Assembly: GCA_030148005.1 (NCBI GenBank) | Contig: JASBUI010000019.1 | Span: 124,001 to 188,000 of the forward strand | Origin: Paracoccaceae bacterium | Lineage (GTDB): Bacteria; Pseudomonadota; Alphaproteobacteria; Rhodobacterales; Rhodobacteraceae | Direction of reading: 5' to 3' | Length of the DNA stretch: 64,000 nucleotides | Shown here: in pieces, positions 1 through 64,000 of the stretch | How positions within the stretch are numbered: position 1 is the first letter of the stretch | Layout: every line of letters begins with the position of its first letter | Translations under genes and position numbers: made by a program | Notes under the pieces: generated by a model | Database searches by the model: none | The model's input: the letters and a program-made list of their open reading frames with translations, nothing else | Told to the model about the DNA's origin: nothing

Positions 1-1488
1 CGCCTGACGCAGCCCGTAAAGCGTGATGAGGAAGGGCACGGCAAGATAGACAAAGGTCATGCCCGGCCCGGTTGTCGGCTTGATCAGCAAGGCATCTGCC
101 AGAAAGGCAAGAACGACGCCGCCCATACCGATGGCCAGTGGCCTGGGGTCGGCAAGGGGCGCAATACCGCGGGCCGTCGTGATGACCAGCGCGAAAAGCA
201 GGAACATTACCGCAACGCCGGTGCCGATCATCGGGGTTGCCGCGATCTTCTTGACAAGCGCATCGGCGCGCTCTTCGGGCGTCAGGGCATGGGACTGCTG
301 CGCGCCGCCGGCGGCGTCAATGGCCGCTTGCTGCGTGACGGCAAGGTCCCATTTGGCCTGACCATGAAGCTCGATCATAGAGGCTTTGCACTGCTCTGAC
401 ACATTGGTGCGCAGAACGGTGCTTTCGGTGGCATCCGAATAGCTGTCGATCGTGATGTCCTGGCTGCCGATGATGCCGATCTGGCCCGACATTATTACAG
501 CCGCGATCAGCGCTACAGGAACGCCAAGGAACCATGTCAGCGCATCGTTGCGCGAAATGGTCGAAACCGCATTTGGATCACCGATCACCGGCGGGGCTTT
601 GGACGGGTTGAAAAGGGCAAAGACGAAGGCGTAAAGCCCGTAAAGCACCGCCAAAAGGATACCGGGCAAAAGCGCGGCCTGAAAAAGCGTGCCGACAGAG
701 ACAACCGCCGCCTGCCCCAGATATGTAAGCGCATCGGAACAGCCCGCCGCCTGCGCGCGGGTTTCCTGCGCGGCCGAGTAAAGATCGCCTGCAAGCGTTC
801 CCAGAAGAACGATCACGATCGATGGCGGAATGATCTGGCCCAAGGTGCCAGAGGCCGCAATCACGCCCGTCGCCAGTTCCGGCGAATAGTTGTTGCGCAG
901 CATGGTCGGCAGGCTGAGAAGGCCCATCGTGACCACGGTCGCACCGACGATCCCGGTCGACGCGGCCAGAAAAGCGCCCACGATCACGACCGAAACGGCA
1001 AGACCGCCCGGAAGCGGGCCAAAGACGCGCGCCATCGTGGTCAAGAGGTCATTAGCGATCTTCGAACGCTCAAGCGTGATGCCCATCAGAACGAACATCA
1101 GAACGGCCAGCAGGGTTTCGATCGACTGGCCGGCCAGAACGCGTTCGTTCATCCGGTTGACGATAAAGCTTATGTTGCGGTCCAGCGCCCGCTCCCAGCC
1201 GCCGGTCAGCACATGTTCGGCTATGCGCGGCAGGTCGGGGTATCGGAACTTGGATATTTCAAGCTCGCTGACGCCCGAGGCGATCAGACTGTTATAGGCA
1301 TCACTGGATCGGTCGACCGCCTGATGGACCAAAAGCCCCGAGCTGTCGAGCGCCGCGATGATCCCGAATGAGATGATCGCCGAGCCGCCGATTGCGAAGG
1401 CCACCGGAAAGCCGGAAAGAATCCCCGCGAAGAGGCAGAGAAAGACGATGATCAGCCCTATCTCTACGCCATCAAGTCCAAACAGCAT
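1..1488 (-). CDS. dctM: TRAP transporter large permease (DctM-like), 3' end truncated by window start
   Basis: Minus-strand reading from ATG at 1488 gives MLFGLDGVEIGLIIVFLCLFAGILSGFPVAFAIGG... and GTLGQIIPPSIVIVLLG, typical DctM; directly downstream of DctQ and DctP genes. Confidence 0.9.
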   Translation of the reverse strand, partial: MLFGLDGVEIGLIIVFLCLFAGILSGFPVAFAIGGSAIISFGIIAALDSSGLLVHQAVDRSSDAYNSLIASGVSELEISKFRYPDLPRIAEHVLTGGWERALDRNISFIVNRMNERVLAGQSIETLLAVLMFVLMGITLERSKIANDLLTTMARVFGPLPGGLAVSVVIVGAFLAASTGIVGATVVTMGLLSLPTMLRNNYSPELATGVIAASGTLGQIIPPSIVIVLLGTLAGDLYSAAQETRAQAAGCSDALTYLGQAAVVSVGTLFQAALLPGILLAVLYGLYAFVFALFNPSKAPPVIGDPNAVSTISRNDALTWFLGVPVALIAAVIMSGQIGIIGSQDITIDSYSDATESTVLRTNVSEQCKASMIELHGQAKWDLAVTQQAAIDAAGGAQQSHALTPEERADALVKKIAATPMIGTGVAVMFLLFALVITTARGIAPLADPRPLAIGMGGVVLAFLADALLIKPTTGPGMTFVYLAVPFLITLYGLRQA

Positions 1489-1501
1489 TCACCCTGCCCC
1501 T

Positions 1502-2410
1502 TTAGTGTATGTTTGCCACAAGCTCGGCGTCTTCATCGCCAAGCGGGTCTTTGTCCAAGTATTTGCCTTCGCTCTCCGGCCCCTCTTTCAGCTCAAGATA
1601 CGAGCGGTAGAAAAAGGCAACGGCCTGCAGCATCACCATCACGGTGAAGGCCAGCAAAAGCACTTTGAACAGGAAGTACGCGTTAAATCCGTTGGGCGAA
1701 AAGCCGATCGTTTCGATGTTCCATCGCAGCGCGCGCGATTTGGCCAGAAGCCGTTCCAACGTGTCGGACGCCGAAGGCTTGGGCACGACAAGGTGGCGCC
1801 ACAGGAAAAACCATCCGTACATGTAAGTCAGCACCGCCGCAGGCAGCATCAGGATCAGCGATCCGACCATGTCGATGATCCGCTTGGTCCGGTAGGACAC
1901 GGCGGAATAGACAAGATCGACGCGGACATGCCCGCCTTGCACGAAGGTGTAGGTGGCACAAAGCGTTACCACCAATGCGTTGTAGAATTTCAGTTCCTCA
2001 GACCACCAGCTGACATCGAATGTCAGCGATGTGCCGACCCCGAAGGTCAGCGTGGCTTGGGTAAAGATGCGCTGGACAAAGACGATGATGATCTGTTGCA
2101 GCACCATCAAAAGCCCGGCCCATGCAAAAACGCGGCCGACGCCGTTGGCGAAACCTTCAAGGACCCGCACGCAGGCCCACATGAAGTTGTTCTTCCAAAA
2201 CCCGATGGCCGTGATGATCAGGAAGGCGGTAAAGGCGACAAAGAAAAGCTCTATCGAGGCACCGTAGTAGATGAACCTCATGATGGCTTGTTTGTCGGAC
2301 CAATCAAGCCACAGCGACGGGTTCAGAACCGCGTAGCCGAAATTGTAGAATGACAACCCGATATTGCTGATGATCCATTGAATGATGTCCAGCATCTGCT
2401 CCCCCGGCAT
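1502..2410 (-). CDS. dctQ: TRAP transporter small permease (DctQ-like), unusually long (302 aa)
   Basis: Hydrophobic protein between the DctP and DctM genes; TM-rich. Confidence 0.82.
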   Translation of the reverse strand: MPGEQMLDIIQWIISNIGLSFYNFGYAVLNPSLWLDWSDKQAIMRFIYYGASIELFFVAFTAFLIITAIGFWKNNFMWACVRVLEGFANGVGRVFAWAGLLMVLQQIIIVFVQRIFTQATLTFGVGTSLTFDVSWWSEELKFYNALVVTLCATYTFVQGGHVRVDLVYSAVSYRTKRIIDMVGSLILMLPAAVLTYMYGWFFLWRHLVVPKPSASDTLERLLAKSRALRWNIETIGFSPNGFNAYFLFKVLLLAFTVMVMLQAVAFFYRSYLELKEGPESEGKYLDKDPLGDEDAELVANIH

Positions 2411-2451
2411 CTTGGATTGCGACCGCTACTGACCTTTGAATGTCAGTTCGA

Positions 2452-2484
2452 ATTGGGCCCGCTTGCTTTGGCAAGGGGCCCAAT
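2452..2484 (-). other. Intercistronic stem-loop between dctP and dctQ
   Basis: ATTGGGCCC (2452-2460) / GGGCCCAAT (2476-2484) perfect inverted repeat, inner CTTGC/GCAAG stem, TTTG loop. Confidence 0.75.
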
Positions 2485-2508
2485 CCGGTGTCAGTTCACG
2501 AAGCGGGC

Positions 2509-3591
2509 TTAGCCCAGAACGCGGTCACGCTGCTTGCGGTACACGCCTTCGGACTTTGTCAGCCAGTTGGACGATGCTTTCATCGAATCCTGAACACTTA
2601 CAAAGACTTCCTTGAACAGGTCGTCGCCCATGAACTCGTCATAGACTTTCTTGCTGGCGTCGCCGAAGGCATCCCAGACGCTGTCAGGGAATTCCAGAAC
2701 CTTCACACCACCGGCCTGCAGACGCTGAAGCGCGGCACCGTTGTTATTCAGGAACTGAGCAAGGTTCCACTGGTGACATTCAGCGGCAGCGATCTCGATG
2801 ACCTTTTGGTGGGCAGGCGAGAGGCTTTCAAAGACGTCACGGTTGGTTGCAAGGCTAAGACCTGCGCCCGGCTCGTGGAAACCAGCGGTGTAGTAGAACT
2901 TGGTGATTTCCTGGAAACCGGCCTTTTCGTCGGCCCAGGGACCAATCCACTCGGTTCCGTCAAGCGCACCCGAGGCAAGCGCCTGATACACTTCGGCGCC
3001 GGGAAGGTTCTGGACGCTGGCGCCCATGAAGCCAAGGGCTTTGCCGCCAAGACCGGGCATACGGAACTTAAGACCGTTAAAGTCGCCGGGACCTGTGATT
3101 TCCTTGCGGAACCAGCCACCTGCCTGCGCACCGGTGTTACCGGCCAGGAAGGATTTCAGGCCAAAGATCTGGCCCAGCTGGTCATGCATGGCATGGCCGT
3201 CACCCTGATAGTACCAGTTCACCAGTTCCTGTGCGGTCATGCCGAACGGAATTGCGGTGAAGAAGGCATAAGCGGGGTGCTGGCTTACGAAGTAGTAGTC
3301 AGCGGCGTGGTACATGTCGGCCTGGCCGGATGTAACAGCGTCGAAAACTTCAAAAGCGCCAACCAGTTCGCCGGCGGCCTTGATGTCCACGGTCAACTGA
3401 CCGTCTGTCATTGCGTTGATGCTGTCGGCACTGCGCTGAGCAGCGTCGAAAACGCCCGCAAGGCCGCGGCCCCACGACGTGACCATGGTCAGTGTCCGTT
3501 TGCCCTGGGCATAGGCAGGCGCGGCAAGCGTCGAAGCTGCAGCGGCCGAACCACCAAGTGCTGAAGTCTTCAGAAAAGAACGACGATCCAT
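2509..3591 (-). CDS. TRAP transporter substrate-binding protein, TakP/DctP family, Tat-like signal
   Basis: MDRRSFLKTSALGGSAAAASTLAAPAYAQ signal; GNTGAQAGGWFRKEI and ALDGTEWIGPWADEKAGF motifs resembling TakP-type proteins; tracked ORF start (3657) is probably upstream of the true start at 3591. Confidence 0.9.
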   Translation of the reverse strand: MDRRSFLKTSALGGSAAAASTLAAPAYAQGKRTLTMVTSWGRGLAGVFDAAQRSADSINAMTDGQLTVDIKAAGELVGAFEVFDAVTSGQADMYHAADYYFVSQHPAYAFFTAIPFGMTAQELVNWYYQGDGHAMHDQLGQIFGLKSFLAGNTGAQAGGWFRKEITGPGDFNGLKFRMPGLGGKALGFMGASVQNLPGAEVYQALASGALDGTEWIGPWADEKAGFQEITKFYYTAGFHEPGAGLSLATNRDVFESLSPAHQKVIEIAAAECHQWNLAQFLNNNGAALQRLQAGGVKVLEFPDSVWDAFGDASKKVYDEFMGDDLFKEVFVSVQDSMKASSNWLTKSEGVYRKQRDRVLG

Positions 3592-3758
3592 ATAGATATC
3601 CTCCCATAGAAACTGCCCGCGCGGTGCGCAGGCGGATCGTTTCAAGTGGTGCGACACTAGCGATGAAGAGAAATTGGTAAATACCCACTCTTACGCACTT
3701 ATACCGTCCAACTGCCCCAAAGGTCGAAAAAAATGGCCTTGGGCGCCTTCAAACACCA

Positions 3759-5258
3759 ATGTTTGACCTCGGCCCGGCAAATCCGCATCTTGGCGAGAGG
3801 TCACGAAATGCACGGATCGAATCATCGCTGCTGAAGTTTCTTAAAACAACGGGCCTGCGTCTGCGGCTTAACTATGGTCAAAAGATCTTTCTTCTGGCCA
3901 CGATACCGCTTGTCGTCGCGGCAGCGGCCATTGCCGTTCTGGTCACCTACCAGTCGCGCCAATTGGCAGAGCGGGAGATTGCCGCGCTTGAGGCACAGCT
4001 GATCGCCGCCAAACGCGAGGAGATGAAGAACTATATCTCACTGGCGCGCACTGCTTTCGTGAACATCTATGGCCGTGCCGGCCCGGATGACGAGGCGGCC
4101 AAACTGGCTGTCACGCAAATTCTTGCCGCGATGATCTATGGGCAGGACGGGTATTTCTTCGTCTTTGACTATGAGGGCAACAACCTTGTGTCCCCTCGCC
4201 TGACCTATTTGATCGACAAGAACTGGCGCGGGCTTGAAGACCGCAATGGCACGCCGATCACCGATGAGCTTATCAAACTGGCCCGCAAGGGGGGCGGCTA
4301 TCACAGCTTTGATTGGATCAAGCCATCGACCGGAGAGACCGCGCGCATGATCGCCTATGTCGCGGGATTGCAGGACTGGAAGTGGGCGATCGGGACGGGC
4401 ATTTTCATCGATGACGTGCTGGACAAGGTCGCGGCCGCGCGCGCGGGCACGCAAGCGCGCATCCGCACGACATTCATCTGGATCGGTTTGATCACGCTTT
4501 CGGCCCTTCTGACCGTCTTTCTGACCGGGCTCTTGATCACGATCCGCGAAAGGCGCCTTGCGGATGCCAAGTTGAAAGAGCTGACGCAGCGGATTTTTGA
4601 CACGCAGGAAGAGGAACGCGGCCGCGTGGCGCGCGAGCTTCACGATAGTATCAGCCAGATACTTGTCGGTGCACGCTATGCGCTGGAACTGGCGCGGCGG
4701 CATCTTAACGTGGGCGATGATCGCGGGCCGGGAAGCCTGAACAAGGGGATCGATGGCCTCTCTGGCGCGATCCAAGAGGTTCGCCGCATCAGCCGCGATC
4801 TGCGCCCCGGAGTTCTTGATGATCTTGGCCTTGGCCCTGCGCTGAAATCCCTGACCGAAGAATTTTCCGCGCGCACAGGCATTGAAACCGAGTTCGAGAC
4901 CGTGGTTTTCAGTAACCGGCTGGACAAAGACTCCAAGATTGCGCTTTACCGCATTGCCCAAGAGGCCCTGACAAATATCGAGCGCCACTCTGGCGCCAGC
5001 CGGGTCTCATTGAAACTGGGCGGCCACAAAAGCGGTGCGACAATGCGTATCCAGGACAATGGGCGCGGGATGGAGAACAAACCGTCAAGATCGGCAGGCC
5101 AGCCCGGCATCGGTCTGAGGAACATGCAAGAGCGTATGGAACAACTGGATGGAACTTTGCGGATCCTGTCGTCGCGCTCTGGCACCGTGATCGAGGCGCA
5201 GGTGCCGCTGACACACCTGTTGCCGCCCGAAAGCAAGAAGAAGAAGGCAAGCGCATGA
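3759..5258 (+). CDS. Sensor histidine kinase with N-terminal Cache-type periplasmic domain, NarL/HisKA_3 type
   Basis: Two TM segments flanking a YGQDGYFFVFDYEGNNLVSP Cache-like region; EEERGRVARELHDSISQILVGARYALE H-box; HATPase motifs DNGRGM, GIGLRNMQER. Confidence 0.9.
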   Translation: MFDLGPANPHLGERSRNARIESSLLKFLKTTGLRLRLNYGQKIFLLATIPLVVAAAAIAVLVTYQSRQLAEREIAALEAQLIAAKREEMKNYISLARTAFVNIYGRAGPDDEAAKLAVTQILAAMIYGQDGYFFVFDYEGNNLVSPRLTYLIDKNWRGLEDRNGTPITDELIKLARKGGGYHSFDWIKPSTGETARMIAYVAGLQDWKWAIGTGIFIDDVLDKVAAARAGTQARIRTTFIWIGLITLSALLTVFLTGLLITIRERRLADAKLKELTQRIFDTQEEERGRVARELHDSISQILVGARYALELARRHLNVGDDRGPGSLNKGIDGLSGAIQEVRRISRDLRPGVLDDLGLGPALKSLTEEFSARTGIETEFETVVFSNRLDKDSKIALYRIAQEALTNIERHSGASRVSLKLGGHKSGATMRIQDNGRGMENKPSRSAGQPGIGLRNMQERMEQLDGTLRILSSRSGTVIEAQVPLTHLLPPESKKKKASA

Positions 5259-5899
5259 GTGCAGAAATTCGCGTCCTGATCGTCGATGACCACCCGATGG
5301 TCGCCGAGGGCATCCAGTCGATTTTGGAAACCTATGACGACATCAACGTTGTCGGCACGCTGTCCAACGGGCGCGAGGCGATCGAGCAGGTTGAAAAGAT
5401 GGCACCCGATGTCGTGCTGCTTGACCTCAACATGCCCGAGGTCGGCGGTCTTTCGGCCACCGAGATCATCCTAGAGCGGCGCCCCGGAACCCGCATCCTG
5501 ATCCTGTCAATGCATGACAGCGCCGAGTATATCTCTTCTGCCCTGTCGCATGGCGCGGTGGGCTACATCCTGAAAGACGTGCCTACCGAAGAGATCCGCA
5601 CCGCGATCGATACCGTCATGCACGGCCAGCGCTATCTTTGCACTGGCGCGACCGCTTCTCTGAAACCCAAAACTTCGGACGGGCGAGAGCCGCTGACATC
5701 GCGCGAACAGACGATCCTTCTGGAACTGGCCCAAGGCAAGTCGAACAAAGAGGTCGCGGCAGAGCTGGATATTTCGGTTCGCACGGTCGAAACCCACCGC
5801 AAGAACCTTAAGCGCAAGCTGGGCATCAGTTCGACCGCTGGACTGACCCGCTATGCGATGGAACATGGTGTTTTGCAGGGCACCGGCGTCGGACTTTGA
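5255..5899 (+). CDS. LuxR/NarL-family response regulator
   Basis: Receiver domain (VLIVDDHPMVAEGIQ, VVLLDLNMPEVGG) plus LuxR HTH (LTSREQTILLELAQGKSNKEVAAELDISVRTVETHRKNLKRKL); ATGA overlap with kinase gene. Confidence 0.95.
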   Translation: MSAEIRVLIVDDHPMVAEGIQSILETYDDINVVGTLSNGREAIEQVEKMAPDVVLLDLNMPEVGGLSATEIILERRPGTRILILSMHDSAEYISSALSHGAVGYILKDVPTEEIRTAIDTVMHGQRYLCTGATASLKPKTSDGREPLTSREQTILLELAQGKSNKEVAAELDISVRTVETHRKNLKRKLGISSTAGLTRYAMEHGVLQGTGVGL

Positions 5900-6005
5900 T
5901 GCCCGCCCCGGGCAAGGGGCCCGAAAATTACCCAAAACACCCGCAGGCGCGCAACAAAAGCAAAGAATTCTGCGCAATAGGACAATCTTTTCTCACCCTT
6001 GCAGG

Positions 6006-6032
6006 TTGACGCCCCCAGATACCCGCCATAAT
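6006..6032 (+). promoter_or_regulatory. Candidate promoter of ilv leader/ilvBN
   Basis: TTGACG (6006-6011) with CATAAT (6027-6032) / TAATGT (6029-6034) -10-like sequences. Confidence 0.5.
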
Positions 6033-6062
6033 GTCTCGCCCACGAAACAAGGAGTATCCCGA

Positions 6063-6110
6063 ATGCACAGCATTCTAGTCGTGGTGGGAAAATGGCGCAT
6101 GGGCCGGTAA
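6063..6110 (+). CDS. ilv operon leader peptide MHSILVVVGKWRMGR
   Basis: Short ORF with SD AAGGAG, contiguous Ile-Leu-Val-Val-Val codons, followed by a terminator and ilvB. Confidence 0.85.
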   Translation: MHSILVVVGKWRMGR

Positions 6111-6160
6111 CGGAAACCCTAAGGGAACCCCATGCGCCCCCGCCCGGACGGGGGCTTTTT
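6094..6160 (+). promoter_or_regulatory. Transcription attenuator (antiterminator and terminator) of ilvBN
   Basis: Antiterminator GGCGCATGGG (6094-6103)/CCCATGCGCC (6129-6138); terminator GCCCCCG (6136-6142)/CGGGGGC (6149-6155)+T6; arms overlap by 3 nt. Confidence 0.85.
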
Positions 6161-6195
6161 TATGCGCAATCGATGCGGAAGTTGGAGAGAGAAAG

Positions 6196-7950
6196 ATGAC
6201 ACGTCAAATGACCGGCGCGAAAATGGTGATCCAGGCTCTGAAAGATCAGGGTGTGGATGTCGTATTCGGATATCCCGGTGGCGCCGTCCTACCGATCTAT
6301 GACGAGATCTTTCAGCAAAACGACATTCGCCACGTGCTTGTGCGCCACGAACAGGGCGCGGTTCACGCCGCCGAAGGCTATGCGCGTTCGACGGGCAAGC
6401 CGGGCGTCTGCCTTGTAACTTCGGGCCCTGGGGCAACCAACGCCGTTACCGGCCTGACCGATGCGTTGATGGACAGCATTCCGATCATCGTTCTGACCGG
6501 TCAGGTTCCGACCTTCATGATCGGCAATGACGCCTTTCAGGAAGCCGACACCGTTGGCATCACCCGCCCCTGCACAAAGCATAACTGGCTGGTGCGCGAG
6601 ACCTCGAAACTGTCCGAAACGATCCATCAGGCGTTCCACGTGGCCACCCAAGGCCGCCCCGGCCCGGTTCTGGTCGACATCCCCAAGGACGTTCAGTTTG
6701 CCAGCGCCTCTTATACCCCGCCGGGCAAGTCGCGCACTTCGCACTATGCGCCCCGCATGAAGGGTGACATCGACGCGATCACCAAGCTGGTCGAGATGAT
6801 GGAAAAGGCCGAGCGTCCGGTTTTCTACACCGGCGGCGGCGTGATCAACTCTGGCCCCGCAGCAAGTCAGCTTTTGCGCGAACTGGTGGGGGCGACGGGC
6901 TTTCCGATCACCTCTACCCTGATGGGTCTTGGCGCCTATCCCGCCTCGGGCGAGCAATGGCTGGGTATGCTGGGCATGCACGGGCTTTATGAGGCGAACC
7001 TTGCGATGCATGGCTGCGATCTGATGATCAACATCGGTGCGCGCTTTGACGACCGGATCACCGGGCGGCTGGACAGTTTCAGCCCCGGCTCCAAAAAGGT
7101 GCATATCGACATCGACCCGTCATCGATCAACAAGGTGATCCATGTCGACGTGCCGATCATCGGCGATGTCGGCCATGTGCTTGAAGATATCCTGAAGGTC
7201 TGGAAATCGCGGGGCCGCAAAACCAATTCCGCCGCTGTTGGCAAATGGTGGTCGAAGATCGAAGAGTGGAAGAAGGTCAACTGCCTTGCCTTTGAGCAAA
7301 AGGGCAAGACCATCCTGCCTCAGTACGCGCTTAGCCGGCTGGAAGAGCTGACCAAGAAACATGACCGCTACATCTGTACCGAGGTCGGCCAGCACCAGAT
7401 GTGGGCCGCGCAATACCTTGGGTTTGAAGACCCCAACCGCTGGATGACTTCGGGCGGCCTGGGCACGATGGGCTATGGATTTCCGGCCTCTGTTGGCGTT
7501 CAGATGGCGCACCCGGACGCTTTGGTCATCAATGTCGCGGGCGAGGCAAGCTGGCTGATGAACATGCAAGAGATGGGAACAGCGGTGCAGTACCGCCTGC
7601 CCGTCAAACAGTTCATTTTGAACAACGAACGACTTGGCATGGTGCGCCAGTGGCAGGAATTGCTGCACGGCGAGCGCTATTCGCAAAGCTGGTCTGAAGC
7701 CCTGCCCGATTTCGTGAAACTGGCAGAGGCCTTTGGCGCCAAGGGCATCCTGTGCAAGGACCCGGCCGATCTGGATGATGCCATCATGGAGATGATCAAC
7801 CACGACGGGCCGGTCATATTCGACTGCCTTGTCGAAAAGCACGAGAACTGCTTTCCGATGATCCCGTCGGGCGAGCCGCACAACAAGATGCTGCTTGGAT
7901 CAGCCTCCACCAAGGACGCAATTGGCGCCTCGGGCGCGGTGATGGTCTAA
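6196..7950 (+). CDS. ilvB: Acetolactate synthase large subunit (biosynthetic)
   Basis: VFGYPGGAVLPIYDE, VRHEQGAVHAAEGYARSTGKPGVCLVTSGPGATN ThDP enzyme motifs; followed by ilvN. Confidence 0.96.
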   Translation: MTRQMTGAKMVIQALKDQGVDVVFGYPGGAVLPIYDEIFQQNDIRHVLVRHEQGAVHAAEGYARSTGKPGVCLVTSGPGATNAVTGLTDALMDSIPIIVLTGQVPTFMIGNDAFQEADTVGITRPCTKHNWLVRETSKLSETIHQAFHVATQGRPGPVLVDIPKDVQFASASYTPPGKSRTSHYAPRMKGDIDAITKLVEMMEKAERPVFYTGGGVINSGPAASQLLRELVGATGFPITSTLMGLGAYPASGEQWLGMLGMHGLYEANLAMHGCDLMINIGARFDDRITGRLDSFSPGSKKVHIDIDPSSINKVIHVDVPIIGDVGHVLEDILKVWKSRGRKTNSAAVGKWWSKIEEWKKVNCLAFEQKGKTILPQYALSRLEELTKKHDRYICTEVGQHQMWAAQYLGFEDPNRWMTSGGLGTMGYGFPASVGVQMAHPDALVINVAGEASWLMNMQEMGTAVQYRLPVKQFILNNERLGMVRQWQELLHGERYSQSWSEALPDFVKLAEAFGAKGILCKDPADLDDAIMEMINHDGPVIFDCLVEKHENCFPMIPSGEPHNKMLLGSASTKDAIGASGAVMV

Positions 7951-7992
7951 GCGGCCACGGATCGCTCCCCTTGTCGGGGCACGGAATGCAAA

Positions 7993-8577
7993 GTGCTAAG
8001 TAAGGAAAAGATGATGTCGGCACTCAAGATCAAGAAAGGGTCCTCAAGGCATTCGGCCTATGACCTTCGCGACCCTAATGGCGAACTCATAGAACGGCAT
8101 ACACTAGCCGTTCTGGTAGAGAATGAGCCTGGCGTTCTGGCCCGGGTGATCGGCCTCTTTTCGGGGCGCGGATACAACATTGAAAGCCTGACGGTGGCCG
8201 AAGTTGATCACAGCGGGCACCTTAGCCGCATCACCATTGTCACGACAGGAACACCGGCCGTCATCGAACAGATCAAGGCGCAGCTTGGGCGCATTGTGCC
8301 TGTTCACGACGTGCACGACCTGACGGTCGAAGGGCGCCCGGTTGAGCGTGAACTGGCGCTTCTGAAAGTGTCGGGCACGGGCGAGAAGCGGGTTGAGGCG
8401 CTGCGCCTTGCGGACATTTTCCGCGCCAATGTCGTGGATTCGACCCTTGGTTCCTTTGTGTTCGAAATCACCGGCACCTCGGAAAAGATCGATGCCTTTG
8501 CCGATCTGATGCGGCCCCTTGGGCTGGAAGAAACGGCGCGTACTGGCGTTGCGGCCCTGTCGCGCGGAGCCGACTGA
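7993..8577 (+). CDS. ilvN: Acetolactate synthase small (regulatory) subunit
   Basis: ACT domain HTLAVLVENEPGVLARVIGLFSGRGYNIESLTV. Confidence 0.96.
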   Translation: MLSKEKMMSALKIKKGSSRHSAYDLRDPNGELIERHTLAVLVENEPGVLARVIGLFSGRGYNIESLTVAEVDHSGHLSRITIVTTGTPAVIEQIKAQLGRIVPVHDVHDLTVEGRPVERELALLKVSGTGEKRVEALRLADIFRANVVDSTLGSFVFEITGTSEKIDAFADLMRPLGLEETARTGVAALSRGAD

Positions 8578-8619
8578 AAAAGAAGTGTCAGGGCAGCGCC
8601 AGCTGCCCTGCCCTTTGGA

Positions 8620-10110
8620 TCAATCCGCGCAAGCGCCGCCCAGATACCCCTGAACCGGGAAGACACGATAGCGGACCAATGTGGCGCGGCCTGACCGGCG
8701 CTCAATCGTCTCTTCGGTACCTACTTTCGCAAATGGCGCATCAACGTCGCCGGCCTTTTCGGTGATCATCAACGCGGGCTGATCGCAGAAATTGCGCGGC
8801 AGCGGCGCGCGAAAAAGATAGCGCTTGGGCGCGGCGATGTCCCTGACCTGCAGATCCGGCAGGTACCACCACAAGATTGCGGCCTTGCCATAGTCATCCG
8901 TTGCAATCCAAGTCGCGCCCGCCGCTTTCGCCGCGGCCTCAATCTCGGGCCTCGCCGCTTCCCAGCCTCGCGTCTGGTTGAACGGGTTGTTGGCCCGCAC
9001 CAAGGGGGTTCCAGGCCAGAAGCCCAGTGTCAGGATCAGCGCCGAGGTACCAAGGCCAAGCCCCGCAGCAAGGCGCCAGAAACGCGCGCCCTGCCCGGCC
9101 GCCCAGATGCCGGCAAGGACGGCCAGCGCGGGAAAGATCGGCACAAGCCAGTTTGCCTGAACCTGCGAATGCAGGCTGTGCCAGATCATGTAAAGCGGCA
9201 GCGGCGCGTTCAGCCAAAGAAGCAGCCCGCGCCAAGGCGCTGCGGCCACGCCTATCCCGCGGATGGCGGCCCAGAAGATCAAGGGCGTGATCAGGATCGG
9301 CGTAACGATCAGATACTCGGCCAGATAGCCGGGCGTAAAGCCACCTTCGGCAACGCGGCCAAACTGGCGCTCAAGCCCGACAAGATCGTTGACAATGTTC
9401 CACCAGACAAGCGGCGCTATCATCACAAGCGCCAGCGCCGCGCCAATCCAGGGCCCCGGGCGGGTCAGCCAGACGCGCCCTGTTGGCGTAAACGCAAGCC
9501 AGCCGACAATGCCTACGCCCCAGAAGATATTGGTAAACTTCGACTGTATCCCAAGCCCCGCTGCGATCCCTGCAAGCGCCCACCAGCGCAAGGGCCTGCC
9601 CGAAGAGGCCGCCTCGACCACGGCCCAGCTTGCCAGCGTCCAGAAGACCAGCGATGGCGCATCGGGCGTGGCCGTAAAGCCAAGGACAAGAACCAGAACG
9701 GTCGCGTTGTAAAAGACGGCGGCAAGGGCGGCGGCGCGCCTGTCCTGTCCCGAGGCCAGAAAGCCCATGCGCCAAACCGCTGCGGTCGAAGCTGCCGTTG
9801 CCAAAAGAGGTATCAGGCGCACGCCAAGGCGGTTCTGACCCATCAACCATTCGCCCGATGCGATCCACCACGCAATCATCGGTGGATGATCGTAATATCC
9901 CCATGCGGGCGATGTGGCCCAAAGGGCGTAGTACGCTTCATCCTGGATAAGCGGAAGGGCCAGGGCCAGGGCAAGGTGAAGGGCCAGAAAAACGGTGATC
10001 GTCAGGTCTAGCCGGGGGATGCGGTTCACGGGCCAAAGGCTCCTGTCGTTTCGGCAAAGCTTTGCTGCCCTATAACTTGTTGCGGCAGGCGGGGGCAAAC
10101 GGCTTGTCAT
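8620..10110 (-). CDS. Glycosyltransferase family 39 / ArnT-like membrane glycosyltransferase (start may be 10029)
   Basis: Multi-TM; IQDEAYYALWATSPAWGYYDHPPMIAWWIASGEWLMGQN GT39-type motif. Confidence 0.88.
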   Translation of the reverse strand: MTSRLPPPAATSYRAAKLCRNDRSLWPVNRIPRLDLTITVFLALHLALALALPLIQDEAYYALWATSPAWGYYDHPPMIAWWIASGEWLMGQNRLGVRLIPLLATAASTAAVWRMGFLASGQDRRAAALAAVFYNATVLVLVLGFTATPDAPSLVFWTLASWAVVEAASSGRPLRWWALAGIAAGLGIQSKFTNIFWGVGIVGWLAFTPTGRVWLTRPGPWIGAALALVMIAPLVWWNIVNDLVGLERQFGRVAEGGFTPGYLAEYLIVTPILITPLIFWAAIRGIGVAAAPWRGLLLWLNAPLPLYMIWHSLHSQVQANWLVPIFPALAVLAGIWAAGQGARFWRLAAGLGLGTSALILTLGFWPGTPLVRANNPFNQTRGWEAARPEIEAAAKAAGATWIATDDYGKAAILWWYLPDLQVRDIAAPKRYLFRAPLPRNFCDQPALMITEKAGDVDAPFAKVGTEETIERRSGRATLVRYRVFPVQGYLGGACAD

Positions 10111-10168
10111 TTCCGCCGGGCTGGTGCTTTAAGCGGGGCGAATTTGCCATTGAGCCAAAGGCGCAACG

Positions 10169-11272
10169 ATGACCTCGACATTTCTTCCGCAACTAACCGT
10201 CGTTGTGCCGACCTACAACGAAAAGGGCAATGTGCGCCCCATGGTCGAGCTTTTGGGCAAAACGCTGGATGGCCTTAACTGGGAGGTCGTCTTTGTCGAT
10301 GACGACAGCCCCGACGGCACCGCGCGCGAAGTGCGGGCTGTGGCGCGCGAAAACCCGCGTGTGCGCGTCTTGCACCGGATCGGGCGGCGGGGCCTTTCGG
10401 GGGCCTGCATCGAAGGCGCGCTTTCTTCGGTCGCCCCTGTGATCGCGGTCATCGACGCCGACCTTCAACATGATGAGACGCTGCTGGCAGGCATGTTTCG
10501 CGCGCTCGAAGACGACCCCGAACTTGATCTTGTGATCGGCTCACGCAATGTCGAGGATGGATCGGCTGGTTCGGGTCTGACGGCGATGCGCAAATGGGGC
10601 TCGGACCGGGCCAACGGCCTTGCCCGAAAGATGCTGAAGATCACCGCCTCTGACCCGATGAGCGGGTTTTTCATGATCCGGCGCACGGCCTTTAATCAGG
10701 TCGCGCTGGATCTGCAAAAGCAGGGCTTTAAGATTTTGGCCGACATGCTTTCGGCGTCCCGCGGGCGTTGGAAGATCAAGGAACTTCCCTATACCTTCCG
10801 CGAACGCCACAGCGGCGACAGCAAGATGGACGGCACCACGACGCTGGAATTTCTGGGATTGCTGATCTCGCGCCTGACGGGGGGGCTGTTGCCCATTCGC
10901 TTCGTGCTGTTCCTTATGGTCGGCATGTCGGGCGTTGTGGTTCAGCTGGCTGTGGTGCGCCTTGCGCTGGCAGCGCCCGGGGTGACCTTTTTCTGGGCCC
11001 AGATCGCCGGGGTCTTTGTGGCCATGACGTCGAACTTCATTTTGAACAACCGCCTGACCTACCGCGACCGCACCCTCAAGGGGCGCGAGTTTCTGCGCGG
11101 GCTTTTGTCGTTCTATGCGGTGTGCTCGCTTGGCGCGATTGCCAACGTTGGCGCGGCCGAAGCCGTGTTCCGGGTCTTGCCCAACTGGGCAATGGCAAGC
11201 TTTGTCGGCGCGGTCATGGGCGCCTTGTGGAATTTCTGGGCCAGTTTGCTGGTCACGTGGCGCGCAAGGTAG
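10169..11272 (+). CDS. Dolichol-phosphate-mannose synthase-like GT2 fused to GtrA-like membrane domain
   Basis: VVVPTYNEKGNVRPMVELL, VIDADLQHDE GT-A motifs; C-terminal TM region IRFVLFLMVGMSGVVVQLAVVRLAL...NFILNNRLTYRD. Confidence 0.9.
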   Translation: MTSTFLPQLTVVVPTYNEKGNVRPMVELLGKTLDGLNWEVVFVDDDSPDGTAREVRAVARENPRVRVLHRIGRRGLSGACIEGALSSVAPVIAVIDADLQHDETLLAGMFRALEDDPELDLVIGSRNVEDGSAGSGLTAMRKWGSDRANGLARKMLKITASDPMSGFFMIRRTAFNQVALDLQKQGFKILADMLSASRGRWKIKELPYTFRERHSGDSKMDGTTTLEFLGLLISRLTGGLLPIRFVLFLMVGMSGVVVQLAVVRLALAAPGVTFFWAQIAGVFVAMTSNFILNNRLTYRDRTLKGREFLRGLLSFYAVCSLGAIANVGAAEAVFRVLPNWAMASFVGAVMGALWNFWASLLVTWRAR

Positions 11273-11307
11273 CGTTGCCGCCCTTCGTGTCTCCCTTGCA
11301 ATAAAAG

Positions 11308-11339
11308 GACGCAGGGCGGCGTGGGTTCCGCCCTGCGTC
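11308..11339 (-). terminator. Strong stem-loop between convergent genes, T-run on minus strand
   Basis: GACGCAGGGCGG/CCGCCCTGCGTC 12-bp stem; CCTTTTATTG follows on the minus strand. Confidence 0.75.
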
Positions 11340-11412
11340 TTCAGCACTTTCTCGGGGGCATGCACAGCCGGGGAAGCTGACCGGAAAGCACTGGTTCCTT
11401 AGCCTTGAAAGG

Positions 11413-11670
11413 TCAGCCAGCCATATCCGGCAGAACACCCGCTTCGATCGCGGCGGTCAGTTCAGCCTCGTTCAACATGCCATCGCCATTGACGTCCACG
11501 GCGTTGAATGTCGTCTCCCCAAGGTCGGGATAGGCGACCAGCATTTCGGCGAAGGAATACATCCCGTCACCATCGGTATCGATCTTGGTCATATCAGTGG
11601 CTGCATTTACTGAGAATGCGATCATCGAAAGCCCGGCGAGTGCCAGAAGCACCATTGCAAAACGTGCCAT
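11413..11670 (-). CDS. Secreted EF-hand protein, two calcium-binding loops
   Basis: Signal peptide; DTDGDGMYSFAE and DVNGDGMLNEAE loops. Confidence 0.85.
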   Translation of the reverse strand: MARFAMVLLALAGLSMIAFSVNAATDMTKIDTDGDGMYSFAEMLVAYPDLGETTFNAVDVNGDGMLNEAELTAAIEAGVLPDMAG

Positions 11671-11915
11671 AGTCAGAACTCCTTTTTGAGGTTCGAAAGG
11701 TCAGGTTTCGTCCTGGCCTTACTTACCAAGAGCGTTTTTCGCACCGTCTATTCCGCGCCTTTCGCGCGCTGCGCGCCGCGCCGCCTATCGCTGCGCGCCG
11801 CTTTCGCCGTTCCTTGCCGAAAAAGCGCGGCGCCCCGCCGATGGCGGATTTCCCCGGCCTTGGCAGGTCCAATTGCGGTGGCATGATCGGTGCATAACAA
11901 GTTGAGAGATTTATC

Positions 11916-12395
11916 ATGCACAATGTGAACACCGGCGAAATTGTCGCCCTCTACAGCCCCTTGCGCCGAGCGGCGCGCGCACTGGCCCCCGGACGGGCCG
12001 ATGATCTGGTTCAGGAAACCTTGCTGGCCATGCTGCGGCGGCTTGATAGCGGCGGCGAGATTACCAACTTGCGGGCCTATGCGCGCACAACGCTGCGAAA
12101 CCTTGCCCGCAGGTCACCGCAGATTACATCGGGCGAAGATCCGGACGCGCAGGCGGCGCCGCCCTCGGGGCATTTTGCGCTGACGCAGGTTCTAAGCGTT
12201 CTGCGAAAGCTGCCCGCAGAGCAAAGCGAGCTGCTTGTGGCCTGCCTGCGCGGGCTTTCCTACGCGGAGATGGCGCAGTCACTGGGCCTTCCGCGCGGTA
12301 CGGTCATGTCGCGTCTGTCGCGGGCCCGCAAGGCGCTAAGACAATCCATGGGCCTGCGCCAGAACGAGTGCATCAACGCTCTTTTAGAGCAATAG
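11916..12395 (+). CDS. RNA polymerase sigma-70 (ECF-like) factor
   Basis: ADDLVQETLLAMLRR region 2; LPAEQSELLVACLRGLSYAEMAQSLGLPRGTVMSRLSRARKALR region 4. Confidence 0.88.
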   Translation: MHNVNTGEIVALYSPLRRAARALAPGRADDLVQETLLAMLRRLDSGGEITNLRAYARTTLRNLARRSPQITSGEDPDAQAAPPSGHFALTQVLSVLRKLPAEQSELLVACLRGLSYAEMAQSLGLPRGTVMSRLSRARKALRQSMGLRQNECINALLEQ

Positions 12396-12510
12396 GGCCT
12401 GCGGATGTCGCCGCGATACCAAGGCTCGTCGCGGATTGACGGCAGATCGGCCCCTTGGGTGGCATTAGATGGGGCAATAGCACATCTTTTGCCACTCTCG
12501 GAGCAACGCC

Positions 12511-13668
12511 ATGGCCAGAGACCTGCCAATGACCGACCTTGCCGCCGTTCGCCAGCCCCTTGACCGGGCGCAGGGGCTTCCCAATGCGCATTACGTGGAT
12601 GAAAAGGTCTTTGCAGAAGAGAAAGAGGCGCTTTTGTTCTCGGCTTGGTCAGGGCTTGCGGTCGGCGCGGATGTACCAGAGCCGGGCGATGCAAAACCGG
12701 TCACCTTCCTTGACGTCCCCTTGCTTTTGCTGCGCGATCGCGCCGGGGCGGTCCGGGTGTTTCAGAACATCTGTCGCCACCGGGGCATGATACTGGTTGA
12801 AAAGGCGCGCAAGATCGAAGGGGCCATTCGCTGCCCCTATCACAGCTGGTGCTATTCGACCGAAGGCAAGTTGGTATCAACACCTCATGTCGGCGGCCCC
12901 GGCCAGAACCTGCATCCCGGCATTGATCGCCAAACTCTGGGCCTTATCGAGGTGCGCAGCCACATCTGGCGCGATGTCGTCTTTGTTAACCTTTCGGGCG
13001 ATGCGCCCCCCTTCGAAGAGGTTCACAAGGACCTTCTGGATCGCTGGGCAGAGTTTGATCAACCGATTTTCCATGGCGGCGAAGACAGCCGGTTTGAGCT
13101 GTCGCTGAAGACAAACTGGAAACTTGCGGTCGAGAATTACTGCGAAAGCTATCACCTTCCATGGGTTCACCCCGGCCTAAACAGCTATTCAAGGCTGGAA
13201 GACCACTACCATATCGAGGCGCCGGGCCGGTTCTCTGGGCAGGGCACGCTGGTCTATCGTCAGCTTACGGGCGATGCGGGCGAAACCTTTCCCGATTTTG
13301 GCGGCCTGTCAGACAAGTGGGACGAGGGGGCCGAATATGTCTCACTCTTTCCCAACGTGCTTTTGGCAGCGCAGCGCGATCACTGCTATGCAATCCTTTT
13401 GGAGCCGCGCGGCGTGGATGAAACGGTCGAGCATGTGCACATCTACTATGCCAACCCAAAGACCGACGACAAGCTGCGCCAAGAGAACACCGCCCTTTGG
13501 AAAGGTGTCTTCATCGAGGATATCGGGGTTGTCGAAGGCATGCAGCGTGGCCGCCATGCGCCCGCCTTCGATGGCGGAAGGTTTTCACCCGCCATGGACG
13601 GGCCGACGCATATCTTTCACGATTGGGTCGCCGCGCGGATCGAGGCACATCGCGCGCAGCAAGGATGA
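12511..13668 (+). CDS. Aromatic ring-hydroxylating dioxygenase alpha-subunit family (Rieske oxygenase)
   Basis: Rieske CRHRGMILVEKARKIEGAIRCPYHSWCYSTEGKL; ENYCESYHLPWVHPGL mononuclear iron site. Confidence 0.93.
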   Translation: MARDLPMTDLAAVRQPLDRAQGLPNAHYVDEKVFAEEKEALLFSAWSGLAVGADVPEPGDAKPVTFLDVPLLLLRDRAGAVRVFQNICRHRGMILVEKARKIEGAIRCPYHSWCYSTEGKLVSTPHVGGPGQNLHPGIDRQTLGLIEVRSHIWRDVVFVNLSGDAPPFEEVHKDLLDRWAEFDQPIFHGGEDSRFELSLKTNWKLAVENYCESYHLPWVHPGLNSYSRLEDHYHIEAPGRFSGQGTLVYRQLTGDAGETFPDFGGLSDKWDEGAEYVSLFPNVLLAAQRDHCYAILLEPRGVDETVEHVHIYYANPKTDDKLRQENTALWKGVFIEDIGVVEGMQRGRHAPAFDGGRFSPAMDGPTHIFHDWVAARIEAHRAQQG

Positions 13669-13883
13669 CCGACCGCGCACTGAACGCCGAGCTTTTGGCG
13701 GCGCATGCCCGCAGCGACGGACGCGCACTTGCCGAGCTATATCAAAGGGCTGCCGCGCAAAGCGAAAGTGAGGACGCGCGCGGTTTCTTTCTTGTGCACG
13801 CCTATGTCTTTGCGCTGGAAACCGGCCATCCGGATCAGGGGCGCATCCGCGATCAGCTTTGGCGCATGAACCGAGAGCTTTGA
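13665..13883 (+). CDS. Conserved-looking small hypothetical protein (72 aa), coupled to Rieske oxygenase
   Basis: ATGA overlap at 13665-13668; MTDRALNAELLAAHARSDGRALAELYQRAAAQSESEDARGFFLVHAYVFALETGHPDQGRIRDQLWRMNREL. Confidence 0.75.
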   Translation: MTDRALNAELLAAHARSDGRALAELYQRAAAQSESEDARGFFLVHAYVFALETGHPDQGRIRDQLWRMNREL

Positions 13884-14009
13884 TCCGCCTCCGGCGGGGA
13901 TATTTGGGCCACAAAGAAGTTGCAGGGCATGCGCCAGAGTTGCGCGCCAATGAGAAAAAGGCGTGCGCACCGCATGGTGCGCTCAATTGGATCACGCCGG
14001 TTTGCGGGA

Positions 14010-14036
14010 AAGAAAAAGGGGGGCCACCGGCCCCCC
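14010..14036 (-). terminator. Rho-independent terminator downstream of nrdJ
   Basis: GGGGGGCC/GGCCCCCC 8-bp stem, ACC loop; minus-strand TTTTTCTTTC tail. Confidence 0.8.
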
Positions 14037-14147
14037 GTAAGTTTCGCTGATCAGGCTCATCATTGGTACCGCCCGGTTTATGCCTGCGGCCTGATCCGCG
14101 TCAGGGGCGAGCGCACCCGCCCCGGATTCGTATTTCGTGTCAGCGGT

Positions 14148-17100
14148 TTAGGAGCAGCCGCTGGTTCCCCCGCATGTGTTGCACTTCATGCAGGTTCCAT
14201 TTCGTACCAGCGTGTAGTTGCCACATTCGCCGCAAGGATCGCCTTCGTACCCTTGCATCTTGGCCTTGCTACGCGCATCCATTGCGACCGTTCCGCTGGA
14301 TACCGCCGTGCTTGACGTTGCAGTTGTTTCGGGCACCAGCGTCTGAAGGGCCGCCATCGGGTCTGTCGATGTATCAAGGGCAACCGCCCCTGCCCCGCCT
14401 TGCAGCACGACAAGTTCCTGCGGAACGCGTTTGCGCAGGTAGCCGGTCGAGCTGATCTGCTTGAGGACCTCCAGCGACTTGCTGGCCGCGCTGTCGGATA
14501 CCTGACCGATGTTGCGCTTGCCTTCCTCGTGGCCGCGACCCAGATCGTCAAAGCTTTCGCCTTCGGGTTTGACGTGGGCCAGATCGGTCCGGTCGAGATA
14601 GCTGACCGCCAGTTCGCGGAAGATATAGTCGAGGATCGAGGTTGCGTTCTTGATGCTGTCGTTGCCCTGCACCATGCCTGCCGGTTCGAACCGGGTGAAG
14701 GTGAAGGCCTCAACGAACTCTTCCAGAGGCACGCCATATTGCAGGCCGACCGACACGGCGATGGCGAAGTTGTTCATCATCGCCCGGAACCCGGCGCCCT
14801 CTTTATGCATGTCGATAAAGATTTCACCCAGTGCGCCGTCTTCGTATTCGCCCGTGCGAAGATAGACCTTATGGCCGCCGACGATCGCTTTCTGGGTATA
14901 ACCCTTGCGACGCTCGGGCAGCTTTTCGCGGTGTGACTTGATGATCTCTTTGATGATCACTTTTTCCACGATCTTTTCGGCCAGAACGGTCGCTTTTTCA
15001 TGCGTCGAGCCGCTTTCAAGTGTCTCTGCGGCCTCATCATCGTCTTCTACAAGGGCGGCGGCCAAAGGCTGGCTCAGCTTTGATCCGTCGCGGTAGAGGG
15101 CATTGGCCTTGACGCCCAGCGACCAGCTAAGCTCATAAGCGGCCTGGCAGTCTTCGATCGTTGCGTCATTGGGCATGTTGATCGTCTTTGAGATCGCGCC
15201 CGAGATGAAGGACTGTGCTGCGGCCATCATGTAGATGTGGCTGTCAACGCTCAGGAAACGCTTGCCTTTCTTGCCGCAGGGATTTGCACAATCAAAGATG
15301 CTGTAGTGCTTTTCCTGCAGGTGCGGCGCACCTTCCAATGTCATGGTGCCGCAAACGTGGTCGTTAGTGGCGTCAATCTCTGCGCGGCTGAAACCCAGCG
15401 AGCGCAGAAGGTCGAACGTGGGATCGTTCAGCTTTTCGGCCGGGATACCCAGTGTCTTGGTGCAGAACTCTTCGCCCAGCGTCCACTGGTTAAACACGAA
15501 ACGGATGTCAAAGGCGCTGGGAAGCGCGGTTTCGATCTTGTCGATCTCGGCCTGCCCGAACCCGTGACCTACCAAAGAGGTGTGGTTGATCCCGGGCGCA
15601 TTGCCCAGCGTTCCATGGCCGACAGCGAAGGAGACAATCTCTTCAATTTGGGCGGGAGAATACCCAAGCGTCTCCAACGCCGCCGGGACGGAGCGGTTGA
15701 TGATCTTGAAATAACCGCCTCCGGCCAGCTTCTTGAACTTCACCAAGGCAAAGTCCGGTTCAATCCCGGTCGTGTCACAGTCCATGACCAGGCCAATTGT
15801 GCCGGTCGGAGCGATCACGGTGGATTGCGCGTTGCGATAGCCGTTCTTCTTGCCGAGCGTCAGCGCTTCGTCCCATGCGGTCTTTGCAAGTTCGATCAGG
15901 CGCTTGTCGGGGCAACTGGAGTGATCCAATGCGACCGGCTTGACGGCCAGATCTTCGTAACCATCGGTTTTGCCATAGGCGGCATTGCGGTGGTTGCGCA
16001 TGACGCGCAGCATGTGCTTGGCGTTCTTCTTGTACTTGGAAAATGGGCCCAACTCGCCCGCGATCTCGGCCGATGTGGCATAGGCGACGCCGGTCATAAT
16101 GGCCGTCAGCGCGCCGCAGATCGCGCGGCCTTCATCGCTGTCATAGCCATAGCCCATGTTCATCAGCAGCCCGCCGATGTTGGCGTAGCCCAGACCAAGG
16201 GTGCGGAAATCGTAGGACAGTTGCGCAATTTCCTTCGACGGGAACTGCGCCATGGTGACCGAAATTTCCAGCGTCAGCGTCCAAAGGCGCGTGGCGTGCA
16301 TATAGTCGTCAGACTGAAACTCGCCATTCTGGTAGAAGGTCAAAAGGTTCATCGACGCCAGGTTACAAGCGGTGTCATCGAGGAACATGTATTCAGAACA
16401 AGGGTTTGAGCCGCGAATTTCACCGTCCGCCGGGCAGGTGTGCCAAGCGTTGACCGTGTCGTGATACTGGATGCCGGGATCGGCACAGGACCAAGCGGCG
16501 TGACCGATCTGTTCCCAAAGCTCGCGGGCGCGGATGGTTTTGGAAACCTTGCCGTCAACGCGGTTGATCAGGTCCCAGTCTTCGTCGTTTTCAACGGCCC
16601 TGAGGAAGGCATCGGTGACCCGGACCGAGTTGTTCGAGTTCTGGCCCGAGACCGAGTTATAGGCTTCACTGTCCCAGTCGGTGTCATATGTCGGGAACTC
16701 GATGCTGTCGTATCCCTGACGGGCATAGTCCAGAACGCGTTTGACATAAGTCTCGGGGATCGAAACTTTCTTGGCCGAGCGGATCGCCGATTTCAGCGTC
16801 TCGTTGACCTTGGGGTCGGTGGCATCTTCGGCCTTGCCGTCCCAAGCCTTGATTGCGGCAAAGATCTTGTTCAGATGCGCTTCGTGCATCTTTGAGCCTG
16901 CGACGATCGAGGCGACCTTCTGCTCTTCGATGACCTTCCAGTTGATGAACTGTTCGATATCGGGGTGATCGGCGTCGCAGATGACCATCTTGGCCGCCCG
17001 GCGCGTTGTGCCGCCCGACTTGATCGCGCCCGCCGCGCGGTCGCCGATCTTTAGAAAGCCCATAAGGCCGCTTGAGCGTCCGCCGCCCGACAGACCTTCG

Positions 17101-17798
17101 CCTGCACCGCGAAGCGAGCTGAAGTTGGTGCCGGTGCCTGATCCGTATTTGAACAGACGCGCCTCACGCGTCCACAGATCCATGATCCCGCCCTCGTTCA
17201 CCAGATCGTCGCTGACGGACTGGATAAAGCAGGCGTGCGGCTGGGGATGCTCATAAGAGGACTTCGATTTCGTCAGCTTGCCTGACTTGTAGTCGACATA
17301 GAAGTGTCCCTGTGCAGGGCCATCAATTCCATATGCCCAGTGCAGACCGGTGTTGAACCACTGAGGAGAGTTCGGCGCGGCGCGCTGGGTGGCCAGCATA
17401 TAGCGCATTTCGTCAAAGTAGGCGCGCGCATCCTCTTCGGTGGAGAAATAGCCGCCCTTCCAGCCCCAATAGGCCCAAGCGCCGGCCAGCCGGTCAAAAA
17501 CCTGCTTTGCCGAATGCTCGCCGCCGCGCTCATCGCTGGCAGGTTCAGAGCGCCACAGAAACTCGGGCACGTCTGCTTCTTTTACCTTCTTGAGCTTGGG
17601 GGCAACGCCAGCCTTGCGGAAATACTTTTGTGCCAGAACATCGGATGCGACCTGGCTCCAGCTTTGAGGCACTTCAAGATCGTCGAGCTTGAACACTACG
17701 GTGCCGTCGGGGTTGCGAATCTCTGAGGATGTCTTGGTAAAGGCGACGTCTGCGTATGCGTCCTGCCCGGCCTTGGTGAATCTACGATCAATCTTCAT
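14148..17798 (-). CDS. nrdJ: Adenosylcobalamin-dependent (class II) ribonucleotide reductase
   Basis: 1216 aa; [59 protein letters not shown]-terminal [28 protein letters not shown] Cys cluster. Confidence 0.96.
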
Positions 17799-18002
17799 TT
17801 TTCAACTTCTGCCTCGTTGAATGGTCTCTAATTTTGCGAAACGAAACTCTTAAGGCTTCGGGTTCGCGCTTCCAGCACCACCGTTCTTTTAGCGCAGACA
17901 ACAGATAACCCGGCCGGTAAGACGCTTCCCACATCCACCGTCTGGCGCCCTTAAATGCGGCCGCCATAAATTTTGGCTTTTTCCCGTTCCCCGCACCCGA
18001 GC

Positions 18003-18047
18003 CACAATATCTAGTGGCCCATCGGTTGGTTCCCACAACTTGGCGTA
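18003..18047 (-). promoter_or_regulatory. Putative NrdR box pair upstream of nrdJ
   Basis: CACAATATCTAGTG (18003-18016) matches CACWATATATWGTG with one mismatch; partial second box CACAAC... at 18034, 31 bp away. Confidence 0.7.
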
Positions 18048-18231
18048 TCCATGCCTATATGGTCAACGAAAAAATCAACGAATTTGTGACAAGTTTTGCT
18101 TGACCGGGGATTCGATCACAGTGGTCCCAAGCTGACGTTCCGGTAAGGTGGCAAACCTGACCTGAAAAAGCGTTTTGGTTCGGCTGAGTTACTCTGCAAA
18201 GCTGAAGGATTAAGCGAAGGTTAACGCTAAG

Positions 18232-18257
18232 TAAGCCCCGTTAAGATTCGGTCTGGG
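18232..18257 (+). terminator. Orphan Rho-independent terminator-like hairpin
   Basis: AAGCCCC...GGGGGCTTTTT with ~15-nt loop; no plus-strand CDS upstream. Confidence 0.55.
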
Positions 18258-18372
18258 GGCTTTTTAGAAGCGACTGAACCGTGGCGCTTTTTCGGGCAGC
18301 TGTGCCAATCTGCAACACAATAGAGGCGCCGCTGCGGCGCCACTGCACAAATCTTTCACGATGAGAAGAAGG

Positions 18373-18449
18373 TGGTCGGGGCGATAGGATTCGAACCTAC
18401 GACCTACGGTTCCCAAAACCGCCGCGCTACCAGGCTGCGCTACGCCCCG
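18373..18449 (-). tRNA. tRNA-Pro(TGG)
   Basis: Minus strand CGGGGCGTAGCGCAGCCTGGTAGCGCGGCGGTTTTGGGAACCGTAGGTCGTAGGTTCGAATCCTATCGCCCCGACCA; full cloverleaf, anticodon TGG, encoded CCA. Confidence 0.96.
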
Positions 18450-18491
18450 AACAGGGGTGTCTCTAACGCCCTCTTTGCAGGTTGAAAAGGC

Positions 18492-18980
18492 CTATCTCTC
18501 AGAACAGGGCCAAAGTGCGACGCTTTGGTCAAACCCGGGGTGGCGTATGACGTCGCCGGGCTTGATCCCAAGCTTACGAGCCAGCCCGCCGTTGATTTCC
18601 AGAACCGCCAGAATGCCAGAGCCGCCCATTATAGGTGTCAGGTCGCCGGGCACCGTGTTCTCGTGGATCTTTTCGACCCGCCCTTCAGGAGAGATGAACA
18701 GCATGTCGAGCGGGATAAGTGTGTTCTTCATCCAGAAGGATACGGATTGCGGACGCTCAAAGTAGAACAGCATGCCCGCGCTTGATGCCATCTTTTCGCG
18801 GAACATCAGCCCCTTTGCCCGCTCGGCCGCGTCATCGGCGATCTCTACTGAAAAACGCACCGTGCCATTAGCCGTGCGAATCTGCGCCTGATCTTCGATG
18901 CAGTTTGCAGAAACGTCGGCAAGTGCGGGGCTGGCAAGCAAGAGGCCGGCAAGGCATCCAAGAAATGCCCTTCGGATCAT
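18492..18980 (-). CDS. DUF192 family secreted protein
   Basis: MIRRAFLGCLAGLLLASPALA signal; VEIADDAAERAKGLMFREKMASSAGMLF...VSFWMKNTLIPLDMLFIS; true start 18980 inside the longer tracked ORF. Confidence 0.9.
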   Translation of the reverse strand: MIRRAFLGCLAGLLLASPALADVSANCIEDQAQIRTANGTVRFSVEIADDAAERAKGLMFREKMASSAGMLFYFERPQSVSFWMKNTLIPLDMLFISPEGRVEKIHENTVPGDLTPIMGGSGILAVLEINGGLARKLGIKPGDVIRHPGFDQSVALWPCSER

Positions 18981-19579
18981 TCCTGCGCCTTGTTGGCAAA
19001 TTCCCATGACATCACAGTTGTAGCCATCCGGCCGCGTTTGCCTTGCGTGGTGCGCAGACAGATCGCTTCGCCCGGCTGCAGATCGGCCAGCCCGGAACGG
19101 CGCAGGACCTCTACATGTATAAAGACGTCTTCGGGATGGCCGAAGATATTGGCAAAGCCAAAGCCCTTGGTCTTGTCGAACCATTTCACCCTTGCAGGCA
19201 AAAGCGGTTCTGACGCCAGTTCTTCGGGCGAAATGCCGTCGATATCTTCCAGCTCTACCGGAACGATTTCGGGTGGCTCAATTCGCAGCACCTCAGTGGC
19301 CTGCATACCGCGTTCGGTTTCCTGAACGCTCAACTCAATTCCGGATGCATCCGCTATAGAGCTTTGGCCGAAATTCCGCAGCACATTTGCATGCAGCAGA
19401 ATGTCCGGGCCGCCCTCGTCTGCGACTACAAAACCGAACCCTTTGGTAGGGTCGAACCATTTTACGTGGCCTACTACGCGCCGATCCATAAACTCTTGCT
19501 TTCTCGCCATCCACAACGCGCACTGCGCGCTTAATTCCGCCCCCATCAATGTTTGTCCTAAATTTTGATCCGGTTGCAA
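18977..19579 (-). CDS. Double cold-shock-domain protein (start may be internal, MDRRVVGHVKWF)
   Basis: Two CSDs: GHVKWFDPTKGFGFVVADEGGPDILLHANVL and ARVKWFDKTKGFGFANIFGHPEDVFIHVEVL; ATGA overlap with DUF192 gene. Confidence 0.93.
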   Translation of the reverse strand: MQPDQNLGQTLMGAELSAQCALWMARKQEFMDRRVVGHVKWFDPTKGFGFVVADEGGPDILLHANVLRNFGQSSIADASGIELSVQETERGMQATEVLRIEPPEIVPVELEDIDGISPEELASEPLLPARVKWFDKTKGFGFANIFGHPEDVFIHVEVLRRSGLADLQPGEAICLRTTQGKRGRMATTVMSWEFANKAQE

Positions 19580-19627
19580 CCGTAAATATAGGCAAAAATC
19601 CGGAATGTCATTCGCGAAGCGCGAAAA

Positions 19628-20230
19628 TTAAGGATATAACCTTTTGATACTCCAATCGTTTTCGGATCCTGTTCTTGACCAGCGAAAGCGGTCATGAAGC
19701 CGAAACTCGCCGTCAGACCAGAACTCAATTTCAATCGGTGAAAGGCGATACCCACCCCAATGGGCCGGGCGCGGCGGGTTGTCACCCAGTTGTTGCGAGA
19801 GGTTCTTAACTTCGTCGGTCAAAACCTGCCGCGAGGAAAGCGGACGGGACTGTTGCGATGCATGGGCGCCTATTCTGCTTTGCAGGGCGCGGGACGCAAA
19901 ATAGGCATCTGCCTTTGGGCCGTCCTCACGTGTCAGGGTCCCTCTTACCCGAACCTGCCGGCGCAGCGACTTCCAGTGCATCACAAGCGCACCCTTGGCG
20001 TTTTCTTCAATCTCCTGAGCCTTCTGGCTGGTGTAGTTCGTGTAAAAGACAAAGGCGTCGTCTTCGATGTCTTTCAACAGCAGGATACGCACGTTTGGCA
20101 TCCCGTCGCGGCCCGCAGTGGCAAATGCCATCGCATTCGGATCATTGGGTTCTGTTCTGGTCGCCTCTTGCAGCCAATCGCGCGCGATCTGAAAGGGATC
20201 ATCGCCTGCAAAAATACCTGTACGGTCCAT
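19628..20230 (-). CDS. pdxH: Pyridoxamine 5'-phosphate oxidase
   Basis: [32 protein letters not shown]...[12 protein letters not shown]-terminal [11 protein letters not shown]. Confidence 0.95.
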
Positions 20231-20370
20231 GGGGGCCTCCGCTATCGAAATGTTCCGGGATGATCCCCGCCTGGAAATGATCCAATTGTCCGGCGATGTC
20301 GTAGCGCCCTTGATGGGGCCCGGGGGATCGCCTAAACGTCGGGGACAGTTTCACTTCGGTTGGGGGGCAG

Positions 20371-21177
20371 ATGTCAACACAGCTCATGAGCGGTAAACGA
20401 GGCCTGATCATGGGTCTTGCCAATGACAAATCAATCGCGTGGGGGATTGCCAAGGCCCTTGCCGACCAAGGCGCGGAACTTGCGTTCTCTTATCAGGGCG
20501 ATGCACTGAAAAAGCGGGTCGACCCGCTGGCCGCTTCTGTCGGCTCGGATATCGTGCTGCCTTGCGATGTGGGCGATGAGGCTTCGATCGACGCGCTTTT
20601 TGCCGCCCTGCAAGAGCGGTGGGGCACGCTGGACTTTATCGTTCATGCCATCGGCTTTTCGGACAAGTCCGAGCTTCGGGGCCGCTATGTCGACACCAGC
20701 CGCGCGAACTTTCAGATGTCTATGGACATCTCGGTCTACTCTTTCACCGCCGTGGTTCAGCGCGCCGAGAAGATGATGAACAAAGGCGGCTCTTGCCTGA
20801 CGCTCACCTACTACGGCGCCGAAAAGGTCATGCCGCACTATAACGTCATGGGCGTGGCCAAGGCCGCGCTTGAGGCAAGCGTGCGCTATCTGGCAGAAGA
20901 TCTGGGCAAGGATGGCATTCGCGTCAACGCAATCAGCGCCGGTACGATCAAGACGCTGGCCGCCAGCGGCATCGGTGATTTTCGCTATATCATGAAGTGG
21001 AATGAATATAACTCGCCCCTGCGCCGGACGGTGACACAGGAAGAGGTCGGTAAATCGGCGCTTTATCTTCTGTCGGATCTGGGATCGGCAGTGACCGGAG
21101 AGGTTCTTCACGTCGATGCCGGCTATCACGTGGTTGGAATGAAAGCGGTCGACGCACCCGATATTACAAAGGACTAG
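20371..21177 (+). CDS. fabI: Enoyl-[acyl-carrier-protein] reductase (NADH)
   Basis: GKRGLIMGLANDKSIAWGIAKALADQGAELAFSYQG; LTYYGAEKVMPHYNVMGVAKAALE. Confidence 0.96.
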   Translation: MSTQLMSGKRGLIMGLANDKSIAWGIAKALADQGAELAFSYQGDALKKRVDPLAASVGSDIVLPCDVGDEASIDALFAALQERWGTLDFIVHAIGFSDKSELRGRYVDTSRANFQMSMDISVYSFTAVVQRAEKMMNKGGSCLTLTYYGAEKVMPHYNVMGVAKAALEASVRYLAEDLGKDGIRVNAISAGTIKTLAASGIGDFRYIMKWNEYNSPLRRTVTQEEVGKSALYLLSDLGSAVTGEVLHVDAGYHVVGMKAVDAPDITKD

Positions 21178-21180
21178 GGC

Positions 21181-21684
21181 ATGACGGATCGTTTGCCGCA
21201 CGAAAAAGGATTTCACGTCAGTTGGGACCAGATGCACCGCGATGCGCGGGCGCTGGCATGGCGTCTGGATGGCAAGGGCCCCGATGACGGGGCGTGGAAG
21301 GCCGTTGTGGCCATCACGCGTGGCGGTATGGCCCCTGCGATGATCGTCGCAAGAGAGCTGGATATCCGCACTGTCGATACGATCAGCGTCAAAAGCTATG
21401 ATCACCAGAACCAGGCTCAGGCGCGGGTTCTGAAATCGCCTGACGCTGAAATGATGGGTGACGGCACCGGTATTCTGGTGGTCGATGACCTTGTCGATAG
21501 TGGCAAGACATTGGAACTGGTGCGCGCGCTATATCCCAATGCGCATTTCGCGACCGTCTACGCCAAGCCAAAGGGTGAGCCGCAGGTTGATACCTTCATC
21601 ACCGGCGTAAGCCAGGACACCTGGATCTTCTTTCCCTGGGACATGGCCCTGCAATATGTCGAGCCCTATCGCGGCACAGACTGA
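21181..21684 (+). CDS. gpt: Xanthine phosphoribosyltransferase
   Basis: PRTase motif [40 protein letters not shown]. Confidence 0.92.
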
Positions 21685-21685
21685 T

Positions 21686-22204
21686 ATGGCGCAGGGCGTG
21701 CCCGAGCCGCAAAGGGCCGCCTCTTCGGGCGGCTGGCTGCACAATTCCTACCTTGCCTCTGTTCTGTTCAAGCTTGGTCTGGGTATTGCGCAGATGCTTG
21801 CGGCCGCCGGGCTTGCCGCCACGTCGAAAAGTCAGCTTATCTGGCTGGTGGCGGAACTGACTGCCGGAGAGACACAGCAAGATCCATCGGACCCGCTTGC
21901 GCTTTGGCTTTTGGCGGCCGCGCAGGGTTTCTCGATCGAGGCGCATACATTCTATGTTATCTACTTTGCTGGTCACGGGCTTTTAAACATCGCGATCGCG
22001 CTGGCGCTGCTTGCACGGCTTCGCTGGTCCTATGTTGTGTCGATTATCGTTCTGGCGGGTTTTGTCGGCTATCAGGTCTACCGCTTCTTCCTGACCGGCT
22101 CGCCCATGATGATCGTGCTTTCCGCCTTTGATCTGATCATCATCGCCCTCGTCTGGCGCGAATATCTGCAAGAGCGGCGCAAGCGCGGCGCGCGCGGGCA
22201 TTGA
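21686..22204 (+). CDS. DUF2127-like membrane protein
   Basis: Multi-TM; HGLLNIAIALALLARLRWSY...VGYQVYRFFLTGS; ATG at 21686 just after gpt stop. Confidence 0.7.
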   Translation: MAQGVPEPQRAASSGGWLHNSYLASVLFKLGLGIAQMLAAAGLAATSKSQLIWLVAELTAGETQQDPSDPLALWLLAAAQGFSIEAHTFYVIYFAGHGLLNIAIALALLARLRWSYVVSIIVLAGFVGYQVYRFFLTGSPMMIVLSAFDLIIIALVWREYLQERRKRGARGH

Positions 22205-22220
22205 AAAAGGCTGACCGAAC

Positions 22221-23411
22221 ATGACCAGACCACCGCATCCGCTGAACCCGTCGATGGGCGCAACCGAACGCCCGCCCGTGATGGAGGCGCGGCGCTGGAT
22301 CGCCGAGGCGCATTTCCCGCCCGAGCGGCCCCTTTTGAACGTCAGTCAGGCCGCGCCGGTGGACCCGCCACCTGAAAACATGCGCCGGGCCATCGCCGAT
22401 ATCGTGATCAATGACCCCGAGGCGCATCTTTACGGGCCGGTTCTGGGCCTGCCCGAGCTGCGCGCCGAAGTTGCCGCGCGCTGGTCGCAGTCCTATGGCG
22501 CACAGATCGGGCCGGAAAATGTTGCGATCACCTCTGGCTGCAATCAGGCGTTTTCCGCCGTGATGGCAAGCCTTGCGGGCGCGGGCGATGAGGTGATCCT
22601 GCCAAGCCCTTGGTACTTCAATCACAAGATGTGGCTGGATATGGCCGGCGTCACCACCCTGCCCCTGCAATGCGGCCCCGGCCTTGTTCCGCGCGCCGAA
22701 GATGCAAAGGCGCTGATCACGCCGCGCACCAAGGCGATCGTTCTGGTGACCCCCAATAATCCGACGGGCGCGGAGTATCCTGCAGAGACGCTTGATGCGT
22801 TCTTTGCCTTGGCCAAGGCGCATGGGCTGGCGCTTATCGTCGATGAAACCTACCGCGAGTTTGACAGCCGCTCCGGCGCGCCGCACCGTCTTTTCGGCAA
22901 TGCCGACTGGGACCAAGCTCTGGTTCATCTTTATTCTTTTTCAAAGGCTTACCGCCTGACTGGCCACCGCGTTGGTGCGGCCGTTGCCAGCCCCCAGCGT
23001 CTGGACGAGATAGAAAAGTTTCTTGATACGGTCGCAATCTGTCCCAACCAGATCGGCCAGCGGGCCGCCCTTTGGGGGATGCGAAACCTTGGCAACTGGC
23101 TTGCCGGTGAGCGGGCCGAGATTCTGGACCGCCGCGCCGCGATCGAAGAAGGTTTCGGGCAACTGAAAGGCTGGACGCTTTTGGGATGCGGCGCCTATTT
23201 TGCCTATGTGCAACACCCCTTTGACGAAGACGCCGATGTTCTGGCCCAAAGGCTTGTCAAAGATGCCGGGGTTTTGTGCCTTCCCGGAACGATGTTCACC
23301 CCCGATGGCGACCCCGCTGGCAAGCGCCAGCTTCGCATTGCATTTGCCAATGTGGACCGGGCCGGGATCGGTCAGCTCTTTGACCGTCTCGCGGCTGTGA
23401 AAAACAACTAG
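22221..23411 (+). CDS. PLP-dependent class I/II aminotransferase
   Basis: NPTGAEYPAETL, LYSFSKAYRLTGHRVG PLP-lysine motif. Confidence 0.93.
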   Translation: MTRPPHPLNPSMGATERPPVMEARRWIAEAHFPPERPLLNVSQAAPVDPPPENMRRAIADIVINDPEAHLYGPVLGLPELRAEVAARWSQSYGAQIGPENVAITSGCNQAFSAVMASLAGAGDEVILPSPWYFNHKMWLDMAGVTTLPLQCGPGLVPRAEDAKALITPRTKAIVLVTPNNPTGAEYPAETLDAFFALAKAHGLALIVDETYREFDSRSGAPHRLFGNADWDQALVHLYSFSKAYRLTGHRVGAAVASPQRLDEIEKFLDTVAICPNQIGQRAALWGMRNLGNWLAGERAEILDRRAAIEEGFGQLKGWTLLGCGAYFAYVQHPFDEDADVLAQRLVKDAGVLCLPGTMFTPDGDPAGKRQLRIAFANVDRAGIGQLFDRLAAVKNN

Positions 23412-23480
23412 CCCGGCGGCACTTGCCCCCCTCCCTGCAACCGCCTATTGATCGGCTCGTCATATTTTCGGAGGGCTTCC

Positions 23481-25331
23481 ATGGCAGGCGCATCTAAGGG
23501 CAAGGCATCGCGGGCGATCGTATGGGTCATTCTTGGCCTGTTAATCGTCGGACTTGCCGGTTTCGGCACAGCCAACTTTGGTGGCAGCACGCAAAGCGTG
23601 GCCTCGGTCGGCGAGCAGGATATCACCGTCGACGAATACGCCCGCGCGCTTCAGGAAGAGCTTAACGCCTTTCAGGCCCAGACCGGGCAAAGCATTCAGC
23701 TAAGTCAGGGCACCGCCTTTGGGCTTGATCAGGCCGTACTGCGCCGCCTTTTGGGCCGGGCCGCTCTTGATAATGAAGCGCGGCGCGTTGGCGTGTCGAT
23801 CGGTGATGAGCGGGTGCGCGATCAGGTTCTGCAGGTTCAGGCCTTTCAAGGCCCCGATGGCACCTTTGACCGCGAGGCTTATCGCTATGCGCTGGAACGC
23901 TCCAACCTCAACGAAGCCACGTTTGAGGATCAGATGCGTCAGGACACCGCCCGCACGATCCTGCAAAGCGCGGTCGTAGGCGGCATTGTAGCCCCGGGCA
24001 CTTTCACCCGCTCGCTTCTGTCCTACATCAAAGAGGCACGCAGCTTTACATGGGCCGAACTGACGCCTTCTGATCTGGTAACCGGCGCGCCTGTGCCGAC
24101 CGATGCCCAGCTTGAAGAATACTACAAGGCGAACGAAGCTGACTTCACGCTGCCAGAGACGCGCGCGATCTCTTATGTGTGGATGACGCCCGAGATGATC
24201 GTCGATCAGGTCAAGATCGACGACGAAACGCTTAAAGCTGCGTATCAGGACCGGATTTCCGAGTTCAGCCAGCCAGAGCGCCGCTTGGTCGAACGTCTTG
24301 TGTTTGCCACCGAGGAAGAGGCCGCTGCCGCCGTGGCGCGGATCAACAGCGGTGAGATCACTTTTGACAAGCTGGTCGAAGAGCGCGGGCTGACCCTTTC
24401 GGATGCCGATCTTGGCGATGTGACGGTCGAGGATCTTGGCGATGCGGGCGCTGCCGTCTTTGCGCTGAAGGATCCGGGCGTAGCCGGTCCCCTGCCCTCT
24501 GCCCTTGGTCCGGCGATCTTTCGCATGAACGCGATTCTGCCCGCTGAGAACACGACCTTCGAAGAGGCACGCCAACAGCTTTTCGACGAGATCGCGGGCG
24601 AAAGAGCGCGCCGCCAGATTTCGGATGAGATCACGGCGGTCGATGACCTTCTGGCGGGCGGCGCCACTCTGGAAGAGGTTGCCAACGAAACCCCGATGGT
24701 TTTCGAGACGATCAAGTGGACGCCTGATTCAGATGGCGGGATCGCGGGCTATCAAGAGTTCAAAGATGCAGCCGCAGCGGCAAAATCCGATGACTTTCCC
24801 ACTATAGTCGAGCTTAGCGATGGCGGAATTTTTGCCCTGCGCCTTGATGAAATCATTGCCCCCAAACTACAACCGCTTGCCGATGTGCGCGGCGAGGTGA
24901 TCGCGGGCTGGGACCGTGCAGAGACCACAAAGCGCCTTGTCGAACTGGCGAACTCGCTGGTTCCGACGGTCAGTCAGGGCACGGATATGGCCGCTTTGGG
25001 CCTTACCGCGACGGTCGAAGACGGCCAGACGCGCGATGCCTTTATCGAAGGGACGCCGCCAAGCTTCATGAGCCAGATCTTTGAGATGGCCAAGGGTGAT
25101 GTGCGGGTGATCGAGGGCGACGAAAGCGCCTTTGTCGTGCGCCTTGATGACATCGTTCCTGCCGATCTGGGCGATCCTGAAACCGCTTCGGTGAACACGG
25201 CTCTGGAAAACCAGACGGCTCAGTCGCTGGCCCAGGACATCTTCGATGCCTTCACCCGCACGGTTCAGACAAGCGCGGGGATCTCGGTCAACCAGGCGGC
25301 GATCAACGCCGTTCACGCCCAGTTCCCTTAA
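23481..25331 (+). CDS. PpiD-like SurA_N/peptidyl-prolyl isomerase, inner-membrane anchored
   Basis: Single N-terminal TM (AIVWVILGLLIVGLAGFGTANFGG); VASVGEQDITVDEYARALQEELNAFQ PpiD/SurA N-region. Confidence 0.85.
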   Translation: MAGASKGKASRAIVWVILGLLIVGLAGFGTANFGGSTQSVASVGEQDITVDEYARALQEELNAFQAQTGQSIQLSQGTAFGLDQAVLRRLLGRAALDNEARRVGVSIGDERVRDQVLQVQAFQGPDGTFDREAYRYALERSNLNEATFEDQMRQDTARTILQSAVVGGIVAPGTFTRSLLSYIKEARSFTWAELTPSDLVTGAPVPTDAQLEEYYKANEADFTLPETRAISYVWMTPEMIVDQVKIDDETLKAAYQDRISEFSQPERRLVERLVFATEEEAAAAVARINSGEITFDKLVEERGLTLSDADLGDVTVEDLGDAGAAVFALKDPGVAGPLPSALGPAIFRMNAILPAENTTFEEARQQLFDEIAGERARRQISDEITAVDDLLAGGATLEEVANETPMVFETIKWTPDSDGGIAGYQEFKDAAAAAKSDDFPTIVELSDGGIFALRLDEIIAPKLQPLADVRGEVIAGWDRAETTKRLVELANSLVPTVSQGTDMAALGLTATVEDGQTRDAFIEGTPPSFMSQIFEMAKGDVRVIEGDESAFVVRLDDIVPADLGDPETASVNTALENQTAQSLAQDIFDAFTRTVQTSAGISVNQAAINAVHAQFP

Positions 25332-25335
25332 GCCT

Positions 25336-26847
25336 ATGGAACTTACGCCCAGTTTCGAGGTCTTTGAAAAGGGCCATGCCGAAGGCAAGAACCAAGTCGT
25401 CTATACGCGGCTGGCGGCCGATCTGGACACGCCTGTTTCGCTGATGCTCAAGCTGGGCGGCGCTGCGCGCGACGCTTTCATGCTGGAATCGGTCACCGGC
25501 GGCGAGGTTCGTGGCCGGTATTCGATCATCGGGATGAAACCCGACCTGATCTGGGATTGCCGCGGCGATGTCAGCCGCGTGAACCGGCAGGCCCGGTTTG
25601 ACCCCGACGGGTTTGAGCCGATGAAGGGCTCTCCGCTTGATACGCTGCGCCAGATCATTGCCGAAAGCCGGATAGAGCTGCCTGATGACCTGCCCGCTTC
25701 GGCTGCGGGCCTTTTCGGCTATCTTGGCTATGACATGATCCGTCTTGTCGAACATCTGCCCGATGTTAACCCCGATCCGCTGGGCCTTCCTGATGCCATC
25801 ATGTTGCGCCCTTCGGTGGTTGCGGTTCTGGACGGCGTCAAGGGTGAGGTGACGGTCGTCTCACCTGTCTGGGCCGACCACGGCCTGTCCGCGCGCGCCG
25901 CCTATGCGCAGGCGGCCGAAAGGGTGATGGATGCCGTGCGCGATCTTGACCGGTCCCTGCCCGGAGAGACGCGCGATCTGGGTCAGGCCGCGGTCGAGGA
26001 TGAGCCGGTTTCGAACTTTACCAAAAAGGCCTATCTGGCAGCCGTCGAGAAGGCCAAGGAATACATTCGCGCAGGCGACATCTTTCAGGTGGTTCCGGCA
26101 CAGCGCTGGCGCCAGAAGTTCACGTTGCCGCCCTTTGCGCTCTACCGCTCTTTGCGGCGCACGAACCCTTCGCCTTTCATGTTCTACTTCAATTTCGGCG
26201 GCTTTCAGGTCATCGGCGCCAGCCCCGAGATCCTTGTGCGCGTCTTTGACGGTCAGGTCACGATCCGCCCGATCGCAGGCACGCGCCCGCGCGGCGCCAC
26301 GCCTGACGAGGACCGCGCGCTTGAGGCCGATCTTCTTTCTGACCAGAAAGAGCTGGCCGAGCATCTGATGCTTCTCGATCTGGGCCGCAACGATACCGGG
26401 CGCGTGTCCAAGATCGGCACCGTCCGCCCGACCGAAAAGTTCATCATTGAACGCTACAGCCACGTGATGCACATCGTATCGAACGTCGTGGGTGAGCTGT
26501 CGGATGATCATGACGCTCTGTCCGCGCTTCTGGCGGGGCTTCCTGCCGGCACGGTGTCAGGCGCCCCCAAAGTGCGCGCTATGCAGATCATTGATGAGCT
26601 TGAGCCAGAGAAACGCGGCGTCTATGGCGGCGGCGTGGGTTACTTTGCGGCCAATGGCGACATGGATATGTGCATCGCCCTGCGCACGGCGGTTCTGAAG
26701 GATCAGACCCTCTACATGCAGGCAGGCGGCGGCGTCGTTTACGACAGCGACCCCGAGGCCGAGTACCAAGAGACGGTCAACAAGGCCAAGGCGATCCGGA
26801 TGGCGGCGCGCGATGCGGGCCGTTTTTCGGGCGGATCGAACGGCTGA
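25336..26847 (+). CDS. trpE: Anthranilate synthase component I
   Basis: GDIFQVVPAQRW, SPEILVRVFDGQVTIRPIAGTRPRG, GTVSGAPKVRAMQIIDELEPEKRGVYGGGVGYF. Confidence 0.96.
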   Translation: MELTPSFEVFEKGHAEGKNQVVYTRLAADLDTPVSLMLKLGGAARDAFMLESVTGGEVRGRYSIIGMKPDLIWDCRGDVSRVNRQARFDPDGFEPMKGSPLDTLRQIIAESRIELPDDLPASAAGLFGYLGYDMIRLVEHLPDVNPDPLGLPDAIMLRPSVVAVLDGVKGEVTVVSPVWADHGLSARAAYAQAAERVMDAVRDLDRSLPGETRDLGQAAVEDEPVSNFTKKAYLAAVEKAKEYIRAGDIFQVVPAQRWRQKFTLPPFALYRSLRRTNPSPFMFYFNFGGFQVIGASPEILVRVFDGQVTIRPIAGTRPRGATPDEDRALEADLLSDQKELAEHLMLLDLGRNDTGRVSKIGTVRPTEKFIIERYSHVMHIVSNVVGELSDDHDALSALLAGLPAGTVSGAPKVRAMQIIDELEPEKRGVYGGGVGYFAANGDMDMCIALRTAVLKDQTLYMQAGGGVVYDSDPEAEYQETVNKAKAIRMAARDAGRFSGGSNG

Positions 26848-26869
26848 TGACGGCGGCGGGCGCTGCGGG

Positions 26870-28267
26870 CTAGTTCGGCGCCTTCAGAATAACCGATAGC
26901 GGCGCCAGTTCGATCGTCGTGGCGCGCCCCTGAACACCCCATTCAACCAATGTCTGCAAGGTTTCAGGCCGGGCATGGCCAACCACCAGAACACCCGCTT
27001 CCTGTCCGGCGCGAAAGGCCGCCTGATCAAGGAAACGCCGCATCACGGCAGAGTTTTCGCCATTTCCATCAAAGGTACGGAACACAAGCTTGGCCGGAAT
27101 GTCCTGCCGCTCGGCAATCTGCAGCGCGGTGTTAAGCCCGCGCGGATAGGTGACAAGGCCAAGGCCCCTGTCCTTCAGGATCGCCATCATCGCGCCGATA
27201 AGCGGGCGGTTGACCTGAAACCCGCTGTCTTGTGTGTCGAGCACGGCAACCGCCTCTGGCAGGCGCCGCTTGTAGACCTCAAATGACACTTCTGCATCCT
27301 GCGGCGTCATCTCCGCGGGCAGGTTGACCGCCATGGCAACTTCGAAACCGGCCTGCCGGTAAAGCTTCATCGCTTCGGCGGCATCGGGGGCTTCGGGATC
27401 GACCGCAAAGGTTGCGGCGAAAGGAAACTCTGCCAGCTGAGTCAGGCTGGGACGCGGGGTTACATCCAGCAGAAGGATGCCCATTTCGGGTTTGCCTTCG
27501 GGGTTGGAGTAAGGCGCGGCAAAGGCATCGATCGCCGGGATCGACTGAACCGGGGCCTCGGCAACCTCTTGTGACAAATCCCCGATCCGTGGAAGCCGGT
27601 CGGTCGTAACGCCCGATGGGGCGATCGTATCGGCCCCGGCTGAACTATCGGGTGCGGCGGGCGCGGCCGGAAGCGTCGGCGCGGGCGATGTGGCCACCGA
27701 TCCTTCGGCAAGCTTTGGCGGCTCGGGCGGGGCCTGCGGGGCGGTCGTGTCGCCCTTGGGCTGGGCGGGGGCCGGTGCAGGCGGGGCCGCAGCGGCCGGG
27801 GCGGAAGGGGCCACATCGGCACTTGGCGCCTCTGGCACAAGGGCCTGCGGGTTGGGCAGGACAGGCTCTTCGGCGCCAAGGGCAACCGCGCCGGGCGCAT
27901 CTGGGGCCGGCGGCGTTGCGGCCGGTGCCTGCGGCAGGTTCCCGGTCTGGGGCTGGGCCGCGGGGGCCGTATCGGTGCTGGGCGACGCCGGGGCCTCAAG
28001 CGTCGGCGCCGATACGCTTGGCGCGGCGGTCGCCGTGACATCCTGATCGGTCGAGGGAATGGTGGCGGCGCCTTCGGGCGCATCACGGTTGAAACTGGAA
28101 CCGGCGGGCACGACAACTTCGCTGGCCTTGTTCGGCATCACCCTGCCAGCATTGCTTTCAAGGATTGAAACCACCGCGACAACGGCAACCGAGAATACCG
28201 ATCCCCAGATGATTCCTGAAAGAAATCCGCGCAACATGGAGGTCACCCCCTCTTTTTTCCTGCTCAC
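26870..28267 (-). CDS. Divergent polysaccharide deacetylase family protein with long Pro/Ala-rich linker
   Basis: N-terminal TM, low-complexity APAAPAPAP region, C-terminal [33 protein letters not shown]... deacetylase-like domain; start may be 28237. Confidence 0.8.
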
Positions 28268-28365
28268 CTGCGACCCGTCAGACCTTGACCGCGGGGCGCT
28301 GCTCGTCTCATGTATACCGCGATCCGGAGGCGTCTCACACCCCTCCTTCTCATACGGGTGCGGAA

Positions 28366-28959
28366 ATGCTGCTTTTGATCGATAACTACGACAGTTTCAC
28401 ATACAACCTTGTTCATTATCTGGGCGAATTGGGCGCTGATGTTGCGGTTCGGCGCAACGATGCGCTGAACGTGCAAGAAGCAATGGGCATGAATCCCGAG
28501 GCGATCCTCTTGTCGCCGGGGCCTTGCGATCCTTCGCAGGCGGGAATTTGCCTTGCCCTGACGCAGGCAGCGGCGGAAACGCGCACACCGCTTTTGGGCG
28601 TCTGCCTTGGTCATCAGACCATTGGCGAAGCTTTCGGCGGCAAGGTGGTGCGTTGCCATGAGATCGTCCATGGCAAGATGGGCAGCATCCAGCACAAGGG
28701 CAAAGGCGTCTTTGACGGGCTGCCCTCGCCATTTCAGGCCACGCGCTACCACTCGCTGGTGGTCGAGCGCGAATCGCTGCCCGAGGCGCTTGAGATCACG
28801 GCAGAGCTTGAGGATGGCACGATCATGGGACTTGCCCACAAAGAGCTGCCGATCGAAGGCGTTCAGTTTCACCCCGAAAGCATCGCCTCGGAACATGGGC
28901 ACAAGATGTTGGCGAACTTTCTTACCCGCGCTGCGGTCAAGTTGAAGGTGCCGGCATGA
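28366..28959 (+). CDS. trpG: Anthranilate synthase component II (glutamine amidotransferase)
   Basis: [55 protein letters not shown]. Confidence 0.96.
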
Positions 28960-29969
28960 GCGACGCGCTGAAACCGCTTATCGGCGCTGCCGCTGACCGC
29001 GCCCTGACCCGCGACGAGGCCGAAACCGCCTTTGGCATCCTTTTTGACGGCGAGGCCACGCCAAGCCAGATCGGCGGGCTTTTGATGGCGCTGCGCACAC
29101 GCGGCGAAACGGTGGGTGAATATGCCGCCGCGGCGGCGGTGATGCGGGCCAAGTGCAACCCGGTCAAGGCGCCAGAAGGGGCGATCGACATTGTCGGCAC
29201 CGGCGGCGATGGCAAGGGCACGCTGAACATATCGACGGCAACCGCCTTTGTCGTGGCAGGCGCAGGCGTTGTGGTGGCCAAGCATGGCAACCGCAACCTT
29301 TCGTCAAAATCCGGCGCAGCAGACGCCCTTGGCCAGATGGGGATCGAAGTTATGGTCGGCCCGGCGGTTGTGGAACGTGCCCTGCGCGAGGTCGGCATCG
29401 GCTTCATGATGGCGCCGATGCACCACCCGGCGATCAAACATGTCATGCCGACGCGGGCCGAACTGGGTACGCGCACGATCTTTAACATTCTTGGGCCGCT
29501 GACCAATCCCGCTGGCGTCAAACGCCAACTGACGGGCGCGTTTTCGCGCGCGCTGATCCGCCCGATGGCCGAAACGCTCGCCGCGCTTGGCAGTGATCGG
29601 GCCTGGCTGGTGCATGGCAGCGATGGCACGGATGAGCTGGCGATCTCGGGCGTAAGCTATATTGCAGAGCTGCGCGATGGCGCGGTATCCGAGATCGAAA
29701 TTCATCCCGAGGACGCGGGCCTGCCCGAACATCCGTTCGAGGCCATTCTGGGCGGCACGCCCGAAGAAAACGGCAAGGCCTTTCGCGCGCTTCTTGAGGG
29801 CGAAGCTTCGGCCTATCGCGACGCGGTTCTTCTGAATGCCGCCGCCGCCCTTGTAGTGGCAGGCGCGGCAAGTGATCTTGTTCAGGGCCGCGACATGGCG
29901 ATCGAGGCGATCGACAGCGGCAAAGCGCTGGAAAAGGTTCAGGGGCTGGCGCGGGTCACCTCGGGATAA
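28956..29969 (+). CDS. trpD: Anthranilate phosphoribosyltransferase
   Basis: [53 protein letters not shown] overlap with trpG. Confidence 0.97.
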
Positions 29970-30057
29970 GCCGCCTTCGCGGCATCGCGCCGCGCAAGGC
30001 CCCTGCAAGGCGTTGCAATCTCTTCCAATCCGCCCAAAGGCAGGCTATCTGACGTTC

Positions 30058-30867
30058 ATGAGCACAATTCTGGACAAGATCAAAGCCTACAAGCTTGAAG
30101 AGGTCGCTGAGCGCAAGGCCACGCGCCCTTTGTCTGCTGTAGAAGACGCCGCCCGAAGCGCTCCGGCGCCGCGCGGCTTTGCCAAGCAGCTTATCGAAGC
30201 GACGCGCCAGGGCTATGGTCTGATTGCCGAGATCAAGAAGGCCAGCCCGTCCAAGGGGCTGATCCGGGCCGATTTCGATCCTCCCGAGCTGGCCAAGGCC
30301 TATGCCGAGGGCGGCGCGACCTGCCTTTCGGTTCTCACTGATACGCCGTCCTTTCAGGGGCAGGACAGTTTCCTGACGGCCGCTCACAAGGCGGTCAAAC
30401 TTCCGATCCTGCGCAAGGACTTTATGTATGACACCTATCAGGTGGCCGAGGCGCGGGCACTGAATGCCGACTGCATATTGATCATCATGGCCAGCGTCAG
30501 CGACGCGCAGGCCGTAGAGCTTGAGAATGCGGCAGAAGCTTGGGGCATGGATGTGCTGGTCGAAGTGCATAATGAGGCCGAGCTTGAGCGCGCAGAGGCG
30601 CTTAAATCCCCGCTTTTGGGGATCAATAACCGCGATCTGAACACCTTTGAGACCAATCTCGACACCACGCGCCGCCTTGCGCGGATGGCAACGGCCGAGC
30701 GTGTGATCGTATCGGAATCGGGTCTAAGCACGCCTGAACATCTGGCCGATATGGCCCGCTATGGCGCCCGCGCATTCCTGATCGGCGAGGCCCTGATGCG
30801 GCAGCAGGATGTCACGGCGGCAACACGCGCGCTATTGGCCAATCCCCTGACGCCGGGAAGCTTTTGA
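30058..30867 (+). CDS. trpC: Indole-3-glycerol phosphate synthase
   Basis: [62 protein letters not shown]. Confidence 0.97.
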
Positions 30868-31343
30868 TGGCTGAGCTGACCCATTTCGATGCCAAGGGCG
30901 ATGCCCATATGGTCGATGTTTCGGAAAAATCGGTCACTGACCGGATTGCCGTGGCCGAAGGCTATGTGAAGATGAGCCTGCAAACCCTTGAAATTGCAAC
31001 CAAAGGCACCGCCAAAAAGGGCGATGTCATGGGCATTGCACGTATTGCGGGCATCATGGGGGCGAAAAAGACAAGCGATCTGATCCCGCTTTGCCATCCG
31101 CTGGCCATCACGCGCGTCGCCGTGGATCTTGAGCCTGATGCGGAACTGCCGGGAATACGGATCACGGCGACCGTCAAGACCACCGGCCAGACCGGCGTCG
31201 AGATGGAGGCGCTGACAGCTGTGTCGACAGCGGCGCTTACGGTCTATGACATGCTGAAGGCGGTTGAGAAATCCATGGTGATCTCGCAGGTCCGGCTGAA
31301 GCTGAAAGAAGGCGGAAAATCAGGCCGTTACGAGGCGACATGA
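30867..31343 (+). CDS. moaC: Cyclic pyranopterin monophosphate synthase
   Basis: [69 protein letters not shown]. Confidence 0.97.
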
Positions 31344-32512
31344 TCTCTGTCGAACAGGCGCTTTCGGCGCTTCTGGACCTTGTTGAACCGCTATCTGTCG
31401 AAGAGGTCGATCTTGCAGAAGCAGGCGGGCGCGTTCTGGCGCGGCCCGCAACCGCGACGCGGGATCAGCCGCCCTTTGCCGCCTCGGCGATGGATGGCTA
31501 TGCGCTTTGCGCCGATGAGGCTAAGCCGGGCGCAAGGTTCACTGTCATCGGCGAATCCGCTGCAGGGCACGGCTTTTCCGGCAAGATCGGCGCGGGACAG
31601 GCCGCGCGCATCTTTACCGGCGCACCTGTGCCCGAAGGCGCGGACCGCATCGTCATTCAGGAAGACGTGCAGCGCGATGGCGACACGATCACCCTGAAGG
31701 ATAATCTGGACAGCGCCTTTTACCTGCGCCCTGCTGGCGGCGATTTCGCGGCTGGCGCGGCGCTAGAGGCCCCTTGCCTGCTTGGCCCATCTGAAATTGC
31801 ACTGCTCGCGGCCATGAACGTTGCAAAGGTCCATGTCCGGCGCCGGCCGCAGATCGCGATCATGGCCACGGGGGATGAGCTTGTGATGCCCGGCGAAAAC
31901 CCCGGCCCGGATCAGATCATCGCCTCAAACTCTTTCGGGCTTAAGGTTCTGGTGGAAGGCGCTGGCGCTCAGGCGCGGATGCTGCCCATTGCCCGTGACA
32001 CCAAGGCTTCGCTTGAAACGGCCTTCGGGCTGGCGCGCGGTGCGGACCTTATCGTGACAATCGGCGGGGCCTCTGAAGGGGACCATGATCTTGTCGGTCA
32101 GGTGGCCGCAGATCTTGGGATGGACCGCGCCTTTTACAAGGTTGCGATGCGCCCGGGAAAACCGATCATGGCCGGCCGGCTGTCGGATGCGGCGATGTGC
32201 GGGCTGCCCGGGAACCCGGTGTCTGCGCTTGTCTGCGGGCAGGTCTTTCTGATCCCGATGATCCGCAAGATGCTGGGACTTGGAAGCGCGCCGATGCAGC
32301 GCCTTCGCGCGCCCCTTGCCCGCGATATAAGCGGCAACGGACCGCGAGAGCACTATATGCGCGCCCGGCTTGACCAGAACGGCATCGCGCCTTTCGAAAA
32401 GCAGGACAGCTCGCTTCTGACCGTGCTTAGCGCGGCCAACGCTTTGCTGATCCGCCCGCCCCACGATGGCGCGCGCAAGGCTGGCGAGACGGTCGAGTAT
32501 ATCCCGCTTTAG
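31340..32512 (+). CDS. moeA: Molybdopterin molybdotransferase
   Basis: [61 protein letters not shown]; coupled to moaC. Confidence 0.96.
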
Positions 32513-32554
32513 GTCCGCGTCTTGGGCCAGGAACCTGCCTTTTCAAGCAAATTG

Positions 32555-32594
32555 TTGACACAAACGGGGAACATGGTAAGAACATGACCAGAAC
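32555..32594 (+). promoter_or_regulatory. lexA promoter with two overlapping alphaproteobacterial SOS boxes
   Basis: TTGACA (32555-32560); GAAC-N7-GAAC-N7-GAAC at 32569, 32580, 32591. Confidence 0.88.
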
Positions 32595-32637
32595 GTGCTG
32601 AGATATCGCACAAGTTTATGGTGGAGGTTCGACCGAC

Positions 32638-33324
32638 ATGTTGACCAAGAAACAGCTGGAACTTCTGAGTTTCATTCACAAGCGGGTGCAGCGCGATGGC
32701 GTGCCGCCCTCTTTCGACGAAATGAAGGAAGCGCTTGATTTAAGGTCGAAATCCGGGATCCACCGCCTGATCACCGCACTTGAAGAGCGCGGGTTCATTC
32801 GCAGGCTGGCCCACCGGGCCCGCGCGATTGAAATCGTCCGCCTGCCCGACAGCATGGACAAGGGCGGCTTTACCCCCCGCGTTATCGAAGGCGACAGAGG
32901 GGCGCCGCCACCGGCGGCCATGTCGGTTGAACCCATCCACGCGATGGAACTGCCCGTCATGGGGCGCATCGCCGCCGGTACGCCGATCGCCGCGATCAGC
33001 GAGGTGTCGCACAACGTTGCTGTTCCGGGATCGATGCTTAGCGGCGGCGATCACCACTATGCGCTTGAAGTCAAAGGCGATTCCATGATCGACGCGGGCA
33101 TCAACGACGGTGATGTCGTGGTCATTCGCGAAACCTCGACCGCCGACAATGGCGATATCGTCGTGGCGTTGGTCGATGGGCAGGAAGCAACGCTGAAACG
33201 GTTCCGCCGCAAGGGCGCGGCAATAGCGCTTGAGGCGGCAAACCCGGCCTATGAGACGCGGGTGTTTCATGACGATCAGGTCAAGGTTCAGGGGCGTCTT
33301 GTGGGGCTTATCCGCACCTACTGA
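32638..33324 (+). CDS. lexA: LexA repressor
   Basis: [74 protein letters not shown] peptidase motif. Confidence 0.97.
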
Positions 33325-33328
33325 CGGG

Positions 33329-35413
33329 TTACTGGCGGCGCGGTGTGCGCCGCGCCACAGGCCTGTTCCACAGCCGCCTGCCCGCGCTTTGGCGGGCGGT
33401 GCGCACGCTTAGGGCCCCATCCTTTTCATAGATTGCAAGCGCGCCCGAAGCCGCAAGGCGTGCAGCGTCCCAAATCACACAGTTACCGGCGGCATCCGCT
33501 TTTGCCGGAAGGATGATCCAGACACCACCTGTGCATTCGGCGCCGATGCGGCCCGCGGCGGCCTTGCCCGACAGGTGCAGAAAGTCCTGCCTGCCCAGCG
33601 AGAAGCGAAGCGCGCCCTTCTCTCCGCCGATCCCGCCGATCCCGCCACGCTGAAACGCTGCCAGCTGCGGGGCGGTGTCTCCGTCATTCTCAAGCCAGCT
33701 TTTGGCGACAAAGCCCTGCCCCTTTGCCTTGCTAAGCGCCCTGCCCTCAGGCGTCATCAGCCCGAAAATCTCTCCGCCGCCAGAAATAAGAAGCGCGGGG
33801 CGATCGGTTTGGGACCAGATTGCAAAACCGGCGGCGGCAAGGGGGATGCCCAAAAGCCGAAGCCGGCCCTGCCAGATGATGATGGTCAGCCCGCCAAGGG
33901 CGATCAGCGCCAGAACCATCGGCGCGGGCGTTGGCACATGCGAGGTGGCGCCATCGATACCCGCAACCCAATGGGTGACACCAAGGATCCAGTTAATCGA
34001 TACCTCCATCACCCAAAGCCCCAGTTGCGCAAGGCCTAGGGAGTACAAAAGCGCGGTCAGAACTGCGGCCGGAATGACGATACTGCCCATCACCGGCACC
34101 GTCAGCAGGTTGGCCAAAAGCCCGTACTGCGCGATCTGATTGAAATGCACCGCCGCAATCGGTGCGGTTGCCGCCCCCGCAACAGCCGAGGACACCACAA
34201 GCGCCACCACCGGGCGCAGCCATCCGGGCATTCGCGTGTTCAGCGCGGTGTGGTCGCGAATTGCGCCAAATACCGCGACCAGCGCGGTCGTTGCGGCAAA
34301 AGACATCTGAAAGCCCGGCCCGGTCAACGCCTCGGGGCGCAGCAGCAAAAGGATGATTGCGGCCATGGCCACGGCCCGCAGGGTCATCGCCTTTCTGTCC
34401 AAAAGGACCGCCGTCAGCATCACCGCGACCATCACAAAGGCCCGCTGGGTCGCGACGTTCCCGCCAGAGAGGGCAAGGTAGATGGCCGCCACGATCATCG
34501 CCAGCGCGGCGCCGATCTTTTTGACCGGAAGGCGCAGGGCAACATAAGGCACCAGCGCCAGACCATAACGCAGGGCGGCAAAGACAAAGCCGGTCAATAG
34601 CCCCATGTGCAGCCCCGAAATGGCCAGGAGGTGCGCAAGGTTGGATGCGCGCAGGTCCTTGAGCGTCTCAATCCCGATGCCAGAGCGGTCACCGGTGACG
34701 ATCGCCGCGGCAAAGGCGCCCGCCTCGCCGGGGATGCGCATCTGCATCCAGTTGGAAAGGGCCATGCGGATGCGGTGAATCCAGATGCCCGCGTGACTTG
34801 CCGATGGAGGCTCAAGCGCCAGCGCGGGGGTTCGGGTGTAGCCAACCGCGCCCAGACCTTCGAACCATGCCTTGCGCTGAAAGTCGAAGCCGCCCGGCTC
34901 AACCGGCCCCTGCGGCGGCGACAGGTGGCCTGTCATCATCACCCGCATGCCCGGAAGCGGCGCCAGATACCCCTGCTTGCCGTGCAGCGCCACGCGAACC
35001 CTTGCCGGGGTGCGTTCGGGCGAGGTGTTTTCAAGCACCACCCGATCAAGCGTCAGGCGCGGCTTGTCAGACTGGCTTCGGTCGATGTTGATGATCCGCC
35101 CTTCGATGGGTCCGTAATAGCGAAAGCCAAGTTGCGGGGCGGCGACGCTTTGTGCCCGTAGCCCTGCAAGGATGACGCCGGCCATGATCAGGGCAACGGC
35201 GACAAAAAGCGGGCGAACCCCCTCATCCAGAAAGCGCAGGGCCGCGATGCAAAGAAAGGCGGTCAGCCCAAGTGCTGCATAGACGGGCCAGCGCGGTTCA
35301 ACCGGCAGCACAAAGTAAAGACCGATACCTATTCCCAGAAACACCGGCACCCATGGAAAAAGGTGCCCGCGTTCTTGTTGAAGCGTATCGGCGAGGGTTG
35401 CCAGGGCACGCAC
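33329..35413 (-). CDS. comEC: ComEC/Rec2 family competence protein
   Basis: 694 aa multi-TM; NLAHLLAISGLHMGLLTGFVFAALRYGL; SGGNVATQRAFVMVAVML. Confidence 0.93.
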   Translation of the reverse strand: MRALATLADTLQQERGHLFPWVPVFLGIGIGLYFVLPVEPRWPVYAALGLTAFLCIAALRFLDEGVRPLFVAVALIMAGVILAGLRAQSVAAPQLGFRYYGPIEGRIINIDRSQSDKPRLTLDRVVLENTSPERTPARVRVALHGKQGYLAPLPGMRVMMTGHLSPPQGPVEPGGFDFQRKAWFEGLGAVGYTRTPALALEPPSASHAGIWIHRIRMALSNWMQMRIPGEAGAFAAAIVTGDRSGIGIETLKDLRASNLAHLLAISGLHMGLLTGFVFAALRYGLALVPYVALRLPVKKIGAALAMIVAAIYLALSGGNVATQRAFVMVAVMLTAVLLDRKAMTLRAVAMAAIILLLLRPEALTGPGFQMSFAATTALVAVFGAIRDHTALNTRMPGWLRPVVALVVSSAVAGAATAPIAAVHFNQIAQYGLLANLLTVPVMGSIVIPAAVLTALLYSLGLAQLGLWVMEVSINWILGVTHWVAGIDGATSHVPTPAPMVLALIALGGLTIIIWQGRLRLLGIPLAAAGFAIWSQTDRPALLISGGGEIFGLMTPEGRALSKAKGQGFVAKSWLENDGDTAPQLAAFQRGGIGGIGGEKGALRFSLGRQDFLHLSGKAAAGRIGAECTGGVWIILPAKADAAGNCVIWDAARLAASGALAIYEKDGALSVRTARQSAGRRLWNRPVARRTPRRQ

Positions 35414-35488
35414 CCTTGTTCTCTCCTGCCCATGTCGGTATCGGTCTGCAAGTTAGGCCCACCATGGTTTCCAAAAGGTTAATCACCA

Positions 35489-36892
35489 ATGTCCGAGCGT
35501 CCCATCGTCACCCGTTTCGCCCCCTCGCCCACGGGCTATCTGCACATCGGCGGGGCACGGACCGCGCTGTTCAACTGGCTTTATGCGCGCGGGCGCGGCG
35601 GCAAGTTCCTGCTTCGGATCGAAGACACCGACCGCGAACGCTCTACGCCCGAGGCGACGGCGGCGATCCTGCGCGGGATGGATTGGCTGGGCCTTGATCA
35701 TGATGGCGAGGCTGTAAGCCAGTTCGAGGGCGCTGCCCGTCACGCCGAGGTGGCCCATGCAATGCTGGACGCGGGCCACGCCTATAAATGCTTTTCGACG
35801 CAGGATGAGATTGCCGCCTTCCGCGAAGCGGCGCGCGCCGAAGGCCGATCCACGCTTTTCCTCTCGCCCTGGCGCGACACGGACCCTTCTAAGCATCCCG
35901 ATCTGCCTTTCGTAATCCGGCTTAAGGCGCCCCGCACGGGCGAGACGGTGATCGAGGATCAGGTGCAGGGCCGCGTGGTTTGGCAGAACGATCAGCTTGA
36001 TGACATGATTTGTTTACGTTCCGACGGTACCCCCACCTACATGCTGGCTGTTGTGGTGGACGATCATGATATGGGCGTAACGCATGTGATCCGGGGCGAT
36101 GACCATCTGGCCAATGCCGCGCGCCAAAGCCTTGTCTATCAGGCAATGGGCTGGGACGTGCCGGTTTGGGCCCATATTCCGCTGATCCACGGGCCCGACG
36201 GCAAGAAACTGTCCAAGCGCCACGGCGCGCTTGGGGTCGAGGAATATCAGGCGATGGGTTATCCCGCCGCCGGCGTTCGCAACTATCTGGCCCGGCTTGG
36301 CTGGAGCCATGGGGATGATGAGTTCTTTACCGACGATCAGGCAAAATCCTGGTTTGATTTCAATGGAATCGGCAAGTCCCCGGCGCGTTTCGACTTTAAG
36401 AAACTGGACAATCTTTCGGGCCAGCACATCGCGGCGGCGGATGATGCTGCGCTGCTGCACGAAATTGAGGCCTTTCAGAAGGTGCGGAGTGCACCTGCGT
36501 TCGACAATGAACAAAAAACCTTACTTCTTGCCGGAATGTACTGTCTGAAAGAACGCGCCAAAACATTTCCTGAACTTCTTGAAAAGGCTCACTTTATTCT
36601 GGGCAAACGCCCGTTTGAGCCCGACGAAAAGGCGGCGGCGGCCCTTGATGATGTATCCCGCGGTATACTGTTAGAATTGACGCCGCACCTGCAAAATGCT
36701 AGCTGGAACCGCGACACGCTGGAGGCGATCGTTGCCCAGGTTGCCGAGGCTCATGACCTCAAGCTGGGCAAGCTTGCCGCACCGCTCCGCGCCGCAATTG
36801 CCGGCCGGGCCGTAACACCCAGTGTTTTCGACATGATGCTCGTCATCGGCCGGGAGGAAACGATTGCCCGGCTGAAGGACGCTACGCAATAA
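35489..36892 (+). CDS. gltX: Glutamyl-tRNA synthetase
   Basis: [44 protein letters not shown]. Confidence 0.97.
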
Positions 36893-36913
36893 AAGGGCTT
36901 TTTGGGCCCTTTT
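36891..36913 (+). terminator. Terminator downstream of gltX
   Basis: AAAAGGGC/GCCCTTTT stem. Confidence 0.65.
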
Positions 36914-36955
36914 GAATGACCGCCCACCACAGAGGTGGGCGCCACGAAAGGGACT

Positions 36956-38260
36956 ATGATGCAGGATAATTCAGTTACAAAGACTGCGAAGCTGACGATT
37001 GACGGCAAGGAATTTGATCTGCCGATCTACTCGCCCACCTTGGGCCCTGATGTGATTGATGTGCGTAAGCTTTACGCGCAGGCGAATGTGTTTACCTACG
37101 ATCCCGGCTTCACCTCGACGGCGGCCACCGACAGCTCGATCACCTTTATCGATGGCGATAAGGGAGAGCTTTTGCATCGCGGCTACCCGATCGACCAGCT
37201 CGCCGAAAAGTCTCATTTTCTCGAAGTTTGCTACCTGCTTCTTTATGGCGCCCTTCCAACCGCGCTTGAGCTGGACGACTTTGAAAGCCGTGTGACCAGC
37301 CACACCATGCTGCATGAGCAGATGATGTACCTTTTCCGCGGGTTCCGCCGCGATGCGCATCCTATGGCGATCATGGTGGGCGTTGTGGGCGCTATGTCGG
37401 CCTTTTATCACGACAGCACCGACATCACCGATCCCTGGCAGCGTGAGGTCGCTTCGATCCGCCTGATTGCAAAGATGCCGACGATCGCCGCGATGGCCTA
37501 TAAGTATTCGGTTGGTCAGCCCTTCGTCTATCCGCGCAACAACCTCGATTATGCCTCGAACTTCCTGCAGATGTGCTTTTCGGTTCCGGCAGAGGATTAT
37601 GAGGTCAACCCGATCCTCAGCCGCGCGATGGACCGTATCTTTACGCTGCACGCCGATCACGAACAGAACGCGTCAACCTCGACCGTGCGACTGGCGTCTT
37701 CGTCCGGGGCAAACCCGTTTGCCTGTATTGCCGCTGGTATCGCCTGTCTTTGGGGCCCGGCACATGGCGGCGCCAATCAGGCCTGTCTTGAGATGCTGCG
37801 CGAGATCGGGACGGTCGACAAGATCCCCGAGTATATCGCACGCGCCAAGGACAAGAACGATCCGTTCCGCCTGATGGGCTTTGGCCACCGCGTCTACAAG
37901 AACTTTGATCCGCGCGCCAAGGTGATGAAACAGTCCGCCGACGAGGTTCTTGATCTCTTGGGCATCCACGACAACCCGACGCTTCAGGTTGCCAAGGAGC
38001 TGGAAAAGATTGCGCTAAGCGATCCTTACTTCATCGAAAAGAAACTCTATCCGAATGTCGATTTCTATTCGGGTATCATTCTGGATGCGATGGGCTTTCC
38101 CACCTCGATGTTCACGCCGATCTTTGCGGTCGCGCGGACCGTCGGCTGGATTTCCCAGTGGAAAGAGATGATCGAAGATCCGGCGATGAAGATCGGCCGC
38201 CCGCGTCAGCTTTACTGCGGCGCAACCGCCCGCGACTATGTGGATGTCGAAAACCGCTAA
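36956..38260 (+). CDS. gltA: Citrate synthase
   Basis: [69 protein letters not shown] upstream. Confidence 0.97.
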
Positions 38261-38296
38261 AGTACGCGCGCCCTCAAGGGCGCGCCGCGCCAACAA

Positions 38297-38333
38297 AAAG
38301 CCCCGCCCGGTTATCCCGGCGGGGCTTTCTTTT
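38297..38333 (+). terminator. Strong terminator between gltA and convergent enoyl-CoA hydratase gene
   Basis: AAAGCCCCGCC/GGCGGGGCTTT 11-bp stem plus T-rich tail; likely bidirectional. Confidence 0.88.
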
Positions 38334-38358
38334 GGTCCGGTCTTAGACGGAAAGGCGG

Positions 38359-39135
38359 TCAGCGGCCTTCGTAAGTGGCGGGGCGCTTTTGCAAAAAGGC
38401 CATCACGCCTTCCTTGAAGTCGCGTGTTCTGCCGCATTCGCCCTGCAGACGCGCCTCAAGCGCCAACTGCTCTTCCTGGCTGTTGCCAAAGCTTTCGCGC
38501 AGCGCCGTTTTGACATTGCGATAGGCGACGGTCGGGCCTTCGGCCAGCTTGCGCCCGCGTTCGCGCCAGTGGGCGTCGAAATCGGCATCAGGCACCGCTT
38601 CCCAGATCATGCCCCAGTCGCTGGCCTGCTGCGCCGTGACCTTTTCAGCGAAAAGCGCCGCGCCCATGGCCTTGGCAAAGCCCACCTGACGCGGAAGCCA
38701 GTATGTGCCGCCCGCGTCGGGGATCAGGCCGATCCGGGTAAAGGCCTGCAGAAAATAAGCGCTTTGGCTTGCGATGACGACATCGGCGGAAAGGGCAAGG
38801 TTGGCCCCTGCCCCGGCGCATGGGCCGTTGACGGCGGCAATGGTCGGCACGGGGCAATCATAGATCGCGTTCAGCATCGGCACGTATTCGTCGCGCAGCG
38901 TCCGCTCAATATCAAGGTTCGCCGCGGTCGCCCGGTCGCCAAGGTCCTGCCCTGAACAAAAGCTTTTGCCAGCGCCGGTTATAACAACCGCGCGGGCCTT
39001 TTGACCGGCATCGCGCATCGCATGGGCAATCTCTGCGCGCATCTGCGTGTTCAGCGCGTTCATCACGTCGGGGCGGTTCAATGTCAGAACGGCCAGCCCC
39101 GCATCAATTTCAAGCGATATTGTCGAATAATCCAT
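38359..39135 (-). CDS. Enoyl-CoA hydratase/isomerase family, PaaG-like
   Basis: TLNRPDVMNALNTQM; GKSFCSGQDLGDR; NGPCAGAGANLALSADVVIAS; GLIPDAGGTYWLPR. Confidence 0.88.
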   Translation of the reverse strand: MDYSTISLEIDAGLAVLTLNRPDVMNALNTQMRAEIAHAMRDAGQKARAVVITGAGKSFCSGQDLGDRATAANLDIERTLRDEYVPMLNAIYDCPVPTIAAVNGPCAGAGANLALSADVVIASQSAYFLQAFTRIGLIPDAGGTYWLPRQVGFAKAMGAALFAEKVTAQQASDWGMIWEAVPDADFDAHWRERGRKLAEGPTVAYRNVKTALRESFGNSQEEQLALEARLQGECGRTRDFKEGVMAFLQKRPATYEGR

Positions 39136-39202
39136 TTTCAGCCCTCTTAATCCTTTCGGACAAGATACTGAACTGATCAGTTTAGGAAAGTAAAACCACG
39201 CG

Positions 39203-39655
39203 TCACTCGCGCAAGATTCGATCCAGCTGATCCTTTTCGGCCTCTGTCAGGGCCATTGTGGCCCCCTGTGGCCGGCGGCGGCGCAAGTAAATTGCCGCAA
39301 CCAAAAGGGCTGTGCCCAGCAAAAGCGGCCCGGCCGCCCAGAGGATCAGGGTCGATCCGGTGGCCGGCGGGCTTAAAAGCACGTATTCGCCGTAACGGTC
39401 CACGATGAATTCCACGGCCTCTTTGTTGGTGTCGCCTTCGGTCAGACGCTCGCGCACGAGAATGCGAAGGTCGCGGGCAAAATCAGAGTTGGATTCGTCG
39501 ATCGACTCGTTTCTGCAGACAAGGCATCTTAGCCCCTTGCTGATATCACGGGCCCGCGCCTCAAGCGCCGGGTCCGACAGCATTTCGTCCGGCAGAACCG
39601 CAAAGGCCGGAACCGCCAACATGATCCACAGTATCGCCGCGCGAATAATGCTCAT
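39203..39655 (-). CDS. ccmH: Cytochrome c-type biogenesis protein CcmH
   Basis: GLRCLVCRNESIDESNSDFARDLRILVRERLTEGDTNKEAVEFIVDRYGEYVLL. Confidence 0.95.
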   Translation of the reverse strand: MSIIRAAILWIMLAVPAFAVLPDEMLSDPALEARARDISKGLRCLVCRNESIDESNSDFARDLRILVRERLTEGDTNKEAVEFIVDRYGEYVLLSPPATGSTLILWAAGPLLLGTALLVAAIYLRRRRPQGATMALTEAEKDQLDRILRE

Positions 39656-41625
39656 TCTGCAGGAACCGCGCTGGCGGGCGATTTGCGCGCGCCGGCGGCC
39701 ACACGGTAGCGGCGATCAGAAAGCGACAGCGCGCCGCCCAAGGCCATCAGGATGGCACCGCCCCAGATCCAGTTCGCAAAGGGCTTGATATAGCTGCGCA
39801 CCGCCCAGGATCCATTGGGTTGCGGATCGCCGATGACAACATAGACGTCGCTGAATACACCGTTCAGGATACCTGCTTCGGTCGTTGGCATGCCAGCGAA
39901 GGGGTAGAAACGCCGCTCGGGCTCGACTGTGGCGATGACAGTGCCATCGCGGATGATGTCTACTTCGCCCATGTTCGACGTATAGTTCGGCCCGCGCACA
40001 TCATGCACTTCGTTCAGGCGGATCTCATACTTGCCCAGTGGCAGGCTTTGGCCCGGCGACACGGCGCGAATATCTTCGACCTGCCATGCCAGAAGCGCCG
40101 AAATGGCAAAGACCGTCACGCCAAATCCGCCATGCGCAACCGCTTTTCCTAGGTCTGCGCGAGGCAGGCGGGCGATCCGCACGAGGCGCTGAACCGGCGT
40201 GCCGCGCCCTGTGCGCATGCCGAGATCGATGGCGGCGCCAACGATCAGCCAAGTGCCCAGCATCACGCCGATGGGGCCCATTGCCGATTTGTCGTTCTGC
40301 ATCGCCCAGACAAGCGCAGCGGCGGCAACGGCAAGAGCCGCGGCCGGGATCAGGCGGGTGATCGCGCGCCCAAGTTTGCCGCGTTTCCACGGAAGGATCG
40401 CACCAATGGGCAAAATGGCACCAAGCACCAGAAAGAACGGCGCGGCGGCCATGTTAAAGAACGGCGCTCCGACCGACAGTTTGCGGCCAAAGGAAAGTTC
40501 CGCAACCAGCGGCCAGACGGTTCCGACAAAGACGACGAAACAGGTGACCGCCAAAAGGATGTTGTTCACAACCAGCGCGGATTCGCGGCTGACGACCCCA
40601 AAGGCGCCCTTGGCTTCCATCACCCGTGCACGCGCGGCGTATAGCGTCAGCGCGCCGCCCATGAAGACGCCGATGATGGCAAGGATGAACATGCCGCGCT
40701 CAGGATCGCTGGCAAAGGCATGCACGGATGTCAGAACACCCGAACGCACGATGAATGTACCGATCAGCGAAAAGCCAAAGGCCATGATCGCCAGAAGGAT
40801 GGTCCAGCTTTTCAGCGACTCGCGTTTTTCCACCACGATGGCAGAGTGCAAAAGCGCCGCTGCCAGAAGCCATGGCATGAAGGATGCGTTCTCAACCGGG
40901 TCCCAGAACCAGAAGCCGCCCCAGCCAAGCTCATAGTAGGCCCACCAGCTTCCAAGGCCGATGCCGATGGTCAGAAAGACCCAGGCGGCAAGCGTCCACG
41001 GGCGCACCCAGCGCCCCCAAGCGGCATCAACGCGCCCTTCGATCAGCGCAGCTACTGCAAAGCTGAAGGACACTGAAAGGCCGACATAGCCGAGGTAAAG
41101 GAAGGGGGGATGGAAGGCCAAACCGGGGTCCTGAAGCAAGGGGTTCAGATCCTCACCGTCGAACGGCGGCGTGATCAGGCGCAGGAACGGGTTTGATGTA
41201 AAAAGGATAAAGGCCAGAAAGGCCGTCGCGATCGACGACTGCACGCCCAAAACACGAGCGCGCAAACTGGCCGGAAGATTCCCGCCAAACCAAGCGACCG
41301 AGGCGCCGAAAAGGCTTAGGATCAGCACCCAAAGCAAGAGCGAACCTTCATGGTTCCCCCAGACGCCCGAGATCTTGTAAAGCATCGGCTTAAGCGTGTG
41401 AGAGTTCAGAACCACCAGCTTGAGCGAGAAGTCCGAGGTCACAAAGGCGATCGTCAGGGCCAGAAAGGAAAAGGCCACAAGGATCAGTTGCGCGGTTGCC
41501 GCCGGCTCTGCAATCGCCATCCATCGGTGCCAGCCTTTGGCGGCTCCGAACAGCGGGACAACGGTATTCACCACGGCAACGGCGAGGGCGAGGATAAGGG
41601 CGAAGTGGCCAAGCTCTGTAATCAT
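39652..41625 (-). CDS. ccmF: Heme lyase CcmF
   Basis: WGNHEGSLLLWVL; GIGLGSWWAYYELGWGGFWFWDPVENASFMPWL; SVHAFASDPERG. Confidence 0.96.
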   Translation of the reverse strand: MITELGHFALILALAVAVVNTVVPLFGAAKGWHRWMAIAEPAATAQLILVAFSFLALTIAFVTSDFSLKLVVLNSHTLKPMLYKISGVWGNHEGSLLLWVLILSLFGASVAWFGGNLPASLRARVLGVQSSIATAFLAFILFTSNPFLRLITPPFDGEDLNPLLQDPGLAFHPPFLYLGYVGLSVSFSFAVAALIEGRVDAAWGRWVRPWTLAAWVFLTIGIGLGSWWAYYELGWGGFWFWDPVENASFMPWLLAAALLHSAIVVEKRESLKSWTILLAIMAFGFSLIGTFIVRSGVLTSVHAFASDPERGMFILAIIGVFMGGALTLYAARARVMEAKGAFGVVSRESALVVNNILLAVTCFVVFVGTVWPLVAELSFGRKLSVGAPFFNMAAAPFFLVLGAILPIGAILPWKRGKLGRAITRLIPAAALAVAAAALVWAMQNDKSAMGPIGVMLGTWLIVGAAIDLGMRTGRGTPVQRLVRIARLPRADLGKAVAHGGFGVTVFAISALLAWQVEDIRAVSPGQSLPLGKYEIRLNEVHDVRGPNYTSNMGEVDIIRDGTVIATVEPERRFYPFAGMPTTEAGILNGVFSDVYVVIGDPQPNGSWAVRSYIKPFANWIWGGAILMALGGALSLSDRRYRVAAGARKSPASAVPAE

Positions 41626-41764
41626 GGCGCCACCCTAATCGCGGATCGCCTTCGGTCCAACAGGAAAGCGCGGTCGATATTGTCGCGGCACCTCACATTT
41701 TCGTAAGCGCCATATCGGACGTCAGATCAGCGTTGATTTAAAGGGCTTGGGCGCCCGTTTGCCC

Positions 41765-42190
41765 CTACCCCGTCCAGCCCCAGACCATAAGAGAGATCAG
41801 CGTCGCGCCCCCGACAGGAAGCCAGAACACCTCTCGCGGGAGCGAAAGCGCCTGTTGGATCACCCGGAAATGCATCAGCGCGCCGACGATGTAGAGCGAC
41901 AGAAAAACGAACAGTGCCTTGTTGTCATGCATCACCTCAGGGCGGCCCAGCACATTAAAGCTCCACCACCAGCCCATGACCGATCCCGCACCGGCCCATG
42001 AGAACGCCATGCCAAGGGCCAGAGGCGTTGCCCGCACCCACCAAAGCCACAAAAAGGTCAGCGCAATGACCACGCCCATGATCGATATCGCGCCATAGCC
42101 AACCTTGTAGGTCGACGCATAGCCAAGCAGGTGCACGCCCAGTTCAAAGACCAGAACAAGACCCGCGAAAAGTACGATCGCTCGCTTCAT
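41765..42190 (-). CDS. Hypothetical membrane protein (4-5 TM)
   Basis: MKRAIVLFAGLVLVFELGVHLLGYASTYKVGYGAISIMGVVIALTFLWLWW...; ATGA overlap with upstream 43-aa ORF. Confidence 0.75.
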   Translation of the reverse strand: MKRAIVLFAGLVLVFELGVHLLGYASTYKVGYGAISIMGVVIALTFLWLWWVRATPLALGMAFSWAGAGSVMGWWWSFNVLGRPEVMHDNKALFVFLSLYIVGALMHFRVIQQALSLPREVFWLPVGGATLISLMVWGWTG

Positions 42191-42318
42191 TTCTGCAAAA
42201 CCTCTCTTAGTGCCGCATCCAGACCGGCAGCCGCGCTTTTGTGGCGGGCCATTGCCCGCTTCAGCCCCCGTTCGGTCAGGTGGTTGCGTAGGAAAACTCT
42301 CATTCGACGCCAAAACAT
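42187..42318 (-). CDS. 43-aa basic small protein MFWRRMRVFLRNHLTERGLKRAMARHKSAAAGLDAALREVLQK (below track size cutoff)
   Basis: ATG at 42318 with G-rich SD (AGGGGGGGA); stop overlaps the next gene's ATG (ATGA); tight operon spacing. Confidence 0.6.
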   Translation of the reverse strand: MFWRRMRVFLRNHLTERGLKRAMARHKSAAAGLDAALREVLQK

Positions 42319-42322
42319 CGGC

Positions 42323-42505
42323 TTATCCCCCCCTTGGCAGGCGTTCCTTGATCAGCGTGGTCAGCTCGGCCAAAATCGTAGAGCTTTTGTTCAGCGCCTC
42401 GCGGATTGCCTGTTCTTTCTGGATGTCCCGCCACAGCAGATAGAAAACCAAAAGCGCCCATGGCCCGTTCTCGGTCAGGATGGCCGCCCATAAAGTGTCG
42501 CTCAT
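42323..42505 (-). CDS. Small one-TM protein resembling BhlA/UviB-type holin
   Basis: MSDTLWAAILTENGPWALLVFYLLWRDIQKEQAIREALNKSSTILAELTTLIKERLPRGG; ATGA overlap with upstream holin gene. Confidence 0.68.
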   Translation of the reverse strand: MSDTLWAAILTENGPWALLVFYLLWRDIQKEQAIREALNKSSTILAELTTLIKERLPRGG

Positions 42506-43056
42506 GCCCCGGCCCGCCATTCTTCCAAGGCGGCATTGGCGCCGGGCGCCGCGCTCGGCGCGCCATCCTCCGGCTGATCGGCGCCTTCCCGGCCCAGTTC
42601 CTGCAAGGCCTCGATGTTGCGCGTGACACTGGCGGCGTGCAGCATTGTCGCCGCGATAGAGCGTTGAAATGCCTGGCCCTTCATCTGGTGACGGGCGCCG
42701 AAGTAGAATGAGACGATAACCCCCAAGAGCCACCAAAGCGGCTCAGGAACAAGGGCAATGCCCTGCATCCGGGCGGCAAACCAGATCGGATCGATCATCG
42801 CGGCCGCAAAAAGGGCAAGCGTTCCCAGTGCCAGCGCCGGGCGCGGCAAGCGGTTGATCGCGTCCATGACACGGTCGAACACGCCTGTGGTGGGCGATGC
42901 AAACTCGCGCGCGAACTGCTCCAGCGCCTCGCCCCGAAGGCCGAAATCGCGCAGGGCGGCGGCTTCGGCGTTTTCGCGAAAGACCTCGGCGGTTTCCTTG
43001 ACGGTATTTCGCCCGCCGCCAAACAACAGACGCAGCACAGCTTCGATCATCCCCAT
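42502..43056 (-). CDS. 3-TM holin, gene-transfer-agent release type
   Basis: ALALGTLALFAAAMIDPIWFAARMQGIALVPEPLWWLLGVIVSFYFGARHQMKG; overlaps muramidase gene start-stop. Confidence 0.82.
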   Translation of the reverse strand: MGMIEAVLRLLFGGGRNTVKETAEVFRENAEAAALRDFGLRGEALEQFAREFASPTTGVFDRVMDAINRLPRPALALGTLALFAAAMIDPIWFAARMQGIALVPEPLWWLLGVIVSFYFGARHQMKGQAFQRSIAATMLHAASVTRNIEALQELGREGADQPEDGAPSAAPGANAALEEWRAGA

Positions 43057-43658
43057 GATGCCACCCGCGCGCTGTGCTCCGTCTCGCTTAACCAGAAGCG
43101 GGGCGAGATAAAGTTTTCGGCCCGCGTGATCCAGCCGCCCTTGCCGCCACTGCGGCGCCGGGCGAACTTGCGCAGCGACGGGCGCCGGTCGCCCAGTGAA
43201 TAGTAATAGTTGCGCCGCGCGATCCCGTAGGCATCTGCCAGATGCTCAGGCGCACGGGCGGCTGCAAGCGCGGCGGCCTCGGCGGTTTGGGGCCCGACGA
43301 TGCCATCAACCGCGACGCTTAGCCCCATGTCCCGAAGCAGCCTTTGCAGGATTTTGACCGCGTTGGCGCCCGAATTGACGTACATATCGAAGACGCTTGC
43401 CTGAATCGCTTCGGGCAGTTTCGCCAGTTTCGGGCCCTCGAAATAGTGGCGCAGAAAGATGTCCACCGCATCCTTGCGGGTCAGCTTGCGCACATCGCTT
43501 TGGGTGATCCGACCGTCGCCATCAAGGTCCAGCCCAAGGCGCCGCATGGTGGCCAATGTGACGCCCATGTTCGTGGCCCCGCCGGGATCGTCGGGGTCAT
43601 TCACATAGCCGCCTTCGCGGGCCACGATCTCTTCGGCAATCTTGCGGACCGACAGCAT
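43047..43658 (-). CDS. GH108-type N-acetylmuramidase/endolysin with peptidoglycan-binding-like C-terminus
   Basis: IVAREGGYVNDPDDPGGATNMGVTLATMRRLG catalytic EGGYVNDPDDPGG motif; YVNSGANAVKILQRLLRDMGLSVAVDGIVGPQT. Confidence 0.93.
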   Translation of the reverse strand: MLSVRKIAEEIVAREGGYVNDPDDPGGATNMGVTLATMRRLGLDLDGDGRITQSDVRKLTRKDAVDIFLRHYFEGPKLAKLPEAIQASVFDMYVNSGANAVKILQRLLRDMGLSVAVDGIVGPQTAEAAALAAARAPEHLADAYGIARRNYYYSLGDRRPSLRKFARRRSGGKGGWITRAENFISPRFWLSETEHSARVASWG

Positions 43659-43708
43659 CCCAGCCGCCTCCTCTGCGCTGTTTACAACGCCGGAAAGCTT
43701 GCTGAGAT

Positions 43709-43716
43709 TTGGTTAA
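43709..43716 (-). promoter_or_regulatory. Candidate CtrA half-site upstream of the muramidase gene
   Basis: Minus strand TTAACCAA, 7/8 match to TTAACCAT, 51-58 nt upstream of start codon. Confidence 0.4.
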
Positions 43717-43738
43717 TTTGTGCCTGTGGCAGCGAACG

Positions 43739-44182
43739 CTAGTTCGAGGCTTCCTTGTAGACACCCTGTTCCTTCAGGGCGTCAATAACCTCGCGCGGCA
43801 TGTAGGTCTCGTCATGCTTTGCAAGGATTTCAGTGGCTTGGAAGGTGCCATCAATGTACTGGCCAAGCCCGACCATGCCTTCGCCCTCTTTGAAAAGGTC
43901 AGGCAGGATGCCGGTAAAGGCCACCGGGATCACCGCGTTTCCATCGGTGACCTGAAACTCGATCTTGCCGCCCTCGTTCTTGACGATGCTGCCTTGCGCC
44001 ACAAGACCGCCAATGCGGAAAACCTCGTTCGGCAGTGGCGGCGCTTCGGCCACCTGAGTGGGGCTTCGGAAGAAATTGATCCCGTCGCGCATCGCGTAAC
44101 CGATCAATCCCGTCGAAACGACCAGCGCAATCGTAGCCAGCGCAATGATCTGTATTCGGCGTTTTTTCTTAAGACCCTTCAT
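43739..44182 (-). CDS. ccmE: Cytochrome c maturation heme chaperone CcmE
   Basis: MKGLKKKRRIQIIALATIALVVSTGLIGYAMRDGINFFRSPTQV; FRIGGLVAQGSI; LAKHDETYMPRE. Confidence 0.95.
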   Translation of the reverse strand: MKGLKKKRRIQIIALATIALVVSTGLIGYAMRDGINFFRSPTQVAEAPPLPNEVFRIGGLVAQGSIVKNEGGKIEFQVTDGNAVIPVAFTGILPDLFKEGEGMVGLGQYIDGTFQATEILAKHDETYMPREVIDALKEQGVYKEASN

Positions 44183-44192
44183 GGGGCACCTT

Positions 44193-45221
44193 TCAGGGGA
44201 ACATTGGCGCAAGCATCAGCCCGGCCGTTTCATCTTCGCCCAACATTAAATTCGCATTTTGTAATGCTTGTCCAGAGGACCCTTTGGTCAAGTTGTCCAA
44301 AGTGGCGATGACAATTGCGCGACCAGAGATCCGGTCAGCCGTCACGCCGATATGCACAAAGTTGGATCCGCGCACATGGTGGGTCGAAGGCAACTCGCCC
44401 ATCGGCAGGGTCACGACAAAGGGTTCATCGGCGTAGGCATCGGCCAAAGTCTGATGCACCTTGCCTGCGTCACCCTTGACGTAAACGGTTGCCAAAATCC
44501 CGCGATTTGCGGGGATCAGGTGCGGCGTGAACTGAACTTTCACCTCGCGCCCGGCGACGCGGCTGAACTCTTGATCAAACTCGCCCAAATGCCGGTGCGT
44601 GCCGCCAGCCGAATAGGCGCGATAGCCTTCGGAAACCTCGGCGTGAAGAAGCCCTTCTTTCAGCGCCCGCCCTGCCCCGGAAACCCCGGCCTTGAGATCG
44701 ATGATGATGTCGTCCAGATCGATCACCCCTGCCTTAATCAAGGGCACAAGGGCAAACTGGCCCGTGGCCGCGTTGCACCCGGTGCCTGCAACCAGACGCG
44801 CGCCAGCGATTTCGGCCCGGTAAAACTCGGTCAGGCCATAGACGGCCTCGGCCTGCAGCTCCAGCTGCGCATGTGGCTTGCCGTACCACTTGGCATAGGC
44901 CTCGGGGTCGCGCAGCCGGAAGTCGGCCGAAAGATCAACGATCTTCAAATCGCGCGGCAGCGTGGCGATAACGGCCTGGCTTGTGGCATGGGGCAGCGCG
45001 CAAAAGGCAAGATCGACGCCCGAGAAATCAATCTCTTCGATCTTTTGCAGCACGGGCAGGCCCAAGTGGCGCAGATGGGGGAAAACCTCATGCATCTGCT
45101 GGCCCGCCTTGCGGTCACCTGACAGGGCGACGATCTGCATGCTGGGATGGGTTGCGATCAGCCGGACAAGTTCGGCCCCGGTATAGCCGGACGCACCAAG
45201 AATGGCGATTTTATGGGTCAT
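44193..45221 (-). CDS. argC: N-acetyl-gamma-glutamyl-phosphate reductase
   Basis: [54 protein letters not shown]. Confidence 0.95.
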
Positions 45222-45278
45222 TTTGACTTCCGTGAAATTTTCAGTGGCGATTTAAGACAGAATGCGATGCCCCTGCAA

Positions 45279-46091
45279 TCAGGCGGCAATGAATTCGATC
45301 TTTCGTCGCAGAAACTGTGTTGCCTTGTCGGACACCCGCTTGGGATCGCCAGTGGTCAGGTAATAGCTTTCGGTACCCGGCCCCTTCATCTTGGGGTGAC
45401 GTTCAAGATAGTCGGCAAGGCTTTCGGCCACCAGATCGGCCTGCGAAAACACCTTGACCTGCGGGCCCAGCGCATTGCGGAACTCGTTTTCCATCAGCGG
45501 GTAATGGGTGCAGCCAAGGATCGCTGCTTCCGGCTTTGGCATCCGCCGCTTCAGCGCCTCGACATGCGAATTGACCAGCGCTTCGGCAAGGATTAGATCA
45601 CCGTCCTCGATCGCATCCACGACACCGCCGCAGGGCTGCGCCTCGACATCGACACCGATGGCGCGAAAGGCCAGTTCACGCTGAAAGGCGCGGCTTGAAA
45701 CGGTCGCGGGCGTGGCAAAAAGCGCCACATGCTTGACCGCAACCTCGCGCGGGGGGGAATTGTCACCCCATTGCCGCTCTGTCAGCGCCTCGATCAGCGG
45801 CACGAAAACGCCCAGAACACGCTTGTCGCTTGGAACCCAGGATTCCTGCATGCGCCGCAGCGCCGCCGCCGATGCGGTGTTGCAGGCAAGGATCACCAGA
45901 TCACAACCTGCATCCCAAAGACGTTCAACCGCCTTGCAGGTCAGGTCATAGACGTCATCGGCATCGCGCACGCCATAGGGCGCATGAGCACTGTCGCCCA
46001 GATAGACGAAAGCGGTGTCCGGCAAGCGCTTGCGCACTGCCTCAAGGACGGTCAAACCGCCCAGTCCACTATCAAAAACCCCTACGGCCAT
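45279..46091 (-). CDS. murI: Glutamate racemase
   Basis: [60 protein letters not shown]. Confidence 0.95.
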
Positions 46092-46097
46092 TGGTTG

Positions 46098-46973
46098 CTA
46101 TGCCTTGTAACGTGCTTCAAACTCAAAGCCGTAGCCAAGCGATGGCAGCGGCTTTCGGGAAAGCTCATACGTGGCTTTGCGCAAGAAATCCATCGTCTCT
46201 TTGGCATCGCCTTCCAAAGAGCGAAGTTTGCCTTCGTCAATGGGTTCTCCGATAACCACACGGACCGGCTCATCGACGCGCGCGCGGAACTCATTGATCA
46301 AAAGCGCAAGGCGCAGCGTCTGGTGCAAGTGGCTGGCGATCTGAAATAGGCGAGAGTTGTGGCCTTCAAAGAAAACCGGAACGACGCGCGCGCCCGAACG
46401 CGCCACAAGCTTGGCGGTGAACGAACGCCAACCGGGATCCATCGGCATGCCAAAAGGCCGGTTTGAGGTGGAAACCGTGCCGCCGGGGAAAATGCCAATC
46501 GCGCCGCCTTTTTCCAGATAATCCAGCGCGCTATTTCGGGTTTCGATGTTCCTGCAGACGGCCTCTTTCGTGCCGTCAAAGTATATCGGCAGGATCACAT
46601 GGTTCAGATCGGCCGATTTGCGAAAGACCCGGTGCGCCAGAATGCGGAAATCGGGGCGTGTGGCCGACAGGATCCGGCCCATCATCAGCCCGTCCAGAAT
46701 GCCGTATGGGTGGTTTGCGATCAGAACAAGCGGCCCCTCGGCGGGGATATTGGCAAGCGATCCTGCGGTGATATCCAGCGTCAGGCCATAGCGCTCGCAC
46801 ATCACCGTCCAAAAATCGCGCCCGTTGGCCACTTCCTCTTCATAGCCCTTTGCGCGGCGGATCAGCCGGATACGTCCGGTAGAGTTTTCAACCAGCCGGA
46901 TCAGGGTGCGCCCGCCGCGCGATGCGGCGGAACTGGCATAGCTTATCTCACGTGCGGCATCTGCGGGTGGCAA
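46098..46973 (-). CDS. Lysophospholipid acyltransferase family protein
   Basis: PLVLIANHPYGILDGLMMGRIL (NHx4D-like); AIGIFPGGTVSTSN. Confidence 0.85.
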   Translation of the reverse strand: MPPADAAREISYASSAASRGGRTLIRLVENSTGRIRLIRRAKGYEEEVANGRDFWTVMCERYGLTLDITAGSLANIPAEGPLVLIANHPYGILDGLMMGRILSATRPDFRILAHRVFRKSADLNHVILPIYFDGTKEAVCRNIETRNSALDYLEKGGAIGIFPGGTVSTSNRPFGMPMDPGWRSFTAKLVARSGARVVPVFFEGHNSRLFQIASHLHQTLRLALLINEFRARVDEPVRVVIGEPIDEGKLRSLEGDAKETMDFLRKATYELSRKPLPSLGYGFEFEARYKA

Positions 46974-47065
46974 GGTCTGGCTCCGTTGCGGTCATGGGCG
47001 ACTTAACTTTTGCCAGCCCAACTAACCAGTGGGCATGTCGACTTTGTGAAGCCGCCCCCGCGCCG

Positions 47066-50000
47066 TCATTCAGCGGCAATCCTTTCGCCATCGCCCTGTC
47101 GCAACTGGGCCAATAGCGCCTCGCGCCGCTTGGCCGCCTTTAGTGCGTTGGCCTGTTTTACCGGGCCAAACCCGCGTATCTGAAGCGGCAGTTCGGCCAA
47201 TTCCAGACAGGTCTTGCGCGAGGTTTCGGCAAAGGCGGCCAGCACCTCTTCCATATCGGCCATATATTCGGTGATCAGCGCGCGCTCCATCTTGCGCTCG
47301 GCCGAATAGCCGAAGGGATCGAAGGGCGTGCCGCGCAGGAACTTCAGCCGGGCCAGCGGTGACCACATGCGATCAATCCAGCCGCCAAAGGCGCGCTTTT
47401 TGGGCCGCCCGCCGACGGTCTTGCCGCTCAGGATCGGCGGGGCCAGATGGTATGTCAGCTTCACATCGCCATCAAACTCGGCCTGAACCTTCGCGCGGGT
47501 AGACCGCAAAAGGCGCGCGACCTCATATTCATCCTTGTAGGACAAAAGCTTGTGCAGGCCCTTGGCGACAGCCGTCTTCAGGTCCCTGTCTTCAAAGCGA
47601 TCGACAAACTGGCGGTACTTGCGCGCCAGACGGCCCGATTGATAGGCGGCCAGATGATCGGCGCGGAAGTCAATCTGTTCTTCCAACGATTTGGGAAGCT
47701 CGGTCACATTGGGCGCCTGCGCCCTTTCGGCATCGGCGGGGTAAAGCGCCGCCCAGCGCCCATATTCAAAGGCTTTCTTGTTGCCTTCAACCGCTGCCTT
47801 GTTCAGCTCGATCGCGCGCTGGATCGCCTCATGGCCAAGCGGGATCATCCCAAGCTGCCATGCCGCGCCAAGGATCATCATGTTCGAGAATATGGAATCG
47901 CCCAGCAGCGCCTTTGCCAATGCACTTGCATCGAACATGGTAAGCCGCTCTTTCAGCCGCGCCTCAAGCGCCAGCGACAGCCGGTCAGTGGGCAGGTGAA
48001 ACTCGGTATTGCGGGTGAAATCGCCCGTAATGATTTCGTGGCTGTTGACGACCGCGCCGGTTTTTCCGGTCTGCATCAGGCCCAGCGTCTTGGCACCGGC
48101 GCTGACCACAAGATCGCCACCGATCACCGTGTCAGCCTCGGCCGTGGCCACGCGGATCGCGCTTATATCCTCTGGCTTTTCGGCGATCCGGCAATGGATG
48201 TGCACCGCCCCGCCCTTTTGCGCCAGACCGGCCATTTCGATCATACCCGCGCCCTTGCCATCAAGATGCGCGGCCATGCTCAGAATGGCGCCGACCGTCA
48301 CCACACCGGTGCCGCCAACGCCGGTGATCACGACGTTGAACGTGCCGTTGATGGGCGGCAAGGCCGGTTGCGGCAGTTGCGGAAGCGAGACCTCTGTCAC
48401 CGGTTCCTTGCGGATCTTGGCGCCCTCGATCGTGACAAATGACGGGCAGAACCCGTTCACGCAGGAAAAGTCCTTGTTACAGGACGACTGGTCGATGGCG
48501 CGCTTGCGCCCCAGTTCGGTTTCAACCGGCACGATCGAGACACAGTTCGACTGAACCCCGCAATCGCCGCAGCCCTCGCAGACATCCGTGTTGATGAAAA
48601 CCCGCTTGTCGGGGTCCGGGAACTGGCCGCGCTTGCGCCGCCTGCGCTTTTCAGCGGCGCAGGTCTGAATGTACAAAATGGCCGATACGCCCTTGATCTT
48701 GCTGAACTCTTCCTGCACGCGCATCAGATCTTCGCGCGGATGGCTTGGCATTCCCTTGGGAAACTGGGACAGGTCGATCTCTTCTTTTTCGTCGTAGACG
48801 ATGGCGACGTGATTGACCCCCATCGCCTGAAGTTCGCGCGCGATCTGGGCGGCCGACAGATCGCCATCGTTCTTCTGGCCCCCCGTCATCGCCACCGCAT
48901 CATTGTAGAGGATCTTGTAGGTGATGTTCGTATTGGCGATCAAAGCGGCGCGGATGGCCTGAACGCCCGAGTGGTTATAGGTGCCATCGCCAAGGTTCTG
49001 AAAGACATGCTCGCGGTTGGAAAAGAGCGACTCGCCGATCCAGTTGGCGCCCTCACCCCCCATATGGGTAAAGCCCAGCGTTTCGCGGTCCATCCACTGC
49101 ACCATATAGTGACAGCCGATCCCGGCATAAGCGCGGCTTCCGTCCGGCACTTTGGTGGAACTGTTATGCGGGCAGCCTGAACAGAAATACGGCAGACGTG
49201 ATGCGATTTCCTTGGCGTTGTCATTGCGGCGTGCGTCTTCCAGCTTGGCAAGCGCGGCCTTAAGGCTCTCTGTCTCGCGCCCCTCTTCGATCAGGATACT
49301 GCCCAGCTTTTCGGCAACCTGGATCGGATCGAGGGCAAAGCGCGTGGGGAAAAGTTCAAGCCGGCGACCATGCTCCCATGTGTCACCCTTGTGCCAGCCA
49401 TAAACGCGGCGGCCATTTCGGTCGTCGAAAACCGCTTCCTTGATCTGAACTTCGATCAGCTTGCGCTTTTCCTCGACGACGACGATCAGTTCCAGCCCCT
49501 CGGCCCATTCATGGAAGGTATCCATGTCCAGCGGCCATGTCTGACCGACTTTGTAGGTCGTGATGCCAAGGCGGTTCGCCTCGGCCTCGTCTATGCCCAG
49601 AAGGGACAGCGCATGCACCAGATCAAGCCAGTTCTTGCCAGCGGCCACGAAACCGATCTTGGCGCCCGGCTTGCCCCAGACACGTTTGTCGATGCGGTTG
49701 GCGCGGGCAAAGGCCTCTGCGGCGAAACGCTTGTAGTCGATCATCCGCGTCTCTTGCGCGACCGGCGTGTCCACAAGGCGGATGTTAAGGCCTCCCTCGG
49801 GCATATCGAACTGAGGCGTGACAAAACTCATACGGTCCGGGCGGCCATCAACGACGGCGGTTGCCTCGACTGTATCCTTCATGGTCTTCAGCCCAACCCA
49901 GACACCGGCAAAGCGCGACAGGGCCCAGCCATAAAGGCCATAGTCCAGTATTTCCTGCACGCCCGCGGGCGAAACGATGGGCATATAGGCATCCAGCATG

Positions 50001-50488
50001 GCCCAGTCGGACTGATGCAAGGTGGTCGAACTTTCGCCGGTATGATCGTCGCCCATCGCCATCAGAACACCGCCCAGCGGCGCTGTTCCGGCCATATTGG
50101 CGTGGCGCATGACATCGCCCGAGCGGTCAACGCCCGGCCCTTTGCCGTACCAAAGCCCGAAAACCCCGTCGAATTTGCCTTCGCCGCGCAGCTCTGCCTG
50201 CTGACTTCCCCAAAGGGCGGTCGCGGCCAGATCTTCGTTCAGACCCGTCTGAAAGGTGATATCGGCCGGTTTCAGCACCTTCTCGGCGCGCGCCATCTGC
50301 AAATCAACGGCCCCCAGCGGCGAGCCGCGATAGCCCGTCACATATCCCGCCGTATCAAAACCGGCGGCCACGTCGCGGGCCTTTTGCATAAGCATCAGAC
50401 GCACAAGCGCCTGTGTTCCGTTCAACAGCACAGGAGACTTTTCAAGATCGTAACGGTCGTTGAGTGAAATTTCAGGCAGTGTCATCAC
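47066..50488 (-). CDS. Indolepyruvate ferredoxin oxidoreductase, fused alpha-beta type (1140 aa)
   Basis: [100 protein letters not shown]. Confidence 0.95.
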   Translation of the reverse strand: [1140 protein letters not shown]

Positions 50489-50521
50489 GCCCCTCCCACA
50501 GGTTTGCGCAGGCCCCTATAA

Positions 50522-50609
50522 TAGGTCAAAAACTCTGACCTACAAAACGAAAAACAAAGTCCCTTTGGTATTTGCATTCATTGGCCGTTCACCGGTAACT
50601 CTGTTACCG
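50522..50609. promoter_or_regulatory. Two operator-like inverted repeats in IOR/LysR divergent intergenic region
   Basis: TAGGTCA-N7-TGACCTA (50522-50542) and CGGTAAC-TCT-GTTACCG (50593-50609), both perfect. Confidence 0.6.
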
Positions 50610-50641
50610 CAGTTTATGAATTTATGAACGGTTGCGTTACT

Positions 50642-51547
50642 ATGGACTGGGACAAGCTTAGAATATTTCACGCGGTGGCCGATGCGGGCAGCCTTACCCA
50701 TGCCGGTGAGACGCTGCATCTTAGCCAATCTGCCGTCAGCAGGCAGATTCGCGCCCTTGAAGAAAGCCTTAACGCCACCCTTTTCCACCGCCATGCGCGT
50801 GGACTGATTCTTACCGAACAAGGGGAGCTTTTGTTCGACGCCACCTCTTCGATGGCCCGGCGGCTTGAAACGGCCTCGGCGCGCATCCGCGACAGCGAAG
50901 AGGAAGTTTTCGGCGAATTGCGCGTCACCACGACGATCGGCTTTGGATCGCTCTGGCTTGCGCCGCGCCTGACGCGACTTTACGAAAAATACCCCGACCT
51001 TAAGATCGACCTGATGCTGGAAGAGCGGGTTCTGGACCTTCCCATGCGCGAGGCGGATGTCGCGATCCGTATGAAAGAGCCAAGCCAGGCCGACCTGATC
51101 CGCCGCCGCCTGATGAGCGTGCGCATGCGCCTTTACGCCTCTCCCGGCTATATCGCCCAGAACGGTATGCCCGAGCGGATGGAAGACTTTGGAGAACACA
51201 GGCTGATCAGCCAGAACACGAAAAGCGCTCAGGTCTCGGCCGGTGCGCAGTTGATCAACCAGATCCTTGCTCATGACGTGCCCTCGCTGTTGACCGTCAA
51301 TAACTACTTTGGGGTTTTGCAGGCGGTTATCAACAACCTTGGGATCGGCTGTCTGCCCGACTATATCGTCGAATCCGAACCTGACCTTGTGCGGGTTCTG
51401 CCGGATGTCGAATCTGTCGAAGTGCCGGTTTTCCTCGCCTATCCAGAGGAACTTCGTCAGTCCAAGCGCATTGCCGCCTTCCGTGATTTCATCACCGGCG
51501 AAATCACAGCGCACCGAAAAAAGCTTAAATCAGAGGCAGATAGCTGA
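50642..51547 (+). CDS. LysR-family transcriptional regulator
   Basis: MDWDKLRIFHAVADAGSLTHAGETLHLSQSAVSRQIRALEESLNATLFHRHARGLILTEQG HTH; LysR substrate-binding domain. Confidence 0.95.
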   Translation: MDWDKLRIFHAVADAGSLTHAGETLHLSQSAVSRQIRALEESLNATLFHRHARGLILTEQGELLFDATSSMARRLETASARIRDSEEEVFGELRVTTTIGFGSLWLAPRLTRLYEKYPDLKIDLMLEERVLDLPMREADVAIRMKEPSQADLIRRRLMSVRMRLYASPGYIAQNGMPERMEDFGEHRLISQNTKSAQVSAGAQLINQILAHDVPSLLTVNNYFGVLQAVINNLGIGCLPDYIVESEPDLVRVLPDVESVEVPVFLAYPEELRQSKRIAAFRDFITGEITAHRKKLKSEADS

Positions 51548-51619
51548 GATATGCAGCGGACGCATAACGGCTTTTCATCAAATTGATGGATATTCTCTTG
51601 ATCGGCCACGGGGCCAACC

Positions 51620-51711
51620 CTAATTGAGCATCAAGAGAAGCGAAGGCGTGGCCTTCATCTCTTACCTCCCTGTTGGACTTGGGCCGAGCTTAGTCTCGGC
51701 CTACTTTTTTT
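51620..51711 (+). ncRNA. Candidate small RNA with 5' stem-loop, CCUCCC single-stranded segment and Rho-independent terminator (5' end approximate)
   Basis: AAGAGA-AGC-GAAGGC-GTG-GCCTTC-A-TCTCTT stem (51633-51663); ACCTCCCTG linker; GGCCGAG-CTTAGT-CTCGGCC (51682-51701) then TTTTTTT; no ORF. Confidence 0.6.
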
Positions 51712-51850
51712 CTCAGGCAGCTTACCTTAACGGAAATTTTTGACGCAAACTTTCCTCAAACCGGTCTCTTTTTGATCGGAATGCGGGTTAAGCGTGGTGG
51801 CATCACAACCAAAGCGTGCGTTGCTTTGGAAAATGCGAGTGGTGAGTGCT

Positions 51851-51878
51851 GGGCCTAGCGTCCAATATTACTAGGCCC
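51851..51878 (+). other. Stable stem-loop in leader of secreted protein gene
   Basis: GGGCCTAG (51851-51858)/CTAGGCCC (51871-51878), 12-nt loop, no T-run. Confidence 0.6.
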
Positions 51879-51915
51879 CCGGCGAGGACCGCTCTGGTTT
51901 GAAAGGAGTGCGACT

Positions 51916-52605
51916 ATGCCTTCGAAGATTATGTACACCGCAGCCATTTCTGGTTTCCTGCTGGCCTTTGCGCCGGCTTCCCACGCAGACATCGGCGGAG
52001 TTGGAGTTGACGTCTCGGCCGACATCGGAGGCGGCGACGTCTCTGCCTCTGCCTCAGCCTCTGTTGGATCGTCGGCCAGTGCCTCGGCCTCTGTATCCAC
52101 CTCCCACAGCCATGATGGAAAGAATTCCAAGGGCAAGAAGCATTCAGGCTTCAAGTGGCCCTGGCAAAAGGCCAAACAGGCCGCCGTTCCGGCCGTCACC
52201 AAAAAGGTCGGCGGCGTGGTCAAGCATGTTCACAAGGACCTGCATGGCATTGGCCACGGGCGCGGACATGATCACGGCGACAAAACCACAACGACAAACG
52301 ACGGCCCGGTTGCGCGGGTAACCCGCGACGAGAGCGCAATTGACATCATTCGCCCGCTGAACGGTTGGGACCGCTCCAAGGTCGGCATGCCCATCTATTC
52401 TTCGGATGGTCACCTTCTTGGGACAACGAACGCCGTGCAGTCCGGAAAATCACAGTCGATGCTTGTTCACGCAAAGATCGCGCGTGATCTTGGCATTAGC
52501 CACAGCGAGGTAATGCTGCGCATGGCCTCTTTCAACATCCGCAATGACCGGATTGTTTTCAACATGACGCGCGACCGTTTTGTTAAGCACATGTCAAAGA
52601 CCTAA
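51916..52605 (+). CDS. Secreted hypothetical protein with Ser/Ala repeats, His-rich linker and C-terminal PRC-barrel-like segment
   Basis: Signal peptide MPSKIMYTAAISGFLLAFAPASHA; SASASASVGSSASASASVSTSHSHD; GWDRSKVGMPIYSSDGHLLGTTNAV. Confidence 0.85.
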   Translation: MPSKIMYTAAISGFLLAFAPASHADIGGVGVDVSADIGGGDVSASASASVGSSASASASVSTSHSHDGKNSKGKKHSGFKWPWQKAKQAAVPAVTKKVGGVVKHVHKDLHGIGHGRGHDHGDKTTTTNDGPVARVTRDESAIDIIRPLNGWDRSKVGMPIYSSDGHLLGTTNAVQSGKSQSMLVHAKIARDLGISHSEVMLRMASFNIRNDRIVFNMTRDRFVKHMSKT

Positions 52606-52652
52606 GGCACTGATCACGGCGCCGCTCCCCCCTCGGGCGCCATGCACGGCCC

Positions 52653-52685
52653 AGAGCGGACCTTTCAAAGGTCCGCTCTATCTTT
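52653..52685 (+). terminator. Terminator downstream of secreted protein gene
   Basis: AGAGCGGACCTTT-C-AAAGGTCCGCTCT near-perfect palindrome, then ATCTTTAT. Confidence 0.75.
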
Positions 52686-52773
52686 ATAGGCAAGCGTCAT
52701 TAAAGCGCGCCAATAGCACCTTTAATCCCCTGCATGTTCCGGCTAGAAGTCCGCAAAACCTGGGGGACAACCA

Positions 52774-54936
52774 TTGCAAACCGAGCCAGAAATCACACCT
52801 GAGCTGATCGCCGCTCACGGGCTAAGCGACGACGAATATGCGCGCGTTCTTGAAATCATAGGCCGCGAGCCAAGTTTTACTGAGCTTGGCATCTTTTCGG
52901 CCATGTGGAACGAACACTGTTCCTACAAATCTTCAAAGAAATGGCTGCGCACCCTGCCGACAACAGGACCACAGGTCATTTGCGGGCCCGGTGAAAACGC
53001 TGGCATCGTCGATATCGGCGACGGGCAATGCGTTGTCTTCAAAATGGAAAGCCACAACCACCCCAGCTATATCGAACCCTATCAGGGTGCGGCCACGGGT
53101 GTGGGCGGCATTCTGCGCGATGTCTTTACCATGGGCGCACGCCCCATCGCGGCGATGAACTCTCTTTCCTTTGGCGAACCCTCGCACCCCAAGACGCCTT
53201 CGCTTGTCTCGGGCGTGGTTGCGGGCGTCGGGGGCTATGGCAACTGCTTTGGCGTGCCCACGGTCGGGGGCGAGGTGCGCTTTCACCCCGCTTATAACGG
53301 CAACTGCCTTGTGAATGCCTTTGCCGCAGGTCTGGCAGAGACGGACAAGATTTTCTATTCGGCCGCATCGGGCGTCGGCATGCCGGTGGTCTACCTTGGC
53401 GCCAAGACGGGCCGCGACGGCGTCGGCGGCGCCACCATGGCCAGCGCCGAGTTCGATGACACCATCGAGGAAAAGCGCCCCACCGTTCAGGTTGGCGATC
53501 CTTTCACCGAAAAGCGCCTGATGGAGGCCACGCTGGAACTTATGGCCACGGGCGCCGTCATTTCCATTCAGGACATGGGCGCCGCAGGGCTGACCTGTTC
53601 TGCGGTCGAGATGGGCGACAAGGGCAACCTTGGTGTGCGTCTTGATCTGGATCACGTTCCGGTGCGCGAAAACAACATGACCGCCTATGAGATGATGCTG
53701 TCGGAAAGTCAGGAGCGCATGCTGATGGTGCTGCGCCCTGAGCTTGAGGCAGAGGCCAAGGCCGTCTTTGACAAATGGGACCTTGATTTCGCCATCGTGG
53801 GCGAAACCATCGCCGAAGACCGTTTCCTGATCATGCAGGGTAACACCGTGATGGCCGATCTGCCGCTCAAGGCGCTGTCGGGCAATGCGCCCGAATATGA
53901 TCGCCCATGGGTCGAAACGCCCGCCGCTGGCGAAATGGACGAAGTGCCCGAGATTGATCCGATCGACGGGCTGCGCGCGCTTTTGGCCTCGCCCAACTAC
54001 GCGTCCAAGCACTGGGTGTGGGAACAGTATGACACGATGGTCATGGCCGACACGATGCGCACGCCGGGTCTTGGCGCGGGGATCGTGCGGGTTCATGGCA
54101 CGCCCAAGGCGTTGGCCTTCACCTCGGATGTAACGCCGCGCTATGTGCGCGCCAACCCTTATGAGGGCGGCAAACAGGCCGTGGCCGAGGCTTACCGCAA
54201 CCTAAGCGCCGTGGGCGCCCTGCCCCTTGCTACCACCGACAACATGAACTTCGGCAACCCCGAAAAGCCCGAGATCATGGGCCAGTTCGTTGGTGCCATC
54301 AAAGGTATCGGCGCAGCTGTCGAAGCGCTGAACATGCCGATCGTTTCGGGCAATGTGTCACTTTATAATGAAACGGACGGCGAGCCGATCCTGCCGACGC
54401 CGACGATCGGCGCGGTTGGCCTTCTGGACGATCATGAACAGGTGATCGACGGCACAGCGCGCGAGGGGCATCTTGCCCTTCTTTTGGGCGACACGCAGGG
54501 CCATCTTGGCCAGTCCGCGCTTTTGGCCGAAGTCTTTAACCGCGAAGACGGCGATGCGCCGCATGTCGATCTGGCCACCGAAAAGGCCCATGGCGATTTT
54601 ATCCGCGAAAACCGCGAAAACATCACCGCTGCGACCGATCTTTCCGATGGCGGGCTGGCGCTTGCAGGCTTTGAAATGGCGCTGGCGGGCGATATCGGCA
54701 TCACGCTCGATGACAGGGCCACCGGTTTCAACTTTGGCGAGGATCAGGCGCGCTATCTGATCGCCTGCTCGTTTGACCGGGCCGAGGCGCTGATGATTGC
54801 CGCGGGCCAAGCGGGCGTGCCGCTTCAGACCGTGGGCCGCTTTGGTGGCGACAAGGTGCGCATCGGAAGCTCAGAGGCTTCGCTGGCCGATCTTGCCGCT
54901 ATTTTCCACGGCGCCTTCGAACAGGCAATTGCCTAA
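52774..54936 (+). CDS. purL: Phosphoribosylformylglycinamidine synthase subunit PurL
   Basis: [67 protein letters not shown]. Confidence 0.97.
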
Positions 54937-55001
54937 GGCCTCTTGCAGCGCTGGTTCTGCGCCTCTAAATCTGAAATCAACCGAAACAGGGTTCACCGTT
55001 C

Positions 55002-55238
55002 ATGCCAATGCAGCCAAAAGAAGTCGAAGAGTTGATCCGCGAGGCGCTGCCGAACGCGAAAATCACCGTTGAGGGTGATGATGGCGTGCATTTCGTGGCA
55101 GAGGTCATCGACGAAAGCTTTCGTGGGCAGAACCGTGTGCAACAGCAACGTGCGGTCTATGCCGCGCTGAAGGGAAAGATGGACGGCGCCAACGGTGAGT
55201 TGCATGCGCTTGCACTGACCACAAAGGCGCCTGACTAG
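55002..55238 (+). CDS. BolA family protein
   Basis: VEELIREALPNAKITVEGDDGVHFVAEVIDESFRGQNRVQQQRAVYAALKGKM. Confidence 0.93.
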   Translation: MPMQPKEVEELIREALPNAKITVEGDDGVHFVAEVIDESFRGQNRVQQQRAVYAALKGKMDGANGELHALALTTKAPD

Positions 55239-55343
55239 GCAATTGCCACAGGCTTTGGCGGATTGGCCAAAGCATCATTCATGACGGCCGCGCGGCGCGA
55301 CAAAAGTTGGCCCGGACCGGATCATAGAGAAGGACGCAAGTAT

Positions 55344-55703
55344 ATGAGCGCTCAAGACACGATCAAGCAGACCGTCGCCGATAACGACGTGGTTCTTTTC
55401 ATGAAGGGCACGAAATCCATGCCCCAGTGCGGCTTTTCCAGCCGGGTTGCGGGTGTTCTGAACTTCATGGGCGTCGAATTTGCCGATGTGAACGTTCTGG
55501 CCGACGACGAAATTCGTCAGGGCATCAAGGATTACTCCGACTGGCCGACAATTCCGCAGCTTTACGTCAAAGGTGAGTTTGTGGGCGGCTGCGATATCAT
55601 CACAGAGATGACCCTGTCGGGTGAGCTGGATGAGCTGCTAGAGAAAAGCGGCGTCGGTTTTGACAAGGACGCAGCCGACAAGATCCGCGAAGCCAACGGA
55701 TAA
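55344..55703 (+). CDS. grxD: Monothiol glutaredoxin (Grx4 type)
   Basis: [35 protein letters not shown] motif; [22 protein letters not shown]. Confidence 0.96.
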
Positions 55704-55770
55704 ACTTATCCGCAAGGGGCCCTGCGGGGCGCCGGTTCGTGAATTTTCAGCGGAATGAAAGCCCGGCCAC

Positions 55771-56157
55771 CTAGGCCGGGTCAACCGTTTCTGCAAGCGC
55801 CTCGGCGCGGGCGGCAAGTTCGGCGAAAGTATCAACCACCCCATCAGGCAGCACCGCAACCTCGACCTTTTCGGGCGCGGGTTTCGGCGCATTCTCCAGC
55901 TCAGATATGCGCCGTTCCTGATCGCTCAGGATCGCCTGCGCCTGCACCAGCTTTTCTTCCAGTCCCGCCGTTTTGTCCGCCAGCATAAGGCCGGCCATCA
56001 AAAGCATCTGCGGCTCGGGCATCCGTCCGATCTGGCTTGAAAGCGTTGTTGCTTCGTTATCCAGCAGCTTGGCGGCCGAATGCAGGAAATGCTCTTCGCC
56101 TTCCTGGCACGCCACTTCAAAGCTGCGTCCACCGATGTTGATCACGACCTCAGGCAT
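55771..56157 (-). CDS. zapA: Cell division protein ZapA
   Basis: VVINIGGRSFEVACQEGEEHFLHSAAKLLDNEATTLSSQIGRMPEPQMLLMAGLMLADK. Confidence 0.9.
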   Translation of the reverse strand: MPEVVINIGGRSFEVACQEGEEHFLHSAAKLLDNEATTLSSQIGRMPEPQMLLMAGLMLADKTAGLEEKLVQAQAILSDQERRISELENAPKPAPEKVEVAVLPDGVVDTFAELAARAEALAETVDPA

Positions 56158-56659
56158 GAGAGCCTCCCTCCAGCACGTCTTTCAGTTCGGCCAGAATTGC
56201 GTCGACCTCGATCACATCCGTCTCGCGCGTGGCGCGCAAGGCTTCCAGTTCTTCCAGCATCGACTTGTTGATCAGATGCGGCTGGCCGACACCGCTGGCA
56301 TTGGCCGCGCGCAGGGCTGCGTTATTCTCGCGAAGCTTTGCGTTCGTTGCTTTCAGCTTTGCCAGCCCGTTTTCAGCCGCCGCAACCTGCGCACGCAGGG
56401 ACGCGATAAGCTCTTCCTGACCGCCGCCGGCGCTTTCGTGCTTTTCCTTCAGAACGCGCAGCCGCTCGGTCAGTTGGGCGTTCACGACACGCTCATCCTC
56501 AAGCTCGGCCAAAAGCGCTTCGTTGTTGGCCGACGGCGCAGCTTCGGCGCCGCCCTCGCCCGCAGCCGAGGACTTTGAAGCCTTCAGAGCTTCAACGCCC
56601 TGCCCGATCCGTTCCAGCGCCGCCGTAATTCGGCGTTCCAGATCGACAATATCGCTCAT
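56150..56659 (-). CDS. Coiled-coil hypothetical protein, coupled to zapA
   Basis: MSDIVDLERRITAALERIGQGVEALK..., heptad-rich; overlaps zapA start. Confidence 0.75.
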   Translation of the reverse strand: MSDIVDLERRITAALERIGQGVEALKASKSSAAGEGGAEAAPSANNEALLAELEDERVVNAQLTERLRVLKEKHESAGGGQEELIASLRAQVAAAENGLAKLKATNAKLRENNAALRAANASGVGQPHLINKSMLEELEALRATRETDVIEVDAILAELKDVLEGGSHA

Positions 56660-56868
56660 CTGACAACTTCCCCTTGCTGCTCTGCCCGGCGCTGACGCGA
56701 AATCCATCCGCGAATCGCCAGACGCTTGCTGTTTTTACAAGTCTAACCAAAGCTCCGAAAGATTTCGCCCCCTTTACGATCAATCACTTGCCCTGCCTCC
56801 TTGATCTTACACCCCGGACTGGTATCAACCCGGCAAACTGACGCCCATGGTGCAAAAGGACTGATAAT

Positions 56869-58887
56869 TTGGACATCGACACACTTCGGACGACCCATCC
56901 CGATCACTGGCGCAAGGCCGCTGCGATCCGGACCCTGACACTTGACGCGGTTGCAGCCGCAAATTCGGGGCATTCGGGTGCGCCCATGGGCATCGCCGAT
57001 GTAGCGACAGTCCTTTTTGAAAAGCACCTGCGCTTTGATCCGACCGCCCCCAACTGGCCCGACCGCGACCGGTTCATCCTGTCGGCGGGTCACGGATCAA
57101 TGCTGATCTATTCGCTTTTGCACCTGACCGGCTATAGCGACATGACGCTGGATCAGATCAAGAACTTCCGCCAGTGGGGCGCGATCACCGCAGGCCACCC
57201 AGAATATGGCCATGCAACCGGCGTCGAGACGACAACCGGCCCCTTGGGTCAGGGCATCGCCAATTCGGTCGGCTTTGCCATCGCCGAAGAGCATCTGCGC
57301 GCCCAGTGGGGCAAGAAGATCGTTGATCACCATACCTATGTCATCGCAGGCGACGGGTGCCTGATGGAAGGGATCAGCCAAGAGGCGATCGGCCTTGCGG
57401 GCAAGCAAAAGCTTGGCCGTCTGATCGTTCTTTGGGACAACAACAACATCACCATCGACGGCACCGTCGATATGTCCGACATCACGGACCAAAAGGCGCG
57501 TTTTGCCGCCTCTGGCTGGTCGGTCTTTGAATGCGACGGCCATGATCCCACCGACATCGACCGTGCGATCACGGCAGCAAAGGCCACCGACACGCCGTCG
57601 ATGATTGCCTGCAAGACGCATATCGCGCTTGGCTCATCGGCGCAGGATACCTCAAAAGGGCATGGCGCGCTGACGGATGCGAAACTGATCGCAGACACCA
57701 AGGCCGCCTATGGCTGGGACTACGAAGCCTTTGAAATTCCAAAGGATGTTCGGGATGCATGGGCCGCGATCGGCGCACGCGGGCAAGAGGCGCGCCGCGA
57801 CTGGGAAGCCCGGCTGGCCGATCTTTCCGCCAACAAACAGGCCGAGTTTGCGCGCATCTTTGCCGGCGAGCTTCCCAAAAAGCTGACCGCCACGATCAAG
57901 GCGCTAAAACGCCAGCTGGCCGAGGTTCAGCCCAAGGTCGCCACGCGCAAAGCCTCGGAAATGGCGCTTGAGGTGATCAACCCGATCATGGCCGAAACGC
58001 TGGGCGGGTCGGCCGATCTGACCGGCTCGAACAACACCAAAACCGCCGATCTGGGCGTTTTTGGCCCCGAGAACCGCAAGGGCCGCTTCATCCACTACGG
58101 CATCCGTGAACACGGGATGGCCGCGGCGCTGAACGGCATGGCCCTGCACGGCGGGATCAAGCCCTATTCCGGCACCTTCATGTGCTTTACCGACTATGCC
58201 CGCGCCTCGATGCGCCTCTCGGCTTTGATGAAGATCGCGCCGGTCTACGTGATGACCCACGATAGCATCGGTCTGGGCGAGGATGGCCCCACGCACCAGC
58301 CGGTCGAACATCTGGCAATGCTTCGGGCTACGCCGAACATGATGGTCATGCGCCCGGCGGATGCCACCGAAACGGCAGAGGCATGGGAAGTGGCCCTTGG
58401 CCAGACCAAGACGCCATCGGTGCTTGCCCTGTCGCGCCAGAACCTTGCCGCGGTGCGGACCGAGTTCAAGACAAAGAACCTTGTGGCTCAGGGCGCCTAT
58501 GTTCTGGCCGATGCCACGGCCAAGCGTCAGGCGATCCTGATGGCCACAGGCTCCGAGGTTGAAATTGCCATGGCTGCCCGCGATCTGCTTGAAGCCGAAG
58601 GGATCGGAACGCGCGTCGTTTCAATGCCCTGCTGGGAGCTTTTCGAGGCGCAAGACGACAGCTATCGCAAGCGCGTTCTGCCGGGTGGCCCGGTGCGCGT
58701 TGCGGTCGAGGCCGGCGTGCGCCTTGGCTGGGACAAGTGGCTGCTTGGTGAGCGTGGCCGCGAGGCCAAGGCAGGCTTTGTCGGTATGACCGATTTCGGT
58801 GCATCGGCGCCTGCCGAGGTTCTGTACGAAAAGTTCGGCATCACGGCAGAGGCCGTTGCGCAAAAAGTGCGCGACCTTCTGGGCTGA
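56869..58887 (+). CDS. tkt: Transketolase (TTG start)
   Basis: [61 protein letters not shown]. Confidence 0.96.
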
Positions 58888-58910
58888 TATCGCAACCCGA
58901 AAATAGAAAA

Positions 58911-58945
58911 GGGCGCGGCAGGTTCATCCCCGCCGCGCCCTTTTT
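58911..58945 (+). terminator. Bidirectional terminator between tkt and DUF808 gene
   Basis: GGGCGCGGC/GCCGCGCCC stem, TTTTT on plus; CTTTTCTATTTTC on minus. Confidence 0.88.
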
Positions 58946-58978
58946 CATATCTTATTCAATTGCTTGCCGCGTTTTCCT

Positions 58979-59929
58979 TTAGCGGAACTTCTTCCAGACC
59001 GGAACGATGACCTTATTGGCAAGCGGCACCAAAAGCGCGCCCAGGAACAGGCCAAAAACGCCGTCCAAGGCCGCCTTGGTGCTCCACTCTACGGCGCCTG
59101 TCGCGGATGGGACCGCATGGCCCAACGCAGCGGCGGCCGCTTCGATCATGTGGCCCGGCTCGTTCATCCCAAGCACTTCCATGCCGTGGATAACGATCGA
59201 TCCGCCAACCCAAAGCATTGCCGCCGTTCCGACGGCCGTCAGGGCGGTCAGAAAGCCGGGCATGCCGCGCACGATGGCGCGCCCTGTGACCCGGGTTGCG
59301 CGAAAGCGGCCGCTTTTGGCCATCAAAAGCCCCACGTCATCGGCCTTTACGATCAGGGCCACGCCGCCATAGACAACCGCCGTGATCCCGATCGCCACGA
59401 CCGCAAGCGTCGCCGCCTCCATCGCAAAGGAACTTTCGGGGATGGCGGCAAGCGCGATGGTCATGATCTCGGCCGAAAGGATAAAGTCGGTCTTGATCGC
59501 GCCGCGTATCTTTTCCTCTTCCAGATGGGCCGGATCGCCGCCCTTGTCCTCTGCGCCGGGGCCGTGACTTTTGCCCGGCCAAAAGACGTGCAGAACCTTT
59601 TCGGCCCCCTCAAAGCAAAGATAGGCCCCGCCCAGCATCAAAAGCGGCGTGATTGCCCAAGGCGCAAAGGCCGACAGGGCAAGACCTGCGGGCAGAAGGA
59701 CCAAAAGCTTGTTGCGGATCGAGCCAAGCGCGATGCGCCCCACGATGGGCAGTTCGCGCTTGGCCTCAAAGCCATGGACGTATTTCGGCGTCACAGCGGC
59801 ATCATCAATGACCGCGCCCGCGGCCTTGGCGCCGGCCTTGGCCGCCTGCCCGATCACATCGTCGACCGACGCCGCCGCCACCTTGGCAATGGCAGCAACA
59901 TCATCCAACAGGGCCAACAAACCGCTCAT
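58979..59929 (-). CDS. DUF808/YedI-family membrane protein
   Basis: GLLALLDDVAAIAKVAAASVDDV; DDAAVTPKYVHGFEAKRELPIVGRIALGSIRNKLL. Confidence 0.92.
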   Translation of the reverse strand: MSGLLALLDDVAAIAKVAAASVDDVIGQAAKAGAKAAGAVIDDAAVTPKYVHGFEAKRELPIVGRIALGSIRNKLLVLLPAGLALSAFAPWAITPLLMLGGAYLCFEGAEKVLHVFWPGKSHGPGAEDKGGDPAHLEEEKIRGAIKTDFILSAEIMTIALAAIPESSFAMEAATLAVVAIGITAVVYGGVALIVKADDVGLLMAKSGRFRATRVTGRAIVRGMPGFLTALTAVGTAAMLWVGGSIVIHGMEVLGMNEPGHMIEAAAAALGHAVPSATGAVEWSTKAALDGVFGLFLGALLVPLANKVIVPVWKKFR

Positions 59930-60009
59930 TTCACACCCACCTCATTCAAATCAACAAAAGCGCCCGACAAGGCGTCGATCATGCCTATCGATGACTGTTG
60001 GCGCAAACA

Positions 60010-60051
60010 GTTAGCGCTACCCTCGAAAAACTCTCGCAGGTTAACGCTAAC
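60010..60051 (+). promoter_or_regulatory. Paired LacI/CceR-like palindromic operators upstream of gap (copy 1)
   Basis: GTTAGCGCTACC (60010-60021) and GTTAACGCTAAC (60040-60051), 30 bp start to start. Confidence 0.7.
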
Positions 60052-60139
60052 ACGCTGTCAGAAAACGATTTTACCCTTTCTGATAGCATGCAAACACCTT
60101 AGACCGGGCGGCACATATTGACGCGGTAGGGATGAAAAA

Positions 60140-61144
60140 ATGACGGTAACTGTCGGGATCAACGGGTTTGGACGCATCGGGCGGGCGACGCTTGCACATA
60201 TCGCTGAGAGCGCGCGCAACGATGTCTCTGTGGTCAAGATCAACGCAACAGGCCCGATTGAAACCAACGCCCATCTTCTGCGTTATGACAGTGTTCATGG
60301 TCGCTTTGGCTCTGAGGTGCGGATCAAGGATGACACGATGGATCTGGGCAGCGGCCCGATCAAAGTCTTCTCCACCTACGACCCGGCAGAGCTTGACTGG
60401 GACGGCGTCGATGTCGTGCTGGAGTGCACAGGCCAATTCAACGACGGGCATAAATCTTCGGTGCATCTTGAGCGCGGCGCGGGCAAGGTCCTGATCTCGG
60501 CCCCGGCCAAGAACGTTGATCGCACCGTCGTCTATGGCGTCAACCACCGCGATATGCTTGCCGGCGAAAGGATGATTTCGAACGGGTCCTGCACCACCAA
60601 CTGCCTGGCGCCGCTTGCCAAGGTATTGGATGAGGCGATCGGGATCGAGCGCGGGATCATGACCACGATCCACAGCTATACCGGCGATCAGCCGACGCTG
60701 GATCGGCGCCACAACGACCTTTACCGCGCGCGCGCCGCCGCGATGGGGATGATCCCCACATCCACGGGCGCCGCCAAGGCGCTGGGAGAGGTCCTGCCGC
60801 AGTTGTCGGGCAAGCTTGACGGCACCGCGATGCGCGTCCCCACCCCGAATGTCAGCGCAGTTGACCTGACCTTTGAAGCGCGGCGCGATGTGACCGTTGA
60901 AGAGGTCAACGCAGCCGTGGCCGATGCCGCGGCGGGCCATATGGGCGCGGTGCTGGCCTATGATCCCGAACCCAAGGTTTCGATCGATTTCAACCACACC
61001 CCGCATTCGTCGATATTTGCCCCCGATCAGACGAAAGTCGTGGGTGGCCGGACGGTCCGCGTTCTGGCATGGTACGACAACGAATGGGGCTTTTCCTGCC
61101 GGATGGCAGATGTTGCAGCAGCGATGGGAAGGCTCCGCCACTAA
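60140..61144 (+). CDS. gap: Glyceraldehyde-3-phosphate dehydrogenase, paralog 1 (INATG cofactor loop)
   Basis: [50 protein letters not shown]. Confidence 0.96.
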   Translation: MTVTVGINGFGRIGRATLAHIAESARNDVSVVKINATGPIETNAHLLRYDSVHGRFGSEVRIKDDTMDLGSGPIKVFSTYDPAELDWDGVDVVLECTGQFNDGHKSSVHLERGAGKVLISAPAKNVDRTVVYGVNHRDMLAGERMISNGSCTTNCLAPLAKVLDEAIGIERGIMTTIHSYTGDQPTLDRRHNDLYRARAAAMGMIPTSTGAAKALGEVLPQLSGKLDGTAMRVPTPNVSAVDLTFEARRDVTVEEVNAAVADAAAGHMGAVLAYDPEPKVSIDFNHTPHSSIFAPDQTKVVGGRTVRVLAWYDNEWGFSCRMADVAAAMGRLRH

Positions 61145-61164
61145 TTACACGGACGGATACTTTC

Positions 61165-61308
61165 TTGACCAACCGGCTTGCCATCATTCTGGGTTTTCTG
61201 GTTGTCGCCCTCTTTGTTACCGACTGGGCCTTTTTTGACGGGACCCTGCCGGTCTTTCTGGGCGCGAAAATTGCAGACCTCATCGAATATATCGCCTTCT
61301 GGCGATAG
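61165..61308 (+). CDS. 47-aa small membrane protein between gap paralogs (TTG start)
   Basis: LTNRLAIILGFLVVALFVTDWAFFDGTLPVFLGAKIADLIEYIAFWR; contiguous with gap1 and gap2. Confidence 0.65.
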   Translation: MTNRLAIILGFLVVALFVTDWAFFDGTLPVFLGAKIADLIEYIAFWR

Positions 61309-61330
61309 GGTACTTGACGCGCACCTCAAA

Positions 61331-61360
61331 TTGACTTTGTTAGCGTTAACATGGATTAAA
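61331..61360 (+). promoter_or_regulatory. Promoter-overlapping operator upstream of gap (copy 2)
   Basis: TTGACT -35-like (61331-61336) followed by GTTAGCGTTAAC (61339-61350), then AT-rich ATTAAA. Confidence 0.68.
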
Positions 61361-61409
61361 ATTTTTCTAAAAGCCGCCCCACCGAGGGGTGGCGAAACGG
61401 AGGCACGAG

Positions 61410-62414
61410 ATGACATTGAAAGTTGCAATCAACGGCTTTGGACGCATTGGACGCAACGTGTTGCGCGCGATCATCGAAAGCGGGCGCACGGATATCGAAG
61501 TTGTGGCGATCAACGATCTGGGCCCGGTCGAGACAAACGCGCATCTTTTGCGTTTTGACAGCGTGCATGGGCGCTTTCCGGCGACCGTGACCACGACGGC
61601 GACCACGATGGACGCAGGGCGCGGCCCGATGGAAGTGACCGCGATCCGCAACCCGGCCGAGCTTCTTTGGGGGCATGTGGACATCGTTCTTGAATGCACC
61701 GGCATCTTTACATCCAAGGAAAAATGTCAGGCCCATCTTGAAAACGGGTCATCGCGGGTCCTGATCTCGGCCCCGGGCGCCGGGGCGGACAAGACCATCG
61801 TCTACGGGGTGAACCACGACACGCTGGGCGCCGATGACATTGTCGTCTCGAACGCTTCCTGCACCACAAACTGCCTGGCGCCCGTTGCCAAGGTTCTGAA
61901 TGACACCATCGGGATAAAGCGCGGCCTGATGACCACGGTGCACAGCTATACCGGGGATCAGCCGACCCTGGATACGATGCACAAGGACCTCTACCGCGCC
62001 CGCGCCGCCGCGATGAGCATGATCCCGACCTCAACCGGCGCGGCCAAGGCCGTGGGACTTGTCCTGCCTGAGCTCGACGGCAAGCTGGACGGCGTTTCGA
62101 TCCGCGTGCCCACGCCCAACGTCTCTGTCGTGGATCTGACCTTTGAGGCCGGGCGCGATACAAGCGCCGAAGAGATCAACGAAGCGATGTCAGCGGCCGC
62201 CGCCTCTGGCCCGCTGAAGGGCATTCTGGCGGTCACCGATGACAAGCTGGTGTCGATGGATTTCAACCACGATCCGCATTCGTCGATCTTTGCCACCGAC
62301 CAGACAAAGGTCCTGCAAGGCAGCCTGTGCCGCGTGCTAAGCTGGTATGACAACGAATGGGGCTTTTCCAACCGCATGGCCGATACGGCCGTCGCGATGG
62401 GTAAATTCCTTTAA
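61410..62414 (+). CDS. gap: Glyceraldehyde-3-phosphate dehydrogenase, paralog 2 (INDLG cofactor loop)
   Basis: [54 protein letters not shown]. Confidence 0.96.
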
Positions 62415-62425
62415 GACACAGCGGC

Positions 62426-62956
62426 CTAGCGGGCAGCGGCGTCGCCCTGCCCGCCCGGCGCTTTTTCGGAAAAGCGATCGTACAAGGCCCGCGCCACGGC
62501 GGGGGTCACGAATTTGCTGATGTCACCGCCCAGACGTGCGATTTCCTTGACCAGCTTTGACGCAATGGCCTGATGCTGGGCTTCGGCCATCAGAAAGACG
62601 GTTTCGACCGAATTATCCAGAACACGGTTCATGCCAACCATCTGGTATTCATACTCAAAATCCGCGACCGCACGCAGCCCGCGCAGGATAACCCCGGCGC
62701 CCACATCGCGGGCGCAGTCGATCAGCAGATTCTCAAAGGGATGAACGACAATCTCCATGCCGGTGGCCTTTGAAACGGCGCTGCATTCTTCCTCGATCAT
62801 GCGCACCCGTTCATCGAGCGAGAACAAGGGCCCCTTGTCGCGGTTGATCGCAACACCGATCACCAGCTTGTCCACCAGAGCAGCGGCGCGGCGCATGATG
62901 TCGATATGGCCCAATGTGATCGGGTCGAAAGTTCCCGGGTATAGTCCGACGCGCAT
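62426..62956 (-). CDS. coaD: Phosphopantetheine adenylyltransferase
   Basis: RVGLYPGTFDPITLGHIDIMRRAAALVDKLVIGVAIN; GVILRGLRAVADFEYEYQMVGMNR. Confidence 0.97.
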   Translation of the reverse strand: MRVGLYPGTFDPITLGHIDIMRRAAALVDKLVIGVAINRDKGPLFSLDERVRMIEEECSAVSKATGMEIVVHPFENLLIDCARDVGAGVILRGLRAVADFEYEYQMVGMNRVLDNSVETVFLMAEAQHQAIASKLVKEIARLGGDISKFVTPAVARALYDRFSEKAPGGQGDAAAR

Positions 62957-63014
62957 GTGCTGTCCCCTTCAGTTGGGGGGTAAGCAACACCATGACCCGC
63001 GCAGGATCAAGGGC

Positions 63015-63452
63015 TTAGTGCCCCATAATCATGCCTTCCAAAGCATCTTTTTCCATCGAAAGCTCCATCAGGCGCGCTTTGATGACATCGCCAAGGGTGA
63101 TCAGGCCAATCATCTTGCCATCGGATGCCACGACCGGCATGTGCCGGAACCTTCCTTCGGTCATGGTTGCCAGAATGTGATCGGCGGCCATATCGACGGT
63201 GCAGGTCACCGGGTTCTTGGTCATGACCTCATCGACCGTGTCGGACAGGCACGACGGCCCGCGCCGGCCCAGTTCGGTCACGATATCGCGCTCTGAAAGG
63301 ATGCCTTGGACGTTCTCGCCAGTGGACGAGATTACGACCGCACCAATCCGCTTGTCGGCGATCATGCGCGCGGCGTCGGATATTGATGAGCCCGGCGCAA
63401 GCGTGACGACTTTGTTGTCGGCCTTTGACATGAGGATCTGTTTAACAAGCAT
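63015..63452 (-). CDS. CBS-domain protein
   Basis: Tandem CBS: ISDAARMIADKRIGAVVISSTGENVQGILSERDIV and DHILATMTEGRFRHMPVVASDGKMIGLITLGDVIKAR. Confidence 0.93.
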   Translation of the reverse strand: MLVKQILMSKADNKVVTLAPGSSISDAARMIADKRIGAVVISSTGENVQGILSERDIVTELGRRGPSCLSDTVDEVMTKNPVTCTVDMAADHILATMTEGRFRHMPVVASDGKMIGLITLGDVIKARLMELSMEKDALEGMIMGH

Positions 63453-63514
63453 CGAAGCGGCCTCCGGCTAATAACCTATGATAGCCCCATGCTCGCCGTG
63501 GGTGCGGCATTCTG

Positions 63515-64000
63515 TCAAGTCTCGGCCTCCAGTCTTTCCACTTCGGCGCGAAGACCCTGTGCCAAAAGAGCCGCAAAACGGTTGAGCCGCTCAAGCCGCC
63601 GGTCGTCGGCGTGACGCACCAGATAGAAGGACCGTTTCAGGGAAATCTCATGCGTCAGCACCTTGCGCAGCCCCGGCGCGAAGGGCATGGCGAAATCGTG
63701 GACGATCCCCACCCCGGCCGACTGGCGCAGCCAGTTCAGCTGAACCGAGACAGAGTTCGAGGCAAGCCCGACCGCTTCAACCCCGATGCCGCCAAGATAA
63801 TCCAGCTCTCTGTCGTGGATCATGTCGGGGATGTAACCCACCACACGCCGCCCGTTCAGATCTTCTGCCGTGTCGATCGGACCGTGGGCCTCAAGATAGC
63901 GCTGCGAGGCGGCAAGGTGCAGCCGATAGTCGGTGATTTTCTGCGCCACCAGCCGCCCCGTAGGCGGAAGCGACACCGCGATAGCCATGTCGGCCTCGCG
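63515..64000 (-). CDS. LysR-family regulator, C-terminal part (5' end beyond window)
   Basis: Substrate-binding domain EADMAIAVSLPPTGRLVAQKITDYRLHLAASQRYLEAHGPIDTAEDLNGRRVVGY; reading frame open to window end. Confidence 0.85.
   Translation of the reverse strand, partial: READMAIAVSLPPTGRLVAQKITDYRLHLAASQRYLEAHGPIDTAEDLNGRRVVGYIPDMIHDRELDYLGGIGVEAVGLASNSVSVQLNWLRQSAGVGIVHDFAMPFAPGLRKVLTHEISLKRSFYLVRHADDRRLERLNRFAALLAQGLRAEVERLEAET

Follow-up and report, generated by a model that had tools for sequence, protein, structure and literature searches.

What is the compact RNA-like element that lies between a LysR-type regulator gene and the ORF behind it in this Rhodobacteraceae DNA, and what would control it and be controlled by it? 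The stretch analysed (64,000 nucleotides from a Paracoccaceae bacterium; hereafter the window) had been given a preliminary description from its letters alone, which proposed an independent sRNA with an exposed anti-Shine-Dalgarno (anti-SD) segment and stated that it could not be assigned to a known family.

The sRNA gene and its identity

The sRNA gene at 51632-51711 on the + strand is confirmed. It occupies the non-coding space between the end of the LysR ORF at 51547 and the next ORF start at 51916, and the parts named in the preliminary description, namely a compound hairpin with two stems, an unpaired anti-SD stretch and a clean terminator with seven U, were all recovered (Table 1). The stretch at 51664-51680 reads ACCTCCCTGTTGGACTT, the RNA has only one CUCCC segment, and the terminator scan gave a stem of GGCCGAG (51682-51688) and CTCGGCC (51695-51701) followed by T7 at 51705-51711. 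The downstream ORF (51916-52605), between sorY and purL, encodes a secreted, serine/alanine- and histidine-rich protein with no credible Pfam or NCBIfam match and no counterpart in the other loci compared; in a congener (G001), purL directly follows sorY.

Table 1 Features of the sRNA locus and a candidate target in the window
Feature	Position	Strand	Basis or remark
LysR regulator, LsrB/VtlR ortholog, predicted activator of sorY	50624..51547	+	
Predicted LsrB/VtlR operator TATGC-N7-GCATAACGG	51550..51570	+	T-N11-A LysR box; GCAT at about -70
Promoter CTTGAT (51597-51602)-N16-CCTAATT (51619-51625)	51597..51625	+	Alphaproteobacterial RpoH-like
Predicted SorY sRNA, ~80 nt	about 51632..51711	+	Start placed from the aligned R. 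sphaeroides SorY, whose 5' end is mapped (PMC6238624); end is the T-run
5' compound hairpin	51633..51663	+	Sequence, folding, covariation in 51 sequences
Outer stem of 5' hairpin, AAGAGA/TCTCTT	51633-51638/51658-51663	+	
Inner stem of 5' hairpin, GAAGGC/GCCTTC	51642-51647/51651-51656	+	
Single-stranded anti-SD seed ACCUCCCUGUUGGACUU	51664..51680	+	Conserved in aligned orthologs
Intrinsic terminator with U7	51681..51711	+	Terminator scan; kept in orthologs
TRAP receptor (DctP) gene, a candidate target; its SD, TATGGGAGGATAT, complements the seed	2512..3591	-	

A 121-nt piece folded alone was unremarkable (z -1.4). For the 5' hairpin folded alone, z was -3.1 for the window sequence, and the 50 orthologs, each of which scored below -1, had a median of -3.3. 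The hairpin sequence drifts, and the seed CCTCCCTGTTG with the following ACT is invariant in 36 aligned orthologs; the mean unpaired probability of CCUCCC is about 0.4-0.75 in the 50 orthologs. MAFFT misaligned the variable hairpin in full RNAs and RNAalifold then recovered mainly the terminator, a problem that was solved by a structure-led model. In the resulting alignment of 51 sequences, which was fitted to the hairpin model and hence leans towards it, 89.9% of the hairpin cells pair, and 108 cells show double-sided compensatory changes against 29.6 expected (sd 5.7). None of 500 shuffles reached 108, and sliding the pairing partners yielded at most 39 such cells, so that the covariation across Rhodobacteraceae, which the preliminary description had suggested checking, beats every shuffle and slide control. 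A gapless alignment of nine sequences, not fitted to the model, gave weaker agreement, with double changes at 7 pairs (3/500 shuffles).

As for the promoter, the pair TTGATC...TAATTG noted earlier exists but is not a classical sigma70 promoter, for which a scan at the sRNA returned nothing; it reads better as CTTGAT-N16-CCTAATT, close to the S. meliloti RpoH1 consensus CTTGAA-N16-CCTATAT (PMC8844928). The 18-nt spacing from CTTG to the -10 element was found in 47/50 orthologs (CTTG-N18-CCTAAAT). Since the RpoD consensus CTTGAC-N17-CTATAT has almost the same register as that of RpoH1 (PMC8844928), the sigma factor is not settled from the sequence alone. This alphaproteobacterial RpoH/RpoD CTTG promoter type, and the LsrB/VtlR-type operator described below, go beyond the preliminary description.

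At curated cut-offs, Rfam detected only a tRNA in the whole window. In E-value mode, the SorY family (RF02651) matched 51634-51709 over its full length (1-83/83) with 49.8 bits and E 3.4e-9, a score that fails the curated SorY cut-off of 111 bits. When 150 Rhodobacteraceae genera were sampled, the model matched in 139 and exceeded the cut-off in 1. The failure is a limit of the model and not of homology: Rfam misses the window RNA because the 111-bit threshold admits only close relatives of R. sphaeroides. The sole genome above it (G076, locus L031; 115 bits) has a SorY match at 1632645-1632727 and a SorX match at 2598225-2598299, in agreement with the published SorY TSS (1,632,642) and SorX 5' end (2,598,224) of R. 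sphaeroides (PMC6238624), from which we infer that this genome is strain 2.4.1 and that L031 is authentic SorY. There, SorY is flanked by orthologs of the window LysR (77%) and PurL (85%), and 28 of the first 30 loci compared have the same LysR next to the RNA. By sequence and synteny, the window RNA can thus be assigned to a known family after all, as a syntenic ortholog of R. sphaeroides SorY, which is transcribed from its own promoter and TSS without processing (PMC6238624, PMC8307010) and is RpoHI/RpoHII-dependent and Hfq-bound (PMC5036791).

Two other readings of the RNA were weighed against SorY. SorX and the alpha-r8 RNAs (MmgR/SisA-D) also match the window over their full length (SorX, 31.2 bits; suhB/mmgR, 23.9 bits), and CCUCCCU-n-ACUU with a terminator is common to all these RNAs; yet SorY scores highest, its locus, promoter and box are the ones present here, SorX of R. 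sphaeroides maps to another place, and this genome has a separate SorX-like RNA at G000:C4:183439-183533. The 23.9 bits fall short of the alpha-r8/MmgR (RF00519) cut-off of 41, and the alpha-r8 10-mer UUUCCUCCCU (PMC12559287) is missing in the window, which reads CUUACCUCCCU. We therefore consider a SorX or alpha-r8 identity very improbable, and give marginally less credit still to the idea that the element is merely a processed 3' UTR or terminator of the LysR mRNA. The RNA does share the LysR strand and begin 84 nt past the stop codon of that gene, and the related SorX derives from a 3' UTR (PMC6238624), but the promoter of the RNA's own and an operator-like box between it and the LysR gene are both conserved, and R. 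sphaeroides SorY starts at its own TSS and is unprocessed (PMC6238624, PMC8307010). The preliminary description had named a LysR 3' UTR lacking compensatory changes as the outcome that would contradict it; what we found is a conserved promoter and 108 compensatory cells. The comparative evidence thus supports its interpretation of the SorY ortholog as an independent sRNA with an exposed anti-SD segment.

The SorX-like RNA of this genome (L095, about 1469-1544) is a second RNA of the SorY type, carrying TTCCTCCCTGTTAGACTTGCCGCG and a terminator, with SorX as its best match (31.9 bits; suhB/mmgR, 27.9 bits). Another, weaker one lies at G000:C25:10439-10522 (L242). Minus-strand Rfam matches in the window (skipping-rope, CC3552) were rejected as weak and on the strand opposite to the conserved gene.

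The upstream box and the adjacent LysR regulator

The window letters at 51550-51570 are TATGCAGCGGACGCATAACGG. The core ATGC-N7-GCAT occurs in the 45-nt stretch upstream of the -35 element in 32 of 50 orthologs, compared with 0-1 for other spacers and a mean of 0.9 (maximum 4) after shuffling. The looser TGC-N7-GCA is present in 38 of the 50, 37 of them at one of two adjacent positions, and the fuller form, ATGC-N7-GCATRNCGG, precedes sorY at a constant distance. Of the three exact copies in this genome, one precedes sorY, one precedes a DUF1127 gene and the third falls within a gene; in the congener, sorY and a DUF1127 gene are likewise preceded by the box. A stricter pattern gave 34 matches in 81 Rhodobacteraceae genomes and 0 for the reversed control. 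We read 30 stringent copies: 16 precede sorY, 1 a SorY-like RNA (L405) and 9 DUF1127 genes, with 4 others. Control by VtlR in Brucella falls mainly on AbcR2 and three DUF1127 genes (PMC12595884); the genes preceded by the box, SorY-type RNAs and DUF1127 genes, are of the same two target classes. Compared with the published VtlR/LsrB site, GCAT-N3-TG-N3-T (PMC7486931, PMC8844928), the window sequence GCATAACGGCTTT agrees in GCAT, the second G and the final T and differs in one base, having GG in place of TG; the S. meliloti box is about 9-10 bp nearer, the window box sitting further upstream.

Other palindromes were seen in the vicinity. Between the box and the -35 element, many orthologs (e.g. 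L010, L016, L046) have a second palindrome, ATGCTGCA-NN-TGCGGCAT, which is degenerate in the window and could be an activation half-site. At 50522-50542, in the gap that separates the LysR gene from an indolepyruvate oxidoreductase-like gene, lies TAGGTCA-N7-TGACCTA, an operator distinct from the ATGC box; R. sphaeroides (L031) has it in the corresponding position. In R. sphaeroides, a copy of the box (L365/L369, G076:C4:1512645) stands shortly upstream of an Old Yellow Enzyme-like gene, a possible further LsrB target.

The best match of the window LysR among PDB chains was 9HH1, A. tumefaciens LsrB, with 265.8 bits (next chain, 115), and 48 of its first 70 residues (HTH) are identical to LsrB. 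A class-wide search gave a clear best LsrB match in 79 genomes outside Rhodobacteraceae among the matches listed, in most genomes far above other LysR proteins. In a tree with 14 paralogs, built by a quick method and with long paralog branches, the proteins of Rhodobacteraceae, other families and Rhizobiaceae LsrB fell into one clade (SH-aLRT 88). These comparisons identify the window LysR as an ortholog of LsrB/VtlR, a regulator that occurs class-wide in Alphaproteobacteria; they disagree with the description of LsrB as unique to Rhizobiales, which came from a small LsrB/OxyR comparison (PMC11975290). The four reported cysteines of A. tumefaciens LsrB correspond to V, V, C and A in the window LysR, and the retained cysteine is V in most of the Rhodobacteraceae family. 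The redox cysteines C144/C273 (numbered C142/C271 in the alignment) are V and A in the window and absent from the Rhodobacteraceae orthologs compared, and because they are mostly missing, the signal sensed may differ. They are absent also from most of the other families compared, and thiol sensing may be a Rhizobiaceae speciality.

The class-wide element, candidate targets and proposed circuit

VtlR/LsrB activates an adjacent abcR1 or abcR2 in Agrobacterium, Sinorhizobium and Brucella (PMC7486931, PMC8844928), and ar15/AbcR follows LsrB in 12 named Rhizobiaceae loci. At the LsrB loci of other families, an sRNA-like element with CCTCCCTGT was found within 600 nt downstream on the same strand in 22/28 (shuffles, 0.1; opposite strand, 0), usually with CGTCTCCCAGACG before it and a terminator after it, and ATGC-N7-GCAT in 16/28 (other spacers, 0-1). 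A SorY model (R1) matched nine of these elements with E below 0.003. A model built from 19 LsrB-adjacent elements with Rhodobacteraceae left out (R3) matched, conversely, 51/51 SorY loci (E about 1e-6 to 0.03) and neither Rhizobiaceae nor paralog loci. Run on whole genomes, R3 produced 59 matches outside Rhodobacteraceae; in 44 of the 79 genomes the match stood on the LsrB strand, 122-499 nt downstream of the gene, and 25 of the 44 were outside the training set. Sequence, synteny and operator thus link SorY to the class-wide element. The ties of Rhizobiaceae AbcR to both are synteny and operator only: as R3 has no Rhizobiaceae match, direct sequence homology between SorY and Rhizobiaceae AbcR1 is unsupported, and the link runs through synteny, operator and intermediate families. 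The AbcR/alpha-r15 model (RF02345) has no match in the window. The AbcR1 region had already been noted as syntenic across alphaproteobacteria (PMC8844928), and part of this link may be known already.

In one genome (G002), L021 1309-1397 is an apparent tandem second copy beside sorY, which scores 34.6 bits with the class-wide model, above sorY's own, and recalls tandem abcR1/abcR2. R3 RNAs not adjoining LsrB occur in G041, G049, G177, G202, G235, G291 and other genomes, some of them small, and may be free-standing members or relocated copies.

SorY is known as an RNA of ~80 nt that occludes ribosome-binding sites in transporter mRNAs. In R. sphaeroides it acts on the mRNA of takP, a malate/metabolite transporter (PMC6238624, PMC8307010), and represses it; no takP ortholog was identified. 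Among 1972 crudely called genes in 2.26 Mb of this genome, including the window, 51 have GGGAGG at SD distance, and these comprise 5 of 8 TRAP-receptor genes versus 46 of 1964 others (p=5e-7); AGGAG alone was not enriched at the TRAP-receptor SDs. DctP genes found by Pfam have a GGGAGG SD in 6/9 by eye, and one R. sphaeroides DctP locus was C4-dicarboxylate DctP-like against PDB. Because a ranking by duplex energy was weak (receptors, p=0.0015, ranks 159-855 of 1972), only the SD statistic was used. The GGGAGG SDs of TRAP receptors fit, in predicted complementarity, the CCUCCC seed, and could also reflect strong translation of abundant receptors rather than sRNA targeting.

The best overall explanation, which we hold to be quite probable, is a circuit in which sorY is activated by the adjacent LsrB/VtlR ortholog and an RpoH-type sigma factor and masks GGGAGG SD sites. 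The LysR protein would bind at ATGC-N7-GCATRNCGG, some 70 nt ahead of the start, and RpoH-type sigma factors would act at CTTG-N18-CCTAAAT; jointly they would drive transcription of the ~80-nt RNA. The 5' hairpin, conserved in shape and not in sequence, would cap SorY, and the terminator would end it with a U-tail that can serve Hfq. The unpaired ACCUCCCUGUUGGACUU would then pair with GGGAGG-type SD sites, above all those of periplasmic transport receptors, halting translation and lowering nutrient influx under stress. In this proposal, activation by LsrB and the targets in this species are predictions, and SorY would be the Rhodobacteraceae counterpart of AbcR1, a stress brake on nutrient uptake.

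A simpler account is a plain SorY ortholog under RpoHI/RpoHII alone, with an unrelated LysR neighbour and palindromes that belong to another regulator. It draws on the reported RpoH dependence of R. sphaeroides SorY (PMC5036791) and the conserved RpoH-like promoter, and our literature search found no paper that mentions SorY with AbcR1 or links it to a LysR. The box, however, has the T-N11-A form of a LysR-type site and stands where LysR activators typically bind. It fits the VtlR consensus except at one fixed position and adjoins an LsrB ortholog, and DUF1127 genes follow its other genomic copies, a pattern shared with Brucella. We accordingly regard RpoH control alone as unlikely, and prefer joint control by LsrB and RpoH.

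More broadly, and with somewhat less confidence than in the circuit itself, we think it probable that LsrB/VtlR, an adjacent anti-SD sRNA and DUF1127 genes belong to a single ancestral regulon of Alphaproteobacteria, with SorY (photo-oxidative stress) in Rhodobacteraceae and VtlR/LsrB-AbcR1 (symbiosis, virulence) in Rhizobiales as lineage-specific forms possibly of common descent. LsrB would therefore not be unique to Rhizobiales, and the inputs that are split between AbcR1 (LsrB) and AbcR2 (RpoH) in Sinorhizobium would join at one Rhodobacteraceae promoter. SorY itself is a known RNA, and the LsrB-SorY circuit appears to be the new part: the window RNA now has a name and a proposed transcriptional activator, SorY and AbcR1, which have been studied separately, are placed in one circuit with transport receptors and DUF1127 genes as predicted outputs, and what LsrB senses without its redox cysteines becomes testable in Rhodobacter. 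The analysis also brings out a widespread LsrB-adjacent sRNA to which our searches could attach no Rfam family.

Comparison with known systems

R. sphaeroides SorY (RSs1543, RF02651) resembles the window RNA in LysR-sRNA-purL synteny, promoter, hairpin-seed-terminator layout and a near-invariant seed, whereas the sequence of the window 5' hairpin is largely replaced with its pairing retained. SorX (RF02784) and MmgR/SisA-D (alpha-r8, RF00519) have the same 3' module of CCUCCCU, ACUU and terminator at different loci and with different promoters, and R. sphaeroides SorX is cut from a 3' UTR (PMC6238624). CcsR1-4 of R. sphaeroides resemble SorY in being stress sRNAs and have a link to the DUF1127-type gene ccaF1, but they are processed from a transcript shared with ccaF1 and are not matched by the window RNA.

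AbcR1/AbcR2 (alpha-r15, RF02345) of Rhizobiaceae and Brucella are, like SorY, encoded downstream of an LsrB/VtlR gene and in the same direction, and have a related operator; they share anti-SD CUCCC motifs, and the literature gives them Hfq, transporter targets and, for AbcR2, an RpoH input. They differ in being about 112-121 nt long, often in tandem, against ~80 nt for SorY, with sequences not detectably alike, in having two anti-SD motifs (M1 CUCCCA and M2 GUUCCC; PMC5461406) in place of the single segment of window SorY, and in an LsrB whose redox cysteines are not conserved in the window LysR. The LsrB-adjacent sRNA of other Alphaproteobacteria shares with SorY the position downstream of LsrB, the ATGC-N7-GCAT box and CCUCCCUGUUnnACUU with a terminator, but is longer and carries an extra upstream ACGU-CUCCCA-GACGU hairpin that is M1-like.
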